Of a stretch of 64,000 bases of DNA, positions 1 through 64,000 are shown one piece after another. The notes below the pieces were generated by a model. It did not search any database. It was not told the origin of the DNA and saw only the letters and a program-made list of their open reading frames with translations. Origin of the DNA: Geobacillus icigianus. Its GTDB lineage: Bacteria; Bacillota; Bacilli; Bacillales; Anoxybacillaceae. A program made the translations under genes and the position numbers. Where the stretch lies: contig NZ_JPYA01000083.1 in the NCBI RefSeq assembly GCF_000750005.1, forward strand, positions 10,642 to 74,641. The letters are read 5' to 3'. Position 1 is the stretch's first letter, and each line of letters opens with the position of its first letter.

Positions 1-81
1 GAAAAGGAGCATGAGCCGCTGAGCAAAGAACAAATTGCCGAATTGTTCACGCTGTATTTTTTGCAAGGATTATCAAAATAG
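1..81 (+). CDS. C-terminus of a probable TetR-family regulator (partial)
   Basis: The reading frame is open from the first base to TAG at 79-81 and gives 26 residues ending in LYFLQGLSK. It has no start inside the window. The short helical tail, the position just upstream of a yhgE-type gene and the palindrome between the two genes match the yhgD (TetR)-yhgE pair of B. subtilis. The DNA-binding part is outside the window, so the family call rests on context. Confidence 0.5.
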   Translation, partial: EKEHEPLSKEQIAELFTLYFLQGLSK

Positions 82-107
82 ATGATCCATTCTTTATTTC
101 TTGTGTT

Positions 108-130
108 TGACTAAATAGACAAATTGGTCA
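108..130. promoter_or_regulatory. Putative TetR-type operator upstream of yhgE
   Basis: This is a 23-bp imperfect palindrome whose outer arms are TGAC and GTCA, with mostly symmetric bases between (AA.T...A.TT). It lies between the regulator end and the yhgE ribosome site and overlaps a TTGACT hexamer at 107-112. Autoregulatory TetR proteins usually bind such a site. Binding by the upstream gene product is inference. Confidence 0.5.
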
Positions 131-155
131 TTTGTACAAAGGAGGGATTTGTGCG

Positions 156-2531
156 ATGCTGGCCAAAGAATGGCGGGCGATTTTGTTTCGTCCTAAAGTG
201 CTGATTCCCATTGTTGCTGTTTTGTTTATCCCCCTTCTTTACAGCGGGTCGTTTTTATGGGCGTTTTGGGACCCGTATGGTCATTTGGACCGCTTGCCCG
301 TGGCGGTCGTCAATGAAGATCGGGGAGCGAACCTCGATGGCCATTCTCTTCATCTTGGTGACGATGTGGTGAAGCGGTTGAAAAAAACTCATTCATTTTC
401 TTGGCATTTTGTCAATCGCGATAAGGCGTTAAACGGTTTGCAAAACGGCGACTATTATATGGCGATAATGATTCCAGCTGATTTTTCTGAGCACGCTACG
501 ACGGTGCAAGATGCTGCGCCCCAACCGCTTCGCCTTAAGTACATCGTCAATGAAGGAGCGAACTATCTCGTCGGGAAAATCGGCGATTCTGCCGTTTCAG
601 CCATCAAAGAGGAGATCGGCAAAAATGTCACTAAAGCGTATGCCGAAGCCATGTTGACGAAAATGAAAGAAGCGGGAAAAGGTTTGAAAGAAGCGGCAGA
701 TGGCGCTGAGCGGCTGCATGAAGGTTTGCAATCAGCAGAACAAGGAAGCCGCCGTCTGACAAAAGGAGTAGACGCCGCCGAGCAAGGAAGTGCACGTTTA
801 GAAGCCGGAGTGCAGAAGCTTCGAGAAGGAACGGGAAGTCTATCTAGATATTTAACGGAGTTAGCGGATAAATCGATCGTGTTTGATCAAGGCCTTCAGG
901 CGGCTAGTAGCGGCGCTTCGCAAGTGAAAAATGGTGCATCCGCTCTCCAAGCTGGTCTTGGCCAATTAGCGGCCGGCGCAAACCGGTTGGCTGACGGAGA
1001 GCAGCAAGCTCAGGCCGGTGCTACCCGGTTGGCCGAGGGGCTCAATCAATCATTAACGGGGTTACAAACACTGCAATCTCGTCTTCCGGCGCTGACGGAT
1101 GGAACAACGAAGCTGCGTTCTGGTGCCGAGCAACTATCTCAAGGGATGGCGCAGTGGGGGCAGAAAGCGGGAGAAGCAGCAGCTGGTGCTGACCGAGTAA
1201 GCGAAGGGCTCGCGCAGTATGCTGCGGCACTGCAGGCGTTGTCTGAGAAAGCGGTCGATCCGAATCAAAAGGCAGCTTTACAGGCACTGTCACAACAGTT
1301 GCAGCCGCTTGTTGAGGGAAGTAAAGCGGTGGCGGTCGGTGTAGGAAAACTTGCTGATACAGCCGGACAGCTGCAAGACGGGGCCGCTCGCCTTGCCGAT
1401 GGAACGGCATCGCTTGTCAACGGGCAACAAGCTGTGCAAGATGCGATCGACAAGCTCGTAGATGGTCAGCAAAAACTTACGTCCGGAGCCTCTCAATTAT
1501 CGGCCGCTCATCAACGATTAGGATCGGGAGCAACAGAGCTCGCCAAGCAGCTTGGCCGTGCTGACCGCGGCGCTGCGCGATTGGCTGCCGGAACAGACCA
1601 ATTGGCGCAAGGAGTTGGAGCGCTTGCAAACGGATCAGACAAACTTGTATCTGGTACGCATCAGTTGGCGGGTGGGGCCAAGAGGCTGACTGATGGGACA
1701 AAAGAGCTAGCCCAAGGAGTGAATTCGCTTCACCATGGAATGAAAAAGCTCTCTAATGGGGGCCAAGCGCTTACCAACGGATTAGATTCACTAACAAAAG
1801 GAGCGGCAAAGATGGAAGACCGTCTGAACGAGGGGGCGAAACAAGCCGCCCACGTTCAAGCGAACGACCGCGTGTATGATATGATCGCCGATCCTGTGCA
1901 AAAGAAAAAGCAGCCGCTCCATCATGTTCCTAATTACGGAACGGGATTTGCGCCCTACTTCTTGTCATTAGGGCTGTTTGTCGGTGCCCTGCTGTTGACC
2001 ATCGTCTTTCCGCTGCGTGAACCAGCGGATCGCCCAACTTCTGGAATAGCATGGTTTTTCGGGAAATGGGGAGTATTGGTGGTGGCCACGGTATTCCAGT
2101 CACTCTTGGCTGATGTGTGGTTGCTGTATGGACTCGATTTGCACGTGCAAAGCGTTGGGCGCTTTTTGTTGTTTACGTGGATCATCAGCCTGACGTTTAT
2201 GATGATCATTCAATTTCTTGTGACCTTGTTTGATAATCCCGGCCGTTTTCTCGCTATTTTGCTGCTGATCGCCCAGCTGATCGGAAGCGCTGGAACGTAT
2301 CCGATTGAGCTTGTTCCGTATAAATTGCAATCGTTGCATCCTTGGCTGCCGATGACCCATGCGATTCGCGGGCTAAGAGCGGTCATTTCAAGTGGCGATT
2401 TTGCGGTGATGTGGGAAGAAGCGACGAAGTTAGGAATGGTGGCGGTGATTTTTGCGGCTGGAACGTTGCTTTATTTTCACTTTTTGTACCGGCGTCGTTA
2501 TCGGACGGCTGCAGAGGAGCCTGCCATGTAA
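156..2531 (+). CDS. yhgE: YhgE/Pip-like membrane protein with coiled-coil repeat domain
   Basis: This 791-residue membrane protein is of the YhgE/phage-infection-protein (Pip) type. One N-terminal membrane segment (about 15-40) is followed by an extracytoplasmic domain. A very long region (about 180-590) carries degenerate 7- and 11-residue repeats of the form LxxGxxxLxxG. The C-terminal part (about 600-785) has five or six membrane segments resembling ABC-2 permeases. The family includes Lactococcus Pip (phage adsorption) and EsaA of type VII secretion; the function of the Bacillus member is unsettled. ATG at 156 is chosen because AAAGGAGGG at 138-146 sits nine bases upstream; the longer frame from TTG 132 would contain this site. 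A TetR operator lies just upstream. Confidence 0.85.
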   Translation: MLAKEWRAILFRPKVLIPIVAVLFIPLLYSGSFLWAFWDPYGHLDRLPVAVVNEDRGANLDGHSLHLGDDVVKRLKKTHSFSWHFVNRDKALNGLQNGDYYMAIMIPADFSEHATTVQDAAPQPLRLKYIVNEGANYLVGKIGDSAVSAIKEEIGKNVTKAYAEAMLTKMKEAGKGLKEAADGAERLHEGLQSAEQGSRRLTKGVDAAEQGSARLEAGVQKLREGTGSLSRYLTELADKSIVFDQGLQAASSGASQVKNGASALQAGLGQLAAGANRLADGEQQAQAGATRLAEGLNQSLTGLQTLQSRLPALTDGTTKLRSGAEQLSQGMAQWGQKAGEAAAGADRVSEGLAQYAAALQALSEKAVDPNQKAALQALSQQLQPLVEGSKAVAVGVGKLADTAGQLQDGAARLADGTASLVNGQQAVQDAIDKLVDGQQKLTSGASQLSAAHQRLGSGATELAKQLGRADRGAARLAAGTDQLAQGVGALANGSDKLVSGTHQLAGGAKRLTDGTKELAQGVNSLHHGMKKLSNGGQALTNGLDSLTKGAAKMEDRLNEGAKQAAHVQANDRVYDMIADPVQKKKQPLHHVPNYGTGFAPYFLSLGLFVGALLLTIVFPLREPADRPTSGIAWFFGKWGVLVVATVFQSLLADVWLLYGLDLHVQSVGRFLLFTWIISLTFMMIIQFLVTLFDNPGRFLAILLLIAQLIGSAGTYPIELVPYKLQSLHPWLPMTHAIRGLRAVISSGDFAVMWEEATKLGMVAVIFAAGTLLYFHFLYRRRYRTAAEEPAM

Positions 2532-2675
2532 GGCTGAGTGTGATCTGTGCTTTGATTCGCACCAGCAGGATGAGGGAAGTTCGTTTCTCTCATTTGTTCT
2601 TAAATGCTATCCTTTTTTGCTATTGAACCGACCGTATTCATTGTTCGGTCACGAGCGAAATTTGCTAAGTGAAGA

Positions 2676-2712
2676 AGGGGTATCCCACAAGGAGCGGGAT
2701 ACCCCTCTTTCG
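2676..2712 (+). terminator. Intrinsic terminator after yhgE
   Basis: An 11-bp perfect stem pairs AGGGGTATCCC (2676-2686) with its complement at 2696-2706, with a nine-base loop, followed by CTTTC. The T tract is short. It is the only strong stem downstream of yhgE, about 145 bp after its stop. Confidence 0.6.
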
Positions 2713-2838
2713 TTGCGTGTTGGGCTTCTACGACACGATCGGTTGTGCCGATCTTGAAGGCAAACCACCTTTTGGATCAACCCCTTCTTTATCGGATGCA
2801 GGATATTTTTTATGCTCATCATGTCGGGGATATCATGC

Positions 2839-2871
2839 AAAAAAAAAAAGACGCCTCTATGATGGAGGCGT
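2839..2871 (-). terminator. Intrinsic terminator after yhfH
   Basis: ACGCCTC (2851-2857) pairs with GAGGCGT (2865-2871) around a seven-base loop. On the minus strand the stem is followed by eleven T residues (plus-strand A run 2839-2849). It lies 90 bp beyond the yhfH stop. Confidence 0.85.
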
Positions 2872-2958
2872 GTGCAAAAGACAGGCTGTATCGGGGAACA
2901 GCCGTTTGCCGGCGGGGCAGCCGGCACAATGTGTGACGCAAGGGATGCGTCCGCTCAC

Positions 2959-3096
2959 CTATTGGCGGTAAGCGGCGCCAAGGCAGTCCGAGCACGTGTT
3001 GCCGTAGCATTCATGTTGCTCATCCATCTCTTTCCCGCAGTGCAGACATTTTTTTGACGGTAAGTTTCTGAAAAATTCCAACACTTTAGCCAACAT
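2959..3096 (-). CDS. yhfH: YhfH family small zinc-ribbon-like protein
   Basis: This 45-residue protein has two CxxC pairs, CLHCGKEM and CSDCLG, separated by a conserved EQHECYGN segment, which suggests one bound zinc. It matches my memory of the YhfH family of Bacilli, whose role is unknown. ATG at 3096 follows GGAGGGG at a normal distance; a longer frame upstream to 3144 covers the promoter and is rejected. Its divergent neighbour is yhfI, the same arrangement as in B. subtilis. Confidence 0.85.
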   Translation of the reverse strand: MLAKVLEFFRNLPSKKCLHCGKEMDEQHECYGNTCSDCLGAAYRQ

Positions 3097-3127
3097 TTCC
3101 GATCCCCTCCGTTGTCTTGTTGGTTTT

Positions 3128-3157
3128 ATTGTATTATAACACAACCTAGAATGTCAA
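3128..3157 (-). promoter_or_regulatory. Probable sigma-A promoter for yhfH
   Basis: On the minus strand TTGACA (complement of 3152-3157) is followed after 18 bp by TACAAT (complement of 3128-3133), about 30 bp before the yhfH start. Confidence 0.55.
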
Positions 3158-3245
3158 TAGTTGTTTTAAAACAAAAAATGAAAGATGAAAAAATAGGCTT
3201 CGTTGTGTATGATGGAAATAAAACGAAAGAAAGGAGAGAACGGCG

Positions 3246-3980
3246 ATGAAAGTGACGGTCATCGGTTACTGGGGAGGATTTCCCGCTGCCAATGAAGCGA
3301 CATCAGCGTATTTATTCGAACATGATGGGTTTCACCTTCTTGTTGACTGCGGAAGCGGAGCGCTTGCCAAACTGCAAAACGAGGTCGATGTCCGGCAGTT
3401 GGACGCGGTTGTCCTTTCCCATTATCATTATGATCATGTGGCCGATATTGGACCGCTTCAATACGCGCGCCTCATCCATCGAAATTTGGGCGCCGATTTG
3501 CCCGTGTTGCCGATCTATGGCCATGCGGAAGACGAGGAGGCGTTTGCCCGTTTGACCCACAGCGGCATCACCGAAGGCGTGGCGTATGATCCGCAAGAAA
3601 CGGTAACGGTGGGGCCGTTTGCGCTGTCGTTTCTCAAAACCGCCCATCCGGTGCCGTGCTACGCGATGCGGATTAGCGCCGGCGGCAAGGACGTTGTGTA
3701 TACCGCCGATTCCAGCTATTTGCCGGAGTTTGTGCCGTTTGCGCAAGGCGCCGATTTACTGATCAGCGAGTGCAACTTTTACGCTGGGCAACATGCGGCA
3801 GCGGCCGGGCACATGACGAGCGAGGAGGCGGCGGCTATCGCCAAAGGGGCAGAAGTCGGCGAATTGTGGCTGACGCATTTGCCGCACGTTGGCCGTCATG
3901 AGCAGCTTGTTGAGGAGGCTGCCCGCTTATTTGGTGGCGTCATTCGCCTAGCTCGCACCGGGCTCGTATGGGCGCCGTAG
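3246..3980 (+). CDS. yhfI: YhfI-like metallo-beta-lactamase fold hydrolase
   Basis: This 244-residue cytoplasmic protein has the MBL-fold metal-binding signature SHYHYDHV (HxHxDH) near residues 57-64. Further conserved metal or phosphate ligands are in the TADSSY segment (Asp, about 158-163) and in THLPH near 218. The layout resembles the RNase Z/AtsA-type branch of the superfamily, but the substrate is unknown. AAGGAGAG precedes the ATG. It is divergent from yhfH and precedes the acyl-CoA ligase yhfL, as in B. subtilis, although lplJ and yhfK are absent between them. Confidence 0.82.
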   Translation: MKVTVIGYWGGFPAANEATSAYLFEHDGFHLLVDCGSGALAKLQNEVDVRQLDAVVLSHYHYDHVADIGPLQYARLIHRNLGADLPVLPIYGHAEDEEAFARLTHSGITEGVAYDPQETVTVGPFALSFLKTAHPVPCYAMRISAGGKDVVYTADSSYLPEFVPFAQGADLLISECNFYAGQHAAAAGHMTSEEAAAIAKGAEVGELWLTHLPHVGRHEQLVEEAARLFGGVIRLARTGLVWAP

Positions 3981-3991
3981 CCGAGCTGGTT

Positions 3992-4130
3992 TTAGGAGGC
4001 TGGTGAAAAACGGTTGGTTCTCTTGAGCCATGGGGGAACGTTTGCAAGGCGCTCCTGATGCGACAAGGCTTATCTATTTGAGAAACAGGTTTGATAAGCG
4101 GCTTGCTCCCTTCAATCACCGGCCTTTTAG
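3992..4130 (+). repeat. MITE-like inverted-end repeat, subfamily A, copy 1
   Basis: This 139-bp element begins TAGGAGGCTGGTGA and ends TCACCGGCCTTTTAG, so the ends form an imperfect inverted repeat of about 15 bp. Inside, GCTTATC and GATAAGC form a second nested stem. Near copies lie at 13691, 51077 (inverted) and 31095. It sits between the yhfI stop and its terminator. Confidence 0.85.
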
Positions 4131-4133
4131 AGA

Positions 4134-4180
4134 AGCAGCAAAGGAAACGCTTTCTCTTGTCCTTTGCTGCTCTTTTTTTT
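4134..4180 (+). terminator. Intrinsic terminator after yhfI
   Basis: A perfect 12-bp stem, AGCAGCAAAGGA (4134-4145) with its complement at 4160-4171, is followed by CTTTTTTTT. It lies beyond the repeat element, so yhfI transcripts probably contain the repeat. Confidence 0.9.
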
Positions 4181-4216
4181 ATAATAGGTATAGTTCGAAT
4201 TTTTTTACTTGTAAAA

Positions 4217-4234
4217 TGAATGGTCATTCATTCA
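4217..4234. promoter_or_regulatory. FadR-type operator upstream of the acyl-CoA ligase
   Basis: The 18-bp sequence TGAATGGTCATTCATTCA matches the FadR (YsiA) consensus of Bacillus as I recall it (TGAATGAMTANTCATTCA) at all but three central positions. It lies 20 bp before the ligase start. The B. subtilis homologue lcfB is a known FadR target, so repression relieved by long-chain acyl-CoA is likely. Confidence 0.75.
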
Positions 4235-4254
4235 TTTTGGGGGAGGAGCTTCGC

Positions 4255-5799
4255 ATGAACTTACCTGCACGATTGGCGCAAATCGCAAAGCAATTGCCGG
4301 ACAAGGAAGCGTATGTGTTTGTAGGGGAGCGCTGCACCTATCGGCAGCTTAACGCCGCTGTTTCACAATTCGCCGATGGGTTGGCACAGCTTGGCATCCG
4401 CCGCGGCGATCACGTTGCCCTGCTGCTTGGCAACTCGCCGCAGTTTGTCATCGGCTTGTACGGGGCGCTGCGACTCGGCGCGACCGTCATCCCGATTAAC
4501 CCGATTTACACCCCGGAGGAAATCGGCTATATTTTGCAAAACGGCGATGTAAAAGCCGTCATCGGTCTTGATTTGCTCGCGCCGCTGTTCGCCGAGGCAA
4601 AGCGGCGGCTGCCGCTGCTTTCCCATGCGATCGTTTGTGAAACGCCGCAAGGAAAGGAAAAAGCAGTTCCGTTGACCGAAGAGATGAAAACGTTTGCTGC
4701 CGTATTGGCTGCCGGCAGCCCGGAATTCACCGGCCCTGAGCTTGCCGATGACGAAGTGGCCGTCATTTTGTATACGTCGGGAACGACAGGAAAACCGAAA
4801 GGGGCGATGCTCACCCATAAAAACTTATACAGCAACGCCCAAGATATAGCCGATTATTTAGGCATCAATGAGCACGATCGCGTCATTGCCGCTTTGCCGA
4901 TGTTCCATGTGTTTTGTCTGAGCGTCGCTCTCAATGCTCCGCTGATGAACGGGGGAACGGTGCTCATCATGCCGAAGTTCAGTCCGGCGCAATTGTTTGC
5001 GCTTGCTCGCGAAGAGCGGGCGACGATTTTCGCCGGCGTGCCGACGATGTATAACTTTCTTTACCAGTATAAGGAGGGGAGTGCCGACGATCTGCGGACG
5101 CTTCGTCTTTGCATTTCAGGAGGCGCTTCCATGCCGGTTGCGCTGTTGAAAAACTTCGAAGAAAAATTCAATGTGATCATTTCCGAAGGGTATGGGCTGT
5201 CCGAAGCGTCGCCGGTCACTTGCTTTAACCCGCTCGACCGGCCGCGCAAACCGGGGTCGATCGGGACGAACATTAAGAACGTGATCAACAAAGTGGTGAA
5301 CGAATACGGTGAGGAAGTGCCGGTCGGCGAAGTGGGCGAACTTGTCGTCCGCGGCCCGAACGTCATGAAGGGGTATTATAAAATGCCGGAGGAAACAGCC
5401 ATCGCCTTGCGCGACGGTTGGTTGCACACCGGTGATTTGGCGCGCATGGACGAGGATGGCTACTTTTACATCGTAGACCGGAAAAAAGAGATGATCATTG
5501 TCGGCGGCTATAACGTGTACCCGCGTGAAGTCGAGGAGGTGCTGTACAGCCATCCGGATGTGGTCGAAGCGGCGGTGATCGGCGTTCCCGACCCGGATTA
5601 CGGCGAGGCGGTAAGGGCGTTTGTAGTCACGAAAAATCCGGAGTTGACCGCCGAGCAATTGATCGCCTATTGTCGCGAACGGCTGGCGAAATATAAGGTG
5701 CCGACCGCCATTGAGTTTTTGAATGAACTGCCGAAAAACACAACTGGAAAAATTTTGCGCAGAATATTGAAGGAGCAATTCGTCGCTTCTCGCGCTTGA
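4255..5799 (+). CDS. lcfB: Long-chain fatty acid-CoA ligase (YhfL/LcfB)
   Basis: This 514-residue enzyme of the ANL superfamily activates fatty acids to acyl-CoA through an acyl-AMP intermediate. The AMP-binding P-loop [11 protein letters not shown] is near 173-183, the A5-type motif [10 protein letters not shown] near 310, the hinge region [12 protein letters not shown] near 396-407 followed by [11 protein letters not shown], and the C-terminal catalytic lysine is in [10 protein letters not shown]. The length is normal for the family. ATG at 4255 follows GGGGGAGGAG; the upstream extension to 4030 runs through the repeat and terminator and is not coding. A FadR operator precedes it, pointing to fatty acid degradation control. 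Confidence 0.9.
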
Positions 5800-5837
5800 C
5801 GGTTGGCGCGGAAAGCGCCGGGAGGTCCGTGACGCGG

Positions 5838-5874
5838 CAAAGAAGGGGCTCGCGCGTCTGGGCCTCTCTTTTTT
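5838..5874 (+). terminator. Probable terminator after lcfB
   Basis: A GC-rich imperfect stem (AGAAGGGGC pairing with GGGCCTCTCT, with mismatches) is followed by a run of seven T residues about 40 bp after the ligase stop. The stem is imperfect, so the T run is the main evidence. Confidence 0.55.
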
Positions 5875-5894
5875 TCATTTCCGGCAATAGTATA

Positions 5895-5923
5895 TTGAAA
5901 ATAATTTTATTATTTTTTATAAT
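5895..5923 (+). promoter_or_regulatory. Sigma-A promoter of the ABC importer operon
   Basis: TTGAAA (5895-5900) and TATAAT (5918-5923) are separated by 17 bp in an AT-rich stretch, 50 bp before the binding-protein start. No T-box or other leader is recognisable in between. Confidence 0.75.
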
Positions 5924-5973
5924 TTTAAATATGTGATAGTTTCGAATTATTTTACATAGGGGGACTAGATCAT

Positions 5974-6984
5974 ATGGGCAAGCGTATTCGGCGGTTCGCC
6001 ATCGTCTGTGCAGCCGGCTTGTTTCTGCTCGGCGGCTGTGGCCGAGCAAAGGAAACAGGGAGCGGCCAAGGAAACGGGGAAGGCGGAGGACAGAAGGAAA
6101 AAACGTACAAAATCGGCGTGACGCAAATCGTGGAGCATCCGTCGCTCGATGCGGCGCGCAAAGGATTCCAGCAAGCGTTAAAAGACAAGGGGCTGTCCGT
6201 TACGTATGACGTGCAAATCGCCCAAGGCGATCAAAGCACCAACCAAACGATCGCCAACAATTTTGTCTCCGATGGCGTGGACTTGATCTTTGCCAACTCA
6301 ACCCCAAGCGCGCAGGCTGCGCTCAATGCGACGAAAGACATTCCCATCGTCTTTACATCGGTATCCGATCCGGTTGGCGCCCAGCTCGTGCAATCGATGG
6401 AACAGCCGGGCGGCAATGTCACAGGAACGACGGATACCCACCCTGACGCGATTCCGAAAACGGTGCAGTTTATTGACAAGTATGTGCAAGGCCATCGCGT
6501 CGGCATGGTGTACAACGCCGGCGAACAAAATTCGGTCGCCCAAGTCGAGCAAGTTAAAAAAGCGATGGAAGGGACGGATTTGCAGATCGTGCCCGCATCG
6601 GTATCCACGTCCGCGGAAGTGAAGCAGGCGGCTGAATCGCTGGTCGGCAAGGTCGACTGTTTTTACATCATTACGGATAACACGGTTGTGTCGGCGCTCG
6701 AATCGGTCATTCAAGTCGCCAATGAACACGACATCCCGCTGTTCGTCGGCGAGCTTGATTCTGTCAAACGCGGTGGGTTTGCCGCCTATGGCTTTGACTA
6801 TTACGACATCGGATATGAAGCCGGGGAAATGGCGGCGCAAATTTTGCAAGACGGCAAAAAGCCGTCCGAGCTTCCAGTGCAGTATCCGAAAAAGCTGAAG
6901 CTGGTCATCAACAAAAAAGCGGCCCAAGAAATGGGGATTAAACTCAATCCGGAATGGGATTCGATCGCGGAATACATTGAATAA
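5974..6984 (+). CDS. ABC transporter substrate-binding lipoprotein (TrpX-like family)
   Basis: This 336-residue lipoprotein has a signal peptide with lipobox LGGC; Cys at about residue 23 would be lipidated. The mature part is a two-lobed periplasmic-binding fold of the type1 PBP/ABC_sub_bind family (TrpX-like), with DQSTNQTIANNFVSDGVDLIFANSTPSAQAAL-type strands typical of this group. Streptococcal relatives have been linked to tryptophan, but the substrate cannot be read from this sequence. It is the first gene of a permease-ATPase operon and has its own sigma-A promoter. Confidence 0.85.
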   Translation: MGKRIRRFAIVCAAGLFLLGGCGRAKETGSGQGNGEGGGQKEKTYKIGVTQIVEHPSLDAARKGFQQALKDKGLSVTYDVQIAQGDQSTNQTIANNFVSDGVDLIFANSTPSAQAALNATKDIPIVFTSVSDPVGAQLVQSMEQPGGNVTGTTDTHPDAIPKTVQFIDKYVQGHRVGMVYNAGEQNSVAQVEQVKKAMEGTDLQIVPASVSTSAEVKQAAESLVGKVDCFYIITDNTVVSALESVIQVANEHDIPLFVGELDSVKRGGFAAYGFDYYDIGYEAGEMAAQILQDGKKPSELPVQYPKKLKLVINKKAAQEMGIKLNPEWDSIAEYIE

Positions 6985-7032
6985 ACGAGCGGCTTCCCCC
7001 TTCGACGAAGGGGGATTGCCGTCAAAAGGCGG

Positions 7033-8046
7033 GTGAATGGTGTGTGGACGGCCATGTTCAGTTCGGTGGAGGCCGGCTTGATTTACGCTGTGATGGCGCT
7101 TGGCGTCTATTTGTCGTTTCGCGTGTTGGACTTTCCCGATTTGACGGTTGACGGCAGCTTTGTCACCGGCGCATCGGTCGCCGCCGTGATGATCGTCAAC
7201 GGAGCGAATCCGTTTGCCGCTTCGGCCGCGGCGCTATTGGCCGGATTTGCCGCCGGAGTCGTGACAGGACTTTTGCATACAAAAGGGAAGATCAATCCGC
7301 TCTTGTCAGGTATTTTAATGATGATCGCGTTGTATTCGATCAATTTGCGCATCATGGGAAAATCAAATATTCCGCTCCTTCAAGAGGAGACGGTCATCAA
7401 GCAAATGACAGCCGCTTGGCAGCAGGCCGGATGGGATGATGTGCTCAACCGAGCCGTTTCCTTCACAGGATTCGCGCCGCGAACGTGGGCGGTGCTCGTG
7501 GCGATGGCGGCGGTGGCGGTCGTGGTAAAAGGAATGGTGGACTGGTTGTTGAAAACGGAGTTGGGCATTGCCATGCGGGCCACGGGGGACAATCAGCCGA
7601 TGGTGGCGAGCTTTTCCGCCAATACGGACGGCCTCATCATCTTCGGGCTTGGGCTGTCGAATGCGCTTGTCGCTTTTTCCGGGGCGCTCGTCGCCCAGTA
7701 CGGAGGATTTAGCGACATCGGCATGGGAATTGGCATGATTGTCATCGGGTTAGCTTCCGTCATTATCGGCGAGGCGCTGTTTGGCGCTCACTCCGTTGTT
7801 CGGGCGACGTGGGCAGTGATCGGCGGGGCCATCGTCTATCGCCTGATTTTGGCGCTCGCTTTGCGGGTCGAGTTTTTGGAGACGAGCGATGTGAAGCTGA
7901 TTACCGCTCTCATTGTCATGGCGGCCCTCATCGTGCCCAACCTCTGGGCGGCCCAAAAAGAAAAGCGGAGAAAAAGACGAAAAGCCGAGCAGCTGGAGAG
8001 GGGGGAGGCTGTTGCTGGAGCTGAAACGAATTACAAAAGTGTTTAA
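7033..8046 (+). CDS. ABC transporter permease, partner of the TrpX-like binding protein
   Basis: This hydrophobic protein of about 337 residues has eight to nine membrane segments and belongs to the branched-chain-amino-acid/BPD_transp_2 type permeases. The segment DFPDLTVDGSF near the N-terminus and MRATGDNQPM near the middle (coupling region for the ATPase) are typical. The start is uncertain: GTG 7033 is the longest, GTG 7042 fits AGGCGG at 7027-7032 better, and ATG 7054 is also possible. It is 48 bp after the binding protein and overlaps the ATPase gene. Confidence 0.82.
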   Translation: MNGVWTAMFSSVEAGLIYAVMALGVYLSFRVLDFPDLTVDGSFVTGASVAAVMIVNGANPFAASAAALLAGFAAGVVTGLLHTKGKINPLLSGILMMIALYSINLRIMGKSNIPLLQEETVIKQMTAAWQQAGWDDVLNRAVSFTGFAPRTWAVLVAMAAVAVVVKGMVDWLLKTELGIAMRATGDNQPMVASFSANTDGLIIFGLGLSNALVAFSGALVAQYGGFSDIGMGIGMIVIGLASVIIGEALFGAHSVVRATWAVIGGAIVYRLILALALRVEFLETSDVKLITALIVMAALIVPNLWAAQKEKRRKRRKAEQLERGEAVAGAETNYKSV

Positions 8047-8809
8047 CGAAGGAACGGCCGATGAAAAAATCGCTTTAGGCGGCATCGACTTGACGCTTTC
8101 CCCCGGTGATTTCGTCACGGTCATCGGCAGCAACGGCGCCGGGAAATCGACGCTGATGAACATCATTTCCGGACGGCTGTCTCCCGACACGGGGGAAGTA
8201 TGGATCAACGGCCGCAATGTGACATCGCTTAAGGAACATGCGCGCGCCCGTTATATCGGCCGTGTTTTCCAAGACCCGATGGCCGGCACCGCCCCGCATA
8301 TGACGATTGAGGAAAATCTTGCCCTCGCTTACAACCGGACGAAGCGGCGCACGCTCCGGTTCGGGGTGACGAAGCAAAAGCGCGAGTGGTTTCGCGAGAC
8401 GTTGCGAACGCTTCATTTAGGGCTAGAGGATCGGCTGACAGCGAAAGTCGGACTGCTTTCCGGCGGCGAGCGGCAGGCGCTCTCGTTATTGATGGCGACG
8501 TTTACTAAGCCTGATGTGCTTCTTCTTGATGAACATACGGCTGCTCTCGACCCGGCGCGCGCTGAGCTCGTCACTGAATTGACGAAGGAAATCGTCGCCA
8601 AACACCGTTTGACGACGCTGATGGTGACGCATAACATGGAGCAGGCGATTCGCCTTGGCAACCGGCTCATTATGATGGACGGCGGACAAATCATCTTTGC
8701 CGCCGAAGGAAAGGAAAAGGAGGAGCTGACCGTCGAACGGCTGCTTGCTGAATTTCAACGCATTCGCGGCAGTCAATTTGCGAGCGATCGCGCGGTCCTC
8801 AGCCAATAG
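8012..8809 (+). CDS. ABC transporter ATP-binding protein of the same importer
   Basis: This 265-residue ATPase has Walker A GSNGAGKST near 40, Q-loop FQDPMAGT, signature LSGGERQALSL near 153, Walker B VLLLDEHTAALD near 174 and switch histidine VTHNM near 209. LSGGERQ is intact, so it should be active. The start TTG 8012 gives MLELKRITKVF, typical of the family, and follows GGGGGAGG closely; the gene overlaps the permease by 35 bp, so translation is probably coupled. Confidence 0.85.
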   Translation: MLELKRITKVFNEGTADEKIALGGIDLTLSPGDFVTVIGSNGAGKSTLMNIISGRLSPDTGEVWINGRNVTSLKEHARARYIGRVFQDPMAGTAPHMTIEENLALAYNRTKRRTLRFGVTKQKREWFRETLRTLHLGLEDRLTAKVGLLSGGERQALSLLMATFTKPDVLLLDEHTAALDPARAELVTELTKEIVAKHRLTTLMVTHNMEQAIRLGNRLIMMDGGQIIFAAEGKEKEELTVERLLAEFQRIRGSQFASDRAVLSQ

Positions 8810-8815
8810 ACGAGG

Positions 8816-8855
8816 CGAGGTGCCCCGAACGAGAGGAGCGGGACACCTCGCTTTT
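8816..8855 (+). terminator. Intrinsic terminator after the ABC importer
   Basis: CGAGGTGCCCC (8816-8826) pairs with GGGACACCTCG (8840-8850) with one mismatch, then CTTTTC. Since dat converges from the right, it may also serve that gene. Confidence 0.75.
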
Positions 8856-8869
8856 CATTGGTGGGCCCG

Positions 8870-9733
8870 CTAGGCGTTGCGCGCGGCCGGCTGCGTTGCC
8901 GTTTGGTAGGCGGCTTGCAACGATTGGGTGACGGCTCCCGGCTGGCCGCTGCCGATCGTGGTGTCGTCCACTTGGATAATCGGAATAATGGATGAGGTGG
9001 TGCTCGTTAAAAACAGCTCATCGGCTTGGGCGAGGTCGTGGACCGAAAACGCTTCTTCCATGAACGGGATGCCAAGCTCTCCGCAAAACTGCTTCACTTT
9101 CGTGCGGACGATGCCGTTTAAAATCCGCTCGGTGGCAGGATGGGTATATACCGTCCCAGCTTTGACGAGAAAAATGTTCGACGAACTTCCTTCCGTGACG
9201 ATGCCATCGCGGTGGAGAATCGCTTCGAATGCCCCGCGCTCGACCGCTTCTTGCTTGGCCAGCACGTTTGGCAACAAGTTCAAGCTTTTAATATAGCAAT
9301 ACTCCCAGCGGACATCCTTGGTCACAATGACGCGCACGCCACGCGTCATTTCGTTTCTTTTCCGCGCCATCGGCTCGATGTAGGCATACAAGTTCGGACG
9401 GTTTTCCGCCGGAAAAGCATGGGCGCGGGGAAAGCTTCCGCGCGTCACTTGCAAATATAAAATGGCATCTTCGTGCACATCGTTCAAGCGGCGGAGCTCC
9501 TCGAGCCGCGCGGCCAGCTCTTCGGGAGCGAACGGGACAGACAGGCGAATAGCGGCCGCCGAACGATACAGACGATCGAGATGTTCTTCTAACCAGATGT
9601 ACGTTCCATTGTATAGGCGCACGACTTCGTAGACGCCATCGCCGAACTGCAAGCCGCGCTCTTCCATCGGATACGTCACCTGCTCATAGCGGAGAACGCC
9701 GCGTTCGGTCAATACGTACGGTTTTACTGACAC
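8870..9733 (-). CDS. dat: D-amino acid aminotransferase (D-alanine transaminase)
   Basis: This 287-residue class IV PLP aminotransferase interconverts D-alanine and alpha-ketoglutarate with pyruvate and D-glutamate, feeding peptidoglycan synthesis. The PLP lysine is in YIKSLNLLPN (about Lys149), followed by the EGSSSNIF phosphate-binding segment and TSTTSSIIPI near the C-terminus. YxxR at the N-terminus (GVYEVVRLYNG) fits the D-specific branch. GTG at 9733 gives the family-typical MSVKPYVL and follows AAAAGGAG; the longer frame to 9763 would include that site. A TATAAT box lies on the minus strand near 9778-9783. Confidence 0.9.
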   Translation of the reverse strand: MSVKPYVLTERGVLRYEQVTYPMEERGLQFGDGVYEVVRLYNGTYIWLEEHLDRLYRSAAAIRLSVPFAPEELAARLEELRRLNDVHEDAILYLQVTRGSFPRAHAFPAENRPNLYAYIEPMARKRNEMTRGVRVIVTKDVRWEYCYIKSLNLLPNVLAKQEAVERGAFEAILHRDGIVTEGSSSNIFLVKAGTVYTHPATERILNGIVRTKVKQFCGELGIPFMEEAFSVHDLAQADELFLTSTTSSIIPIIQVDDTTIGSGQPGAVTQSLQAAYQTATQPAARNA

Positions 9734-9805
9734 AATAGCCCACTCCTTTTCAATTGCGCACATAATGAACCAATTCGATTATATCATAGATGGATTTTCT
9801 CCCCT

Positions 9806-9832
9806 ACTCCCGCTTTGTGCCAAAGCGGGAGT
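9806..9832. terminator. Perfect hairpin between dat and the repeat
   Basis: An 11-bp perfect stem (ACTCCCGCTTT / AAAGCGGGAGT, loop GTGCC) lies between the dat promoter and a repeat element. No good T tract follows on either strand, so a terminator role is only likely. The 9734-10073 gap holds this hairpin, the repeat copy at 9836 and nothing else I recognise. Confidence 0.4.
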
Positions 9833-9835
9833 TTC

Positions 9836-9975
9836 CTAGGAGGCTGGTGATTTAGTGCAAAAACGACTGATTCCACTCATTTCTCAATTAGAGAAACTTG
9901 GTAGAATCCGCTTTCTTTTTTGAATGAAAATGCCGCCGATCGGGGTGTGACAGCGGCTTTTCACCGGCTTTCTAG
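9836..9975 (-). repeat. MITE-like inverted-end repeat, subfamily B, copy 2
   Basis: This 140-bp element begins CTAGGAGGCTGGTGA and ends TCACCGGCTTTCTAG. Read on the minus strand it aligns along its whole length with the copy at 54763: both contain GGCATTTTCATTCA, an inner TTTCTC...TTGAGAAA stem and TTTTGCACTAAATCACC. The interior differs from subfamily A although the ends are the same. Confidence 0.85.
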
Positions 9976-10073
9976 TTAAGAGGATAAAAGAATTGACCTA
10001 TGTTCGGGTTGCGAAATGACAGCGATTTTTAGACAATAAACATATGAAACTAGCGAAACAGGGGAATGGATGG

Positions 10074-10790
10074 ATGGAAACGACATGGACGGCCGGGAAA
10101 ATGGCGCCGTTTCGCCAAGGGGTGCAGGCGGGGGTGGCGATCGCCATCGGCTATATGCCGATCGCGCTGACATTTGGCCTGCTCGCTAAGACGACCGGGC
10201 TGACGCTCGCAGAAACGGTGCTGATGAGCGTCGTTGTTTTTGCCGGCGCCTCGCAATATATTGCCCTCAGCTTGCTTTCCGTCGGTACCGGCATATTTGA
10301 AATCATTTTAACAACATTTGTTTTAAACCTTCGCCATTTTTTAATGTCCGCTTCGCTCAACGAAAAAGCGGAGGCGGATGCGCTTTGGAAAAAGGCGCTG
10401 TATGCGTTTGGCATCACCGATGAAACGTTTTCCGTTGCGGCCATGAAAGAGGGGACGGTCAGCGCTTCGTATATGTTTGGGTTGATCATGATGGCGTACG
10501 GCAGCTGGGTCGTCAACTCCGGCATCGGTTATGCTGTCGGGGCGAGTTTGCCGGAAAGCTTACAAGAGAGCATGTCGGTCGCTTTGTACGCCATGTTTAT
10601 CGGCTTGCTCGTCCCAGCGCTGAAAAAGGAGCGGAAAACGGTATGGCTGGCAGGATTAGCGGCCGTGTTCAACTCGCTCGGCACGCTTGTCTTTCACCTG
10701 TCTAAAGGCTGGTCGATCGTGCTGGCGACGCTTCTTTCCGCAGTCGTCGTCGAGTGGCTGGCGAAGAAGGGGGAGAATGAGGATGAATAA
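10074..10790 (+). CDS. azlC: AzlC family branched-chain amino acid exporter subunit
   Basis: This 238-residue integral membrane protein has about seven membrane segments and AzlC hallmarks: GYMPIALTFGLLA near the start, VVFAGASQYIAL, and TTFVLNLRHFLMSASL. With the small AzlD partner it forms a heteromeric exporter of branched-chain amino acids and analogues. ATG 10074 is preferred (GGGGA at about 10060) over ATG 10044, which has no ribosome site. It overlaps azlD. Confidence 0.88.
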   Translation: METTWTAGKMAPFRQGVQAGVAIAIGYMPIALTFGLLAKTTGLTLAETVLMSVVVFAGASQYIALSLLSVGTGIFEIILTTFVLNLRHFLMSASLNEKAEADALWKKALYAFGITDETFSVAAMKEGTVSASYMFGLIMMAYGSWVVNSGIGYAVGASLPESLQESMSVALYAMFIGLLVPALKKERKTVWLAGLAAVFNSLGTLVFHLSKGWSIVLATLLSAVVVEWLAKKGENEDE

Positions 10791-11088
10791 CGCGATCGTT
10801 TGGATGATTCTCGGCATGGGGATCGTCACGTATTTGCCGCGCATGTTGCCGTTCGTGCTGTTTGGGCGCGTCGAGCTGCCGCCGTTTTGGCAAGGGGTGC
10901 TGAAAAATGTGCCGTATGCTGCACTTGGCGCGCTGATTATCCCTGATATTTTTTTCATTCAAGACGACGTTCTTTTTGGGGTGATCGGTTTTGCGGCGGC
11001 GGTGACGGCCGCTTGGCTCGGTGCGAATGTTATTGTTGTCGTGCTTGCGGCGGTTGTCGTGCTTAGTTGCTATTCGATGTTGATGTGA
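10783..11088 (+). CDS. azlD: AzlD family exporter small subunit
   Basis: This 101-residue protein has three to four membrane segments; the N-terminal TYLPRMLPFVLF motif is characteristic of AzlD. It overlaps the end of azlC by 8 bp, and AAGAAGGGGGAG lies nine bases before ATG 10783 (ATG 10777 is an alternative). It acts with AzlC. Confidence 0.88.
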   Translation: MNNAIVWMILGMGIVTYLPRMLPFVLFGRVELPPFWQGVLKNVPYAALGALIIPDIFFIQDDVLFGVIGFAAAVTAAWLGANVIVVVLAAVVVLSCYSMLM

Positions 11089-11105
11089 AAGGTTCGGCGT
11101 TCAAT

Positions 11106-11138
11106 GAAAAAAGGGCAGACAATGCCCTCTTTTTTTTA
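11106..11138. terminator. Bidirectional terminator between azlD and the Sco gene
   Basis: AGGGCA (11112-11117) and TGCCCT (11123-11128) form a stem flanked by A6 on the left and T9 on the right, so it can stop transcription from both converging genes. Confidence 0.85.
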
Positions 11139-11154
11139 TACCTGTACAAAATCG

Positions 11155-11751
11155 TTATGACAATTCATCCATAATCGTTTCGTACACATCATCAACACGA
11201 AATCGTGACGCTCCCCCCATGTCGATCTGTTCGATGACCCGTCCGTCGCGATTGAGCAAGTAAGCGAGCGACGTATGCACCATCATGCCGTTTCCCGGGT
11301 CACGGTATTGGAAGTGGAAAGCGTCCGCCGTCGCTTTTGTCGTCGCTTCACTGCCGCGCAAAAACACCCATCCTTGCCCATCGCCAGTTACGCCAAATGC
11401 ATTTGCGTATGCTTGCAGTTTTTCTTTTGTGTCGCGCGCCGGGTCGATAGTGATCGTGACGAATTCCACATCGCGCCCGAACACTCCGGCTTTTTGCAGC
11501 CGGTCGCGCAGTTTGGCCATTTGCATCGTCGTATTCGGGCAAATATCCGGGCAGTTCGTATAGATGAATTCGATGAGTCGAACTTTGGGCGGCAAGCCGT
11601 CAAAGGAATAAGGAGCTCCCCACGCCGTTTCCATCGTCACGTTCTTCGGCAGGCTTATTGAAGCTGGTTGGTAGACCGTGAAATAGATAATGCCAACACC
11701 GATGCCAATAAGCAAGAGGCTGGCGACAATGATATATAGTTTTTTCATCAT
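11155..11751 (-). CDS. Sco1/SenC family copper chaperone for cytochrome oxidase
   Basis: This 198-residue membrane-anchored thioredoxin-fold protein has an N-terminal membrane segment (about 5-25). The copper ligands CPDIC are at about 67-71, and a distal His is in GNGMMVHTSLAY. Sco proteins deliver copper to the CuA centre of cytochrome c oxidase on the outer face of the membrane. ATG 11751 follows GGGAGGATC; a second ATG is adjacent. It stands alone here, away from the ctaCDEF genes. B. subtilis YpmQ is the likely counterpart. Confidence 0.87.
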   Translation of the reverse strand: MMKKLYIIVASLLLIGIGVGIIYFTVYQPASISLPKNVTMETAWGAPYSFDGLPPKVRLIEFIYTNCPDICPNTTMQMAKLRDRLQKAGVFGRDVEFVTITIDPARDTKEKLQAYANAFGVTGDGQGWVFLRGSEATTKATADAFHFQYRDPGNGMMVHTSLAYLLNRDGRVIEQIDMGGASRFRVDDVYETIMDELS

Positions 11752-11859
11752 GATCCTCCCTTCATGATCGATCATACCAAAACGAGGAGCGACAAAAACA
11801 CCATGTTTATGAACATTGTGCGTCTATTTTCCTAATGAAAAAAATTTTGCAAAAAAGGA

Positions 11860-11887
11860 TTGCATTTTTCTAGTTCTGTTATATAAT
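11860..11887 (+). promoter_or_regulatory. Sigma-A promoter of aceA
   Basis: TTGCAT (11860-11865) and TATAAT (11882-11887) with a 16-bp spacer, about 50 bp before the isocitrate lyase start. Confidence 0.65.
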
Positions 11888-11939
11888 AATGTTGTAAATA
11901 AATATATGTATTATAACAAAAAGAATGGGGGAAAGGAAA

Positions 11940-13226
11940 ATGGCGTCATTTGCTGAACGTGTTCGTCAATTGGAGGAAAGCTGGAAAAACGAGGAGCGCT
12001 GGAAAGGAATTGTCCGTCCGTACAGCGCGGAAGATGTCATTAAGTTGCGCGGCTCGCTTGATATTGAGCATACGCTCGCTCGGCGCGGAGCGGAGAAGTT
12101 ATGGCAGCTGTTAAATACGGAAGATTACGTTCATGCGCTCGGCGCGCTGACCGGCAATCAAGCGGTGCAACAGGTGAAAGCGGGGCTGAAAGCCATTTAC
12201 TTAAGCGGCTGGCAGGTGGCGGCCGATGCCAACCTCGCCGGGCATATGTATCCGGACCAAAGCTTGTATCCGTCCAACAGCGTTCCGCACGTTGTGAAAC
12301 GCATTAACCAAGCATTGCAGCGCGCAGATCAAATTCAATATTTGGAAGGCAGCGGCGATATCGATTATTTCGTGCCGATCGTTGCCGATGCCGAGGCTGG
12401 GTTCGGCGGCCAGCTGAACGTGTTTGAGCTCATGAAAGCGATGATTGAGGCGGGAGCGGCTGGCGTCCACTTTGAGGATCAGTTGTCATCGGAGAAAAAA
12501 TGCGGCCATTTAGGGGGCAAAGTGCTGTTGCCGACGCAAACGGCGGTGCGTAACTTGATTGCGGCGCGGCTTGCCGCTGACGTCATGGGTGTCCCGACGG
12601 TGCTGATCGCCCGCACCGATGCCAATGCCGCCGATTTGATCACAAGCGACATCGACCCGCGCGATCAAGAATTTATTACCGGCGAGCGGACGACGGAAGG
12701 GTTTTACCGCACGAGAGCTGGTCTCGATCAGGCCATCGCTCGCGGTTTGGCCTATGCGCCGTATGCGGATCTCATTTGGTGCGAAACGAGCGAACCGAAC
12801 TTGGAGGAAGCACGGCAGTTTGCCGAAGCCATTCACGAGAAGTTCCCGGGCAAGCTGTTGGCGTACAACTGCTCGCCATCATTCAACTGGAAGAAAAAGC
12901 TGGATGATGAAACGATTGCGAAGTTCCAGCAAGAGCTTGGGAAAATGGGATACAAATTCCAGTTCGTCACTTTGGCCGGGTTCCATGCCCTCAACTATAG
13001 CATGTTCGAACTGGCGCGCGGTTACAAGGAGCGCGGCATGGCGGCGTACGCTGAGCTGCAGCAAGCCGAGTTTGCCGCTGAGAAGTACGGGTATACGGCT
13101 ACGCGCCATCAGCGCGAAGTCGGCACCGGCTATTTCGATGAAGTCGCCCAAGTCATCTCCGGCGGCCAGTCGTCGACCGTCGCGTTGAAAGGATCGACCG
13201 AGGAAGAACAGTTTACAAAGGCTTGA
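11940..13226 (+). CDS. aceA: Isocitrate lyase
   Basis: This 428-residue enzyme cleaves isocitrate to glyoxylate and succinate, the first step of the glyoxylate shunt. The active-site motif KKCGHLGGK with catalytic Cys near 188 is intact, as are the metal-binding DAEAGFGG near 150 and the YNCSPSFNW segment near 310-320. The length is normal for the short bacterial class. ATG 11940 follows GGGGGAAAGGAAA. No malate synthase gene is adjacent; it would have to be elsewhere. The gene is monocistronic with its own promoter and terminator. Confidence 0.95.
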
Positions 13227-13305
13227 ATGAAACTGACCGAAACGGTTGTCTGCCTTCAAGATAGCATCGCATGAAACACAAAGCGATGCGCCGATCACTG
13301 CGAAA

Positions 13306-13344
13306 GAGGTTGTCCTGATCCTTCGGGACAACCTCATTTTTTTG
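13306..13344 (+). terminator. Intrinsic terminator after aceA
   Basis: GAGGTTGTCC (13306-13315) pairs with GGACAACCTC (13326-13335), followed by ATTTTTTT. Confidence 0.9.
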
Positions 13345-13412
13345 GTTTGGCTGCAAGTGCAGCGCATAAAAGGAAAAAGACGGCGCATGTTATATAGGTA
13401 GGAGGCGATGCG

Positions 13413-13607
13413 ATGAAAAAGGACAAAAGCGAGCTGCCGGAGGTAATGCCGGCGGAATTCCGCGTCAGCACCGATCTCCATTTTGAACAATGGGGAATGA
13501 ATGAGGAAACGTACGCGGGCGACTCTGTCGGCGAACATACGGCGCTGGAACAAGCGAATGAATATTTGGCGATGAAAGAAATCGGTCAAACGTTTGAAAA
13601 CGCCTAA
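13413..13607 (+). CDS. Small acidic hypothetical protein
   Basis: This 64-residue, acidic, soluble protein is preceded by GTAGGAGGCGATGCG and followed directly by a strong terminator, so it is very probably a real gene. I recognise no domain. Its C-terminus (ALEQANEYLAMKEIGQ) looks helical. It stands alone between aceA and comK; a small gene (yhzC) lies at the corresponding spot in B. subtilis, but I could not establish homology. Confidence 0.7.
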   Translation: MKKDKSELPEVMPAEFRVSTDLHFEQWGMNEETYAGDSVGEHTALEQANEYLAMKEIGQTFENA

Positions 13608-13611
13608 ACCG

Positions 13612-13640
13612 ACCCATGACCAGCGTCATGGGTTTTTTCA
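13612..13640 (+). terminator. Intrinsic terminator after the small gene
   Basis: ACCCATGAC (13612-13620) pairs with GTCATGGGT (13624-13632) around CAGC, followed by TTTTTC. Confidence 0.9.
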
Positions 13641-13644
13641 TTAA

Positions 13645-13937
13645 CTTTGGTTCGTCATCAAAACGTGTACTTGACAGACAGTGAACTTCTCTAAGAGACC
13701 GATGATTTAAGGGGGCAAGCCACTGATCAAGCCCGTTTTTCAATCAAATAGAAAAGCCTCGTCGCATCAGGATCACCTTTCAAACGATCCCCCCATTGCT
13801 CAAAATAAACAACCATTTTTCACCAGCCTTCTAAACAGGTGTAGGCAAAAAATGATTGATTTCCCCTGTTCTTTCGTAGATGCATAAGTTAAGATGTGTA
13901 ATGAAAAAATCAAGTACAATTTTTGATGAAAAGTCTT
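13645..13937 (+). repeat. Long repeat R3, comK copy (interrupted)
   Basis: The sequence from about 13645 to 13690 and from about 13835 to 13937 matches 60788-60929 near the bacteriocin cluster. Shared stretches include GTAGGCAAAAAATGATTG, TTCTTTCGT.GATGCAT and AAGTTAAGATGTGT. Here it is split by the repeat element at 13691-13834, whereas the other copy is continuous. The 13608-14018 gap is filled by this and the terminator. Confidence 0.8.
13691..13834 (-). repeat. MITE-like inverted-end repeat, subfamily A, copy 3, inserted in R3
   Basis: About 144 bp, with ends CTAAGAGACCGATGA and TCACCAGCCTTCTAA. On the minus strand it aligns with copy 1 throughout, including CCTGATGCGAC.AGGCTT. It interrupts repeat R3, so it is a genuine insertion. 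Confidence 0.85.
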
Positions 13938-14018
13938 AACTTTTTTCAAAATATAGAAAAATATAACTACTTGTGTTATGATAGAAAATAGCGAGCGAAT
14001 AGGAAAGGAGATGGATCG

Positions 14019-14552
14019 ATGAAGATCAACGAGTTCATTGTCCTTGAACAGTTCATCGTCAGTCGATATACGATGGCGATTCTCCCCTACTTTTTGAACA
14101 GCGACGTGTATGCGAAAGTCATCGAGGAAGATGGTGAGTACATTGTGAAAAAAACGCCGACCGATATCGTCAAACAGAGTTGTGATTATTATGGAAGTAG
14201 CTACCGGGGGAGGAAAGAGGGAACCAAGGCCATTATCGGCATCACCCATAAGGCGCCGATCGCCATCGAACCGTCCAATGAAATTTACGTATTCCCAACC
14301 GCTTCTCCACGAGATTTCCGCTGCGTTTGGCTTTCGCACATGCACGTTTATCGATACGAGCCTGCCAAATATGAACAGACCATCGTGTATTTCCGCAACG
14401 GAAAAAGTGTCTCCCTCGATGTTTCCTGCAAGTCGTTTATCAATCAATTGCACCGGACCGCCCAACTGCGGACGAAGTTATCCGAACGGATGGAAGCGCG
14501 AGAACGCAAGCTCCAGTACATATTCCGCATGCAGCAGGAAAAACAGACGTAA
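14019..14552 (+). CDS. comK: Competence transcription factor ComK
   Basis: This 177-residue protein aligns with B. subtilis ComK over the conserved core: GSSYRGRKEGT near 60-70, ITHKAPIAIEPSN, VFPTASP, WLSHMHV near 107-113, and the C-terminal SFINQLHRTAQLRTK. ComK activates DNA uptake genes by binding AT-rich K-boxes and its own promoter. The length is slightly below the 192 residues of B. subtilis, the difference being at the C-terminal tail. ATG 14019 follows AGGAAAGGAG. The position next to yhjE and the signal peptidase gene matches B. subtilis. The gene looks intact. Confidence 0.92.
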   Translation: MKINEFIVLEQFIVSRYTMAILPYFLNSDVYAKVIEEDGEYIVKKTPTDIVKQSCDYYGSSYRGRKEGTKAIIGITHKAPIAIEPSNEIYVFPTASPRDFRCVWLSHMHVYRYEPAKYEQTIVYFRNGKSVSLDVSCKSFINQLHRTAQLRTKLSERMEARERKLQYIFRMQQEKQT

Positions 14553-14631
14553 TTTTGCAAAGGTGAGTTCCAATTGGGCGCCTAGGGGTGTAAAATAGAC
14601 ATATAAACAGCATGTGAATGGGGAAAGATAC

Positions 14632-15255
14632 ATGGACATGGAAACCGTCAAACAATGGTTCACACTCGATCACATTCTTGCTTTGCTTGATCAGTATCGC
14701 TCCTTCGGCTTGCTTCCCGGCATCGCGGTGACGCTTTTGGAATCATTTTTTCCGATTTTGCCGATGGTTGTTTTTGTCATGGCCAATGCAGCGGCGTTTG
14801 GGTTGTGGAAAGGATTTTTCATTTCTTGGTTCGGCGCCTCGCTTGGGTCGCTCCTCGTTTTTTGGCTGACGCGGAAAGTGGGGCAGAAGCGCTTTTTTCA
14901 TTTCGTCCGCCGTCATCCGAAGGTGCGCCAATTTATGCATTGGATTGAACGGCACGGATTCGGGCCGCTGTTTTTGCTGTATTGTTTTCCGTTCACTCCG
15001 TCGGCGCTTGTCAACATTGTCGCCGGGCTGTCGCGCATCAGTCGGCAGCAGTTTATACTGGCTGTGCTCCTCGGAAAGATGATCATGGTGTTTACGATCA
15101 GTTTCATCGGCTACGACTTGGTGGCGCTCGTCCACCAGCCGCTGCGGACGGCGATGATCACCGCAGCCGTTTTCCTTCTTTGGTATGCCGGAAAGCGGGT
15201 CGAAGCGAGGTTTTCACTGACGGAAAAACGCGAAAGCGAGGGGGACGGAGAGTGA
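14632..15255 (+). CDS. yhjE: TVP38/TMEM64 (DedA-like) family membrane protein, YhjE-like
   Basis: This protein of about 207 residues has five or six membrane segments and the family pattern FFISWFGASLGSLLVFWLTRKVG, followed by FGPLFLLYCFPFTPSALVNIVAGLS near 115-140. Members act in membrane lipid scrambling and homeostasis in other organisms; the role in Bacillus is not settled. ATG 14632 has GGGGAAAGA upstream; GTG 14614 and ATG 14638 are alternatives. Its stop overlaps the next start by 4 bp, so it is coupled to the signal peptidase gene. Confidence 0.85.
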   Translation: MDMETVKQWFTLDHILALLDQYRSFGLLPGIAVTLLESFFPILPMVVFVMANAAAFGLWKGFFISWFGASLGSLLVFWLTRKVGQKRFFHFVRRHPKVRQFMHWIERHGFGPLFLLYCFPFTPSALVNIVAGLSRISRQQFILAVLLGKMIMVFTISFIGYDLVALVHQPLRTAMITAAVFLLWYAGKRVEARFSLTEKRESEGDGE

Positions 15256-15800
15256 CAGAACGGAAAGAGAAACAAGGGCACCGGTGGCTGTGGATGACAG
15301 CCGTCTGCCTTGCGGTTGCGCTCCGTTTGTTTGTGTTCAGTCCTTATATCGTTGAAGGAAAATCGATGATGCCAACGTTAGAAAACGGCAATTGGCTCGT
15401 TGTCAACAAGCTGTCTTATGACATCGGTCCGATTCATCGGTTTGATGTAATCGTCTTTCACGCCACGAGAAACGAAGACTATGTCAAGCGCGTCATTGGC
15501 TTGCCGGGCGACCGGATTGAGTATAAAAACGATGTGTTGTATGTCAATGGGAAACGGATGGATGAGCCGTATTTGCGCCCGTATAAGCAAAGATTAGCTG
15601 GGGGCAAGCTGACCGGTGATTTTACACTTGAGGAAGTGACAGGAAAAACGAGGGTGCCGCCTGGCTGTGTGTTTGTCCTTGGCGATAATCGTTTGGGCAG
15701 TTGGGACAGTCGGCATTTCGGCTTCGTGAAAATCAGCCGAATCGTCGGCAAAGTCGATCTTCGCTATTGGCCGCTGAACGAGTTCGCGTTCCAGTTTTAA
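15252..15800 (+). CDS. sipV: Type I signal peptidase (SipV-like)
   Basis: This 182-residue membrane-anchored serine protease removes signal peptides from secreted proteins. One N-terminal membrane segment (about 12-32) is followed by the catalytic Ser38 in GKSMMPTL and Lys79 in YVKRVIGLPGD, then VPPGCVFVLGDNR.GSWDSR near 147-162. All type I signatures are present. GTG 15252 overlaps the yhjE stop (GTGA), giving translational coupling. Order yhjE-sipV matches B. subtilis. Confidence 0.9.
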   Translation: MTERKEKQGHRWLWMTAVCLAVALRLFVFSPYIVEGKSMMPTLENGNWLVVNKLSYDIGPIHRFDVIVFHATRNEDYVKRVIGLPGDRIEYKNDVLYVNGKRMDEPYLRPYKQRLAGGKLTGDFTLEEVTGKTRVPPGCVFVLGDNRLGSWDSRHFGFVKISRIVGKVDLRYWPLNEFAFQF

Positions 15801-15984
15801 CGAACCAACGGAAGACGTCTCTCACTTCGAAACAATAGTGAAAGGGAGATGACCATCTTAAAAAGAAAGGCCCTGAAAAAGTGTCAGCGTAGCTGGCGGG
15901 AGTATGTCACGCTGGATGAGGCTGCGCTTTTTTTCTTTCTAAAAGCGAACGTATGTGCTAAAATAAAGAAAATAAAGGAAACGG

Positions 15985-18900
15985 ATGGTGGTAAGAGCCA
16001 TGTCGCTTCGGTTTTTGCTCGGGCGGTCGGGGAGCGGGAAAACGGCCGCCTGTCTGAGCGAAATACAAACCATGCTGAAAGAAAGCCCGCAAGGACGAAC
16101 GATCGTTTACCTCGTTCCGGAACAAATGACGTTTCAATGCGAATACGCCCTCATACATACAGAAGGGACGGACGGGATGATCCGTGCCCAAGTGTTCAGT
16201 TTCACGCGCCTCGCTTGGCGCGTGCTGCAAGAAACCGGCGGCATGAACCGCTATCACGTGCATGATGTTGGCGTGCAAATGATGCTCCGCAACATTATTG
16301 AACAGCGCCGGCAGGAGCTTAGACTGTTCGGACGCGCGGCGGACAAACAAGGGTTTATTGAGCAGCTGCACGACATGATCGCCGAATGCAAACGATATTG
16401 CCTGACGCCGGGGGAGCTCCGCCGCCACGCCGAGGCGCTTACGGCCGAGTCGAATCAACCGGGACGGCGGCTGCTCGCCGACAAACTAAGCGATGTCGCG
16501 CTCGTCTATGGCGAGCTCGAACGAAGCCTGAGCGGCCATTATCTCGATTCCGAAGATTATTTGCGCTTGCTCGCTGAACAAATTCCGCACTCCGTTTATT
16601 TGCGTGACGCTGAGATTTATATCGACGGATTCCATCATTTTGCGCCGCAGGAATACGCGGTCATCGAACAGCTTCTCCGCCATTGCCGACGCGTCACCGT
16701 TTCTTTGACCATTGACCGGCCATATGACGATGGCGTGCCGGATGCGCTCGATCTGTTTTATTTGCCGGCGCAAACGTATCAACAGCTGCGCGCACTCGCG
16801 CTCAGCAGCGGCGTATTGATCGAAGAGCCGGTCGTGCTTACGGAAAACCGCCGGCATGAAAGCAGCGCGCTTGCCCATTTGGAAAGGCAATTTCACCATC
16901 GTCCGTTGATTCCGTATGAGGAAAAGACCGATGCGGTTTGCATTTACGAAGCAGCCAACCGGCGGGCGGAAGTGGAGGCGGTTGCCCGCGAAATCATTCG
17001 CCTCGTCCGCGATGAGGGAGCGCGCTATCGCGACATTGCCTTGATCATTCGCGATCTTGAATCATATCGCGATGTGGTCAAAACGGTATTTTTTGACTTT
17101 GGCATCCCGTCCTTCATGGACGAGAAAGAGCCGATGCACTACCATCCGCTCATTGAGCTCGTACGCGCCGCGCTCGAAACCGTCGTGACGCGCTGGCGCT
17201 ACGAGGCGGTGTTTCGGGCGGTGAAAACCGATTTGCTTTTTCCGGCTGACGAAGACGCGGCCTTGTGGCGCGAGGCGGCGGACAAGCTGGAAAATTACGT
17301 GCTTGCCCATGGAGTGAAAGGGGATCAGTGGACGAGCGGCGAACGTTGGACGTACCGCCGCTATCAAGCGCTTGACGGGTTGAATGTGCCGCAGACTGAC
17401 GAAGAGCGGCAGTTTGAAGATGAGTTGAACCGGTGGCGCGAGGTGTTGACCGCCCCGCTTCGCCGGCTTGACCGCCGCTTGCGCCGGGCTGCGGATGGAC
17501 GCGGGCTTTGCACGGCGTTATATCTCTTTCTCGAAGAATTGCAGATTCCAAAAAAACTCGAGAAAATGAGCGCCGAAGCCGAAGCGGCCGGGCGCTTAAT
17601 CGAGGCGCGTCAGCACGAACAAGCGTGGAACGCGGTCGTTGACTTGCTCGATCAGTATGTGGAAATGCTTGGAACCGAGTCTCTTCCGCTCGCCGAGTTT
17701 GCCAAAATCATTGAAGCCGGGCTCGATCGCCTCGAATTCTCGCTCGTTCCGCCGGCGCTCGATCAAGTGATTATCGCCCAGCTGGATCGTTCGCGGCTGT
17801 TTGACATCAAGTACGCGTTTGTCATTGGCGTCAACGAGGGCGTCATTCCGGCCAAAGTGAAGGAAGAAGGGCTGATGGCCGAGATCGAGCGCGAACAATT
17901 GCGCGCGCTCGGCGTGTCGCTAGCCCCCGGAAGTCGGGAGCAGCTGTTTTATGATCCGTTTTTCGTCTACTTGGCGCTCGTGGCTCCGCGCCGCCGTCTG
18001 TACGTCGCCTATCCGCTCGCTGACGGCGAAGGAAAGGCGCTGATGCCGTCCCCGCTCATTCAACAATTGAAGAGTTTGTTCCCGCTGGCGTCGGTGAAGT
18101 TATGCAGCAATGACCCGTTCGATGTTCCCAAGGAGGCGGCGGAAGCCTTCGTCACCGTCCGGAGGGCGACGCAAACGTATTTGGTCAGCCAACTGCGGGT
18201 GTGGAAGCGGAATTATCGCATCGATCCGTTGTGGTGGGGAGTGTATAACGCGCTCGTCCGCCATCCGGAGTGGCGCAAAGACGTGCAGCATGCCGTTTCC
18301 GCTCTCTTTTATACGAACAAAGCGGCGCCGCTGAAAAAACGGTGGAGCGAGCGGCTGTACGGAACAAAGATTCAAGCGAGCGTCTCGCGCATGGAACAGT
18401 TTCAAAAATGCCCGTACGCTCACTTTGCCTCGCACGGGCTGCGTTTGAAAGAGCGCCATGTTTTTCGGCTTGAGGCTCCCGATGTCGGGCAGTTGTTTCA
18501 CGCTGCCATCAAGCAAATCGCCGACCAGCTCCGTGAACGGCATGTCGAATGGAGCAAACTATCAAAGCTGGAATGCGAGCGGCTGTCGGCCGAGGCTGTT
18601 GAGCGGATTGCCCCGCTCATTCAGCGGCAAGTGCTAGCAAGCTCATCTCGCTATCAATATATGAAACGGAAACTGCAAAACGTGGTCGCCCGCACGGCGT
18701 ACGTGCTAAGCGAGCACGCGCGGGCGAGCGGCTTCGTTCCGGTTGGGATGGAGCTGTCGTTTGGACCGGGCGGCGACTTGCCACCGCTTCGCTTTCGGCT
18801 CCGCGACGGAACGACGATGGAGCTCGTCGGGCGGATCGACCGCATTGACAAAGCGGAAAGCGGCCAAGGGGTGCTGCTTCGCATCATCGATTACAAATCG

Positions 18901-19506
18901 AGTGCCAAAGCGCTTGATATAGCGGAAGTATACTATGGGCTGGCGCTGCAAATGTTCACGTATTTGGACATTGTATTGACGTATGCCGAACAATTGGTCG
19001 GAAAGCCGGCGCTTCCGGCGGGAGTGCTTTATTTCCATATTCACAATCCGATCGTTCAAGCGAAACAGTGGGTCGATGACGAAGTGAAGCTGGCGCAAAA
19101 GCTGCTTGAACCGTTTCGGATGCGCGGGCTGCTGCTCGCGGACGTGGAAGCGATCCGGCTGATGGACAGCAAGCTTGAAGACGGGCAATGGTCGCTGATC
19201 GTACCCGCACAAATCACCAAAAGCGGATCGATCCATTCGCGCTCATCGGTGGCGAGTGAATCCGATTTTACGGCGCTTCGTCGCCATATCCGCCGCTTGT
19301 TTGTCGAGATCGGCGGGCAAATCGCCGATGGCGTTGTATCGATTGCTCCATATAAGCTGAAAGAGAAAACGGCGTGCGAGTTTTGCCCGTTCAAGCCGGT
19401 GTGCCAGTTTGACGAGGCGCTTCCGGGCAATGAATATCGAAAACTAGTTCCGCAGACGAAAGAAGCGGTCTTGGAAAAAGTAGCGGAAGGAGAGGACGAG
19501 CGATGA
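15985..19506 (+). CDS. addB: ATP-dependent helicase/nuclease subunit AddB
   Basis: This 1173-residue subunit of the AddAB helicase-nuclease (the Gram-positive RecBCD counterpart) processes double-strand breaks. The N-terminal Walker A is GRSGSGKT. The C-terminal nuclease domain contains LRIIDYKSSAKALD near 980. The iron-sulfur cluster cysteines are KCPYAHF near 806 and CEFCPFKPVC near 1131-1140. ATG 15985 follows AAAGGAAA; the in-frame ATG 16000 (MSLRFLLGRSG) resembles other AddB starts and is the alternative. It overlaps addA by 4 bp. Confidence 0.94.
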   Translation: MVVRAMSLRFLLGRSGSGKTAACLSEIQTMLKESPQGRTIVYLVPEQMTFQCEYALIHTEGTDGMIRAQVFSFTRLAWRVLQETGGMNRYHVHDVGVQMMLRNIIEQRRQELRLFGRAADKQGFIEQLHDMIAECKRYCLTPGELRRHAEALTAESNQPGRRLLADKLSDVALVYGELERSLSGHYLDSEDYLRLLAEQIPHSVYLRDAEIYIDGFHHFAPQEYAVIEQLLRHCRRVTVSLTIDRPYDDGVPDALDLFYLPAQTYQQLRALALSSGVLIEEPVVLTENRRHESSALAHLERQFHHRPLIPYEEKTDAVCIYEAANRRAEVEAVAREIIRLVRDEGARYRDIALIIRDLESYRDVVKTVFFDFGIPSFMDEKEPMHYHPLIELVRAALETVVTRWRYEAVFRAVKTDLLFPADEDAALWREAADKLENYVLAHGVKGDQWTSGERWTYRRYQALDGLNVPQTDEERQFEDELNRWREVLTAPLRRLDRRLRRAADGRGLCTALYLFLEELQIPKKLEKMSAEAEAAGRLIEARQHEQAWNAVVDLLDQYVEMLGTESLPLAEFAKIIEAGLDRLEFSLVPPALDQVIIAQLDRSRLFDIKYAFVIGVNEGVIPAKVKEEGLMAEIEREQLRALGVSLAPGSREQLFYDPFFVYLALVAPRRRLYVAYPLADGEGKALMPSPLIQQLKSLFPLASVKLCSNDPFDVPKEAAEAFVTVRRATQTYLVSQLRVWKRNYRIDPLWWGVYNALVRHPEWRKDVQHAVSALFYTNKAAPLKKRWSERLYGTKIQASVSRMEQFQKCPYAHFASHGLRLKERHVFRLEAPDVGQLFHAAIKQIADQLRERHVEWSKLSKLECERLSAEAVERIAPLIQRQVLASSSRYQYMKRKLQNVVARTAYVLSEHARASGFVPVGMELSFGPGGDLPPLRFRLRDGTTMELVGRIDRIDKAESGQGVLLRIIDYKSSAKALDIAEVYYGLALQMFTYLDIVLTYAEQLVGKPALPAGVLYFHIHNPIVQAKQWVDDEVKLAQKLLEPFRMRGLLLADVEAIRLMDSKLEDGQWSLIVPAQITKSGSIHSRSSVASESDFTALRRHIRRLFVEIGGQIADGVVSIAPYKLKEKTACEFCPFKPVCQFDEALPGNEYRKLVPQTKEAVLEKVAEGEDER

Positions 19507-22500
19507 ACATGGCGATTCGCCCGAAGCCGGCCGGAAGCCGATGGACGGAAGAACAATGGAAGGCGATCACCGCCGGCGGCCGCGATCTTCTCGTTGCCGC
19601 GGCGGCCGGTTCTGGCAAAACGGCGGTTCTTGTCGAACGGATCATTCAAAAAGTGACGGCGGAAGAAGGAGCGGTGGATATCGACCGCCTGCTTGTCGTC
19701 ACGTTTACCAATGCCGCTGCGGCTGAGATGAAGGCAAGGATCGGCGAAGCGCTCGAACGGGAGCTGGCGAAACGCCCGCATTCTCTCCACTTGCGGCGCC
19801 AGCTCAGCCTGCTTCCCCGCGCTTCGATTTCGACGCTTCATTCATTTTGTTTGGATGTCATTCGCAAATATTACTATTTGCTTGATTTAGACCCGTCGTT
19901 TCGCATCGCCGATGAAACGGAGATCGAGCTGCTCAAGGAAGATGTCCTTGAAGACCTGCTTGAAGAAGAATATGGAAAGGCGGACAATGATCGCTTTTTG
20001 GCGGTCGTCGATGCGTATACGGGCGATCGGAGCGATGCAGAGCTACAGGAAATGATTTTCTCGCTTTATGAGTTTTCTCGCTCTCATCCTGAGCCGGACG
20101 AATGGCTTGCCGGCTTGGCGTCGATGTATGATGTTGATGCTGAAGCGGACGTGAGAACGTTGGCGCCGGCACGCTATCTCGCTCAGCATGCAGAAATGGA
20201 GCTGACGGCGGCTTTGCGGTTGATCCGAAAGGCGCTGGAGCTGGCGGAAGCACCGGGCGGTCCCGAGCCGTACGCGGAACGGTTGCGCGAAGACGCCGCG
20301 CTCGTTTCCGGGCTGCAAATGAGGGTCGCCGGACCGTGGGACAAGCTGCACGAGGCGTTGCAATCCTTGTCGTTCGGACGCTTGCCGTCGTGCAGCAGCA
20401 AACGATACGAAGCGCACCTGATCGATGAAGTGAAGGCGTTGCGCGAGCAGGCGAAAAAGAAAATCGAAGCGCTGCGCGACCATGTATTTTCGCTTCCTCC
20501 GTCCGCTTGGCTCCGCCACATGCAGGAAATGAAACCGATCGTGGAAACGATCGCCGCGCTCGTTCGCCGTTTTGCCGCTAGGTTTCAGGAAGCCAAACGG
20601 GAAAAAGGGGTCGTAGATTTCTCCGATTTGGAGCATTATTGCTTGCGCGTTCTGCGGCACCGCCATCCAGAGACGGGCGAATGGCAGCCCACCGCCGCCG
20701 CCCTCGAGTACCAAGCTCAGTTTGATGAGGTGCTTGTCGACGAATATCAAGATACGAACCTTGTCCAAGAAGCTATTTTGCAATTGGTCAAGAAAGGAAG
20801 CGAGCGGACGGGCAACTTGTTTATGGTCGGCGATGTCAAACAGTCGATCTATCGATTTCGGCTGGCCGAACCGCTGCTGTTTTTGGATAAATATAAACGG
20901 TTTACGGCGGACGGAGAAGGTGGGGGCATGAAAATCGATCTAGCGAGCAACTTCCGCAGCCGCCGGGAAGTATTGGACGGAACGAATTTTCTTTTTTCAC
21001 AAATCATGGGCGAAGCCGTTGGGGAACTCGTTTATGATGAAGCCGCGCGCCTGAAATACGGCGCCGATTACCCCGACGGGAGCGATGCCGTCCCGGAAGT
21101 CGTGATCATCAATCGGCAGCGGACCGAGGAAGAGGAAGAAGAGGAAGCGGCTGAATTGGCGGCCGCCGAGCTGGAAGCGCGCTGGATCGCCAAAAAGGTG
21201 AAAGAGCTCATTGCCCGGCCGTTTTGGGTGTACGACCGTTCTACCGGTGCACCGCGGCGCGTGATGTACCGCGATATCGTCATTCTTGTCCGCTCGATGA
21301 CCAATGCGTCGCCGATGATCGAGCAGTTGCAGGCGCAAGGCATTCCCGCGGCGGCTGACCTGTCTGCCGGCTATTTTCAGGCGACGGAAGTATCCACCAT
21401 GCTGTCGCTGTTACGGGTCATCGATAATCCGGATCAAGATATTCCGCTGGCGGCTGTGCTCCGTTCACCGCTGTTTCGTTTTGACGAAAACGAGCTGGCG
21501 ATGATCCGCTTGGCCGCTCCGAAAGGCACGTTTTATGAAGCGCTGCAGTCTTTCCAAAACAAGCCGGCCGAAACGGATGAGGAGGAACAAGCGAAGCGGA
21601 AGGCGGCGGTTTTTCTCGAGCGGCTGGCAAGCTGGCGCACGATGGCGCGCCGCCGTTCATTGGCCGACCTCATTTGGCAGCTGTACCGCGATACGCAGTA
21701 TTACGATTTTGTCGGCGCGCTGCCGGGTGGAAAACAGCGCCAAGCCAACTTGCGCGCCTTGTATGATCGCGCTCGCCAGTATGAATCGGCGTCGTTTCGC
21801 GGGCTGTTTCGCTTTCTTCGCTTCATCGAACGGCTGCAAGAGCGCGGTGACGATCTCGGCTCCGCCCGGCCGCTCGGCGAGCAGGAAGATGTCGTGCGGA
21901 TCATGACGATCCACAGCAGCAAAGGGCTCGAGTTTCCGGTCGTCTTTTTGGCCGGGCTCGCGCGGCCGTTTTATACGCGCGATTTGCATCATCCGTATTT
22001 GCTCGACAAAGAGCTTGGTTTTGCTGCCCGCTATGTCCATCCGCGGCTGCGCATCAGCTACCCGACGTTGCCGTTTATGGCCATTCAGCAAAAAAAGCGG
22101 CTCGAGCTGCTGGCGGAGGAGATGCGCATTTTATACGTCGCGCTGACGCGGGCGAAAGAAAAGCTGTATTTCATCGCTTCCGTTCCTGACGCGGACAAGG
22201 AGCTGAAAAAGTGGAGAGGGGCGATGGCGGAAGACGGCTGGCTTCTTCCTGACGACATGCGGGCATCGGCTCGCTCGTATTTGGACTGGATCGGGCGCGC
22301 CCTCATCCGCCACCGTGCCGGCTGCGAGCTTGTGGGAGAACCGGCGTCTGCGGAGATCGCTTCCCACCCGTCTGTCTGGCGCATCGTGATCGTGCCGGCC
22401 GCCGAGCTTCACGGCAGCGAAGCGACAGCGGATGAGACAGAGCTTCACCTATTGACGGCTCTAAAGGAAGGACTTCCCGTTCCAGCCGGCGAGGAGTGGG

Positions 22501-23231
22501 AGGGAGAGGCGAAGCGGCGCTTCATGTGGACGTATCCTTATGAAAAAGAAACAGCGGTGCGCGCCAAACAATCCGTATCTGAGCTCAAAGAACAGCGCGC
22601 GCTGTTTGGCGAGCAGGCGGACGAATGGCGGCCGCGCCAAGGGACGGCGCCGGTGTTTTCCCGTCCGCGCTTCATGCAGGCCAAAACATTAACGCCCGCT
22701 GAAAAAGGGACGGCGCTTCATGTCGTGATGCGACATCTCGATTGGCGCGCTCCGCTTGATGAGCGAGCGATCCGCAGCCAGATTGCCCGCCTCGTGGAAA
22801 ACGAGCTGCTGGCCGCCGAACAAGCGGAAGCGGTGGACAGCGAAGCGATCTTGTCCTTTTTCGCCACCGATATCGGCCGACGCCTTCGTGAAGCGCGCGA
22901 AGTGCACCGCGAAGTGCCGTTCAGTTTGGGAATTCCGGCGGCTGAGCTTTATGGGCACCTAGGGATGGAGGGCGACCGCCGCGTGCTTGTGCAAGGGGTG
23001 ATCGACTGCGTGTTTGCGGATGAACGCGGTTATGTGATGCTCGATTATAAGACCGACGAAGTGGTGGACCGCTTTGGCGGACAACTGGAAGAAGCGGCTC
23101 GATTTCTGCTCGGGCGTTACGGGGAGCAGATGCGCTTGTATCGTCGGGCCATTGAGCAAATCTGGCGGGTGCCGGTTTCGGAATGCTATTTGTATTCATT
23201 TTCCGGCGGGTGTGCGATTGCTGTTGACTAA
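19503..23231 (+). CDS. addA: ATP-dependent helicase/nuclease subunit AddA
   Basis: This 1242-residue UvrD-type helicase with a C-terminal nuclease domain has Walker A AAAGSGKTAVL near 36-46, TFTNAAAAEMKAR (motif Ia), VLVDEYQDTN (motif II), GDVKQSIYRFR (motif III), IMTIHSSKGLEFPVVFLAGL (motif V) and ILYVALTRAKEKLYFI (motif VI). The nuclease motif LDYKTDEV is near 1182. With AddB it unwinds and degrades DNA ends until a Chi site is met, then loads RecA. ATG overlaps the addB stop (ATGA). Confidence 0.95.
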   Translation: MNMAIRPKPAGSRWTEEQWKAITAGGRDLLVAAAAGSGKTAVLVERIIQKVTAEEGAVDIDRLLVVTFTNAAAAEMKARIGEALERELAKRPHSLHLRRQLSLLPRASISTLHSFCLDVIRKYYYLLDLDPSFRIADETEIELLKEDVLEDLLEEEYGKADNDRFLAVVDAYTGDRSDAELQEMIFSLYEFSRSHPEPDEWLAGLASMYDVDAEADVRTLAPARYLAQHAEMELTAALRLIRKALELAEAPGGPEPYAERLREDAALVSGLQMRVAGPWDKLHEALQSLSFGRLPSCSSKRYEAHLIDEVKALREQAKKKIEALRDHVFSLPPSAWLRHMQEMKPIVETIAALVRRFAARFQEAKREKGVVDFSDLEHYCLRVLRHRHPETGEWQPTAAALEYQAQFDEVLVDEYQDTNLVQEAILQLVKKGSERTGNLFMVGDVKQSIYRFRLAEPLLFLDKYKRFTADGEGGGMKIDLASNFRSRREVLDGTNFLFSQIMGEAVGELVYDEAARLKYGADYPDGSDAVPEVVIINRQRTEEEEEEEAAELAAAELEARWIAKKVKELIARPFWVYDRSTGAPRRVMYRDIVILVRSMTNASPMIEQLQAQGIPAAADLSAGYFQATEVSTMLSLLRVIDNPDQDIPLAAVLRSPLFRFDENELAMIRLAAPKGTFYEALQSFQNKPAETDEEEQAKRKAAVFLERLASWRTMARRRSLADLIWQLYRDTQYYDFVGALPGGKQRQANLRALYDRARQYESASFRGLFRFLRFIERLQERGDDLGSARPLGEQEDVVRIMTIHSSKGLEFPVVFLAGLARPFYTRDLHHPYLLDKELGFAARYVHPRLRISYPTLPFMAIQQKKRLELLAEEMRILYVALTRAKEKLYFIASVPDADKELKKWRGAMAEDGWLLPDDMRASARSYLDWIGRALIRHRAGCELVGEPASAEIASHPSVWRIVIVPAAELHGSEATADETELHLLTALKEGLPVPAGEEWEGEAKRRFMWTYPYEKETAVRAKQSVSELKEQRALFGEQADEWRPRQGTAPVFSRPRFMQAKTLTPAEKGTALHVVMRHLDWRAPLDERAIRSQIARLVENELLAAEQAEAVDSEAILSFFATDIGRRLREAREVHREVPFSLGIPAAELYGHLGMEGDRRVLVQGVIDCVFADERGYVMLDYKTDEVVDRFGGQLEEAARFLLGRYGEQMRLYRRAIEQIWRVPVSECYLYSFSGGCAIAVD

Positions 23232-23323
23232 CGGCGGAAACGACCGGGGAAAAGAGCGCGGCGATAGAAAGAAAATGTGGCGCCGATCGGGCCAAAAGCC
23301 ATAGCCAAGGGGGAGAGAGAAAG

Positions 23324-24508
23324 ATGCGCATTTTGCATACGGCGGATTGGCATTTCGGGCGAACGCTTGAAGGGCGGAGTCGGCTCGCCGAACAAGAAGC
23401 GTTCGTTGATGAGCTTGTGGAACTCGTTTCAGCCGAACGAATCGATGTGGTGTTGATGGCGGGGGACGTGTTTGACTCCGTCAACCCGCCGGCAGCCGCC
23501 GAGCAGCTGTTTTATGAAAGCTTGGCCCGGCTGTCGGATAAAGGCCGCCGGCCGATCGCGGTCATCAGCGGCAATCACGATCACCCGGAGCGCATTAGCG
23601 CCGCTTGTTCGCTTCTTTTAGAGCATCGTATTTTCCTATTTGGACGGCCGCAGGCTTCGGTTTGCCGAATCGACGTTCCATCTTGCGGCGAAACGATGGT
23701 GCTTGCCCCTCTGCCGTATCCGTCCGAATCGCGCCTCGCTGAGCTGCTGTCGACGGAGCATGACGAAACGGCGCTGCGCGATCGGTACGACGACCGCGTC
23801 CGCGCCTTGTTCGAAGCCATGGCCGCTTCGTTCACCGCTGAAACGGTCAATGTCGCCATGAGCCATCTTTATGTCGCCGGCGGCCATGCGTCCGATTCGG
23901 AACGGCCGATTGAAGTCGGCGGCGCCTATACGGTGGCCGCGGAGAGCTTGCCGGCTTCTGCGCAGTACGTGGCGCTTGGCCATCTCCACCGGCCGCAGGA
24001 CGTCAGGCGGGCGAGAACGTCGGCGCGTTACGCCGGCTCGCCGCTTGCTTACAGTTTTTCCGAGGCAGGGCATGCGAAATCGGTCACGATTGTGGATGTC
24101 CAGCCGGGCGGCCAAGCCAATGTCGCGGAAATTCCCTTGTCTGCTGGAAAACCGCTCGTTCGCTGGCAGGCGAAAGAAGGTCTGGCCCAAGTGTACCGGT
24201 GGTGCGAGGAAGGGAGGGACCAGTCGGGGTGGATCGATCTCGAGCTTTATGTGACGGAACCGTTGACGATGGAAGACATTCAGCGGCTGCGCAGGCTCCA
24301 CCCGGGATTGATCTACATCCGTCCGGTACTGCGAGACGAGCCGCGCGAAAACGAAGCGTCCGCGGTCAGCCGTGAACCGCTGTCCCTCGCCGAAATGTTT
24401 CGCCGCTTCTATGAACGGCAAACCGGTGGGCACTCTCCTGATGACGAGTTGGTCCGCTTATTTTTGGAGCTGGCGGTGGAAGAAGAAGAGGAAGGTGAAG
24501 GGGAATGA
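23324..24508 (+). CDS. sbcD: Exonuclease subunit SbcD
   Basis: This 394-residue calcineurin-like phosphoesterase has the metal-binding motifs TADWHFGR near 6-13, AGDVFDSVNPP near 47-57, ISGNHDHPER near 83-92 and ALGHLHRPQ near 219-227. Mn-dependent SbcCD cleaves hairpins and protein-blocked DNA ends. GGGGGAGAGAGAAAG precedes the ATG and the stop overlaps sbcC (ATGA). The order addB-addA-sbcD-sbcC is that of B. subtilis. Confidence 0.94.
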   Translation: MRILHTADWHFGRTLEGRSRLAEQEAFVDELVELVSAERIDVVLMAGDVFDSVNPPAAAEQLFYESLARLSDKGRRPIAVISGNHDHPERISAACSLLLEHRIFLFGRPQASVCRIDVPSCGETMVLAPLPYPSESRLAELLSTEHDETALRDRYDDRVRALFEAMAASFTAETVNVAMSHLYVAGGHASDSERPIEVGGAYTVAAESLPASAQYVALGHLHRPQDVRRARTSARYAGSPLAYSFSEAGHAKSVTIVDVQPGGQANVAEIPLSAGKPLVRWQAKEGLAQVYRWCEEGRDQSGWIDLELYVTEPLTMEDIQRLRRLHPGLIYIRPVLRDEPRENEASAVSREPLSLAEMFRRFYERQTGGHSPDDELVRLFLELAVEEEEEGEGE

Positions 24509-27500
24509 AGCCGATCTCGCTGACGATCGCTGGGCTTCATAGCTTTCGTGAAAAACAGACGATTGATTTCACCGCGCTGTGTGCGGGCGGGGTATTCGGT
24601 ATTTTTGGGCCGACCGGCAGCGGCAAGTCCACGATTTTGGATGCCATGACGCTCGCCTTGTTTGGCAGTGTTGAGCGAGCGGCCAACCGCACACAGGCCA
24701 TTATCAACCATGCCGAGCAGGAGCTGTTTGTCTCGTTTACCTTCGAGCTGGAAAATGCCAACGGGACTAGGCGGTATACGGTGGAGCGGAGCTTGAAAAA
24801 AGTGGACGAGTGGCGGGCGCGCAGCGCTGTTTGCCGATTGATCGAACATCAAGCGGAGCCGATCGTCCTCGCTGACAAACTGTCCGATGTCGATCGAGAA
24901 ATTGAACGGTTGCTTGGGTTGACGATGGATGATTTTACGCGGGCGGTCGTTTTGCCGCAAGGGAAGTTCGCCGAATTTTTGTCGCTCAAAGGAGTGGAGC
25001 GGCGGCAAATGCTACAGCGTTTGTTTCACCTTGAGCGGTATGGCGATCGGTTGAACCAAAAGTTGAAGACGCGGCTTGCGGCTGCCGAACAAGAGCGGGA
25101 AAAGATCGAGGCGGAACAGGCGGGGCTTGGCGACGCCTCCAAGGCGGCGCTCGAACAGGCGGAAGCAAAAGAGCGCGAGCTGGTGGCGCTGTTTGCCAAG
25201 CGGAAAAAAGAGCTGGCCCAGGTGGAAGCGGAGGTTGAACGAACAAGACTTCTATGGGCGTGGCAACAGGAAAAAGAAGCGGTGGAACGGGAGCTCTCCG
25301 AATGGAAACGGCGCGAGGCCGGGATTCGCGAGTTGGAAGAGAAAAAAGAGCGCGCCGAACAAGCGGAGCGCATTTGGCCGTATTGGGAACAGTGCGAACA
25401 GGCGGAGCGACTGCGGGCCGAGGCATTTCGCCGCGATCAAGAGTTGGCGCGGCGCCTTGAAGAAGCCCGCACCCATTATGAGGATGCGGCGCGCGCCTAT
25501 GAACAGGCGCGGCAGGAAAAAGCGCAGCGCGAGCCGCAGCTGTTGGCGGAGACGGAGCGGCTTCGGCAGGCTGAGGAGCTCGAACGGCAAATGGAAGCGC
25601 TCAAGCGCGAATGGGCGAGCTTGCGTGAGAAACGGGAGCGCCTGCTCGCTGAGGAGAAAGCGGCGGCACGCCGGTTCGAAGAAGCGTCCGCATGGTATGA
25701 GCGAGGCTTAACGCGGCAACAGGAGCTGAAGGAAGAGGCAAAGCGACTGGCGGCAGCGCTGGGCGACAAAGACGAGGTCGAGCGGGCGCATGCCGAGAAG
25801 CAGCCAATCGAGCAAGCCGCCGCGGCCATTGCCCGCCTCGACGCCCAGCTTCGGCAAAAAGAATCCGCTTGGCGTCAAGCGGAGGAGGAAAAAGCGAAGA
25901 AAGAACAGCGAGCTAGAGCGGCGGAAATGAAGCTTCGCGAGCTGTTCCGCTTCGTGGAGAACACATACCGCTCCGTCTGTTGGCGGCAACAAGAGATAGA
26001 AAAGCGGATGCATAGGTTGCAGCAAGCGATCGAGATGGAGCGAAAGCAGGCGGAGGAGGCGCGGACGGCGGAGTTGGCCGCCTTGCTTGCCGACGGCCTC
26101 CGTCCGGGTGAACCGTGTCCTGTGTGCGGGTCGCGCGAGCACCCGCGTCCGGCTGTGATGTCTCATCGAAAACCAAACCGGTTGCCAGATCTCGAGGAGG
26201 AATGGCGGCAGTGCGATCAAAAACGGCAGACGCTGCTGTCGCTGAGGGCGCAGTTGGAACAGCTCGCTGAGCTTGCAGCTAGCCAGGGCGCACCGCCGGC
26301 CTTGACGGAAAGCGCCCCTGCGGATGAGGTCGCAGATCTTTCTGTCGAGGTGCGCGCGCTTGAACAAGATGTGATCGCCGGCAAAGAATCCGTTTACCAA
26401 GCGCTCTCGAAATGGCATGAAGCGGAGGCGGCGCGGCGCGAAGCGGAAAACGCGTGCCGGTGGTTGGCCGCCGATCTCGAGGCGCTGCAAGCCGAGAAAC
26501 GGCGGCTCGAAGAGGAATACGAGCGGCTGATCGGGCAGTGGCGGCGCGCCTATCCGTCGTTTTCATTAGAGGAAATCGATGACGTCTACGAACGCTTGCG
26601 CGAGCGGGAGAAACAATGGCGTGAGGTGCAAAAGCGATTGGACGATAGCGTGCCGTTTTTGGAAGAAAAGCAGCGGGAAAAAGAGACGGCGGCACAAGAG
26701 CAGCGGCGGCTCGAAACGGAGCGGGTGCGCCTTGAGTCGCTGCTTGACGCCAAGCAGCAGCTGTGGAACGAATACGAGCAACAGTGGAAAGAAAAGACCG
26801 GTTCGAATCCAGCCCACATGCAGTTGCAAGCGGTGGAAGCGGAATGGCAGCGGTTAAAGAGCAAAGAACAGCAAGCTTATGAGGCTTGGCAGCATGCCCA
26901 GCGCCAATATCAAACATTCGAAAGCGAGAGAAACGCTGCCAAGCATGCGGCGGAAGAGGGAGCGAAGCGGGTGGAAGAAGCGCTTGCCCGTTGGCGGCAG
27001 GCGCTGGCCGATACCGTTTTCACCGATCGCGAAGAAGTGAAGGCGGCCAAGGTGCCGGCGGAGCAACGCCGGGAATGGGAAGAAGCGATTCGCCGCTATT
27101 GGCGGCAAATGGAACAGGCTCAACATCGCCTTGCCCAGCTGGAGGCGGCGATTGGCGGGGTGGAGGTGAGCGCGGAACAATGGGAAATGATGCAGCTCAT
27201 CTATGCCGAGCTGAAAGCGCAAATGGAAACGTTGACCGAACAGCTCGGCGCCATCCGGGGAAAGGTGACGGAGCTGAGGAGCAAGCATGCCCGGTTTGTC
27301 GAGCTTGAGGCGAAACGGGCGGAACTTGACCGGCAAATCGCCAAGTATCAGCAACTGCAATCGTTGTTGCGCGGCAATAGCTTTGTCGAATTCATGGCGG
27401 AGGAACAGCTGGAGCAAGTGACCATCATGGCGGCCGAGCGGTTGCAGCGGCTGACGCAGCACCGCTACTCACTGGAACTTGATTCACAAGGCGGATTTCT

Positions 27501-27846
27501 CATTCGCGATGATGCCAACGGCGGCGTCAAACGGCCGGTGACGACGCTCTCAGGCGGAGAGACGTTTTTGACCTCGCTGTCGCTGGCCTTGGCGCTATCG
27601 GCGCAAATTCAGCTGCGCGGCGAATACCCGCTTCGCTTCTTTTTCTTGGACGAAGGGTTTGGAACGCTCGATCCGGAACGGCTGGAGACTGTAATCTCCG
27701 CCTTGGAAAAGCTGCATACCGAGCGGTTGGCTGTCGGCGTCATCAGCCATGTTCCGGAAATCCGCCACCGTCTGCCGCGCAAGCTAATTGTCGAGCCAGC
27801 CGAACCATCCGGCCGCGGCACGCGCGTATGTTTGGAAGTGATGTAA
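24505..27846 (+). CDS. sbcC: Exonuclease subunit SbcC
   Basis: This 1113-residue SMC-like ATPase has Walker A FGPTGSGKSTIL near 32-43 and long coiled coils from about 175 to 900 broken by the zinc-hook CPVCG near 539. The C-terminal half contains LSGGETFLTSLSLALALS (signature) and FFLDEGFGTLD (Walker B) near 1020-1060. It partners SbcD in hairpin and double-strand end processing. The family-typical length and all ATPase motifs are present. It ends facing the gerP operon. Confidence 0.94.
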   Translation: MKPISLTIAGLHSFREKQTIDFTALCAGGVFGIFGPTGSGKSTILDAMTLALFGSVERAANRTQAIINHAEQELFVSFTFELENANGTRRYTVERSLKKVDEWRARSAVCRLIEHQAEPIVLADKLSDVDREIERLLGLTMDDFTRAVVLPQGKFAEFLSLKGVERRQMLQRLFHLERYGDRLNQKLKTRLAAAEQEREKIEAEQAGLGDASKAALEQAEAKERELVALFAKRKKELAQVEAEVERTRLLWAWQQEKEAVERELSEWKRREAGIRELEEKKERAEQAERIWPYWEQCEQAERLRAEAFRRDQELARRLEEARTHYEDAARAYEQARQEKAQREPQLLAETERLRQAEELERQMEALKREWASLREKRERLLAEEKAAARRFEEASAWYERGLTRQQELKEEAKRLAAALGDKDEVERAHAEKQPIEQAAAAIARLDAQLRQKESAWRQAEEEKAKKEQRARAAEMKLRELFRFVENTYRSVCWRQQEIEKRMHRLQQAIEMERKQAEEARTAELAALLADGLRPGEPCPVCGSREHPRPAVMSHRKPNRLPDLEEEWRQCDQKRQTLLSLRAQLEQLAELAASQGAPPALTESAPADEVADLSVEVRALEQDVIAGKESVYQALSKWHEAEAARREAENACRWLAADLEALQAEKRRLEEEYERLIGQWRRAYPSFSLEEIDDVYERLREREKQWREVQKRLDDSVPFLEEKQREKETAAQEQRRLETERVRLESLLDAKQQLWNEYEQQWKEKTGSNPAHMQLQAVEAEWQRLKSKEQQAYEAWQHAQRQYQTFESERNAAKHAAEEGAKRVEEALARWRQALADTVFTDREEVKAAKVPAEQRREWEEAIRRYWRQMEQAQHRLAQLEAAIGGVEVSAEQWEMMQLIYAELKAQMETLTEQLGAIRGKVTELRSKHARFVELEAKRAELDRQIAKYQQLQSLLRGNSFVEFMAEEQLEQVTIMAAERLQRLTQHRYSLELDSQGGFLIRDDANGGVKRPVTTLSGGETFLTSLSLALALSAQIQLRGEYPLRFFFLDEGFGTLDPERLETVISALEKLHTERLAVGVISHVPEIRHRLPRKLIVEPAEPSGRGTRVCLEVM

Positions 27847-27910
27847 TGGTTGCGGCAGCCAATAGCGCCTCGTTGGCCGGCATCGTTCATGGCTGGACGT
27901 TACAAATGGA

Positions 27911-27938
27911 AAGGGGGCCTGGCGAGCCCCTCTTTAGT
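27911..27938. terminator. Hairpin between converging sbcC and gerPF
   Basis: GGGGC (27914-27918) and GCCCC (27926-27930) with flanking AAAG and TCTTT form a short GC stem between the two stop codons. The T tract is short in both directions. Confidence 0.5.
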
Positions 27939-28155
27939 TGTTGGCCGCGACCGTTTGATCCACCACGTCCGGGTCAAAGGCGTTCGTAAAGCTAATGGCG
28001 TTATTCGTCATCACAAAGTCGCCGGTGTTGAATCCACCGGATCCTGCTTGCGTTTTGGTGGCGACTTTCGGTGCGATATACAGACAATCGCCCACTTGGA
28101 CAACAGCGCCGCTGCCGACGCTGTTAATTTTAATCGGACCGACGAATGAAGGCAT
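27934..28155 (-). CDS. gerPF: Spore germination protein GerPF
   Basis: This 73-residue protein of the GerPA/GerPF family has the pattern GPIKINSVG, VQVGDCLYIAPK, FNTGDFVMTNNAIS and a DPDVVDQ tail. GerP proteins sit at the inner coat and let germinants pass to their receptors. ATG 28155 follows GGAGG; the TTG two codons upstream is less likely. It is the last gene of the gerPABCDEF operon. Confidence 0.92.
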   Translation of the reverse strand: MPSFVGPIKINSVGSGAVVQVGDCLYIAPKVATKTQAGSGGFNTGDFVMTNNAISFTNAFDPDVVDQTVAANN

Positions 28156-28264
28156 GTTCAAACCTCCTCAGCCAAGGCATAGCGACGTCGAAAAGGAATC
28201 GGTTCCCGCTGTTGGCGCCTAGTGCCGGAGCGTGCGGCTGGCGGTTCGTTCCGGGCTCGTTCGT

Positions 28265-28642
28265 TTACGCCCCTAGCTCCGGAGCGGCGAGCTCGCGTAT
28301 ATGTTTTATTCTTGCTTCCGCCTCAACCGTTGAAGTGGAGCCAATCTGGACGACGGCGGATGAAGAAATCGCCAATATGCGTACATCACGGACAGAAAGA
28401 ACCGGGGATTCGTGGATCGTTTGGCGGACAGTGATCGGCGGCGGTGAAAGCCAGCGCGGGATCGGTTTAGTGAAAATCGGGAATACTTGTTCTCCTTCTG
28501 CTCCGAAAAACAACTCATATTGACGCTGAACGGCCAAGGCGCGTGTACGGGCGGAAATCCGCTCGGAATCGCCGATTTGCAGTACCGAACTGATGATGAG
28601 GGTTTCTGCGTGAAACGTTTGCACCACCGATGTCCGTTTCAC
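28265..28642 (-). CDS. gerPE: Spore germination protein GerPE
   Basis: This 125-residue protein matches the GerPE pattern: VVQTFHAETLIISSVLQIGDS near the N-terminus and a second, related VRILAISSSAVVQIGST near 90-106, suggesting an internal repeat of the GerP strand motif. It is the fifth gene of the gerP operon and overlaps gerPD by 4 bp. It is needed, with the other GerP proteins, for germinant access through the coat. Confidence 0.9.
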   Translation of the reverse strand: MKRTSVVQTFHAETLIISSVLQIGDSERISARTRALAVQRQYELFFGAEGEQVFPIFTKPIPRWLSPPPITVRQTIHESPVLSVRDVRILAISSSAVVQIGSTSTVEAEARIKHIRELAAPELGA

Positions 28643-28830
28643 GATTGTTCCCCTCGAGCCGGCACGAGCGGAACGAACGGGCCGATAATGAGCGACTCCG
28701 GCGGCGTGTCAAACGCCGAAGCCAAGTGAATCGTATCAGCATCGCCGATTAAAAACAGCGAGGCGCTCGTAACAGCCACGAGGCGGATTGCGCCGACGTG
28801 TACATCGCGGTTGATGACCGTATAGTTCAT
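28639..28830 (-). CDS. gerPD: Spore germination protein GerPD
   Basis: This 63-residue protein, MNYTVINRDVHVGAIRLVAV..., carries the GerP strand motif ASLFLIGDADTI near 23-34. It overlaps both neighbours by 4 bp, so it is translated in a tightly coupled operon. Confidence 0.9.
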   Translation of the reverse strand: MNYTVINRDVHVGAIRLVAVTSASLFLIGDADTIHLASAFDTPPESLIIGPFVPLVPARGEQS

Positions 28831-29429
28831 GTCTGTTCTCCTCCTGAAGGCAAATGTTTCAAAAACATATCGAGCGACTGTTCAATATCGGCTTTGACTT
28901 TCTGAAAAATTTCGTTTTCAGTTGCCTCATCGCGGTCGGCGGTCGGGATATAGCCGCTGGCGGCTTTTTCCTGCAAATAAAAACGAATGCGCTCTTCCGT
29001 TTGCCGACTGATGTCTTGCAAAATAAATTGGCGGTACGGATCATCGAGGCGGCGGCCGTATCGCTGCTCAAGCTGCTTTAGCGTTTCCGGCGCTTCTTTG
29101 CCTAGGTACGCCGCCACCCTCTCCTGAATCGCTCGCATCAGCACGGGTTCCGGTTTAGGAACGACCGTTTTAACCGGCTCTACAGCCAAGTCCTCAATCG
29201 TCCCGCCGGCCCCGGGCGGTGCGATGCCGATGTTCAGCGTGCCTTCCAGCGTTTCGACTTTGAGTTGATCAAATTTATATTCGATTCGTTCGATCGAAGT
29301 GCGCGGCTGGGCTTCGATTTCTTGCAGCCGGGCTTCAAGGGTGCGAAGCCGGCGTTCCAACGCGCGCATCTTGTTCGTCTGCCATACTAAATAGCGGTGC
29401 AGCTGGGCGAAATAGTCATAGACACTCAT
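28827..29429 (-). CDS. gerPC: Spore germination protein GerPC
   Basis: This 200-residue protein, the longest of the operon, has an N-terminal coiled coil (about 18-60, RALERRLRTLEARLQEIEAQ). A central YKFDQLKVETLEGTLNIGI motif links it to the other GerP proteins, and the C-terminus is helical. In B. subtilis it is needed for coat permeability to germinants. It overlaps gerPD by 4 bp. Confidence 0.9.
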   Translation of the reverse strand: MSVYDYFAQLHRYLVWQTNKMRALERRLRTLEARLQEIEAQPRTSIERIEYKFDQLKVETLEGTLNIGIAPPGAGGTIEDLAVEPVKTVVPKPEPVLMRAIQERVAAYLGKEAPETLKQLEQRYGRRLDDPYRQFILQDISRQTEERIRFYLQEKAASGYIPTADRDEATENEIFQKVKADIEQSLDMFLKHLPSGGEQT

Positions 29430-29510
29430 CGGGCGCCATCATCCTCTCCAAGTCCCCTCTTACTTCAATATATGGACGGCCTTTTGCCATCATCACTGTT
29501 TGTGTTGAAT

Positions 29511-29735
29511 TTAGCGGGTGGCGGAATGGAGAGGAACGAGCGGAGCGGACGGCTGCACCGCTGTTCCTAGCGGCACGATGGCCTGCGGCGCCGGCTCGGA
29601 GAAGCCCCCCGTGTTGGCGAGCGTCGACAGCGCTTGGATGCTTCCGGCGCTGCCGATTTGCAAAACCGATGAATTGGTCACTGAGCCGATCCGCAGCTGG
29701 TGGATGCAAATGCTTTGACTGATGTAAAAACGCAT
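29511..29735 (-). CDS. gerPB: Spore germination protein GerPB
   Basis: This 74-residue protein has QSICIHQLRIGSVTNSSVLQ followed by IGSAG and a proline-rich tail. ATG 29735 follows AAGGAGGAAGAGG; the longer frame upstream runs into gerPA. Second gene of the gerP operon. Confidence 0.9.
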   Translation of the reverse strand: MRFYISQSICIHQLRIGSVTNSSVLQIGSAGSIQALSTLANTGGFSEPAPQAIVPLGTAVQPSAPLVPLHSATR

Positions 29736-29748
29736 CCCCTCTTCCTCC

Positions 29749-29970
29749 TTATACGTTTCCGACGACGTTTTCGTCAGCGACATCTGCGTCGTTCGTGTTC
29801 GTGTTGCTGTAATAGTTGTAAACGTGGAGCCCGTCGCCCGTATTGAACGAACCGGCACCGGCAAACGTTTTGGTCACACTTTGCGGAGAAATGGCAAACA
29901 CATCGCCGATATGGAACACGCCGCTGCTTCCAATGCTGTTCAGTTTCACGATCCCGACAAAAGCCGGCAT
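29749..29970 (-). CDS. gerPA: Spore germination protein GerPA
   Basis: This 73-residue GerPA/GerPF family protein has VGIVKLNSIGSSGVFHIGDV and FNTGDGLHVYNYYS motifs, with an NT/ND-rich region before the tail DVADENVVGN. It is the first gene of the operon; a sigma-K type -10 lies about 40 bp upstream. AAAGGAGCATGCCCCC precedes the ATG. Confidence 0.92.
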   Translation of the reverse strand: MPAFVGIVKLNSIGSSGVFHIGDVFAISPQSVTKTFAGAGSFNTGDGLHVYNYYSNTNTNDADVADENVVGNV

Positions 29971-30003
29971 GGGGGCATGCTCCTTTCACAGCGTCCTTAT
30001 CCA

Positions 30004-30012
30004 TAATGTATG
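30004..30012 (-). promoter_or_regulatory. Sigma-K type -10 box of the gerP operon
   Basis: The minus strand reads CATACATTA, a perfect match to the sigma-K/sigma-E -10 form CATANNNTA, 34 bp before the gerPA start. An AC dinucleotide lies at a -35-like distance. The B. subtilis gerP operon is known to be mother-cell (sigma-K) dependent. Confidence 0.7.
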
Positions 30013-30036
30013 GGCGCGCACCGAAAAACGTTCCCC

Positions 30037-30261
30037 TCAATTGTTTGCGGCATTGTTCGAGTCGGAGACGTCCGGATCGCCGGTATTGGTGAAACTAATA
30101 AATGTATTCGTCTGCATAAAATCTCCGTTGTTGCTTCCACCTGAACCTGTGTGGGCTTTCGCTGTGCTCTTGGGGGCAATTTGCAATACGTCCCCGAAGT
30201 TGACCGTTCCATCTCCGCTCACATGGGTAATTTTAATCGGTCCGCTGATAAATGAGGGCAT
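30037..30261 (-). CDS. Extra GerPA/GerPF-family spore protein (minus copy)
   Basis: This 74-residue protein starts MPSFISGPIKITHVSGDG and contains FGDVLQIAPKSTAKAHTG and a DPDVSDSNNAANN tail, clearly a GerPA/GerPF paralogue. It lies upstream of gerPA on the same strand, but a separate sigma-K type box stands in front of gerPA. It is more similar to the divergent gene at 30408 than to gerPA or gerPF, so the two probably arose by duplication. GGAAGGAGGAAAG precedes the ATG. Confidence 0.88.
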   Translation of the reverse strand: MPSFISGPIKITHVSGDGTVNFGDVLQIAPKSTAKAHTGSGGSNNGDFMQTNTFISFTNTGDPDVSDSNNAANN

Positions 30262-30294
30262 AGCACTTTCCTCCTTCCGATGGCATCGCTATCG

Positions 30295-30303
30295 TATTGT
30301 ATG
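30295..30303 (-). promoter_or_regulatory. Sigma-K type -10 box of the minus-strand gerP-like gene
   Basis: The minus strand reads CATACAATA, matching CATANNNTA, 34 bp before the start at 30261. Confidence 0.6.
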
Positions 30304-30363
30304 TAAAGAAGGGAAATTCGGTTCAGCGCCGGGCAGGTGTCCGACGAGCCGGTATCATTGCGG

Positions 30364-30372
30364 CATATAATA
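30364..30372 (+). promoter_or_regulatory. Sigma-K type -10 box of the plus-strand gerP-like gene
   Basis: CATATAATA matches CATANNNTA, 36 bp before the start at 30408. The distance to the start is nearly the same as for the other two boxes. The sequence could also read as a sigma-A -10 (TATAAT). Confidence 0.55.
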
Positions 30373-30407
30373 AAAAAAGGGAAGGGACAGAAAGGAAGGG
30401 AAAGGCG

Positions 30408-30632
30408 ATGCCAGCGATCGTCATCGGCGGGATTAAAGTGACCAACGTCAGCGGCAACGGCACCGTAAACATGGGAGATGTGCTGCAAATCGCTCCGAAA
30501 AGTACCGCGAAAACCAACTCCGGTGCCGGCGGCGGCAATACGGGTGACTTTTTGCAAACAAACACGTTTTGCAGCGTCACGAATACGGTAGATCCCGATG
30601 TGTTTGATGCCGGGGTGAAAGGAAACAACTAG
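30408..30632 (+). CDS. Extra GerPA/GerPF-family spore protein (plus copy)
   Basis: This 74-residue protein starts MPAIVIGGIKVTNVSGNG and shares GDVLQIAPKSTAK, GDFLQTNTF and a DPDVFDAG tail with the gene at 30037, from which it is divergent. ATG 30408 follows AAGGAAGGGAAAGGCG. Its TAG stop is followed at once, in the same frame, by the remnant of an acyl-CoA ligase. Confidence 0.88.
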   Translation: MPAIVIGGIKVTNVSGNGTVNMGDVLQIAPKSTAKTNSGAGGGNTGDFLQTNTFCSVTNTVDPDVFDAGVKGNN

Positions 30633-31031
30633 ACAGCTGCAACGATTCGTGACAGTTGGCTGTATACAGGGGATATGGCGACAGTCGATGAATACGGGCA
30701 TATTGATATCGTCGACCGGAAAAAGGATATTATTATTAGCGGAGGAGAAAACATTTCCTCGATTGAAGTCGAAGGGGCGCTTTATGAACATCCGGCCGTG
30801 CTTGAAGCGGCCGTCATCGCCGTGCCGCATGAAAAATGGGGGGAAACGCCGCATGCGTTCGTCGTCGTTCGACCGGGGCATACGGTGAGCGAAGAAGAGT
30901 TGATCGCCTTTTCGCGGGAAAAGTTGGCCCATTTTAAAGCGATCACAGGTGTAACGTTTGTGGATGAGCTGCCGAAGACCGCGTCTGGAAAAATTCAAAA
31001 AGTGCATTTGCGCCGTCAATATTGGGATTAG
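30633..31031 (+). pseudogene. C-terminal remnant of an acyl-CoA ligase
   Basis: From the base after the gerP-like stop, the same frame reads TAATIRDSWLYTGDMATVDE and continues for 132 residues through DRKKDIIISGGENISS to KTASGKIQKVHLRRQ. This is the complete C-terminal domain of an ANL acyl-CoA synthetase, including the A8 hinge (DRKKD) and the A10 catalytic lysine. The N-terminal adenylation domain (about 400 residues) and any start signal are missing. It is most likely a remnant left by a deletion; a short protein from ATG 30675 cannot be excluded but has no ribosome site. Confidence 0.85.
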
Positions 31032-31094
31032 ATGGGAAAAACAGGACGTTATGTCAACTGATGGCGTGACGTGCGCGGGCTGCTCTGACAACAG

Positions 31095-31224
31095 AGATCG
31101 AAGGCTGGCGAAATACGGTTGTTTCTTTTAAGCAATGAGGGGGAGCGTGTGGAAGACGATGGGCTTTTCGATTTGAGAAACGAGGCTGATAAGCGGCCTG
31201 CTTCCTAAATCACCAACCTTAGAG
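31095..31224 (+). repeat. MITE-like inverted-end repeat, subfamily A, copy 4 (degenerate)
   Basis: About 130 bp, with ends CGAAGGCTGGCGA and TCACCAACCTTAGAG; inside, TACGGTTGTTTCTTTTAAGC and TTTGAGAAACGAGGCTGATAAGC match copies 1 and 51077 with a short internal deletion. It fills most of the gap between the ligase remnant and the DUF418 gene. Confidence 0.75.
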
Positions 31225-31380
31225 AAAACGGCAGGAGATCATGATAGGTGGCGGAGGGTTTGGCGGTGCAAGGGTGCCGACTGTTCCGTAATAGGGCGAA
31301 ACGTTTGGCGATCACATGAGATTGCCCACTCAGTAAGCCGCCTCCTTCGGCATAGCGAAAAGATAGAAAGAAGGGATTTG

Positions 31381-32550
31381 GTGACACCTTTATCGGCAGA
31401 ACGGATCGCGGCGGCTGACATCTTGCGCGGCTTTGCCTTGTTTGGCATTTTGCTTGTCAACATGCGCTATTTCTCGTCGCCGGCGTTATATGTGGAAGAC
31501 GTCGGCGACGGCGCCCTCAACCGCGCGGTTGCCGCAGCGATTGATCTTTTGTTTGAAGCGAGCACCTACCCGCTGTTTGCCTTTTTATTCGGATTCGGCA
31601 CGGTCGTCCTTTACCACCGATTGCGCGAGCGCGGGAAGCGGCCGCTTCCGATTTTGCTGCGCCGCTTCCTTCTTTTGTTGGCGTTCGGCGCCATTCATGC
31701 GTTCGGCCTATGGTTTGGCGACATTTTACTTCCGTACGCGCTTGTTGGGCTGATATTGCTGTTGTTCATGAACGTCCCTTCACGCTGGTGGCGGACGACA
31801 GCATTTGTTAGTTTTTTTCTTTTTCACAGCTTCATGACCTTGTTGCTGGCCATAAGTATGGTGGTCGGTTGGATGGGGGCAGCCAATGACCGCGCGGCGG
31901 AGGCGTCCGTTGCTCTTCGCCATTACCAAAGCGGAACGTTTCGCGATGTGTTTTGGCAACGATGGCACGATTGGTTGTATCTCAATAGCGATGGTGGGCT
32001 TCTATTTACGCTTTTGGCGGTATGGCCGTTTTGCCTTCTCGGCGCCTATGCCGCCAAAGAGCGCTGGCTTGAGGCCGAACGCTATCCGGCCGCGACGTTG
32101 CGCCGCTTCATGGTCGTGTCGCTATGCCTCGGTCTGACGTTAAAAACGATTCCGTATTGGGCTGGGGCCAACGCGTTGACGATGTATATCCACGACAACG
32201 TTGGCGGCACGGTTTTGGCGGGGTTCTACGCCGCGGCCGCCGTGTTGGTTGGCGGGAAAGCCAATCGACGGCCGGCGTGGCGCTGGCTGCAAGACGCGGG
32301 AAGAATGTCGCTCACCCATTATCTTCTTCAGTCGCTCATCTGCACATCGTTGTTTTACAGCTACGGGCTTGGGTGGTATGGAAGGGTGGAGGAATGGCAA
32401 GGAGCGCTGCTGGCCGTTGGATTGTATGCACTGCAAGTGTGGGTGAGCCGCCCTTGGTTTCAGTCGTTTTATTTTGGACCCGCCGAATGGGTTTGGCGAT
32501 GGGCGACGTACGGAAAACGGCCGCCGTTTCGCCGCCGGCCGAGCCAATAA
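31381..32550 (+). CDS. DUF418 family membrane protein (YeiB-like)
   Basis: This 389-residue protein has about nine or ten membrane segments. The family features seen are the N-terminal RIAAADILRGFALFGILLVNM, the FGFGTVVLYHRLRERG loop and the C-terminal DUF418 part, DAGRMSLTHYLLQSLI and GPAEWVWRWATYG. Function is unknown; the fold is related to acyltransferase-3/heparan acetyltransferase-like proteins. GTG 31381 is preferred over TTG 31378 because AAGAAGGGA lies at a better distance. Not part of the B. subtilis gerP-yis order, so an insertion in this lineage. Confidence 0.8.
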   Translation: MTPLSAERIAAADILRGFALFGILLVNMRYFSSPALYVEDVGDGALNRAVAAAIDLLFEASTYPLFAFLFGFGTVVLYHRLRERGKRPLPILLRRFLLLLAFGAIHAFGLWFGDILLPYALVGLILLLFMNVPSRWWRTTAFVSFFLFHSFMTLLLAISMVVGWMGAANDRAAEASVALRHYQSGTFRDVFWQRWHDWLYLNSDGGLLFTLLAVWPFCLLGAYAAKERWLEAERYPAATLRRFMVVSLCLGLTLKTIPYWAGANALTMYIHDNVGGTVLAGFYAAAAVLVGGKANRRPAWRWLQDAGRMSLTHYLLQSLICTSLFYSYGLGWYGRVEEWQGALLAVGLYALQVWVSRPWFQSFYFGPAEWVWRWATYGKRPPFRRRPSQ

Positions 32551-32575
32551 AAAACCCGCCGTTATTGAACGGGCG
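32550..32575 (-). terminator. Terminator overlapping the end of the Spo0E-like gene
   Basis: On the minus strand CCGCCCGTT and AACGGCGGG pair (one bulge) across the stop codon, followed by TTTTTT (plus-strand A run at 32549-32555). It may also act for the converging DUF418 gene. Confidence 0.7.
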
Positions 32576-32744
32576 GACAAGATTGCTTCGACTCACCGGT
32601 CTGGCGCAAATATTCATTGATCAACTGATCGAGTTGTTGGCTGCATTCGATCGTTTCCTTTGCCGTTAGTCCGTAGGTGAGCGCGAGCTCGATCATCTGT
32701 TGCCGCTTTTCTTCAATGAGCAGGAGAACCATTTCCTTCACCAT
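32562..32744 (-). CDS. Spo0E-like aspartyl-phosphate phosphatase (YisI-like)
   Basis: This protein of about 60 residues has the Spo0E family helices and signature SQQLDQLINEY (SQELD form with Glu replaced by Gln), preceded by IEEKRQQMIELALTYGLT. Family members dephosphorylate Spo0A~P and delay sporulation. Whether the Gln in the motif affects activity is unknown. The start is uncertain: ATG 32744 or ATG 32732, neither with a good ribosome site. yisI occupies this place, between gerP and yisK, in B. subtilis. The frame upstream of 32744 is repeat sequence. Confidence 0.8.
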   Translation of the reverse strand: MVKEMVLLLIEEKRQQMIELALTYGLTAKETIECSQQLDQLINEYLRQTGESKQSCPPVQ

Positions 32745-32805
32745 CAATTCGTTGGAATGTCGGTTAAGGCATGCCGTCGTAGACAAAAAACGTCCAGCGC
32801 GCACC

Positions 32806-32938
32806 GAAAAAGGTTGGTGAAAAATCGCTGTTTGCCTTGATCGATGCTGGAACGCGAACATAGAGGCTGAGGCACAAGTTTTTTCACTTGAGAACCGATT
32901 CGGAGAGGCGGTTGCGCCAGCCAATCATCAGCCTCCTA
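32806..32938 (+). repeat. MITE-like inverted-end repeat, diverged copy 5
   Basis: Ends AAAAAGGTTGGTGA and TCATCAGCCTCCTAAA match the family; GTGAAAAATCGCTGT near the left end resembles subfamily B, while the middle (TTTTTCACTTGAGAACC) is diverged. The rest of the 32745-33183 gap has no feature I recognise. Confidence 0.65.
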
Positions 32939-33183
32939 AAGTTGCGGACGGCGAGAGGGGAAGTTAAACATTATTATACATAGAACGACGAAAAAAGAAA
33001 GAGATTCGAGAAAATAAGTGATAAATTTCCTAATTTAGACAAAATTCTACAAGAGACAGGAGTTTTGGCTTCGATGGCGAATAGGAGAACGTGGAAGCTT
33101 TGCCACAGGCAGAAACGGTCGAGGGCGCTGACCCGCGTTTTTGCTAGGGCAACGGAAGACGGATTATGGAAAGGAAGAAGGAT

Positions 33184-34086
33184 ATGAAGCTTGTCACAGC
33201 GGTTGTCAACGGAGAATCGTTTGTTGGAGCCGTGTCAGAAGGGGAAACGACGGTGATTCATTTGCGCGGTGCGGAGCGGGCCATGAGCGGAACGGAGACG
33301 ATACCGGCTTCGATGTTGGCTGCGATCGCGCAAGGAGAGCGATTTTTGGCGCGGGCGCAAGAGGTCGTTGATTGGGCGCTTCGCCAGCCGAAGCCCGACT
33401 ACGTCTTTCACCTTGATGCCGTTCGTTTGTTGGCCCCGATTCCACGGCCGGCCAAAAACATTTTTTGCATTGGGAAAAACTACGCTGATCACGCCCTTGA
33501 GCTCGGCGGCTCCGCGATTCCCGAACATTTGATTGTGTTTACAAAACCGCCGACGACGGTGATTGGCCATGGTGAAACGATTTTGCGCCATGCCGATGTC
33601 ACTGATGAAGTTGATTACGAAGGGGAGCTGGCGGTGGTCATTGGCAAACGGGGGCGAGCGATCCGCCGCGAGGAAGCGCTCGATTACGTATTTGGATACA
33701 CGATCATCAATGATGTGACCGCCAGAGATTTGCAAGAGCGGCACCAACAGTATTTCCTCGGAAAAAGTTTGGATACGTTTTGTCCGATGGGGCCGTGGAT
33801 TGTGCCTAAATCGCTGCTGCCACACGCGAACGACTTGCGGATTGAAACGCGGGTCAACGGCGAAGTGCGCCAGCAGGCGAGCACTACGCAACTCATTTTT
33901 TCGCTGGAAGCGATCATTGAGACGATTTCCAAAGGCATCACCCTTGAACCGGGCGACGTGATCGCCACAGGCACGCCGGCGGGAGTCGGAAAAGGGATGA
34001 ATCCGCCGCGGTTTTTGCAACCGGGCGATGTCGTTGAGGTCACGGTTGAAGGAATCGGCACGCTGCGCAACCAAGTGGGCGAGTAA
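33184..34086 (+). CDS. yisK: Fumarylacetoacetate hydrolase family protein (YisK-like)
   Basis: This 300-residue protein has an N-terminal YisK/FAH-N type domain and a catalytic FAH domain: IFCIGKNYADHALELG near 95-110, metal ligands in DYEGELAVVIGKRG near 145-158, TIINDVTARDLQERH near 178-192, and TGTPAGVG near 263-270. Members hydrolyse or decarboxylate acyl-pyruvates or oxaloacetate. B. subtilis YisK has been linked to oxaloacetate decarboxylation and cell shape. ATG 33184 follows AAGGAAGAAGGA. Followed by yisL as in B. subtilis. Confidence 0.87.
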   Translation: MKLVTAVVNGESFVGAVSEGETTVIHLRGAERAMSGTETIPASMLAAIAQGERFLARAQEVVDWALRQPKPDYVFHLDAVRLLAPIPRPAKNIFCIGKNYADHALELGGSAIPEHLIVFTKPPTTVIGHGETILRHADVTDEVDYEGELAVVIGKRGRAIRREEALDYVFGYTIINDVTARDLQERHQQYFLGKSLDTFCPMGPWIVPKSLLPHANDLRIETRVNGEVRQQASTTQLIFSLEAIIETISKGITLEPGDVIATGTPAGVGKGMNPPRFLQPGDVVEVTVEGIGTLRNQVGE

Positions 34087-34216
34087 CTTGCGCGTAGGCA
34101 GCCGACGGCGACCAAGCGCCGGCTGTGCTGCTGCCACGGCCGCAAAAAGCCGCCCCTTTCCAGTCGCCGCTCGCGGTTCGGGAAGCGGGAAACGACGCGT
34201 TCGGCTGTCATCGTGT

Positions 34217-34246
34217 TTGTCAATGATCCGCCGCCCATGCTATGAT
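34217..34246 (+). promoter_or_regulatory. Probable sigma-A promoter of yisL
   Basis: TTGTCA (34217-34222) and TATGAT (34241-34246), 18-bp spacer. The -10 overlaps the upstream in-frame ATG at 34242, which argues that translation starts further down. Confidence 0.55.
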
Positions 34247-34280
34247 GGGGATGAACATGGAAACGTTGGAGGGATGGACA

Positions 34281-34634
34281 TTGACGCATGCTCATATTAC
34301 GAGCTGGCTGATCACGATCGTGCTGTTTCTCATCGCCGTATCGATGGTGCGGCGGGGAGCAGGCAAGGCGAAGGTTGTGCAAATGGTGTTGCGGCTGTTT
34401 TACCTTATTACGCTGGCGACAGGGTTGATGCTGTTGCATGGCATCACGACGATTTCACCGCTTTATTGGTTGAAGGCGCTCGCCGGACTGTGGGTGATTG
34501 GGGCGATGGAAATGGTATTAGCGGCAGAAAAAAAAGGAAAACGCACGGCGGCAGGATGGACGCAATGGATCGTTGCGCTCGTGGTCACGCTGTTTTTAGG
34601 GTTGATGCTGCCGCTCGGTTTTGACTTGTTTTAG
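34281..34634 (+). CDS. yisL: UPF0344 family membrane protein YisL
   Basis: This 117-residue protein has four membrane segments and the YisL pattern: MTHAHITSWLITIVLF at the start, QMVLRLFYLITLATGLMLLH near 45-60, and LGLMLPLGFDLF at the end. Function unknown. TTG 34281 is chosen because GGAGGG lies seven bases upstream and because it gives the family N-terminus; upstream ATGs at 34242 and 34254 overlap a -10 box. Follows yisK as in B. subtilis. Confidence 0.85.
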   Translation: MTHAHITSWLITIVLFLIAVSMVRRGAGKAKVVQMVLRLFYLITLATGLMLLHGITTISPLYWLKALAGLWVIGAMEMVLAAEKKGKRTAAGWTQWIVALVVTLFLGLMLPLGFDLF

Positions 34635-34949
34635 GCGCAACAAAGGGGGTATCCCAAAAGGCCGGGACGCCCTCTCTCATCGCCATAGACAAACAACGGC
34701 TCCTTCTCTGCCACACGATATGTTGCGTCTTTCTTGAAGGGAGATCGCTTTTTCGGTCAGCCGCTTTTTCGCCGCGCCGGGATCAACCGGCGGCTTCTGT
34801 TCACGGCGAGAAAGCCCGCTCCTGTCCGCCGGCGATCGCCAAACGATCCGCCGGCTGCAGCTTGGCTGCCCATGAAGATGAGGGAGAAGCGGCCTTTCCG
34901 CGCCGGAAAGGGGGAAAGGGAACGCTGCTTTTTATTTTCCTAATTTTCT

Positions 34950-35236
34950 GTGAAAAAATGTTGGCAAGCGGCCCTTTTCATCCTCGGGTGGAGGGCAGGT
35001 CGCGCTCTCCATGGAACTTTCCGTGAACATATTGAACTGACGCGAGATTTTCCTCCCCGGATGGAGGGCAAAACGTCTCCCATGGAACTTTCCGTGAACA
35101 TGCCGAGCTGACGCGGATTTTCCTCCCCGGATGGAGGGCAAAACCTTGCTCGTGGATCTTTTCTGTAAAAATGCAGGACTGACGCGGATTTTCCTCCCCC
35201 GGGTGGAGGGCAAAACGTTGACCATGGATCTTTTCT
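34950..35236 (+). repeat. Tandem array of four ~71-bp repeats
   Basis: Four head-to-tail units start at 34950, 35023, 35094 and 35165 and are 73, 71, 71 and 72 bp long. Each reads GTGAA.ATG....., CTGACGCGGATTTTCCTCCC, a GG.TGGAGGGCA core, then (C)CATGGA.CTTT(T)C. There are no unique spacers and no cas genes. The last two units differ from the first two at shared positions. The wider 34635-35511 gap holds a weak stem near 34650-34680 (GGGGGTATCCC/GGGACGCCCTC, imperfect) and otherwise nothing recognisable. Confidence 0.9.
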
Positions 35237-35511
35237 GTCCGAATAACTGTGACGAAAAACGGCGGTTCTCAAGCGGTTTTTGTTCGAAGCGACCCGGCTG
35301 ACTGCTCTGCCCGGCGCTTACGAGTCGACTATTTCAGAGAAATGGACGAGGGGGCGGTTTTTCATAATGAACGGTTGGGATGGTGGCCTTCTGGCGGTTG
35401 CTTGGTTGAGAAGCGTGGGGCATGAGAGGTGGGGCTGCTTGCTCGCCTGATTGTTCGATCGGCTCCACTCGGGCTTTTCCGGATGTCCAATGAAAGGGGG
35501 TCTGATCGTTG

Positions 35512-38352
35512 ATGCGGTTTTTTGGCTGCCGCCGCGTAGAGGAGTTGCATGATTGGCTTAGGGAGCATCGCTTCTTAGCGGACGAGCCTCCGTTTGTACA
35601 AGTTGCTGGCCATGATGAAACGGACGTGCGCCGCGCGATTGAGGCGCTGGCTCACCATTGGCCGCAATCCGAAGTGATCGGGATGACTAGCCCGCTGGCT
35701 ATGGTGGGGGACGCTTCACTCACGATCGGTGCCGCTTCACTGGCCGTTTCCAGCGTTTCCATGCTGGAGCTGCCGGCGAGTGAATTCGCCCGTCCCACAG
35801 AGCTGGCAGCGTTGGTGGCCGAGGCGATCCTTCGTGACGATACCGCTTGGCTGCTGCTGCTGACCGATCGCCGCGCGGATTTGCCTTCTTTGCTTCGCCA
35901 TGTGCCGCTGGTGAATGAGCGGATGGTCATCGTTGGGTGCGCGCTGCCGGAACATAGCGTGCTAGTTTCGCGTGACGGCCGGTTGGAGGGCGGGGGAGTC
36001 GCTGTTTCGTTCAGTGGCCCGGCGCTTCGCAGCCACTGCTTTGCGCCGTTTTTGTGGGAGCCGGTTGGGTTGGCGTTCACCGTGACGAAAAGCCGCGGCC
36101 AGCGGCTTGTGGAGCTGGAGGGACAAAAGGCGTCGCTTTATTTGGAACGATACTTGGGAAAAGAGTTCATTGACCGTTTGCCGCTGTCGGGAGTGGAGTT
36201 CCCGTTTCTAGTGGAACGGAATGGGCAGGATGTTTGCCTGCCGATTGTGGCGGTTGATCAAGACGGGGCGGTTGTCGTGCGCGGCCGCGTCCGTGAAGGG
36301 GAAAAAGTGCGGTTTTCTTATGTGCATGCCCCGTCGCTGTACTGGAGTGGGCGCGATTTGGCTGGACAAGCCGCCAAGCAGCCAACCGGCGGAATGTGGC
36401 TGTATCATAGCGCGGCGCTGGGCGGGTATACACGTTCCTTGTTTGACGGCATGGCGGCGGCTCTGCAGCCAGCGGCATTATTCCCCGCGGTGGAAGTGAT
36501 CGTTAAAGACGCTTATGCTCCGGTGCGACCGGCCGTGTTTGCTGCGGTTTCGCTGTCGGAAACATCGGCAGTGGCAGACAGTGGGCTGCCAGCGCCGTTG
36601 CCGACGCCGCCTGATGGGGTGATGGCCTTGGCCCAGTTGATGGCCACCGCATCGCGTGATATGGAGCGCCTCCATGCCCGCCTGCAAATGTCGGAGCAAC
36701 GGTATAAGTCGTTGTTTGAACATAATACAGATATTGTCTATTCGACCGATTTGCATGGGTATTTTACGAGCGTCAATCCAGCCTTTGAGCGCGTGCTGGG
36801 CTACCGGAAAGAGGAGATTTTGCATACGAACTCGCTGAAGTATATTCAACCGAGCGACATCCCGCGCGTCATCCGTTATTTTTATCGGGCGCTGCGCGGG
36901 ATGGTGCAAACGTATCAGCTGGAAATCCCAACGAAAGCAGGGGAGCGCCTTCTTTTTCAAATCAAAAACATCCCGATCATCATCGATGGAAAAAAAGTCG
37001 GCATTTATGGGATCGGGCACAATATTACGGAGCAAAAAAAGGCGGAAGAAAAAATCGCCTATTTGGCGTATTACGATCCCGATACGAATTTGCCGAATCG
37101 GACGAAGTGGGAAGAGCTGCTGGCTGAGCAGCTTGAGAAAGCGAGGCGGAAGCAACGAAAAACAGCCGTTGCGTTGATCGACTTGGATCGGTTTAAATGG
37201 ATCAACGACAGCATCGGCCATTACGCCGGTGATGGCGTTTTGCGCCAGCTTGTCGAGCGCATTCAACGCGTCTTGCCCGTCGGCGCCGCGCTTGGCCGGT
37301 TTCACGGCGACAAGTTTTGCTTGTTTTTTCCGCTCAAAACGGAAGAAGGGGCGATGGAAACGGCGCTCCGCGTTGTGCGGGAAGTCGCGAAGCCGACCGT
37401 GTATGGCGAAAAAGAATTTTTTATTACCGCGAGCATTGGGCTCGCTGTTTTTCCTGACGATGGAGCGGATGAGCAGGCGCTGTTGCGCCACGCGGACATC
37501 GCAGTCAATCGGGCCAAAAAGGTCGGCGGCAACCGGGTCGAGCGGTACAGTGCCCAAATGAATGAGGAGGCGCTGCATCGGCTCGAAATGGACAGCCATT
37601 TGCGCAAGGCGGTGGAAGAAAATGAACTGTTTCTTTGTTATCAGCCGATCGTGGACATACATACAGGGGCGGTGAAGGCGACGGAGGCGCTCGTTCGCTG
37701 GCGTCATCCGAAACTCGGTCTCGTGCGTCCGGATGAGTTTATCCCGCTGGCCGAGGAAACCGGGGTCATTCATGAAATCGGCCGCTGGGTGTTGCGGACG
37801 GCGTGCCTGCAAACGAAACGATGGCAGAAGATGACAGGCAACGATGATCTAGCGGTGTTTGTCAATGTCTCCGCCGTCCAGTTTCAGCACGAACGGTTTG
37901 TCGGCGATGTGAAACAGGCGCTCAGACAGTCGCAGCTGCCGCCGTCTTGCCTGCATCTTGAACTGACCGAACATTCGATGTTGCGCCATCTCCCCAGCAC
38001 GCTGCGAACTATGGATGAACTGAGGCGGCTAGGGGTTGGGATCGCTGTCGACGATTTTGGCAGCGGATATTCGTCGTTTCATTATTTAAAACAGCTGCCG
38101 GCCACCATTTTGAAAATCGACCGGGCGTTTATTGAGCACTTGCATACGAACGCGTCGGATGAGGCGATTGTCAAAGCGATGATCACGATGGGACGAGGGC
38201 TCGGGCTCGAGACGATCGCGGAAGGGGTGGAAACGGTCGAACAGCTCGATCGGCTCCGCGATTTGCAATGCACGTATGCGCAAGGGTACGCGCTATGCCC
38301 GCCGCTGATGGCGGAAGAGGCGACTCCGTATGTGGCCGGAGTTCGGAAATAA
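35512..38352 (+). CDS. FIST-PAS-GGDEF-EAL signalling protein (probable c-di-GMP phosphodiesterase)
   Basis: This 946-residue cytoplasmic protein has an N-terminal FIST sensor domain (about 1-340, small-ligand sensing), a PAS domain (about 393-510, SEQRYKSLFEHNTDIVYSTD), a GGDEF domain (about 515-680) and an EAL domain (about 695-935). The GGDEF signature is degenerate, RFHGDKF near 597, so cyclase activity is unlikely. The EAL domain keeps EALVRW near 724, NVSAVQF, ELTEHSML, DDFGSGYSS near 846, LKIDRAFI and AEGVET, so it should hydrolyse c-di-GMP. ATG 35512 follows GAAAGGGGG. I see no membrane segment. Confidence 0.88.
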   Translation: MRFFGCRRVEELHDWLREHRFLADEPPFVQVAGHDETDVRRAIEALAHHWPQSEVIGMTSPLAMVGDASLTIGAASLAVSSVSMLELPASEFARPTELAALVAEAILRDDTAWLLLLTDRRADLPSLLRHVPLVNERMVIVGCALPEHSVLVSRDGRLEGGGVAVSFSGPALRSHCFAPFLWEPVGLAFTVTKSRGQRLVELEGQKASLYLERYLGKEFIDRLPLSGVEFPFLVERNGQDVCLPIVAVDQDGAVVVRGRVREGEKVRFSYVHAPSLYWSGRDLAGQAAKQPTGGMWLYHSAALGGYTRSLFDGMAAALQPAALFPAVEVIVKDAYAPVRPAVFAAVSLSETSAVADSGLPAPLPTPPDGVMALAQLMATASRDMERLHARLQMSEQRYKSLFEHNTDIVYSTDLHGYFTSVNPAFERVLGYRKEEILHTNSLKYIQPSDIPRVIRYFYRALRGMVQTYQLEIPTKAGERLLFQIKNIPIIIDGKKVGIYGIGHNITEQKKAEEKIAYLAYYDPDTNLPNRTKWEELLAEQLEKARRKQRKTAVALIDLDRFKWINDSIGHYAGDGVLRQLVERIQRVLPVGAALGRFHGDKFCLFFPLKTEEGAMETALRVVREVAKPTVYGEKEFFITASIGLAVFPDDGADEQALLRHADIAVNRAKKVGGNRVERYSAQMNEEALHRLEMDSHLRKAVEENELFLCYQPIVDIHTGAVKATEALVRWRHPKLGLVRPDEFIPLAEETGVIHEIGRWVLRTACLQTKRWQKMTGNDDLAVFVNVSAVQFQHERFVGDVKQALRQSQLPPSCLHLELTEHSMLRHLPSTLRTMDELRRLGVGIAVDDFGSGYSSFHYLKQLPATILKIDRAFIEHLHTNASDEAIVKAMITMGRGLGLETIAEGVETVEQLDRLRDLQCTYAQGYALCPPLMAEEATPYVAGVRK

Positions 38353-38452
38353 ATCGTCTAGCGGTCATGCTGCCGCCCAAACGGCCGAAGCCCGCTCATC
38401 GGGCAAAGCGGCGCAACGGAAGGTTTCGCACGCTCCCAAGGCGGGCTGCCGG

Positions 38453-39001
38453 TCAGCCCATCTGGGCGCAAATGGCCCGCTTTCCGCTGTTGAAGGTGAT
38501 TTCAAAGCGGTCGCTCGCCCGTTTTCCGCGCTCATAATAATGGTGGACGCTGCCGATTTGCTCGCTGTTATCATAAATGATAAAGTTCACACCGATAGGG
38601 AGGGCGAACAGCAAGCCATTATAGCAATACAAACAATCGTAAAGAGAAAAACCTAGGCCGTTCAGCCAATGAACGAACTGGAAAAAGGATGGGTCAGATA
38701 GAGAAAGAAGCCACTGTTGATACGCATAGGTCAATGGCTTGCGAAAACGGAGGCGATCGCCATGGCGAACAGGAAAAACGCCAAGATCGGTGGCGACGGC
38801 GCCGTTTTCCTGCCATTGACCGGATAACCAATGCCCGCCGCGGAACAGTTCGATCCCTTGTTCCGCGACTTCCTCCACTAAAGACGCTTCGTCGGATTCG
38901 TCATCAAAAAAGATCCATTCGTCATTGACCAACTCGGCAGTTCCATGCACATAAGCCCGCGGTTGTTCAGCAATCGATTGCAGTCGTTCTTGGATCGTCA
39001 C
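38453..39001 (-). CDS. YisN-like (DUF2777) protein
   Basis: This 182-residue soluble acidic protein has features such as AYVHGTAELVNDEWIFFDDES near the start and aromatic-rich FQFVHWLNGLGFSLYDCLYCYNGLLF in the middle. By its position just before asnO and by overall appearance it is the YisN/DUF2777 protein; no activity is known. GTG 39001 follows AAGGAGGAGGAAACGCC. The open frame continues upstream to 39943 but overlaps asnO and is not coding there. Confidence 0.7.
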   Translation of the reverse strand: MTIQERLQSIAEQPRAYVHGTAELVNDEWIFFDDESDEASLVEEVAEQGIELFRGGHWLSGQWQENGAVATDLGVFPVRHGDRLRFRKPLTYAYQQWLLSLSDPSFFQFVHWLNGLGFSLYDCLYCYNGLLFALPIGVNFIIYDNSEQIGSVHHYYERGKRASDRFEITFNSGKRAICAQMG

Positions 39002-39250
39002 GGCGTTTCCTCCTCCTTGTGTTCGTTTTTTCCATTTTTTTGTTTGTTTATTCGTGCGGTGGCCATGATTGGACAATTCAACGAACGAAAAGACGCTGCA
39101 TAAAATGAAACCATGCCGATGGAAAATGGGCGGTCGTGTCGTCAAAACGGGCGATCGCTGACCAATGCCGTGAAAAACGAGACGGGAAAGGAAATGGAGA
39201 AGGCGGGGAACGCCTGTTTGCCATTTTCGATCAGGAAAGGATTGATTCAT

Positions 39251-41098
39251 ATGTGTGGCATCACTGGCTGGGTCCATTTCGGCCGCGATTTGCGCCGCGA
39301 GCAGGCGGTCATTGCTCACATGACCGAGACGCTGGCTCAGCGCGGACCGGACGATACCAACATTTGGTTGGATGTTCATGTCGCCTTTGGCCACAAGCGG
39401 CTCGTCGTCGTAGATCCGGCGGGCGGCAAGCAGCCGATGGCCCGGCACCAACGTGGGCACCGGTATACGATCGTCTATAACGGCGAGCTGTATAATACAG
39501 AAGAGATTCGCAGGGAACTGCTGGGCAAAGGCTATACGTTTGAAGGCCATTCCGATACCGAAGTGCTGCTTGCTGCCTATATGGAATGGAAAGAGCAATG
39601 CGTCGACTGGCTCAACGGCATTTTTGCCTTCGCCGTTTGGGATGAGGAGCGCGAGCAGCTGTTTATGGCGCGCGATCGACTCGGCGTCAAGCCGCTGTTT
39701 TATCGCCAAGCAGACGGGGGGCTGCTGTTTGGATCGGAAATCAAGGCGATTTTGGCCCATCCGGAAGTAAAAGCGGAAATCAACGGCGAAGGGCTGGCGG
39801 AAGTATTCGGTCTCGGGCCGTCGCGGACGCCGGGGCACGGGGTGTTTTGCGGCATTCAAGAACTGCGTCCGGCGCACGCGCTCACGTTCTCTCGCTCCGG
39901 GCTTCGCCGTTGGCGGTATTGGAACGTCGAAAGCGACATCCACCGCGATTCGTTTGCCGAAACGGTGGAGAAACTTCGTTTTTTATTGACCGATGCGGTC
40001 AAGCGCCAATTGGTTTCCGATGTGCCGGTATGCACGTTTTTATCAGGCGGTGTCGACTCGAGCGCCATTACGGCCATCGCGGCGACGGCGTTTGCTGCCG
40101 ATGGCCGGGGGCCGCTGCATACGTACTCGATTGATTACGAAGGAAACGATCGCTATTTCCAAGCAAACGATTTTCAGCCCAATACGGATGCGCCGTTTAT
40201 TGAACAAGTATCAAGCCAATTTCAAACGATTCATCATCGTTGTGTGATCACTCAAGACGAACTGTTCAGCCATTTGCGGGATGCCGTCATCGTCCGCGAT
40301 GTTCCCGGCATGGCGGATATTGATTCGTCGCTTCTTTGGTTTTGCAAGCAAATTCGTGAGCAATTTGTCGTCAGTTTGTCTGGGGAATGTGCCGATGAAA
40401 TTTTCGGCGGCTATCCGTGGTTTCACCGCCCGGATGATTTAGCGCGCAAAGGATTCCCGTGGATGCGATCGATTGAGGCGCGCATCGGCCTGTTAAAAGA
40501 GGAATGGCGGCAAAAGCTTCGGCTCGACGATTACGTGCAAATGCGCTATGAAGAAACGATGGCCGAGGTGCCGCGCCTTGAGGGGGAGAGCGCTGAAGAC
40601 GCCAAACGGCGCGAGTGGTTTTACTTAAATATGATTTGGTTTATGACGACGCTTCTTGACCGAAAAGATCGAATGAGCATGGGAGCGAGCCTTGAGGTGC
40701 GCGTGCCGTTTGCCGATCATCGGCTCGTTGAATATGTCTGGAACATCCCGTGGGAGATGAAAATGTATGGCGGCCGCGAAAAGGGCATTTTGCGCAAGGC
40801 GCTCGAAGGGCTGTTGCCCACGGAGGTGCTCTACCGGAAGAAAAGCCCGTATCCGAAAACGCATCATCCCTACTATACGAAACTCGTCAAACAATGGCTG
40901 GAGCAGCTGCTCCGCGATCGCTCTTCCATTTTGCATGAGCTGTTCGACCGAGAAAAATTGACTGCGCTCATTGAATCGGAAGGGAAATCGTTCCAAGTGC
41001 CATGGTTCGGCCAGCTGATGACCGGCCCGCAGCTGCTCGCTTACCTTGGCCAAGTGCATGTTTGGTTTGAACATTACGGCATTGTGATTACAGAATGA
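39251..41098 (+). CDS. asnO: Glutamine-hydrolysing asparagine synthase AsnO
   Basis: This 615-residue enzyme has a class II glutaminase domain with Cys as residue 2 (MCGITGWV), RGPDDTN, and the glutamine-site YNGELYN. The synthetase domain has the PP-loop FLSGGVDSSAITA near 262-274 and SGECADEIFGGYPWF near 380-394. It makes asparagine from aspartate, ATP and glutamine. B. subtilis AsnO is the sporulation-linked paralogue. ATG 39251 is fixed by the required N-terminal Cys. yisN-asnO order is conserved, but yisN is divergent here. Confidence 0.92.
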   Translation: MCGITGWVHFGRDLRREQAVIAHMTETLAQRGPDDTNIWLDVHVAFGHKRLVVVDPAGGKQPMARHQRGHRYTIVYNGELYNTEEIRRELLGKGYTFEGHSDTEVLLAAYMEWKEQCVDWLNGIFAFAVWDEEREQLFMARDRLGVKPLFYRQADGGLLFGSEIKAILAHPEVKAEINGEGLAEVFGLGPSRTPGHGVFCGIQELRPAHALTFSRSGLRRWRYWNVESDIHRDSFAETVEKLRFLLTDAVKRQLVSDVPVCTFLSGGVDSSAITAIAATAFAADGRGPLHTYSIDYEGNDRYFQANDFQPNTDAPFIEQVSSQFQTIHHRCVITQDELFSHLRDAVIVRDVPGMADIDSSLLWFCKQIREQFVVSLSGECADEIFGGYPWFHRPDDLARKGFPWMRSIEARIGLLKEEWRQKLRLDDYVQMRYEETMAEVPRLEGESAEDAKRREWFYLNMIWFMTTLLDRKDRMSMGASLEVRVPFADHRLVEYVWNIPWEMKMYGGREKGILRKALEGLLPTEVLYRKKSPYPKTHHPYYTKLVKQWLEQLLRDRSSILHELFDREKLTALIESEGKSFQVPWFGQLMTGPQLLAYLGQVHVWFEHYGIVITE

Positions 41099-41178
41099 CT
41101 GTTGCTTGTTAGGTTAGACGAGAGCTTGCGGACCGAAAAATATCATCAGCATTAAAGAATAGCGGCTGCGCGTGCAAG

Positions 41179-41215
41179 GAGGGCGTCAGACTCGGCGCCC
41201 TTTGATTTTTTCACT
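41179..41215 (+). terminator. Terminator after asnO
   Basis: AGGGCG (41180-41185) and CGCCCT (41196-41201) form the stem, followed by TTGATTTTTTC. nplT converges from the other side. Confidence 0.7.
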
Positions 41216-41267
41216 ATGGCAATCGTTTCGTTTTCTTTATCTCGGGGGAATCTTCTCGGTAAAACGG

Positions 41268-43043
<1,776 letters not shown>

Positions 43044-43051
43044 TTACAAAA

Positions 43052-43064
43052 GCAATCGTTTGCA
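43052..43064. promoter_or_regulatory. LacI-type operator 1 (nplT side)
   Basis: GCAATCGTTTGC is a palindrome except for its two inner positions (GCAA.CG.TTGC). It lies between the likely nplT promoter and its start codon, 21 bp upstream of the GTG. Confidence 0.7.
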
Positions 43065-43092
43065 TCATTTCCTCTTTAAAAAAAGAGTAAAA

Positions 43093-43118
43093 CAAGAAGA
43101 GAAGAAAAGTCAAATTTT
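43093..43118 (-). promoter_or_regulatory. Probable sigma-A promoter of nplT
   Basis: On the minus strand TTGACT is followed after 17 bp by TTTACT, about 65-90 bp before the nplT start. The -10 is weak, so position is approximate. Confidence 0.4.
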
Positions 43119-43131
43119 ATAGAAAAAGAGC

Positions 43132-43159
43132 TTGTAAAATAGAAAAAAGGCGATATAAT
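43132..43159 (+). promoter_or_regulatory. Sigma-A promoter of the maltodextrin operon
   Basis: TTGTAA (43132-43137) and TATAAT (43154-43159), 16-bp spacer. An operator begins 14 bp downstream, so a bound repressor would block initiation or elongation. Confidence 0.65.
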
Positions 43160-43172
43160 AGAAATGAGCGGT

Positions 43173-43221
43173 GCAATCGTTTTCATCGATAATGTCGTTG
43201 TTTATTTGTGCAAACGATTTC
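43173..43221. promoter_or_regulatory. LacI-type operators 2 and 3 upstream of malE (cre/MalR sites)
   Basis: GCAATCGTTTTCA (43173-43185) and TGCAAACGATTTC (43209-43221) resemble operator 1. Read on the minus strand, the first is TGAAAACGATTGCA, a 13-of-14 match to the CcpA cre consensus as I recall it. The three sites could be bound by the local regulator, by CcpA, or by both; the sequence does not decide. Confidence 0.65.
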
Positions 43222-43275
43222 CTGATGGTTGCACTGTGGCCGTGTTCTCAAACTTTCTTGTTTAGGAGGGGGATT

Positions 43276-44547
43276 ATGAGAAAAGCGTTGTCGTTGTTTC
43301 TCATGACGGTGCTCTTGGTCGGTCTGCTTTCCGCCTGCGGGCCGAAGCGGGATGCGGAGCAGCCAAAACAGACCAACAATGGGACCGAAGAAGCGAAGAA
43401 ACCGGAAAAGCTGGTCGTTTGGGTGAACGACGATGAAAAACAAAAACAAGCGTTGAAAGATATTTTTCAAAAGTATACACAAAAAACCGGCATCCAAATC
43501 CAAATGGTTGCTGTCAAAATGCTGGATCAAACAAAAAAATTGGCGCTTGACGGTCCAGCCGGCAAAGGGCCGGACGTGTTCTACCAGCCGCATGACCGCA
43601 TCGGCGACATTGTGCTGCAAGGGCTGGCCGATCCGGTTGATCTTGGCGATGCGAAAGGCGAGTACAGCGAGACCGCTGTCAATGCGGTGACGTATGACGG
43701 ACAAACGTACGGTGTGCCGGCGGTTGTGGAAACATACGGCGTGTTCTATAACAAAAATTTAGTGCCGGAAGCGCCGAAAACGATGGATGAGTTGATGAAG
43801 ATCGCTAAAGAAAAAACGAATGCGGCGAAAGACCAATACGGCTTTTTAATGGAAGCGGCGAACTTCTACTTCGTTTATCCGTTCTTCGCCGGCTACGGCG
43901 GCTATGTGTTCAAAAATGAAAACGGCAAATACGATACGAGCGACATCGGTTTGGCCAACGACGGAGCCGTCAAGGGAGCAGAGCTCGTCCGATCGTGGTT
44001 TAAAAACGGCTACATCCCGAAAGAAATCACCAGCGATATTATGAACGGGCTGTTTACAAAAGGAAAGGTGGCAGTCGCCATCACCGGTCCGTGGAACATT
44101 GCTTCGTACAAGGAAGCGTTAGGCGACAAGCTGGCAACGGCACCGCTGCCGGTGCTCGACAACGGCGAACATCCGAAATCGTTTGTGGGTGTCAAAACAT
44201 GGATGTTGTCCGCTTATTCGAAAAACAAAGCGTGGGCAGTCGATTTCATGAAATTTGTGACGAACGAAGAAAACTCGCTTCACTACTATGAAGTGGCCGG
44301 CGAAATGCCAGCAAACGAAAAAGCGTTGACGAACGAAAAAATCACGAACGACCCGCTGATCGCCGGCTTTGCTGAGCAAATCCAATACGGCGAACCGATG
44401 CCGAACGTGCCGGAAATGTCGCAAGTATGGGAGCCGATGGGCAACGCGCTGCAATTCATCGCGAAAGGCGATAACCCGAAAGCGGTGCTCAGCGAAGCGG
44501 TCAAAACGATTCAAGACAAAATCGCGGCCAGCGGTGCTGGAAAATAA
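43276..44547 (+). CDS. malE: Maltodextrin ABC transporter binding lipoprotein
   Basis: This 423-residue lipoprotein has a signal peptide with lipobox LLSACG, then a type 1 extracellular solute-binding fold: KLVVWVNDDEKQKQAL near 40, DVFYQPHDRIGDI near 95, VPAVVETYGVFYN, and AITGPWNIA near 270. The maltose/maltodextrin specificity follows from the operon with malF, malG, neopullulanase and amylase. ATG 43276 follows TAGGAGGGGG; the frame upstream covers the operators. A hairpin after the gene probably keeps its expression above that of malFG. Confidence 0.9.
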   Translation: MRKALSLFLMTVLLVGLLSACGPKRDAEQPKQTNNGTEEAKKPEKLVVWVNDDEKQKQALKDIFQKYTQKTGIQIQMVAVKMLDQTKKLALDGPAGKGPDVFYQPHDRIGDIVLQGLADPVDLGDAKGEYSETAVNAVTYDGQTYGVPAVVETYGVFYNKNLVPEAPKTMDELMKIAKEKTNAAKDQYGFLMEAANFYFVYPFFAGYGGYVFKNENGKYDTSDIGLANDGAVKGAELVRSWFKNGYIPKEITSDIMNGLFTKGKVAVAITGPWNIASYKEALGDKLATAPLPVLDNGEHPKSFVGVKTWMLSAYSKNKAWAVDFMKFVTNEENSLHYYEVAGEMPANEKALTNEKITNDPLIAGFAEQIQYGEPMPNVPEMSQVWEPMGNALQFIAKGDNPKAVLSEAVKTIQDKIAASGAGK

Positions 44548-44559
44548 CACGTCATATGG

Positions 44560-44587
44560 CGGTGGATAGGATCATCCCTATCCACCG
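44560..44587 (+). terminator. Intercistronic hairpin malE-malF
   Basis: CGGTGGATAGG (44560-44570) pairs with CCTATCCACCG (44577-44587) with a six-base loop. No clear T tract follows, so it is likely an attenuator or an mRNA 3'-end protector, common after binding-protein genes. Confidence 0.7.
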
Positions 44588-44616
44588 TTCTTATCCATCG
44601 ATAGGAGGGAGTTCCG

Positions 44617-45897
44617 ATGCCGGAAGCGAACGTCCGTCATCGGCCGGCGGTGGCGATGGCGCTGTCATTGCTGTTTGCCGGCCTTGGACAATTGTACAAC
44701 CGCCGCTATATCAAAGGAATTTTGTTCCTCATCATCGAAGCGGCGTTCCTTATCACCTTTTATAACTTTTTGAATATCGGGCTGTGGGGGCTGGTGACCC
44801 TCGGCGAAATCCCGATGCTCGATCATTCGATTTTCTTGTTGATTCAAGGGCTTGTTTCCGTGATCATCATCGCTTTTGCCGTTGCGTTGCACGTTGCCAA
44901 CGTCATTGACGCCCGCAACGACGCCCGCCGGCGGCAGCGCGGCGAGCCGTTTCCCTCGCTTGTTGAGTCGTGCCGGAACGCATGGGACCGAGGATTTCCG
45001 TACATTTTTGTCACGCCTGGGCTTGTCATGCTTTTGTTTATCGTTGTGCTGCCGCTGCTGTTCATGGTGTCGCTCGCCTTTACGGACTACAACTTGTATC
45101 ATTCACCGCCGCGGCATTTGTTGAATTGGGTCGGATTTGACAACTTCAAAAACTTAGTCTCCATTCCGATTTGGAAAAGCACGTTTTTCAGCGTCCTCGC
45201 GTGGACGATCGTCTGGACGGTCGTAGCGACGACGATGCAAATCGCGCTTGGGCTGTTTTTGGCGCTGCTCGTCAACGATCCGCGCATTAAGTTGAAACGA
45301 TTCATCCGCACGGTGCTCATTTTGCCGTGGGCCGTGCCGGCGTTTGTCACGATTTTGGTGTTTGCCGCGATGTTTAACGATAAATTCGGGGCGATCAACC
45401 GTGAGGTGCTGAGTTTGTTTGGGTTGTCGGTTCCGTGGATGACCGACCCGTTTTGGACGAGAGTGGCGCTCATCTTGATTCAGACATGGCTTGGTTTCCC
45501 GTTTGTGTTTGCGTTATTTACCGGCGTTTTGCAAAGCATTTCCCGCGATTGGTACGAAGCGGCCGATATCGACGGGGCGACGCGCTGGCAAAAGTTTAAA
45601 TCGATCACCTTGCCGCATGTGCTGTACGCCACGGCTCCGCTGTTGATCATGCAATACGCGGGGAACTTCAATAACTTCAACATCATCTATTTGTTCAACC
45701 ATGGCGGTCCGGCCGTGCGCGGGCAAAACGCCGGCGGAACGGACATTCTTATTTCGTGGGTGTACGATTTGACGTTTACGACGAACAACTACAATATGGC
45801 GGCTGCGATTTCGCTCATCATCGGCTTGATTGTGTGCGGGTTTGCTGTTTATCAGTTCCGGCGCACCCGTTCCTTTAAAGAGGAGGGGAACATTTAA
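44617..45897 (+). CDS. malF: Maltodextrin ABC transporter permease MalF
   Basis: This 426-residue MalF/GanP-type permease has about eight membrane segments. An extra N-terminal region (about 1-105) contains a LFAGLGQLYNRRYIKG segment as seen in other Gram-positive MalF proteins. The EAA loop EAADIDGATRWQKFKSITLP near 315-334 contacts the ATPase. GATAGGAGGGAG precedes the ATG. Its stop overlaps malG (TAATG). No ATPase gene is present; a shared MsmX-type ATPase elsewhere is expected. Confidence 0.9.
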   Translation: MPEANVRHRPAVAMALSLLFAGLGQLYNRRYIKGILFLIIEAAFLITFYNFLNIGLWGLVTLGEIPMLDHSIFLLIQGLVSVIIIAFAVALHVANVIDARNDARRRQRGEPFPSLVESCRNAWDRGFPYIFVTPGLVMLLFIVVLPLLFMVSLAFTDYNLYHSPPRHLLNWVGFDNFKNLVSIPIWKSTFFSVLAWTIVWTVVATTMQIALGLFLALLVNDPRIKLKRFIRTVLILPWAVPAFVTILVFAAMFNDKFGAINREVLSLFGLSVPWMTDPFWTRVALILIQTWLGFPFVFALFTGVLQSISRDWYEAADIDGATRWQKFKSITLPHVLYATAPLLIMQYAGNFNNFNIIYLFNHGGPAVRGQNAGGTDILISWVYDLTFTTNNYNMAAAISLIIGLIVCGFAVYQFRRTRSFKEEGNI

Positions 45898-46739
45898 TGA
45901 AGCGCAAATGGAAATCGCATATCGAAGTCACGCTCATTTACTTGTTTATCGCGTTCATGTTTGTCGTCATCGCTTATCCGCTTCTTTGGACCATCAGCAT
46001 GTCGCTCAATCCGGGTACAAGTTTGTACTCGGCATCGCTCATTCCAGAAAAATGGACGCTCGAGCATTACAAATGGCTGTTTACCAGCCCGCAAAGCGAT
46101 TATTTGCTTTGGTATAAAAACAGCCTGTTTGTCGCGGCGGTGAACGCAGCGCTGTCCGTTTTCTTCACGGCGCTCATCGCTTATGCGTTTTCGCGTTACA
46201 AATTCGTCGGGCGGAAAACGGGGCTGTACTTGTTTTTAGTCTTGCAAATGTTCCCCTCGCTCATGGCGATGGTGGCGCTGTATATTTTGCTTGACATGCT
46301 CCATTTGCTCGATTCGCTCTGGGGGCTTATTCTCATTTATGTCGGCGGGCAAATTCCGTTTAACGCCTGGCTTGTGAAAGGCTATTTTGACACGATTCCG
46401 CGCGAATTGGACGAGGCGGCGCGCATCGATGGCGCCGGTCATTTCGGCGTCTTTTTCCGCATCATGCTCCCGTTAGCCAAGCCGATTTTGGCCGTTGTCG
46501 CCTTGTTTAACTTCATGGCGCCGTTTACCGACTTTTTGCTGCCGTCGATCGTCTTGCGCGATCCGGACAAATTTACGCTGGCGGTCGGATTGTTCAATTT
46601 CATCAGCGACCGGTTTGCCAACAACTTCACTCGCTTCGCCGCCGGCTCGATTTTGATTGCCGCTCCGATTGCCATCGTCTTTTTGTTCTTGCAGCGATAT
46701 TTGATTTCCGGCTTAACAGCGGGTGGCACAAAAGGGTAA
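45897..46739 (+). CDS. malG: Maltodextrin ABC transporter permease MalG
   Basis: This 280-residue permease has six membrane segments and the EAA loop ELDEAARIDGAGHFGVFFRIMLP near 163-185. ATG shares a base with the malF stop. With MalE, MalF and a shared ATPase it imports maltodextrins. Confidence 0.9.
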   Translation: MKRKWKSHIEVTLIYLFIAFMFVVIAYPLLWTISMSLNPGTSLYSASLIPEKWTLEHYKWLFTSPQSDYLLWYKNSLFVAAVNAALSVFFTALIAYAFSRYKFVGRKTGLYLFLVLQMFPSLMAMVALYILLDMLHLLDSLWGLILIYVGGQIPFNAWLVKGYFDTIPRELDEAARIDGAGHFGVFFRIMLPLAKPILAVVALFNFMAPFTDFLLPSIVLRDPDKFTLAVGLFNFISDRFANNFTRFAAGSILIAAPIAIVFLFLQRYLISGLTAGGTKG

Positions 46740-46769
46740 GAACCGCTATCATAAATAGTGGGCTTACCC
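46733..46769 (+). terminator. Hairpin after malG
   Basis: GGGTAAG (46733-46739, includes the malG stop) pairs with CTTACCC (46763-46769), and inside it CCGCTAT pairs with ATAGTGG. The following GTTTCC is a poor T tract, so partial termination or 3'-end protection is more likely than full termination. Confidence 0.5.
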
Positions 46770-46792
46770 GTTTCCACACAGCTAAACGGATA

Positions 46793-46868
46793 GAAAAGTT
46801 CCATGGGCAGCGCGATCTGCCCTCCACCCGGGGATGAAAATCCCGCGTCAGTTCGACATTTTCACAGT
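46793..46868 (-). repeat. Solo copy of the ~71-bp repeat, in front of the amylase gene
   Basis: Read on the minus strand it gives TGTGAAAATGTCGAACTGACG, GGATTTTCATCCCCGGGTGGAGGGCAGATCGCG and CCATGGAACTTTTC-type segments, the same order as the array units at 34950 and the solo copy at 54915. It ends about 18 bp before the amylase start and so probably lies in its leader. Confidence 0.85.
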
Positions 46869-46885
46869 AAAGGGGGGAAACGGAA

Positions 46886-48421
46886 ATGGGGAACCGTCTT
46901 GGTGTACTGTTCATCCTTCCGTTCCTTCTTTTTTATGCCATGCCGGCTGCGGCGGCGGAAAAAGAAGAACGGACGTGGCAAGACGAAGCGATTTATTTCA
47001 TCATGGTCGACCGTTTCAACAATATGGATCCGACGAACGACCGAGACGTCAATGTCAACGACCCAAAAGGATATTTTGGCGGGGATTTAAAAGGAGTGAC
47101 CGCGAAGCTCGATTACATCAAGGAAATGGGGTTTACCGCCATTTGGCTGACGCCGGTGTTTGAAAACATGCCGGGCGGCTATCATGGATATTGGATCAAA
47201 GATTTTTATCGCGTCGACCCGCATTTCGGCACGCTCGATGACTTGAAAACGCTGGTCAAAGAGGCGCACCGGCGCGACATGAAAGTCATTTTGGACTTTG
47301 TTGCCAACCATGTCGGTTACGACCATCCGTGGCTTCAAGATCCGGCGAAAAAAGACTGGTTCCACCCGAAGAAAGAGATTTTTGACTGGAACAATCAAAA
47401 GCAAGTAGAAAACGGCTGGGTGTATGGGCTTCCCGATCTGGCACAGGAAAACCCGGAAGTGAAAAAATACCTCATTGACGCCGCCAAATGGTGGATCAAA
47501 GAGACCGACATTGACGGCTACCGGCTCGATACGGTGCGGCATGTGCCGAAATCGTTTTGGCAAGAATTTTCTAAAGAAGTGAAGGCGGTGAAGAAAGACG
47601 TTTTCCTTCTCGGTGAAGTGTGGAGCGACGATCCGCGCTATATCGCCGATTACGGGAAGTACGGCATCGATGGGTTTGTCGATTACCCGCTCTATGGCGC
47701 GGTGAAGCAGTCGCTTGCGAGGCGCGATGCTTCGCTCCGCCCGCTCTATGATGTCTGGGAGTACAACCAAACGTTTTACGACCGCCCGTATTGGCTTGGG
47801 ACGTTTTTGGACAACCATGATAATGTCCGGTTTACAAAGCTAGCGATTGACAACCGCAACAACCCGATTTCGCGCATCAAACTAGCCATGACGTATTTGT
47901 TCACCGCCCCAGGCATCCCGATCATGTATTATGGAACGGAAATCGCGATGAACGGCGGCCCCGATCCGGACAACCGCCGGTTGATGGACTTCCGCGCCGA
48001 CCCGGAAATCATCGATTACTTAAAAAAAATCGGCCCGCTCCGTCAACAGCTGCCGTCGTTGCGGCGCGGCGATTTTACGCTCTTGTATGAAAAAGACGGC
48101 ATGGCGGTGTTCAAGCGGCGCTATCGGGATGAAACCACTGTCATCGCCATCAACAATACAAGCAAAACGCAGCACGTGCATTTGACGAACGATCAGCTGC
48201 CGAAAAACAAAGAGCTGCGCGGCTTTTTATTGGACGATCTCGTCCGCGGCGATGGGGACGGCTACGATCTTGTATTGGACCGCGAAACGGCGGAAGTGTA
48301 CAAACTGCGGGACAAAACGGGGATCAACATCCCGTTTATCGCCGCGCTAGTCGCGGTTTACGCGCTATTCCTCTTGTTTTTATACATGGTGAAAAAACGG
48401 GCAAAACGGATCCATGAATAA
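46886..48421 (+). CDS. Membrane-anchored extracellular alpha-amylase
   Basis: This 511-residue GH13 alpha-amylase has a signal peptide (about 1-24, cleavage after AAA). The barrel carries DFVANHVGYDHPW near 133-145, DGYRLDTVRH (nucleophile about Asp215), LLGEVWSDD (about Glu244) and FLDNHDN (about Asp312). The C-terminus has a membrane segment (about 480-503) followed by KKRAKRIHE, so the enzyme should stay on the outer face of the membrane. No starch-binding domain is seen. AGGGGGGAAACGG precedes the ATG. Within the malEFG locus it should feed the transporter. Geobacillus GTA-type amylases are close relatives. Confidence 0.9.
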   Translation: MGNRLGVLFILPFLLFYAMPAAAAEKEERTWQDEAIYFIMVDRFNNMDPTNDRDVNVNDPKGYFGGDLKGVTAKLDYIKEMGFTAIWLTPVFENMPGGYHGYWIKDFYRVDPHFGTLDDLKTLVKEAHRRDMKVILDFVANHVGYDHPWLQDPAKKDWFHPKKEIFDWNNQKQVENGWVYGLPDLAQENPEVKKYLIDAAKWWIKETDIDGYRLDTVRHVPKSFWQEFSKEVKAVKKDVFLLGEVWSDDPRYIADYGKYGIDGFVDYPLYGAVKQSLARRDASLRPLYDVWEYNQTFYDRPYWLGTFLDNHDNVRFTKLAIDNRNNPISRIKLAMTYLFTAPGIPIMYYGTEIAMNGGPDPDNRRLMDFRADPEIIDYLKKIGPLRQQLPSLRRGDFTLLYEKDGMAVFKRRYRDETTVIAINNTSKTQHVHLTNDQLPKNKELRGFLLDDLVRGDGDGYDLVLDRETAEVYKLRDKTGINIPFIAALVAVYALFLLFLYMVKKRAKRIHE

Positions 48422-48445
48422 GAATAAATAGAAAGGAGGGGACTT

Positions 48446-49465
48446 ATGACCGTTACAATTAAAGATGTCGCCAAGCGGGCCAATGTCGCGCCGTCGACCG
48501 TATCGCGCGTCATCGCCGACAGCCCGCGCATCAGCGAGAAAACGAAGCAGCGGGTGCGCGAGGCGATGAAAGAGCTCGGCTACCATCCAAATTTTATCGC
48601 CCGCAGCCTCGCCAGCCAAGCAACGCAAGTGATCGGCATCGTCATGCCGAGCTCGGCGGACCAAGCGCTGCAAAACCCGTTTTTCCCGGAAGTGATCCGC
48701 GGCATCAGCAAAGCCGCCCATGAAAAGCGGTACGCCTTGCAAATGTCGACCGGGGAAAAAGAGAGCGACATTTACGAGCGGGTCGTCGAGATGCTGCAAG
48801 GGCGGCGCGTGGACGGCGTCATTTTGCTTTATTCAAGGCAAAACGACAAGCTGATGAAATACTTGCAAAAACATGACTTCCCATTCGTCGTCATCGGCAA
48901 GCCGCACCAAAAGGCGGAACAAGTGACCCATGTCGACAACGACAACGTGCAGGCGGGAAAGGACGCCACGACCTATTTAATCGCCCACGGCCATGAACGC
49001 ATCGCCTTTGTCGGGGGCAATCCGCAATATTTGGTGACCATCGACCGCCAAACCGGCTATGAAGAGGCGCTTCGTGAAGCGGGGCTGCCGTACCGGCCGG
49101 AATACGTCATCCATGAGGAGTTTTTGCAAGAAGGCGGCCAAGAGGCGATGAAAGAGCTGCTTTCTTTGCCCGAGCCGCCGACCGGGCTGGTGGTCGCCGA
49201 CGATCTCATGGCGCTCGGGATGCTGAAGACGCTCGATGAAATCGGCCTGCGCGTCCCCGAAGACGTGTCGATCGTCAGCTTTAACAACACCTTGCTCGCC
49301 GAAATGTCGCGCCCGCCGCTCACCTCAATCGACATCGGCATTTTCCAGCTCGGCTACGAAGCGGCGAAAAGTTTAATGGAAAAAATCGAAAACGAAGCCG
49401 AACCGATCAAGCGCATCATCATCCCGCACCGGCTTGTCGAGCGGGGGTCGTGTGCAAGGCGCTAG
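48446..49465 (+). CDS. malR: LacI-family regulator of the maltodextrin locus (MalR-like)
   Basis: This 339-residue repressor has an N-terminal LacI helix-turn-helix, TIKDVAKRANVAPSTVSRVI, and hinge ARSLASQATQVIGIVMP near 50-68. The effector domain has periplasmic-binding fold motifs HERIAFVGG and GLVVADDLMALGMLKTL. The gene lies 25 bp after the amylase gene with AAAGGAGGGG, so it is probably cotranscribed. The three LacI-type palindromes at 43052-43221 are its likely targets, and maltose or maltodextrin the likely inducer. Confidence 0.88.
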   Translation: MTVTIKDVAKRANVAPSTVSRVIADSPRISEKTKQRVREAMKELGYHPNFIARSLASQATQVIGIVMPSSADQALQNPFFPEVIRGISKAAHEKRYALQMSTGEKESDIYERVVEMLQGRRVDGVILLYSRQNDKLMKYLQKHDFPFVVIGKPHQKAEQVTHVDNDNVQAGKDATTYLIAHGHERIAFVGGNPQYLVTIDRQTGYEEALREAGLPYRPEYVIHEEFLQEGGQEAMKELLSLPEPPTGLVVADDLMALGMLKTLDEIGLRVPEDVSIVSFNNTLLAEMSRPPLTSIDIGIFQLGYEAAKSLMEKIENEAEPIKRIIIPHRLVERGSCARR

Positions 49466-49489
49466 ATCACGGAAGCGCTGTTGGGGAAA

Positions 49490-49527
49490 GGTGTCCGTCG
49501 CACGTCGCATGGGCGGGCATCTTTTTC
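49490..49527 (+). terminator. Terminator after the LacI-type regulator
   Basis: GGTGTCCGTC (49490-49499) pairs with GGCGGGCATC (49512-49521) as ten base pairs including three G-U pairs, followed by TTTTTCT. Confidence 0.7.
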
Positions 49528-49542
49528 TATTTCTACATAGAG

Positions 49543-49682
49543 CTTAGAAGGCCAGTGAAAAACCGCTGATTCCCTTCATCAATGGGGGAACGCGTGAAAA
49601 GCAGGACCGATGCAACAAAGTTTTTCTAGTTGAGAAATGAGATGGAAAAGCTGGGCCCACGAGTAAATCACCGGCCCTCTAG
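49543..49682 (+). repeat. MITE-like inverted-end repeat, copy 6
   Basis: This 140-bp element has ends CTTAGAAGGCCAGTGA and TCACCGGCCCTCTAG. The left half resembles subfamily A (CAATGGGGGAACGCGTGAAA), while the inner stem has changed to AGTTTTTC/GGAAAAGCT, still able to pair. Confidence 0.8.
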
Positions 49683-49757
49683 AAGGCCGGTGATGTGTGA
49701 AGACAATCAGCGCGCGATCTGCCTTTCTCCATTTGAGAAACCTTGCCTCATCACCAT
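49679..49757 (-). repeat. Partial MITE-like repeat abutting copy 6 (copy 7)
   Basis: CTAGAAGGCCGGTGA starts inside the right end of copy 6. On the minus strand the rest reads GATGAGGCAAGG and ends ATCACCGGCCTTCTAG, like the right half of subfamily A. The other end is missing. Confidence 0.6.
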
Positions 49758-49978
49758 GCATTCAAGATCCAGACAATCAAAGGGATGACGATCACAAAGC
49801 CTAATATAAGATAACTGAAATACCGAAGCCATTTGGGTGCGGATTTTACTTTCAAGCTCTCTCGTTTCCATGCTCCGCCTGTTACGATTCTTTCAAAATC
49901 TTCAATGGGCGAAAAAATTTGCTCGTTATCTTTTTTCGGATATTCCTCCGTTGCTTGCGTTTCGTGAAGATCCTTCAT
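49751..49978 (-). CDS. Small membrane-anchored hypothetical protein
   Basis: This 75-residue protein has a charged N-terminal part (MKDLHETQATEEYPKKDNEQ) and one C-terminal membrane segment (about 53-72, YFSYLILGFVIVIPLIVWIL). ATG 49978 has AGAAGGTG upstream; GTG 49987 is an alternative. I do not recognise the family. It lies 40 bp downstream of another membrane protein gene on the same strand and may be cotranscribed with it. Confidence 0.65.
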   Translation of the reverse strand: MKDLHETQATEEYPKKDNEQIFSPIEDFERIVTGGAWKRESLKVKSAPKWLRYFSYLILGFVIVIPLIVWILNAW

Positions 49979-50027
49979 GACCGTCACCTTCTTTTTCAGT
50001 ATTGGTGAACTACCCCCACTTAATTTT

Positions 50028-50447
50028 CTAGCGAAAAAAACTTACTATGACTCCGTAGAAAAGATGCCCAATTTGCCAGCAAAGGAGCGCCACGCCTGAG
50101 GTCAAGGGCGGCGTTCGCTCTGACAGGGCGGTTGTCGGATAAAGGATAAGACCAAGCAAAAAGCAAACAATAGGAAGGCGGATGAACATTTGCTGAGTGG
50201 TCCACTGTTGCTTGACCGCAACATAGAAAAGGCTTACTGCCAATACGATCGATATAAGTAGATGAAAAGAAAACTCGACCGCTTCCGAAAAGGCAAAGCG
50301 ATTGAAAACGGGGACATAATCGATATTTAGAAGCAGTGTATACAGTTTGATGTTCCAATATGCCTCAAGCATTTTAAAAAACAAGCCAAGCCATATGCCT
50401 GACACCAAGCCAGCCACAATTCCTTTTATGACAAGCGAGCGACTCAT
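50028..50447 (-). CDS. Four-segment membrane protein of unknown function
   Basis: This 139-residue protein has four predicted membrane segments (about 8-28, 55-80, 88-105, 115-138) with short loops, one containing YPTTALSERTPPLTSG. GGGAGAGAAGTC precedes the ATG. I do not recognise the family. The 5' flank is AT-rich; a Fur-like match there was too weak to report. Confidence 0.7.
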   Translation of the reverse strand: MSRSLVIKGIVAGLVSGIWLGLFFKMLEAYWNIKLYTLLLNIDYVPVFNRFAFSEAVEFSFHLLISIVLAVSLFYVAVKQQWTTQQMFIRLPIVCFLLGLILYPTTALSERTPPLTSGVALLCWQIGHLFYGVIVSFFR

Positions 50448-50693
50448 GACTTCTCTCCCTTTATTAAATAATCAGTCTTAAATCTATAAAAGGACTGACA
50501 TATCATAGTAATAATCATTCAGTATTCTCATTGTATTATCATCTTGTATTGGTTGTAAAGCAAGCATTGGTTAAGGCTCACCTACCAGAAACATTGTGAT
50601 AGGCTAAAGAATGTTTGCATAGGAGATTCATTATACTATACAATGGAATCAATCGGTAAGCAGCATTTTTGAACCAAAAGGAAGGGGAACAGT

Positions 50694-50972
50694 ATGGCAG
50701 GGATACAAGTAGAACAATCGAATGATCATTTAGTGATTCGTTGGCTGTTATCGGACATAGAAATCCCTCTCTCTGATATTGTAGAAGTAACACTTGACGA
50801 TACTTATGCTGGGGAGGAGAAGACAGCGATCAGAATTGGTACGCCATACGGGGAAACCGATAGATTGGTCATTCGCACCCATGCGAATACTTATATTTTG
50901 TTTACGACTGATGCGGCCAACCTTAAAAACAAAATTGGCTCGTTTCAAAACGATGTGCGTAAACACCAATGA
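50694..50972 (+). CDS. SunI/YnzG-like family protein
   Basis: This 92-residue protein shares the look of the SunI (sublancin immunity)/YnzG family: LVIRWLLSDIEIPLSDIVEVTLDDTY near 13-38, then IRIGTPYGETDRLVIRT and YILFTTDAANL near 70-80, a small PH-like beta barrel. In B. subtilis SunI protects against the glycocin sublancin, but many relatives have no bacteriocin partner. AAAAGGAAGGGG precedes the ATG. It stands alone; no bacteriocin gene is adjacent, and the bacteriocin cluster in this window is 10 kb away and of another class. Confidence 0.75.
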   Translation: MAGIQVEQSNDHLVIRWLLSDIEIPLSDIVEVTLDDTYAGEEKTAIRIGTPYGETDRLVIRTHANTYILFTTDAANLKNKIGSFQNDVRKHQ

Positions 50973-51076
50973 TATTCTCGTTCTTACAGACATCGGTTAG
51001 ATAACCGTTGTCTTTTTTTGTTTGCCAAAATCAGTACTCTCGGATGATCATGGTGAGCAAACGAAAATCATAAAGC

Positions 51077-51215
51077 CTAGGAGACCGGTGATTTAAGGGG
51101 ACAAGTCGCTTATCAAGCCCGTTTCTCAAATAGATAAGCCTTGTCGCATCAGGATCGCCTTTCAAGCGTTCCCCCATTGCTCAAGAGAAACAACCGTTTT
51201 TCACCAGCCTCCTAG
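51077..51215 (-). repeat. MITE-like inverted-end repeat, subfamily A, copy 8
   Basis: This 139-bp element has ends CTAGGAGACCGGTGA and TCACCAGCCTCCTAG. On the minus strand it is the closest match to copy 1 in the window. GCTTATC and GATAAGC pair perfectly inside. It lies between the SunI-like gene and the small operon at 51289. Confidence 0.88.
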
Positions 51216-51242
51216 CGGTCAGGAGATGAAGAATTTGATCTT

Positions 51243-51270
51243 TTGTATATTTTTATATACAATTGTATAC
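51243..51270. promoter_or_regulatory. Palindromic operator-like site before the 51289-52190 genes
   Basis: TTGTATAT and ATATACAA form a perfect 8-bp inverted repeat with a TTTT spacer (51243-51262), followed directly by a third half-site TTGTATAC (51263-51270). The ribosome site AAAGGAGGGG starts three bases further on. The arrangement looks like an operator for a PadR- or GntR-type regulator, but no regulator gene is adjacent. Confidence 0.55.
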
Positions 51271-51288
51271 AGAAAGGAGGGGAGAAGG

Positions 51289-51450
51289 ATGGAACTGAGG
51301 CGTCGATATGATCACCATGAAGGATGGGAGTTGGTCCGGCAATGAAACCGCTACTTGAATGAACAGTTTGCTCCGCAAGATGAAGTGCTTGCCAGTGTCT
51401 TACGATCGGTGGCGAGAGTGAAAGAAACGATGGGAAAGGAGGAAAGATGA
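51289..51450 (+). pseudogene. Small gene with an in-frame UGA stop
   Basis: ATG 51289, behind AAAGGAGGGGAGAAGG, reads MELRRRYDHHEGWELVRQ, then TGA at 51343-51345. The same frame continues for 34 more residues (NRYLNEQFAPQDEVLAS...) to a TGA at 51448 that lies just before the next gene's start. The second part looks like normal protein and overlaps the next ribosome site as in an operon. The simplest reading is a nonsense mutation of TGG or CGA. I do not recognise the 52-residue product. Confidence 0.55.
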
Positions 51451-51454
51451 GCAA

Positions 51455-51826
51455 ATGCATGGACATTTTTTCCCCGGGGATGGGCATTCATTCGAAGGTC
51501 ATCCCCCTTGGAAAGGCCCCCATATGCGCATGGGGCCTCATCGCGGCGCCAAAACATTTCGACGGGGACGGGTGCTCGATTTTTTACAAAGGTTATACGT
51601 CAAGCGTGAGACCTTAAAGCAGCAGTTGCAGTCGCCAGAGCTTCAATCGATTCATCCTGTGTTGACGGGGGAATTGAAAGCGATCGAAATGGTGATCAAC
51701 GAATTCATTCAGTCGTTTGACATTCATGATGATGAGTTGAACATGATGTTGGGGATCCACAAGTCCGATGATGCCCAAATCGCTGAACGCGATGATGAAG
51801 GCAATGGCGAAGTAGGAAAGGAATGA
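51455..51826 (+). CDS. Hypothetical protein with His-rich N-terminus
   Basis: This 123-residue protein starts MHGHFFPGDGHSFEGHPPWK with about eight His in the first 30 residues, then a basic stretch and a helical domain (about 45-95, VLDFLQRLYVKRETLKQQL). The N-terminus resembles the Gly/His-rich leader seen on some PadR-type regulators, but no winged helix follows. The His-rich part may bind metal or haem; that is inference. GGAAAGGAGG precedes the ATG at 13 bases, rather far. It lies between the broken small gene and a monooxygenase gene. Confidence 0.6.
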   Translation: MHGHFFPGDGHSFEGHPPWKGPHMRMGPHRGAKTFRRGRVLDFLQRLYVKRETLKQQLQSPELQSIHPVLTGELKAIEMVINEFIQSFDIHDDELNMMLGIHKSDDAQIAERDDEGNGEVGKE

Positions 51827-51851
51827 CCATCCAAAAAAGGAGAGAGGATTC

Positions 51852-52190
51852 ATGTTTGTGCAAATGCGCAAAATTACAGTGGCGGAAGGATTCGCTGACC
51901 AAGTGGTTGAACGCTTTCAAAAACCAGGAATCATCGAGCAGCAAGAAGGATTTGTTGATTTAAAAATTTTAGTAAAAAAAACGCGTCGTGGTGATGAGGA
52001 AGTCGTGCTTCTGATCACATGGGAATCGGAAGAACATTGGAAAAAGTGGGAGAAAAGCGACGCGCACATCGCCGGTCATAAAGCGAAACGAAATGAGCCC
52101 AAACCGGAGTTTATTCTTCATGTAGAAGTAGGGCATTACGAAGTAAAAGCAGTGAAACAAGGGGGACAGTCGGCAGCGGCCGAAGATTGA
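51852..52190 (+). CDS. Antibiotic biosynthesis monooxygenase / IsdG-HmoA-like protein
   Basis: This 112-residue ferredoxin-like fold protein is similar to haem-degrading monooxygenases (IsdG, HmoA): ITVAEGFADQVVERFQKPG, EGFVDLKILV, VLLITWESEEHWKKWEKS and AHIAGHKA. Trp and His of the IsdG Asn-Trp-His triad have counterparts (Trp near 58, His near 75), but the N-terminal Asn is not seen (MRKITV). So haem degradation is possible, not certain. AAAAAGGAGAGAGG precedes the ATG. Confidence 0.75.
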   Translation: MFVQMRKITVAEGFADQVVERFQKPGIIEQQEGFVDLKILVKKTRRGDEEVVLLITWESEEHWKKWEKSDAHIAGHKAKRNEPKPEFILHVEVGHYEVKAVKQGGQSAAAED

Positions 52191-52203
52191 AGGGAGACAA
52201 CAA

Positions 52204-52243
52204 AGCTCCTCTTTCACCGATGGCGGTCGGGGGAAGAGGAGCT
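52204..52243. terminator. Hairpin after the monooxygenase gene
   Basis: AGCTCCTCTT (52204-52213) pairs perfectly with AAGAGGAGCT (52234-52243), 20-base loop. The downstream GTTATTGTTTTG is only partly T-rich. It may also end transcription from the remnant on the minus strand. Confidence 0.55.
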
Positions 52244-52251
52244 GAACAGGT

Positions 52252-52413
52252 TATTGTTTTGCTTCGTTTCGGACATTCGGCGTTCCGTAAGTATGGAACG
52301 TTTCGACGGTTTTGTTTCCCCATGCCTGCCCTCGGCTTCTCTCTTCTTCAGTCCATGTAATCGGTTTCCAATCCGGCGCTACGACGAGATAGCCGCCGGC
52401 ACGTCCTTTTATT
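52252..52413 (-). pseudogene. 3' remnant of an unrecognised gene
   Basis: On the minus strand the frame reads GRAGGYLVVAPDWKP, then ITWTEEERSRGQAWG and ends TYGTPNVRNEAKQ followed by TAA near 52252. This is protein-like composition, but the frame is closed by a stop just upstream and holds no start codon, so only about 50 C-terminal residues survive. The rest of 52191-52699 has no gene I can support. Confidence 0.45.
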
Positions 52414-52699
52414 CAGTCCCTTCCTTTTCAAAAACAAAACCTCTGCCATAGGCAACGCACGCCCAAAGAGAGATGGGCACGATTCACACAAAGATCGGTC
52501 AGGGGCATGCTCCGTTCGCCTTTCACGGTCAAAGAAAACACCCGCCCCATCCGGGACGGGCAGAGAGAAGAGGGGCACCTTGTCAAGAAGTAGGGAACAT
52601 CGTAGCTTTATCGTACGCGATGTTTTCCCATCGTGCCATATTTTTGTAAGAAAAGGTAACGCGATTTTGTAAAAGGTTTGTCGTCAGCGGCGGCTGCCA

Positions 52700-53563
52700 T
52701 CAGCCGCTAATGAATTGGCCGCCGTCGACATGAAGCATTTGCCCGGTCATGTATGATGATTCGTCACTCGCCAAAAAGACGTAGCACGGGGCGACTTCGC
52801 TCGGCTGGCCGGGCCGTTTCATCGGGGTGTTGGCGCCGAACGTGGCGACTTGGCTGCTTTGGAATGTCGACGGGATGAGCGGTGTCCAAATCGGACCTGG
52901 GGCGACGCCGTTGACGCGGATGCCTTGGCCGACGAGCGCTTTGGCCAGCGAGCGGGTAAAGGCGACGATCGCTCCTTTTGTTGCTGAATAGTCAATCAGC
53001 TGTTCATTGCCTTCATAGGCGGTGATGGAAGCGGTGTTAATGATGACGCTGCCGTTTTTTAAGTGCGGGAGCGCCGCTTTCGTTAGGAAAAAGTAGCCGA
53101 ATACGTTCGTGCGGAACGTTTTTTCCAGCTGTGCCGCGGTGATATTGAGAACGTTCGGCTGCGGGTGCTGTTCAGCGGCGTTGTTGATGACGATGTCCAG
53201 CTTGCCGAACGTCTCGATCGTTTGTTTCACCGCCTCTTTGCAAAACGTTTCATCGCCGACGTCGCCGGCGATCGCCAAGCACTGTTTTCCTTCCTGTTCG
53301 ACGAGCCGTTTCGTTTCCGCGGCGTCCTCGTGTTCGTTCAAATACAAAATGACGACATCGGCTCCTTCTTTGGCGAAATGAACCGCGACCGCCCGGCCGA
53401 TGCCGCTGTCGCCGCCGCTGATGATGGCGACTTTATTCGCCAATTTGCCGCTTCCTTGATACGAGTCTTTGATCGTGACCGGCTGCGGGTTCATCTCCGT
53501 TTGCAGGCCCGGCTGGCGCGTCTGGTGCTGCGGCGGCAGCGTGGCTTGTTGCTTTGTGACCAT
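52700..53563 (-). CDS. SDR-family oxidoreductase (general-stress type)
   Basis: This 287-residue short-chain dehydrogenase has the cofactor motif SGGDSGIGRAVA (TGxxxGxG type) near 50-61 and NNAAEQHP near 128. The catalytic Ser in NTASITAYEG and YSATKGA (Tyr-xxx-Lys) near 188-194 are present, as is the C-terminal HVDGGQFISG. The extended N-terminus (QATLPPQHQTRQPGLQTEMN) marks the YhdF/YghA-like group induced by general stress in Bacillus. Substrate unknown. ATG 53563 follows AAGGAGGAGAAC; the frame upstream is not coding. Confidence 0.88.
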   Translation of the reverse strand: MVTKQQATLPPQHQTRQPGLQTEMNPQPVTIKDSYQGSGKLANKVAIISGGDSGIGRAVAVHFAKEGADVVILYLNEHEDAAETKRLVEQEGKQCLAIAGDVGDETFCKEAVKQTIETFGKLDIVINNAAEQHPQPNVLNITAAQLEKTFRTNVFGYFFLTKAALPHLKNGSVIINTASITAYEGNEQLIDYSATKGAIVAFTRSLAKALVGQGIRVNGVAPGPIWTPLIPSTFQSSQVATFGANTPMKRPGQPSEVAPCYVFLASDESSYMTGQMLHVDGGQFISG

Positions 53564-53694
53564 ATGTTCTCCTCCTTGGCGGGTATTGTCATCGTTAGTA
53601 TGGAACGGAGGGGCGGAAATATGTGCAACGAGGCGATGAAGGGGTCGACAGTGATCACTTTTTTGCCGACGTTTCCATCCAGATCGTTTGCCGG

Positions 53695-53965
53695 TCACGA
53701 CGCATGGTATATGCTTTTTTCTGAAGCGGTGAGGCGATAGCCGTTGAGCCGAAGGAACGGGTTCAAGGCGGCAAATCTTGTTCGTTGATTGGCGTGATGA
53801 AACGGATCATTTTGGCAGAGGCTGGCATCTAACGCTGCCGCCTTCAGCCAAAGGGGTGGGGAAGCGTCCTGACCGAAAGCGCTTTGTTTCGGGCGGTTGA
53901 CCGCGCTGTTCAGCATCTGGGAATTTACGGAACATGCTCTTTTCCTCTTCCGTTTTTTCGTTTCT
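53695..53965 (-). pseudogene. Doc/Fic-type toxin remnant
   Basis: The minus-strand frame reads RPKQSAFGQDASPPLWLKAA, then SLCQNDPFHHANQRTRFAAL and FLRLNGYRLTAS. This is the C-terminal half of a Doc (death-on-curing) protein, but the catalytic motif HPFxDGNKR has become NDPFHHANQR. The N-terminal half is absent, the preceding sequence being unrelated, and no antitoxin gene is adjacent. An inactive remnant. Confidence 0.7.
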
Positions 53966-54133
53966 TGCCATAAACGTCTTTGGGGGGAGATGACCTTTAC
54001 TTTTTGATTGAGTAAAGATAAAATAATGAGCAAAGAGGAAAGTCCTGCGGTATTTTGGCACAAGAAGCCAGCGAGCAGTTGCACGTCCATCTGAGAGATT
54101 TCATCAACGCTCAACGACTCGAAAAGCAGTTCT

Positions 54134-54184
54134 AAAATGTATGTTCGAACACGGAGCTGTCGACTCCGACATAGAGTTTCATGA
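54134..54184 (-). other. Possible mini-ORF or truncated transposase start
   Basis: Behind a near-perfect GGAGGTGATCTC ribosome site the minus strand encodes MKLYVGVDSSVFEHTF and a stop. The MKLYVGVD start recalls IS110-type transposases, whose first catalytic Asp lies there, so this may be the cut-off front of one. Only 16 residues remain. The 53564-54371 stretch otherwise holds the Doc remnant and nothing else I can name. Confidence 0.3.
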
Positions 54185-54371
54185 GATCACCTCCGTTCAT
54201 TGTAGGATCGTGGGGGTGGGACTCTTCGGGATGCCCCCGGACCGCGCATGTTGACCAGTCACCCTCGCGTATGAGAAGAACTCACGTCTCTCGGCTGCTC
54301 GAACCATTGCTTACTTCTTCGTGTTGGTAGTGTTTTAATGTCATCGAAAGCTGAAGTGAGGAGTGATATTC

Positions 54372-54731
54372 TTGAGACAGGAATCTTTGGAACAGAGAGT
54401 AGAACGGCTTGAATTTTATATTGACCTATTACGAGATTTTGCCGTTGATCCGGAAACATTTGCTATTTGGGATTGGGTCATTTCTCGTAAATTAAACAAA
54501 AGTCAGGTGGATCGCTTAATGAAGACAGCTAAAGAGTTCAATCAAGCCATTAAGATAGCGAATGAAAACGGCAATCAGCCACCAAAGTTCGAAGAGTTCA
54601 GCCGAAAAATTATTGAGATTGTCCATTTCGAAGATGATCCTGCAGATGAAGAGACTGTGTTGCAATTTTTAAAACGAATTAAAAACTCTCACAGATATTT
54701 GTCCGATTGCTACTTGACTACCACAGAATAA
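54372..54731 (+). CDS. YhaI-like (DUF1878) small protein
   Basis: This 119-residue, mainly helical soluble protein starts MRQESLEQRVERLEFYIDLL, like the YhaI/DUF1878 proteins of Bacillus, and has ISRKLNKSQVDRLMKTAKEF near 35-55. Function unknown. TTG 54372 is chosen because GTGAGGAGTG lies seven bases upstream; GTG 54363 is the alternative. The AT content is higher than in the surrounding housekeeping genes, which may point to acquisition. Confidence 0.65.
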   Translation: MRQESLEQRVERLEFYIDLLRDFAVDPETFAIWDWVISRKLNKSQVDRLMKTAKEFNQAIKIANENGNQPPKFEEFSRKIIEIVHFEDDPADEETVLQFLKRIKNSHRYLSDCYLTTTE

Positions 54732-54762
54732 CCCTCGTATCACAAATGTTTTCATTTTTTTA

Positions 54763-54904
54763 CTAGAAGGCCGGTGAAAAATCGCTGTCACACACCAACT
54801 GGAGGCATTTTCATTCAGAAAAGAAAGCTGATTCTGCAAGGTTTCTCTCATTGAGAAATGGGTGGAACTCAGCAGTATTTTGCACTAAATCACCAGCCTC
54901 CTAG
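54763..54904 (+). repeat. MITE-like inverted-end repeat, subfamily B, copy 9
   Basis: This 142-bp element has ends CTAGAAGGCCGGTGA and TCACCAGCCTCCTAG and aligns along its length with the reverse of copy 2 at 9836. Inner TTTCTC...TTGAGAAA and GCTGA...TCAGC stems are present. A solo 71-bp repeat starts only ten bases after it. Confidence 0.85.
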
Positions 54905-54914
54905 GAGCATTTTT

Positions 54915-54988
54915 GTGAAAATGCCGAACTGACACGGAGTTTCATCTCCCGGTGAAGGGCAGATCGCGCTGTCCATGGAACTTTTCTT
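54915..54988 (+). repeat. Solo copy of the ~71-bp repeat
   Basis: It reads GTGAAAATGCCGAACTGACACGG, TTTCATCTCCCGGTGAAGGGCAGATCGCGCT and CCATGGAACTTTTCTTT-type segments in the same order as the units at 34950. It lies in the gap between the YhaI-like gene and metH; apart from the two repeats and the metH terminator this gap is featureless. Confidence 0.85.
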
Positions 54989-55099
54989 TGGAACCTATAT
55001 TCCTTAATCTGTCATTTTTGTGTTAGAGGTGAGGGCAAGGTTTGCTTATGAATATTTTTTGTTCCGAGACGATGGCATGGCCGAGGTTTGTTGCGTGAA

Positions 55100-55135
55100 A
55101 AACGAGCTGACTCGTTTGAGCCAGCTCGTTTTCTT
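55100..55135 (-). terminator. Terminator after metH
   Basis: AACGAGCTG (55101-55109) pairs with CAGCTCGTT (55122-55130). On the minus strand the stem is followed by TTTTTCACG. Confidence 0.75.
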
Positions 55136-58100
55136 TACAGCACATTGAAATAGCGCGCTTCCGGATGGGCGACGACGATCGCCGAGACGGAGGCTTCCGG
55201 CTCCATCATGTAGCCGTCGGTCAAGCGGATGCCGACATCTTCCGGATGAAGGAGGCGGAACAGCTTTTCTTGGTCTTCCAAGTTCGGGCAGGCCGGGTAG
55301 CCGAACGAGTAGCGCTGGCCTTGGTATTTGGCGGCGAAGCGCTCTTCCATCGTGAAGTCCGGGTCGTCTGGGAAGCCCCAGCGGTCGCGCATAATTTGAT
55401 GGATGCGTTCGGCGAACCCTTCGGCGATCTCGAGCGCCAACGCCTGAATGGCATGGCTTTTCAAAAATTCGCCTTCGTCTTTCCACTGTTGGGCGAGTTC
55501 GCGGATGCCGTGCCCAGCGGTGACGGCGAAAAAGCCGACATAGTCCATTTCCCCGCTCTCTTTCGATTTCAAGTAATCGGCGAGGCAAAGGTGCGGCGCC
55601 CGCGGCTGGCGCGGGAAGTCAAACGTCTCAAGCACCGTTTGCCGGTCGGTCGGGTCGTAAATGTACACGCGGTTGCCGTCGCTTTGCGTCGGGAAAAAGC
55701 GGTAGACGCCGGCCGGCTGAATCCAGCCGTGTGTTTTGGCGGCGGCGATCAGTTCATCGACGACCGCTTTTAAGGCGAGCGCTTTTTCGTCTTTTTCTTC
55801 CAACAGCCGCTTCACTTTTCCTTTCAAGCCGAGATGATGGCCGAGCACCATTTGCCAGTTGACGTACGGCAACACGTGGTCAAGCGGCACATTCCTTAGC
55901 ACGTGGCGGTCGAGATCGGCCGGCACGTAGACCGGGACGTCGGTCGAAACGTTGGATTTGGCGGCCGTGGCGACAGCCGCCGTTCGCGCCGGTTCGTGTC
56001 CAGCGGTTTCTTTTTTTTGATAGTCGATCTCGCCTTGCTGGATTTGGTTGGCAAGGGCGAGCCCGTCCATGGCGTCCTTCGCGTATAGGACGATGCCGTC
56101 GTATTCGGGCGCGATTTTGTTTTCCGTAAACTTGCGCGTCAAGGCGGCGCCGCCGACTAAAATCGGGGTCGAAACACCGGCTTGCCGCAAGTCTTGGGCG
56201 GTGACGACCATTTGTTGCGCTGATTTGACGAGCAGGCCCGACAGGCCGATGATGTCCGGTTTATGCTCGCGCACCGCTTCGATGAGCTGCTGGGGGGCGA
56301 CTTTGATGCCAAGGTCGATCACTTCATAGCCGTTGTTGCTTAAAATAATGTCGACCAAGTTTTTGCCGATGTCATGCACATCGCCCTTCACCGTCGCCAA
56401 GATCACTTTTCCTTTCGTGCTTCCTTCTTTCTTTTCCATATATGGTTCTAAAAAGGCGACGGCCGCTTTCATTACTTCCGCACTTTGCAATACTTCAGCG
56501 ACGATGAGCTGGTTGTTGTTAAACAGCCGCCCGACTTCGTCCATGCCGGCCATGAGCGGGCCGTTGATGATCGCGAGCGGATCGGAGTACGTTTCCAGCG
56601 CCTGTTCCAAATCGGGAATGAGCCCGTCTTTCGATCCTTCAATGACGTAGCGGGCGAGCCGCTCTTCCAAGCTCAAGTTCGTCTGCACCGGTTTGGCGGC
56701 GGTGATTTTGCTTCGGTAAAATTCGATAAAGGCGTTTAACGTTTCGTCGCTGGTGGCAAAAAGAAGCGCCTCGGCCATCCGCACTTCTTCTTCCGGAATC
56801 GAAGCGAACCGCTCGAGCTTCTCGGTGTTGACGATGGCGTAATCGAGCCCGGCTTGCGTGCAATGGTACAAAAAGACCGAGTTCAGCACTTCACGCCCGG
56901 CCGGCGGCAAGCCGAACGAGACGTTGCTGATGCCGAGCATCGTTAAACAATGAGGAAGCCGCTCTTTAATGAGGCGGATCCCTTCGATCGTTTCTTTCGC
57001 CGCGCCGATGTATTGCTCATCGCCGGTGCCGACCGGGAAGACGAGCGGATCGAAAATGATGTCGCGCTCAGGCACGCCGTAGCGGTTCACGAGCAAGTCA
57101 TACGAACGCAAGGCGATCTCGAGCTTCCGTTCAGCAGTGACCGCCATTCCTTGTTCATCGATCGTCCCGACCACAACGGCGGCGCCGTAGCGGTGCAGCA
57201 GCGGCACGACGTTGGCAAAGCGCTCTTCGCCGTCTTCGAGGTTGATCGAGTTAATGATCGCCTTCCCTTGTGAATACGTGAGGGCGCGCTCGATGACGCG
57301 CTCGTCGGTCGAGTCAATGACGAGCGGCACTTTTACTTTTTTGACGACTTCGCGGACGAACTGTTCCATGTCGGAAAGCTCATCACGGTCCGGATCGGCG
57401 AGGCAAATGTCGATGACATGGGCGCCGTTTTTCACTTGGGCGCGGGCGATTTCCGCCGCTTCTTCGTATTTGCCTTCGGCGATGAGGCGCTTAAATTTGC
57501 GCGAGCCGATGACGTTCGTCCGCTCACCGACAAAAAGCGGGCGCATCGTTTCATCGTAGATGAGCGCTTCAATGCCGGAGACGGCGTGGACATCAAATGA
57601 AGACGGGATCGCCCGCGGCGGAATGTGGCGCACCGCTTCGGCGATGGCGCGGATATGGTCCGGCGTCGTGCCGCAGCACCCGCCGACGATGTTGATCCAT
57701 CCTTTTTCGGCAAAACGGCGAATTTTTTCCGCGAGCATCTCCGGTGTTTCATGGTAATGCCCTTCTTCGTCCGGCAGGCCGGCGTTCGGGTAACAGCTGA
57801 CCGCCGTGTCGGCAAGCGAGGCGAGCGTGCGCAAATGGTCGGTCATAAACTCCGGACCGGTCGCGCAGTTTAAGCCGACGGCGATCGGCTTCATGTGGCG
57901 GATCGAGATGAAAAACGAATCGATCGCCTGCCCGGCAAGCGTCGTACCCATCGGTTCGATCGTGCCGGAAATCATGAGCGGCACGCGGCGGCCGACGGCT
58001 TCAAACGCTTTGGAAATGCCGATGAATCCCGCTTTGACATTCAAGGTATCTTGGCACGTTTCCAAAAGGAGAAGGTCGACGCCGCCCAAAAGCAGTCCGT

Positions 58101-58545
58101 GCGCCTGTTCTTCATAGGCGGCAACGAGTTCGTCAAACGTCGCTCCGCCCGTGACCGACAAAGTTTTCGTCGTCGGCCCCATCGAACCGGCGACAAAGCG
58201 CGGCCAGTCGGGCGTTGCGAACGACTCGGCCGCTTGTTTGGCGAGCTTTGCTGCTTCGATGTTCAGCTCGAGCGCCAAATGGCCAAGCCCGTATTCATCA
58301 AGGACGATGCGCGTCGCCCCGAACGTGTTCGTTTCGATGATGTCCGCGCCGGCTTCCAAGTACGCTTCATGAATATGGCGGATGACGTGCGGAGCGGTGA
58401 TGGTCAAGTATTCGTTGCACCCTTCATACGCCTCGCCGCCAAAGTCGGCGGCTGATAAGTTGGCGCTTTGGATCATGGTGCCCATGGCGCCGTCGATGAC
58501 AAGAATTTTTCGCTGCAGCTGTTGTTCGAAGATGAGGTCAGCCAT
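55135..58545 (-). CDS. metH: Cobalamin-dependent methionine synthase MetH
   Basis: This 1136-residue, four-module enzyme transfers the methyl group of methyltetrahydrofolate via cobalamin to homocysteine. The homocysteine domain (about 1-310) has zinc ligands GLNCATGPE and [10 protein letters not shown]. The pterin domain (about 330-600) carries [14 protein letters not shown]. The cobalamin domain (about 640-870) has DVHDIGKN with the axial His. The C-terminal activation domain contains [13 protein letters not shown] and GYPACPN. ATG 58545 follows GAAAGGAAGG and lies inside the last codons of yitJ (8-bp overlap). It is the second gene of an S-box operon. Confidence 0.94.
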
Positions 58546-60388
58546 GAACAACCTTCCTTTCTTTCGCGGCCGCTTCTTTTTCGTGAATGTAGCGGACGAG
58601 CTCCACGGTCATGTCGTAGCGCAAAAACGGCGTAATGAAATAAATGCCGTGAAACAAGTCGAACGCCGCATCAATGAGCGCTTTGGCGATGGCGATTCCT
58701 TCGCGCGCCGCCCGCACCGGGTCGTCGCCGCAGGCGGCCATGCGGGCGCGAATGTCGTCGGACAGCGTAATGCCCGGCACCTCATGATGCAAAAACTCGG
58801 CGTTGCGCGCGCTCACAAGCGGCATAATGCCGATGTAAATCGGCGCGTCCAAATGTTTCGTCGCTTCGTACACGGCCACGATTTTCTCTTCCGAATAAAT
58901 CGGCTGGGTCAAGAAATAGTGGGCGCCGCATTGAATTTTTTTCTCCATCCGTTCGACGGCCTTATCCAAGTGACGGACGTTCGGATTGAACGCTGCGCCG
59001 ATCGAGAAGTTCGTTTTTTGTCCGAGCGGTTTGCCCGAATACGACAATCCTTCATTAAACTGGCGGATCAAGCGGATTAAATCAAACGACGATAAATCGT
59101 ACACCGATGTCGCTCCCGGGAAGTCGCCGATTTTTGACGGGTCGCCGGTAATGGCGAGCACGTCGGTGATGCCGAGCGTATGCAGGCCCATCAAGTGCGA
59201 CTGCAGACCGATCAAGTTGCGGTCGCGGCACGTAATATGCACGAGCGGGCGGACGCCGAGCCGCTCTTTGATGATGGTCGCGACGGCGGCGTTGCTGATG
59301 CGCGGTGTGGCGAGCGAGTTGTCGGCTAACGTCAGCGCGTCAATGCCGGCGTCATGGAGCGCTTTCGCCCCGGCGAGAAATTTGTCAATGCCCAATTTTT
59401 TCGGGGGATCGAGCTCGACGATCACCGAGCGGCGGGCGCGGACAAGTTCGGGAAGCGGCGTCGCTGCCGATGGGGCGTCGGATTGGACCGACACCGGCAC
59501 GGCGCGCCGTTTGACCGTTTTTTCCGTTACCGGCGTCCGGTCTTGCAGCGCCCGCGCCATCGCTTCAATATGGTTCGGCGTCGTGCCGCAGCACCCGCCG
59601 AGCAGCCGCACCCCTTGGTCGCGAAACGCTTTCGCCGTTTCCTCGAAGTATTCGGCATTCGTCTCATAGACGAGCCGGCCGTCGCGATAGTCGGGGAGGC
59701 TCGCGTTCGGGTACGCCGATAAAAAGGCGTGCGTTGGCAGCGGCACTTCCTCAAGCGATTGAAGCATATAGTACGGCCCGAGCCGGCAGTTGAGCCCGAC
59801 GACATCGGCGCCAAGCGCTTCTAAGCGGGCGAGGGCGTCAGCGAGCGGCGTGCCGTCTTGCAAGACGCCCACTTCATGGAGCGACACATGGGCGATGATC
59901 GGCAAGTCCGTCTCTTTGCGGGCGATGGCGAGCACCGTCTCCAACTCTTCTAAATCGTAATACGTCTCGAGCAGCACGCCATCGACCCCCTCGGCGAGCA
60001 AGACAAACAGCTGCTCGCGGAACGTCCGCTTCACTTCATCAAGCGGCACGGCGCTTTTGTTTAACGTGCGCAGTCCGCCGATGGTCCCGAGCACGTACGC
60101 CCGACCGTTGGCGGCTTGTTTGGCGAGCCGCACCGCCGCCCGGTTGATGGCCGGCACCTCATCTTGCAAGCCGTAGCGGGCGAGTTTCACATAGTTGGCG
60201 CCGTAGGTATTCGTCTGGATGACGTCGGCGCCCGCGGCGATATAGGCTTCGTGAATATGGACGATGTCTTCCGGTTTCGATAGATTCAATTCTTCAAAAC
60301 AACGGTCAACCCCATGCGAATAGAGAAGCGTCCCCATCGCCCCGTCGGCGATCAGCACGCGTTGTTTCAGCTCATCAAGCAATCCCAT
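58538..60388 (-). CDS. yitJ: Bifunctional homocysteine methyltransferase / methylenetetrahydrofolate reductase (YitJ)
   Basis: This 616-residue protein has an N-terminal homocysteine S-methyltransferase domain (about 1-300: [23 protein letters not shown], zinc ligands [10 protein letters not shown]) and a C-terminal MetF-like FAD domain (about 325-610: [28 protein letters not shown]). It supplies methyltetrahydrofolate for MetH, whose gene follows with overlap. The presence of homocysteine domains in both genes suggests alternate methyl donors. A SAM-I riboswitch precedes the gene. Confidence 0.93.
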
Positions 60389-60420
60389 GTTCCATTCCCC
60401 CGTTTCTTGGCAAGTAAAAG

Positions 60421-60558
60421 AAAAAAGCCTTCTAAGAAGAAGACTTTCCGTTCGCTTCTTCTTATCTTCCAGGCTGCTGCCTGTCTGGATTTAGCACCTT
60501 GGCCGCGGCCAGGTTGCTGAGGGTTCACTGGGCCAGTCCCTCCCCCTCTCTTGATAAG
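60421..60558 (-). promoter_or_regulatory. S-box (SAM-I) riboswitch controlling yitJ-metH
   Basis: On the minus strand the core elements are in order: CTTATCAAGAGAGG, GAGGGACTGGCCC, GAACCCTCAGCAACCTGGCC, AAGGTGCTAAATCC and the closing GATAAG of P1. The terminator follows: AGAAGAAGCG...CTTCTTCTT and AGAAGGCTTTTTT. High SAM should favour the terminator and switch the operon off. A TACAAT -10-like box lies about 15 bp before the aptamer. Confidence 0.93.
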
Positions 60559-60766
60559 AAAATTCGTATCCAATTGTATCGTCCCGTTTGGGTGATTACT
60601 ATATAATTTAATGTATTTTTTGAAATTATTCAATACAGTGAAGCAAGAAATTTGCCAAAGATTTGCCCGATCAAGGGAGAAGGAACTCTTGTATGATTCT
60701 GTAGATGAGTATTTTTCAGTAATTTCCATACCCTAAGAGACAAACAGGGCACCCCTTAGGCGACAT

Positions 60767-60796
60767 GGAGCTGTTTTTTGTCATGTCTCCTTTTTT
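60767..60796 (-). mobile_element. Solo end of an IS701-like element
   Basis: The segment reads GGAGCTG, six T, then GTCATGTCTCCTTTTTT. It is the inverted counterpart of the IS end at 63817-63842 (AAAAAAGGAGACATGAACCC then AGCTCC) apart from a few bases in the middle. No transposase gene accompanies it. Confidence 0.5.
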
Positions 60797-60929
60797 GGTT
60801 CATCACCACAACGTGCACTTCTCTGAACAGGTGTAGGCAAAAAATGATTGGCTTCTGTTCTTTCGTGGATGCATTAAGTTAAGATGTGTCATGAAAAAAA
60901 TCAAGTACAACTTTTAGTGAAGAGCCTTT
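60788..60929 (+). repeat. Long repeat R3, bacteriocin-cluster copy (uninterrupted)
   Basis: About 142 bp matching the sequence upstream of comK: GGTTCATCACCACAACGTGC, ACTTCTCTGAACAGGTGTAG, GCAAAAAATGATTGGC, TTCTTTCGTGGATGCATTAA and GTTAAGATGTGTCATGAAA. Compared with the comK copy it lacks a 16-bp segment and the inserted MITE-like element. The rest of the 60389-61088 gap holds the riboswitch, the solo IS end and an AT-rich leader with two short hairpins (GACGAAAAACGTC and CTCTT...AAGAG) and a TACAAT box near 61020. Confidence 0.8.
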
Positions 60930-61088
60930 TGTTTCGATAGCACAAAAAAATGTCGAAATATGTTAAAAAAAGACGAAAAACGTCAACCCATTTCTCTTTT
61001 TTTTTTAAGAGTCAAAGTGTACAATAAAAAATGGATGATGGTAACAAGGAATTTAATAGAAATGGCGTCACAGACAGGAGTGAAAGAA

Positions 61089-61265
61089 ATGAAACGATGG
61101 TCGTGGCCGTATTTTATTCTCATTAGCCTGCCGTTTGTGTTGTTTATTGTCCTTGCCTTTGGCTTAAAAGCGGCTAAGACGCCAATGTGGGGAAAAATCG
61201 CATTGATTGCGGCCGTTCTTGTTTATGGGATCGTTTATTCGCGTTTATTGCGGAAAATGAAATAA
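61089..61265 (+). CDS. Small cationic two-segment membrane protein, candidate bacteriocin immunity protein
   Basis: This 58-residue, strongly basic protein has two membrane segments (about 7-28 and 35-51) and a C-terminal SRLLRKMK. Small cationic hydrophobic proteins of this size act as immunity proteins in circular bacteriocin clusters. It directly precedes the bacteriocin peptide sequence, separated by 30 bp. ATG 61089 has CAGGAGTG eight bases upstream; ATG 61062 is less well placed. The immunity role is inference from size, charge and place. Confidence 0.65.
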   Translation: MKRWSWPYFILISLPFVLFIVLAFGLKAAKTPMWGKIALIAAVLVYGIVYSRLLRKMK

Positions 61266-61293
61266 AGTCCGATCGGATTTGAAATACGAGTAG

Positions 61294-61515
61294 TTCACGC
61301 TTGTTGCCGGAACGCTCGGCGTGTCGCAAGCAGTTGCTACAACTGTTGTTTCGATCGTGCTGACCGGCTCCACGCTCGTTTCGATGATTCTTGGAATTAC
61401 TGCGATTTTGTCAGGCGGAGTCGATGCCATTTTGGAAATTGGCTGGTCAGCGTTTGTAGCAACGGTGAAAAAAATCGTGGCTGAGCGGGGAAAAAAAGCG
61501 GCAATTGCATGGTAA
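61294..61515 (+). pseudogene. Circular bacteriocin structural gene (circularin A/uberolysin family), start codon not identifiable
   Basis: After an amber codon at 61291 the frame reads FTL and then VAGTLGVSQAVATTVVSIVL through to ERGKKAAIAW, stop at 61513. The 70-residue part from Val aligns in layout with circularin A (VAGALGVQTAAATTIVNVIL... ending AIAY), including the hydrophobic helices, a Gly-Gly near 40, IGW near 48 and a basic stretch near the C-terminus. Circularin A has a three-residue leader MFL; here the matching leader would be xFTL with TAG at x. There is no ATG, GTG or TTG between the amber codon and the mature part and no clear ribosome site. Either the gene is broken, or it starts at ACG, or the sequence has an error. 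Family call confident, function not. Confidence 0.8.
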
Positions 61516-61524
61516 CATGGAAAC

Positions 61525-61551
61525 CGGCAGGGGGAGAAAGGCCCCCTGCCG
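61525..61551 (+). terminator. Strong intercistronic hairpin after the bacteriocin sequence
   Basis: CGGCAGGGGG (61525-61534) pairs perfectly with CCCCCTGCCG (61542-61551), loop AGAAAGG. It is followed by TTCCTATG with no T run. Such a stem would keep the short bacteriocin transcript stable and lower expression of the genes behind it. Confidence 0.75.
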
Positions 61552-61579
61552 TTCCTATGAGATGAAAGGGGGAAGAGCC

Positions 61580-63199
61580 GTGAGACTCGTATGGCTATGG
61601 TATCTCCAAAAACAGCGAAGCAGTATCGCCCCTTTACAGCGAAAATCACCGTTTTCCCCGCGGACGACACTGTTGTTGTTGGAAGCGACGAAATGGCTCA
61701 TTTCGTCGGCGCTCGTTGCAGTGATCTGTTTTCGATCGACAATGATGTTTCGTCCTGTTGTGACGATGTTGATTCTTTTCTTTTTATCGGTCGGTCCTTT
61801 AATCGGGGTTTCGCTGGAGTCAAAAGAGGCGTTGGAGCGCCGCTACCATTTTGACTATTTGCGGTTGTCTAGTGTGCGGGATGATCACGTATGGAGGCGG
61901 TTGCTAGGCCTTCACTATGCGGTGTCTTTGCTGCGTCTATCGCCGTTGTTTCTCCCTCCCTCTGTCGGCTTGATCGCCAAGTTTGGGGTGAGAGGAGCGG
62001 TGTGGATATGGCTTGGGCAAGCGATGGTGCTACTTCTGTATGTCATATCGCATATGATGCGCGGTTCAACAACTAGAGCGGCGCGTGTATGTTCAGCTTT
62101 GTTCTTTCGCATGGCCTCATTGGCGATCGGGTATGCTGTGCTTGCGGCGATAATGCCGCTGTTGCAATTGTCCCGCCAAGCGGTTCGGATGTATGGGTTG
62201 TCGCTTTCTTATCTTGCGCATATGGATGATTACGTTGCTCACTGGCAACAGCAATTTTATCAACGCATGGCCCACTTAGGGGAAGGATGGTCCTTTTCAA
62301 GCACTGCTTTATCACTTGTTGGAGCTGGGTTTGTACTGTTGGCACTGCTTTGTTTTCCTTTCCTTCGCGCCTCTCATTCCAGCAAGGCGATGGATAAGCT
62401 GTATTCATGGCAGCTGCGTGCCATTGAGGTATTAGCGGTTCGCGGCACGAACAATGCGATTTTATATAAGGATCTTTGTCTGTTCATGCGCAAAGCAAAG
62501 GAGTTGGCCAAGCCGCCTTGGACGCTGTTTCTGCCAGGGGAATTGTTCTTGGTTGCTGGAGCGAATTTGCCGCTGTTGGCGGCCGTTCACAACGGAGCGA
62601 TCCTTTTGTTTTTGTTTCTGTTCGAAGTATACTTGGTCATGACAGGGACGTTGCGAGCCATGACCGATGCCTTTCCAGACATTTTTCAGTTTGAAAGCGA
62701 AATGGAGCGTCTCCTTGTTTTTCGGCTTCTTTCTCCGCCTCCCCTTGGATCGTTAATTGAAGCGAAATGGACGCTGCTTGAGCGATTAGGGAGTTACCCA
62801 TGCCTGATCGCATGCGGATGGCTGTTTATCGAATATATCGGATTATCGGGAGTGCAGCGAGGGGTGTGGGCGGTAATCGGAGCGATACTGATGCTGCCCG
62901 CCTATCCGTTTGTTGTGAAACGGATTTTGCGCACCGATTATGAAGTGTTCTGCCTTGTTTTAGCCAGCGGTGAACAAGCGGCATTGACATCTCCGCGCGA
63001 TTATGCAGGGTATATGTTGATTGCAGCTGGAAATCATTCGTTTCATCGCTTGTTAATTTACATCACCACCTTTTCATCGCTCGTTTCGGCCTTTTTTATG
63101 CTCTTGAAAGGTTGGAGTTGGGCGTGGTACAGCGGTTTGTTTGTCGTGATGCTTTACCTTGTATTGTGGCACAGTTCTCGATATGCGCGGCGCATGTGA
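61580..63199 (+). CDS. Large membrane protein of circular bacteriocin cluster (CirB-like)
   Basis: This 539-residue protein has about ten to twelve membrane segments and no enzymatic motif I can see. Position and size match the large membrane protein (CirB/UblB type) found right after the structural gene in circularin A and uberolysin clusters, which is needed for maturation or export. GTG 61580 is chosen because AAAGGGGGAAG lies seven bases upstream and because the longer frame from 61505 passes through the bacteriocin stop and hairpin. A DUF95 gene follows with short overlap or spacing. Confidence 0.75.
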   Translation: MRLVWLWYLQKQRSSIAPLQRKSPFSPRTTLLLLEATKWLISSALVAVICFRSTMMFRPVVTMLILFFLSVGPLIGVSLESKEALERRYHFDYLRLSSVRDDHVWRRLLGLHYAVSLLRLSPLFLPPSVGLIAKFGVRGAVWIWLGQAMVLLLYVISHMMRGSTTRAARVCSALFFRMASLAIGYAVLAAIMPLLQLSRQAVRMYGLSLSYLAHMDDYVAHWQQQFYQRMAHLGEGWSFSSTALSLVGAGFVLLALLCFPFLRASHSSKAMDKLYSWQLRAIEVLAVRGTNNAILYKDLCLFMRKAKELAKPPWTLFLPGELFLVAGANLPLLAAVHNGAILLFLFLFEVYLVMTGTLRAMTDAFPDIFQFESEMERLLVFRLLSPPPLGSLIEAKWTLLERLGSYPCLIACGWLFIEYIGLSGVQRGVWAVIGAILMLPAYPFVVKRILRTDYEVFCLVLASGEQAALTSPRDYAGYMLIAAGNHSFHRLLIYITTFSSLVSAFFMLLKGWSWAWYSGLFVVMLYLVLWHSSRYARRM

Positions 63200-63209
63200 G
63201 GGGGCATTG

Positions 63210-63725
63210 ATGATGATCAAGCGAGCCATTCACACTCATTTCCCGTATTTCTTATTGTCACTAGGGGTGTATGTTGTCTGCTTTGCATTGGGGGCAGGGA
63301 TTTTTTCGCAAAAACTTGTCATTCATCCGACTTCCATGGCGTTTTGGGCTACTTTCGGGCACAACTTGATGGTTGGGGTCATTTTGATGGTCGGCGGATG
63401 GCTGACGTTAGGAATGGCTAATACTCTTTATCTTGGTTATCATGCTGCGATGCTCGGAGTGATCGTGAAAGGAGTCGCCAAAGGCTATGGTTGGCATCCG
63501 TTGATGACAGGAGTTTTCCCCCATGCCGTTCCGGAAATAATGGGACATCTTTTGTTTTGTACATTAGGATATGAAACATGGCGATTTCTTCACATTGTGA
63601 AGAAAAGAGCGAGGGGGGAAAAAACGGAACCGCTCTATATACGCGATATCCTCTTTTTGTTTTTGGTGGCGGTTGTGCTGCTCATTCTCTCCGCCGGCTT
63701 GGAGGCAACGGTGTCTCATGGGTGA
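63210..63725 (+). CDS. SpoIIM/DUF95 family membrane protein of the bacteriocin cluster (CirC-like)
   Basis: This protein of about 171 residues has four to five membrane segments and belongs to the SpoIIM-like DUF95 family: FGHNLMVGVILMVGGWLTLGMANTLYLGYHAAMLG near 45-80, then GVFPHAVPEIMGHLLFC near 100-116. DUF95 proteins are standard partners in circular bacteriocin clusters. ATG 63210 or 63213 follows GAGGGGG. After it an ABC ATPase gene would be expected, but an IS element begins about 90 bp downstream. Confidence 0.82.
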   Translation: MMIKRAIHTHFPYFLLSLGVYVVCFALGAGIFSQKLVIHPTSMAFWATFGHNLMVGVILMVGGWLTLGMANTLYLGYHAAMLGVIVKGVAKGYGWHPLMTGVFPHAVPEIMGHLLFCTLGYETWRFLHIVKKRARGEKTEPLYIRDILFLFLVAVVLLILSAGLEATVSHG

Positions 63726-63816
63726 GAGGTGTAAATGCAAAGCGATTGAATCATAGTGGAAAAAGAATAGAGAACTGTAGATGAGCAAATTTGCTAACAT
63801 AAATTGACAGCTAAAC

Positions 63817-64000
63817 AAAAAAGGAGACATGAACCCAGCTCCTTGAGTAAAATAGATGTGCTCAAACTACCCGCAAGGAGGTTCATGTCTCATGAATAGA
63901 TTAGCACATCATCAAGGAATCCACAAGTTTTTCATGACGCTGGGATTGGCGCTTTATTTCTCGAAACCGGTCATCAAGCATCTCGTTCATATTGTGGATG
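63817..64000 (+). mobile_element. IS701-like insertion sequence (left end, runs off the window)
   Basis: The segment starts with AAAAAAGGAGACATGAACCC and AGCTCC, whose inverted form occurs as a solo end at 60767-60796, and contains the transposase start. The exact first base is not certain because the target duplication partner is outside the window. Confidence 0.65.
63892..64000 (+). CDS. Transposase, IS701-like (partial)
   Basis: ATG 63892 behind AAGGAGG encodes MNRLAHHQGIHKFFMTLGL and continues to the window edge (36 codons). The N-terminus resembles IS701-family DDE transposases common in Geobacillus. The catalytic part lies outside the window, so the family is a judgement from the first residues. 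Confidence 0.7.
   Translation, partial: MNRLAHHQGIHKFFMTLGLALYFSKPVIKHLVHIVD

Follow-up and report, generated by a model that had tools for sequence, protein, structure and literature searches.

The 64,000-nucleotide stretch of Geobacillus icigianus DNA analysed here (hereafter the window) carries near its right end a circular bacteriocin cluster whose precursor gene has probably been silenced (probability about 0.7), as its sequence points to its having lost the ribosome-binding site, start codon and leader, while the core and the other four genes kept open frames. The cluster begins with a small cationic membrane protein, followed by the precursor, a large membrane protein, the SpoIIM/DUF95 protein and the ABC ATPase, and the features within the window are as follows.

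61089 to 61265, + strand: ORF1, 58 amino acids, hydrophobic and cationic (pI 10.8, GRAVY 0.99), probable dedicated immunity protein
61266 to 61302, + strand: lesion; in relatives this stretch has a Shine-Dalgarno sequence, an ATG and the coding sequence for a leader of six residues, in the window an in-frame TAG and a candidate ACG at 61297
61303 to 61515, + strand: core-peptide frame of a circular bacteriocin, 70 codons and stop, lacking its own ordinary start codon
61580 to 63199, + strand: ORF3, large membrane protein of 539 amino acids with GTG start, its membrane nature judged from the hydrophobic sequence
63210 to 63725, + strand: SpoIIM/DUF95 protein, 171 amino acids (PF01944, 57.4 bits)
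63768 to 63774, no strand: left-hand TAGAGAA of the 7-bp target duplication made by an insertion sequence
63775 to 64000, + strand: left part of the insertion sequence that lies between the SpoIIM and ABC ATPase genes, cut off by the contig end

The open 70-codon frame at 61303-61512 (VAGTLG...AAIAW) matched TIGR03651 with 87 bits (cut-off 30.7) and PF09221 with 82.2 bits (cut-off 23.6), far above chance (E 7.9e-25), and aligned by sequence to AS-48 (E 4.9e-7), which bears out the initial annotation of the 70-residue peptide as a bacteriocin of the circularin A/uberolysin type. Its cyclic mass was computed as 6964.21 Da. As to a saposin-like helical fold, the AlphaFold2 model of the core was helical and of low confidence (mean pLDDT 66.7), and the top Foldseek match of this low-confidence model was the AS-48 mutant 4rgd at a non-significant E of 1.4. 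The core as a piece of a longer unrelated protein was ruled out by stops in frame on either side, and so was its translation by read-through from ORF1, which lies in a different frame and stops at 61265. As the profile search gave a single PF09221 match in the strain's own genome, no second copy of the core was found there.

Upstream of the core, an in-frame TAG lies at 61291-61293, four codons 5' of Val1, and reading the frame backwards from Val1 revealed no ATG, GTG or TTG before this stop; therefore the window encodes no leader-bearing precursor with an ordinary start in the usual way. Leaders of reported circular bacteriocins are given as 2-48 residues long in PMC8534725. The earliest ordinary start in frame is GTG 61321 inside the core, which was considered and not favoured as it would remove the first six residues; TTG 61279 was likewise not favoured, as the in-frame TAG comes after it. 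The estimated anti-Shine-Dalgarno pairing at the three candidate starts was -3.8, -1.6 and -3.5 kcal/mol (background median -2.9, 5% quantile -8.7), against -11.1 to -14.7 kcal/mol for ORF1 (-11.4), ORF3 and the SpoIIM gene. The intact relatives, 10 loci from 7 genomes (L003/L035, L004/L028 and L005/L030 being each the same genome twice by coordinates and sequence), all start with ATG, carry a leader of six residues and have an estimated pairing between -13.9 and -20.4 kcal/mol. The initial annotation passed over the absence of a start in this copy; its circular bacteriocin cluster stands as regards family and partner genes, whereas a producing cluster is doubtful because the copy is without Shine-Dalgarno sequence, ordinary start codon and leader. 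The promoter scan found 4 candidates against 4.3 expected, and the terminator scan 10 against 4.6, none of which was used in the argument.

The closest clusters are those of G. thermocatenulatus BGSC 93A1 (G007, locus L003) and genome G005, which adjoin the same methyltransferase/MTHFR-like gene as that of the window and share its five-gene order. Unlike the window, both have the Shine-Dalgarno sequence, ATG and the leader MSLLAL, and DNA alignment against them opened a 44-column gap across the lesion stretch. The G005 core differs from that of the window at 6 of 70 residues. Against these two intact Geobacillus copies the core had pairwise dN/dS values of 0.066 and 0.040, the lowest among the five cluster genes. 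The same gene order occurs on plasmid pDSM15939_2 of Anoxybacillus amylolyticus (NZ_CP015440.1), where the core gene, 94.3% identical in product, is annotated as 'uberolysin/carnocyclin family circular bacteriocin'; in contrast to the window, this cluster resides on a 65-kb plasmid and its precursor has a start and leader. Besides, a PF09221 match in G012 scored 32.6 bits, above the cut-off, and the one frame inspected there did not resemble a bacteriocin. Among viral contigs, 29 pattern stretches were found, none of them a relative.

The 58-residue cationic membrane protein ahead of the peptide, and the large membrane protein and DUF95/SpoIIM protein behind it, had been proposed from the sequence at the outset and were all recovered. 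ORF1 probably serves as the dedicated immunity protein of the cluster, as it has the properties of small cationic hydrophobic immunity proteins, and a homologue with 36-66% identity was present in all nine intact loci compared (7 genomes); it had no Pfam or NCBIfam match above cut-off. Family searches of the two membrane proteins placed the SpoIIM/DUF95 protein, expected of a circular bacteriocin cluster, in PF01944 and gave no Pfam or NCBIfam match for ORF3 at E up to 1. ORF3 is 73% identical to its homologues in G005 and G007. Its homologue search, in which scoring was limited to the 8000 candidates with the most words in common so that an absence means little, returned at least six proteins, including P0028, identical to that of the window, and P0032, a 455-residue form without the first 84 residues that is named for the thermoleovorans group. 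The ABC ATPase gene lies outside the window because the window stops at the contig end within the insertion sequence; it was located on another contig (G000:C66:26754-27410; L032 4755-5411), which is tied across the insertion sequence by the 7-bp duplication and by the gene order of relatives. Unlike the window, L003 has no insertion sequence here, its SpoIIM and ATPase genes being separated by 48 bases. The tRNA scan of 55000-64000 detected none.

Three database proteins (P0002, P0005 and P0010) begin at or within the core and were therefore called leaderless. Cores were compared at 32 columns that eight or more of 9 outgroup alleles have in common. This test took 19 of 27 proteins, excluding P0012, P0013, P0014, P0015, P0016, P0018, P0022 and P0026. 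I28M departs from the conserved columns in these three alleles and in the window, and is probably one inherited change. The three carry in addition G63E (two alleles) and G3R (one), and a single one of seven leader-bearing close alleles departs, once (A2V). P0012, P0013, P0015 and P0018 have a leader and yet changed or shortened ends, thus broken cores are not limited to leaderless alleles. P0022 was called without a leader and has a changed, frameshift-like tail; like P0002, P0005 and P0010, it was judged from its protein entry.

The gene could still be alive if initiation took place at ACG 61297, giving a precursor of 72 residues whose two-residue leader is Met-Leu and which matures and cyclises normally. 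We consider this unlikely, as ACG is not among the ordinary start codons of bacteria, its pairing of -3.8 kcal/mol is close to the background median of -2.9, and, of the three startless database alleles in the comparison, two have changes at conserved residues besides the shared I28M, even though the low pairwise dN/dS of the core speaks for continued function. Two-residue leaders are also known in lactocyclicin Q and leucocyclicin Q (PMC10028692), and the same source describes circularin A as keeping decreased activity with the leader ML and near wild-type activity with M alone. That ACG 61297 would supply Met-Leu, with which circularin A matures, is a point against silencing. In a wider form, the startless frame would still be translated from ACG or some other non-standard codon lacking a Shine-Dalgarno sequence, and the circular bacteriocin would be made with a leader of two residues or with no leader, which we regard as quite unlikely. 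If this were true, the locus would be a natural test of the minimal leader needed by the cyclisation machinery and would naturally throttle the output of bacteriocin.

The functional, new and heat-adapted circular bacteriocin of the initial annotation fits the family match and the complete set of partners; with the ordinary start and leader absent and a core 90-96% identical to the four close entries aligned, it seems very unlikely. An assembly or sequencing error that hides an intact gene in the living strain would be conceivable in a draft of 206 contigs, but we find it highly improbable since more than a single-base fault would be needed, the Shine-Dalgarno sequence, start codon and leader all being missing, and since P0002, P0005 and P0010, judged from their protein entries, likewise begin at or within the core and belong to database entries with longest contigs of more than 3.6 Mb.

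By analogy with the family, the ancestral cluster would have made a leader-bearing precursor that was cleaved, joined head to tail and exported to permeabilise competitors. Loss of the Shine-Dalgarno sequence, start and leader would then have left this gene silent and the other four retained, so that bacteriocin production has most likely ceased in the strain, which may still be immune to the product of its intact relatives through ORF1 and the membrane and ATPase genes. As the core frame is open and its dN/dS is the lowest of the five genes, either the loss is recent, as we infer, or translation goes on. At the same site, the cluster of the congener G013 is reduced to the ORF1 homologue and the ATPase; if silencing is confirmed, the window, the intact relatives, the cluster-free sites and this stripped-down locus would make up a natural series for a single chromosomal site and allow a test of the sequence in which peptide, maturation and immunity genes are lost.

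The locus illustrates a full-scoring core in a gene without an ordinary start, which bears on surveys that seek circular bacteriocins by mature sequence alone, as some do (PMC7132975). Some clusters are described as probably vestigial or pseudogenes (PMC7132975), and some predictions 'could be determined to be pseudogenes' (PMC6160750). In titles and abstract openings on the loss of such genes no account of this lesion was seen, which is not proof of its absence from the literature. The suggestion of a possible new member suited to high temperature is weak because close copies exist (95.7% core identity to G. thermocatenulatus, 94.3% to the Anoxybacillus copies) and Geobacillus clusters are already published (PMC6160750, PMC5695211, PMC5658498); judged by these sequences, the novelty of the core is low. 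Among the circular bacteriocins of family i, thermocin 458 of G. stearothermophilus DSM 458 is listed with 70 residues and a mass of 6933.25 Da (PMC7132975); compared by this published listing, the mass computed for the window is 6964.21 Da. Circularin A of Clostridium beijerinckii shares with the window the TIGR03651 subfamily model and the Val-Ala beginning of the core, and differs in having 69 residues and the leader MFL (PMC10028692) where the core of the window has 70; the DSM 458 peptide is reported to be 46% identical to it (PMC5658498).

Profile searches matched the 70-residue peptide over its full length to the circularin A/uberolysin family (TIGR03651, 87 bits, cut-off 30.7; PF09221, 82.2 bits, cut-off 23.6), and an AS-48 alignment covered core residues 3-70 (E 4.9e-7). 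The peptide type proposed in the initial annotation is thus confirmed by similarity to circular bacteriocin families, and the partner genes it had named lie where it placed them, before and after the core. ORF3 had no match in the Pfam or NCBIfam profile search.

Genes of the circular bacteriocin cluster
61089-61265, ORF1, small cationic protein of 58 aa, computed pI 10.8
61303-61512, circular bacteriocin core, 70 residues, matched by TIGR03651 and PF09221
61580-63199, ORF3, large membrane protein of 539 aa
63210-63725, SpoIIM/DUF95 protein

Close cores share 90-96% identity with that of the window. Published work reports 31 predicted circular bacteriocin peptides across 29 Geobacillus genomes (PMC6160750), five Geobacillus clusters weakly similar to circularin A (PMC5695211) and a circularin-like peptide of DSM 458 (PMC5658498), listed as thermocin 458 (PMC7132975). 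The suggestion of a new member is weak: judged by its core, the allele is one more member of a group already published from Geobacillus, and as it stands it lacks the defining feature of a precursor with start and leader.

Close relatives carry a strong Shine-Dalgarno, an ATG and the leader MSLLAL directly before VAG (MLLLAL in Alicyclobacillus kakegawensis); translation ahead of the window core reads KYE-stop-FTL-VAG. In MAFFT alignments, a gap in the window spans the ribosome site and start, of 44 columns against genus genomes G005 and G007 (G. thermocatenulatus BGSC 93A1) and 15 letters against Anoxybacillus-type loci, its exact borders varying with the alignment. Anti-Shine-Dalgarno pairing was estimated with an assumed 16S end. 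It ranged from -13.9 to -20.4 kcal/mol across 10 scored loci of seven intact genomes, three of which appear twice, and from -11.1 to -14.7 kcal/mol for ORF1, ORF3 and SpoIIM of the window. The core-frame candidates ACG (61297), TTG (61279) and GTG (61321) gave -3.8, -1.6 and -3.5 kcal/mol respectively; the median over 500 sampled background stretches was -2.9 kcal/mol.

The best supported reading is that the precursor has probably been silenced, with the immunity and export genes retained. Orphan immunity transporters of circular bacteriocins, described in enterococci (PMC10598978), offer a precedent for immunity kept without a precursor. Alternatively, weak initiation at the ACG would yield a Met-Leu leader. 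Work on circularin A found activity clearly decreased with leader ML and about wild-type with leader M (PMC10028692), so the maturation machinery might, by analogy, accept a Met-Leu precursor if made; however, the same source reports that leader truncations of enterocin NKR-5-3B disabled production, and pairing at the ACG is close to background.

Returning to silencing, its age was approached through pairwise dN/dS, an average across both lineages and, for the core, over a short sequence. Against G005 and G007, the core gave 0.066 and 0.040, ORF1 0.34 and 0.31, ORF3 0.27 and 0.25, SpoIIM 0.12 and 0.11, and the ATPase 0.10 and 0.12. The core was thus conserved through most of the divergence, so the loss of the start either happened recently or has not taken full effect.

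Among 27 database proteins, four (P0002, P0005, P0010 and P0022; 14 contigs together), known here from protein entries alone, start at or inside the core, and three could be compared to the core end. A conserved-column test took in 19 of the 27, leaving out eight, and used 32 columns, each conserved in no fewer than eight of nine outgroup alleles. At these columns, I28M occurred in all three startless proteins as well as the window; two of the three had G63E and one had G3R, and one of seven leader-bearing close alleles had a single such change, in a comparison of small numbers and related alleles. Among the eight left out, P0012, P0013, P0015 and P0018 have an intact leader and a core changed or stopping after VATVKK, possibly through frameshifts or contig ends, and speak against a clean division between leader-bearing and startless alleles.

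The window ends with its contig (C82), within an insertion sequence starting at 63775. An ABC ATPase gene, the fifth of the cluster and 84% identical to its G. thermocatenulatus counterpart, sits at the end of contig C66, adjoining a gene read as potA. Because TAGAGAA, a 7-bp duplication, occurs at both contig ends next to 11-base element ends that match each other, the cluster is taken as a single unit, putatively broken between the SpoIIM and ATPase genes. A short element at 60699-60797 resembles both ends of this insertion sequence and is apparently an internally deleted copy. Upstream of ORF1, a small element (60798-60930) has ends like GGCTCTTCACCA / TGGTGAAGAGCC, imperfect in the window; an element with such ends also lies in genus genome G013 (locus L051, 1316-1455), where the precursor, ORF3 and SpoIIM genes are absent.

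The bordering genes are presumably a methyltransferase/MTHFR-like gene and potA, names read from the sequences themselves. The core was present in 4/14 genus genomes, own included (G000, G005, G007 and G010), and PF09221 scored above cut-off in 8/41 family genomes, own included, the G012 match (32.6 bits) being doubtful. Cluster genes including the core adjoin the methyltransferase gene in three of the 14 (G000, G005 and G007). In G013 only an ORF1 homologue and the ATPase lie beside that gene, before potA; this locus may show the same process of loss at a more advanced stage or have a separate history, the direction being inferred. Eight others (G001, G002, G006 and G008-G012) carry potA in the 1.5-kb flank, with cluster genes absent from it, and G003 and G004 showed neither potA nor any cluster gene in the 8-9 kb taken. 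The G010 copy occupies another site, and the Anoxybacillus amylolyticus cluster is located on a 65-kb plasmid. At the G010 locus (L034, contig C3, 5527-7126) the ORF3 homologue forms two overlapping pieces with a stop and the precursor is intact, a kind of decay other than the window's. A SAM riboswitch (RF00162, 90.5 bits) lies at 60459-60560 of the window, minus strand, upstream of the methyltransferase/MTHFR-like gene.
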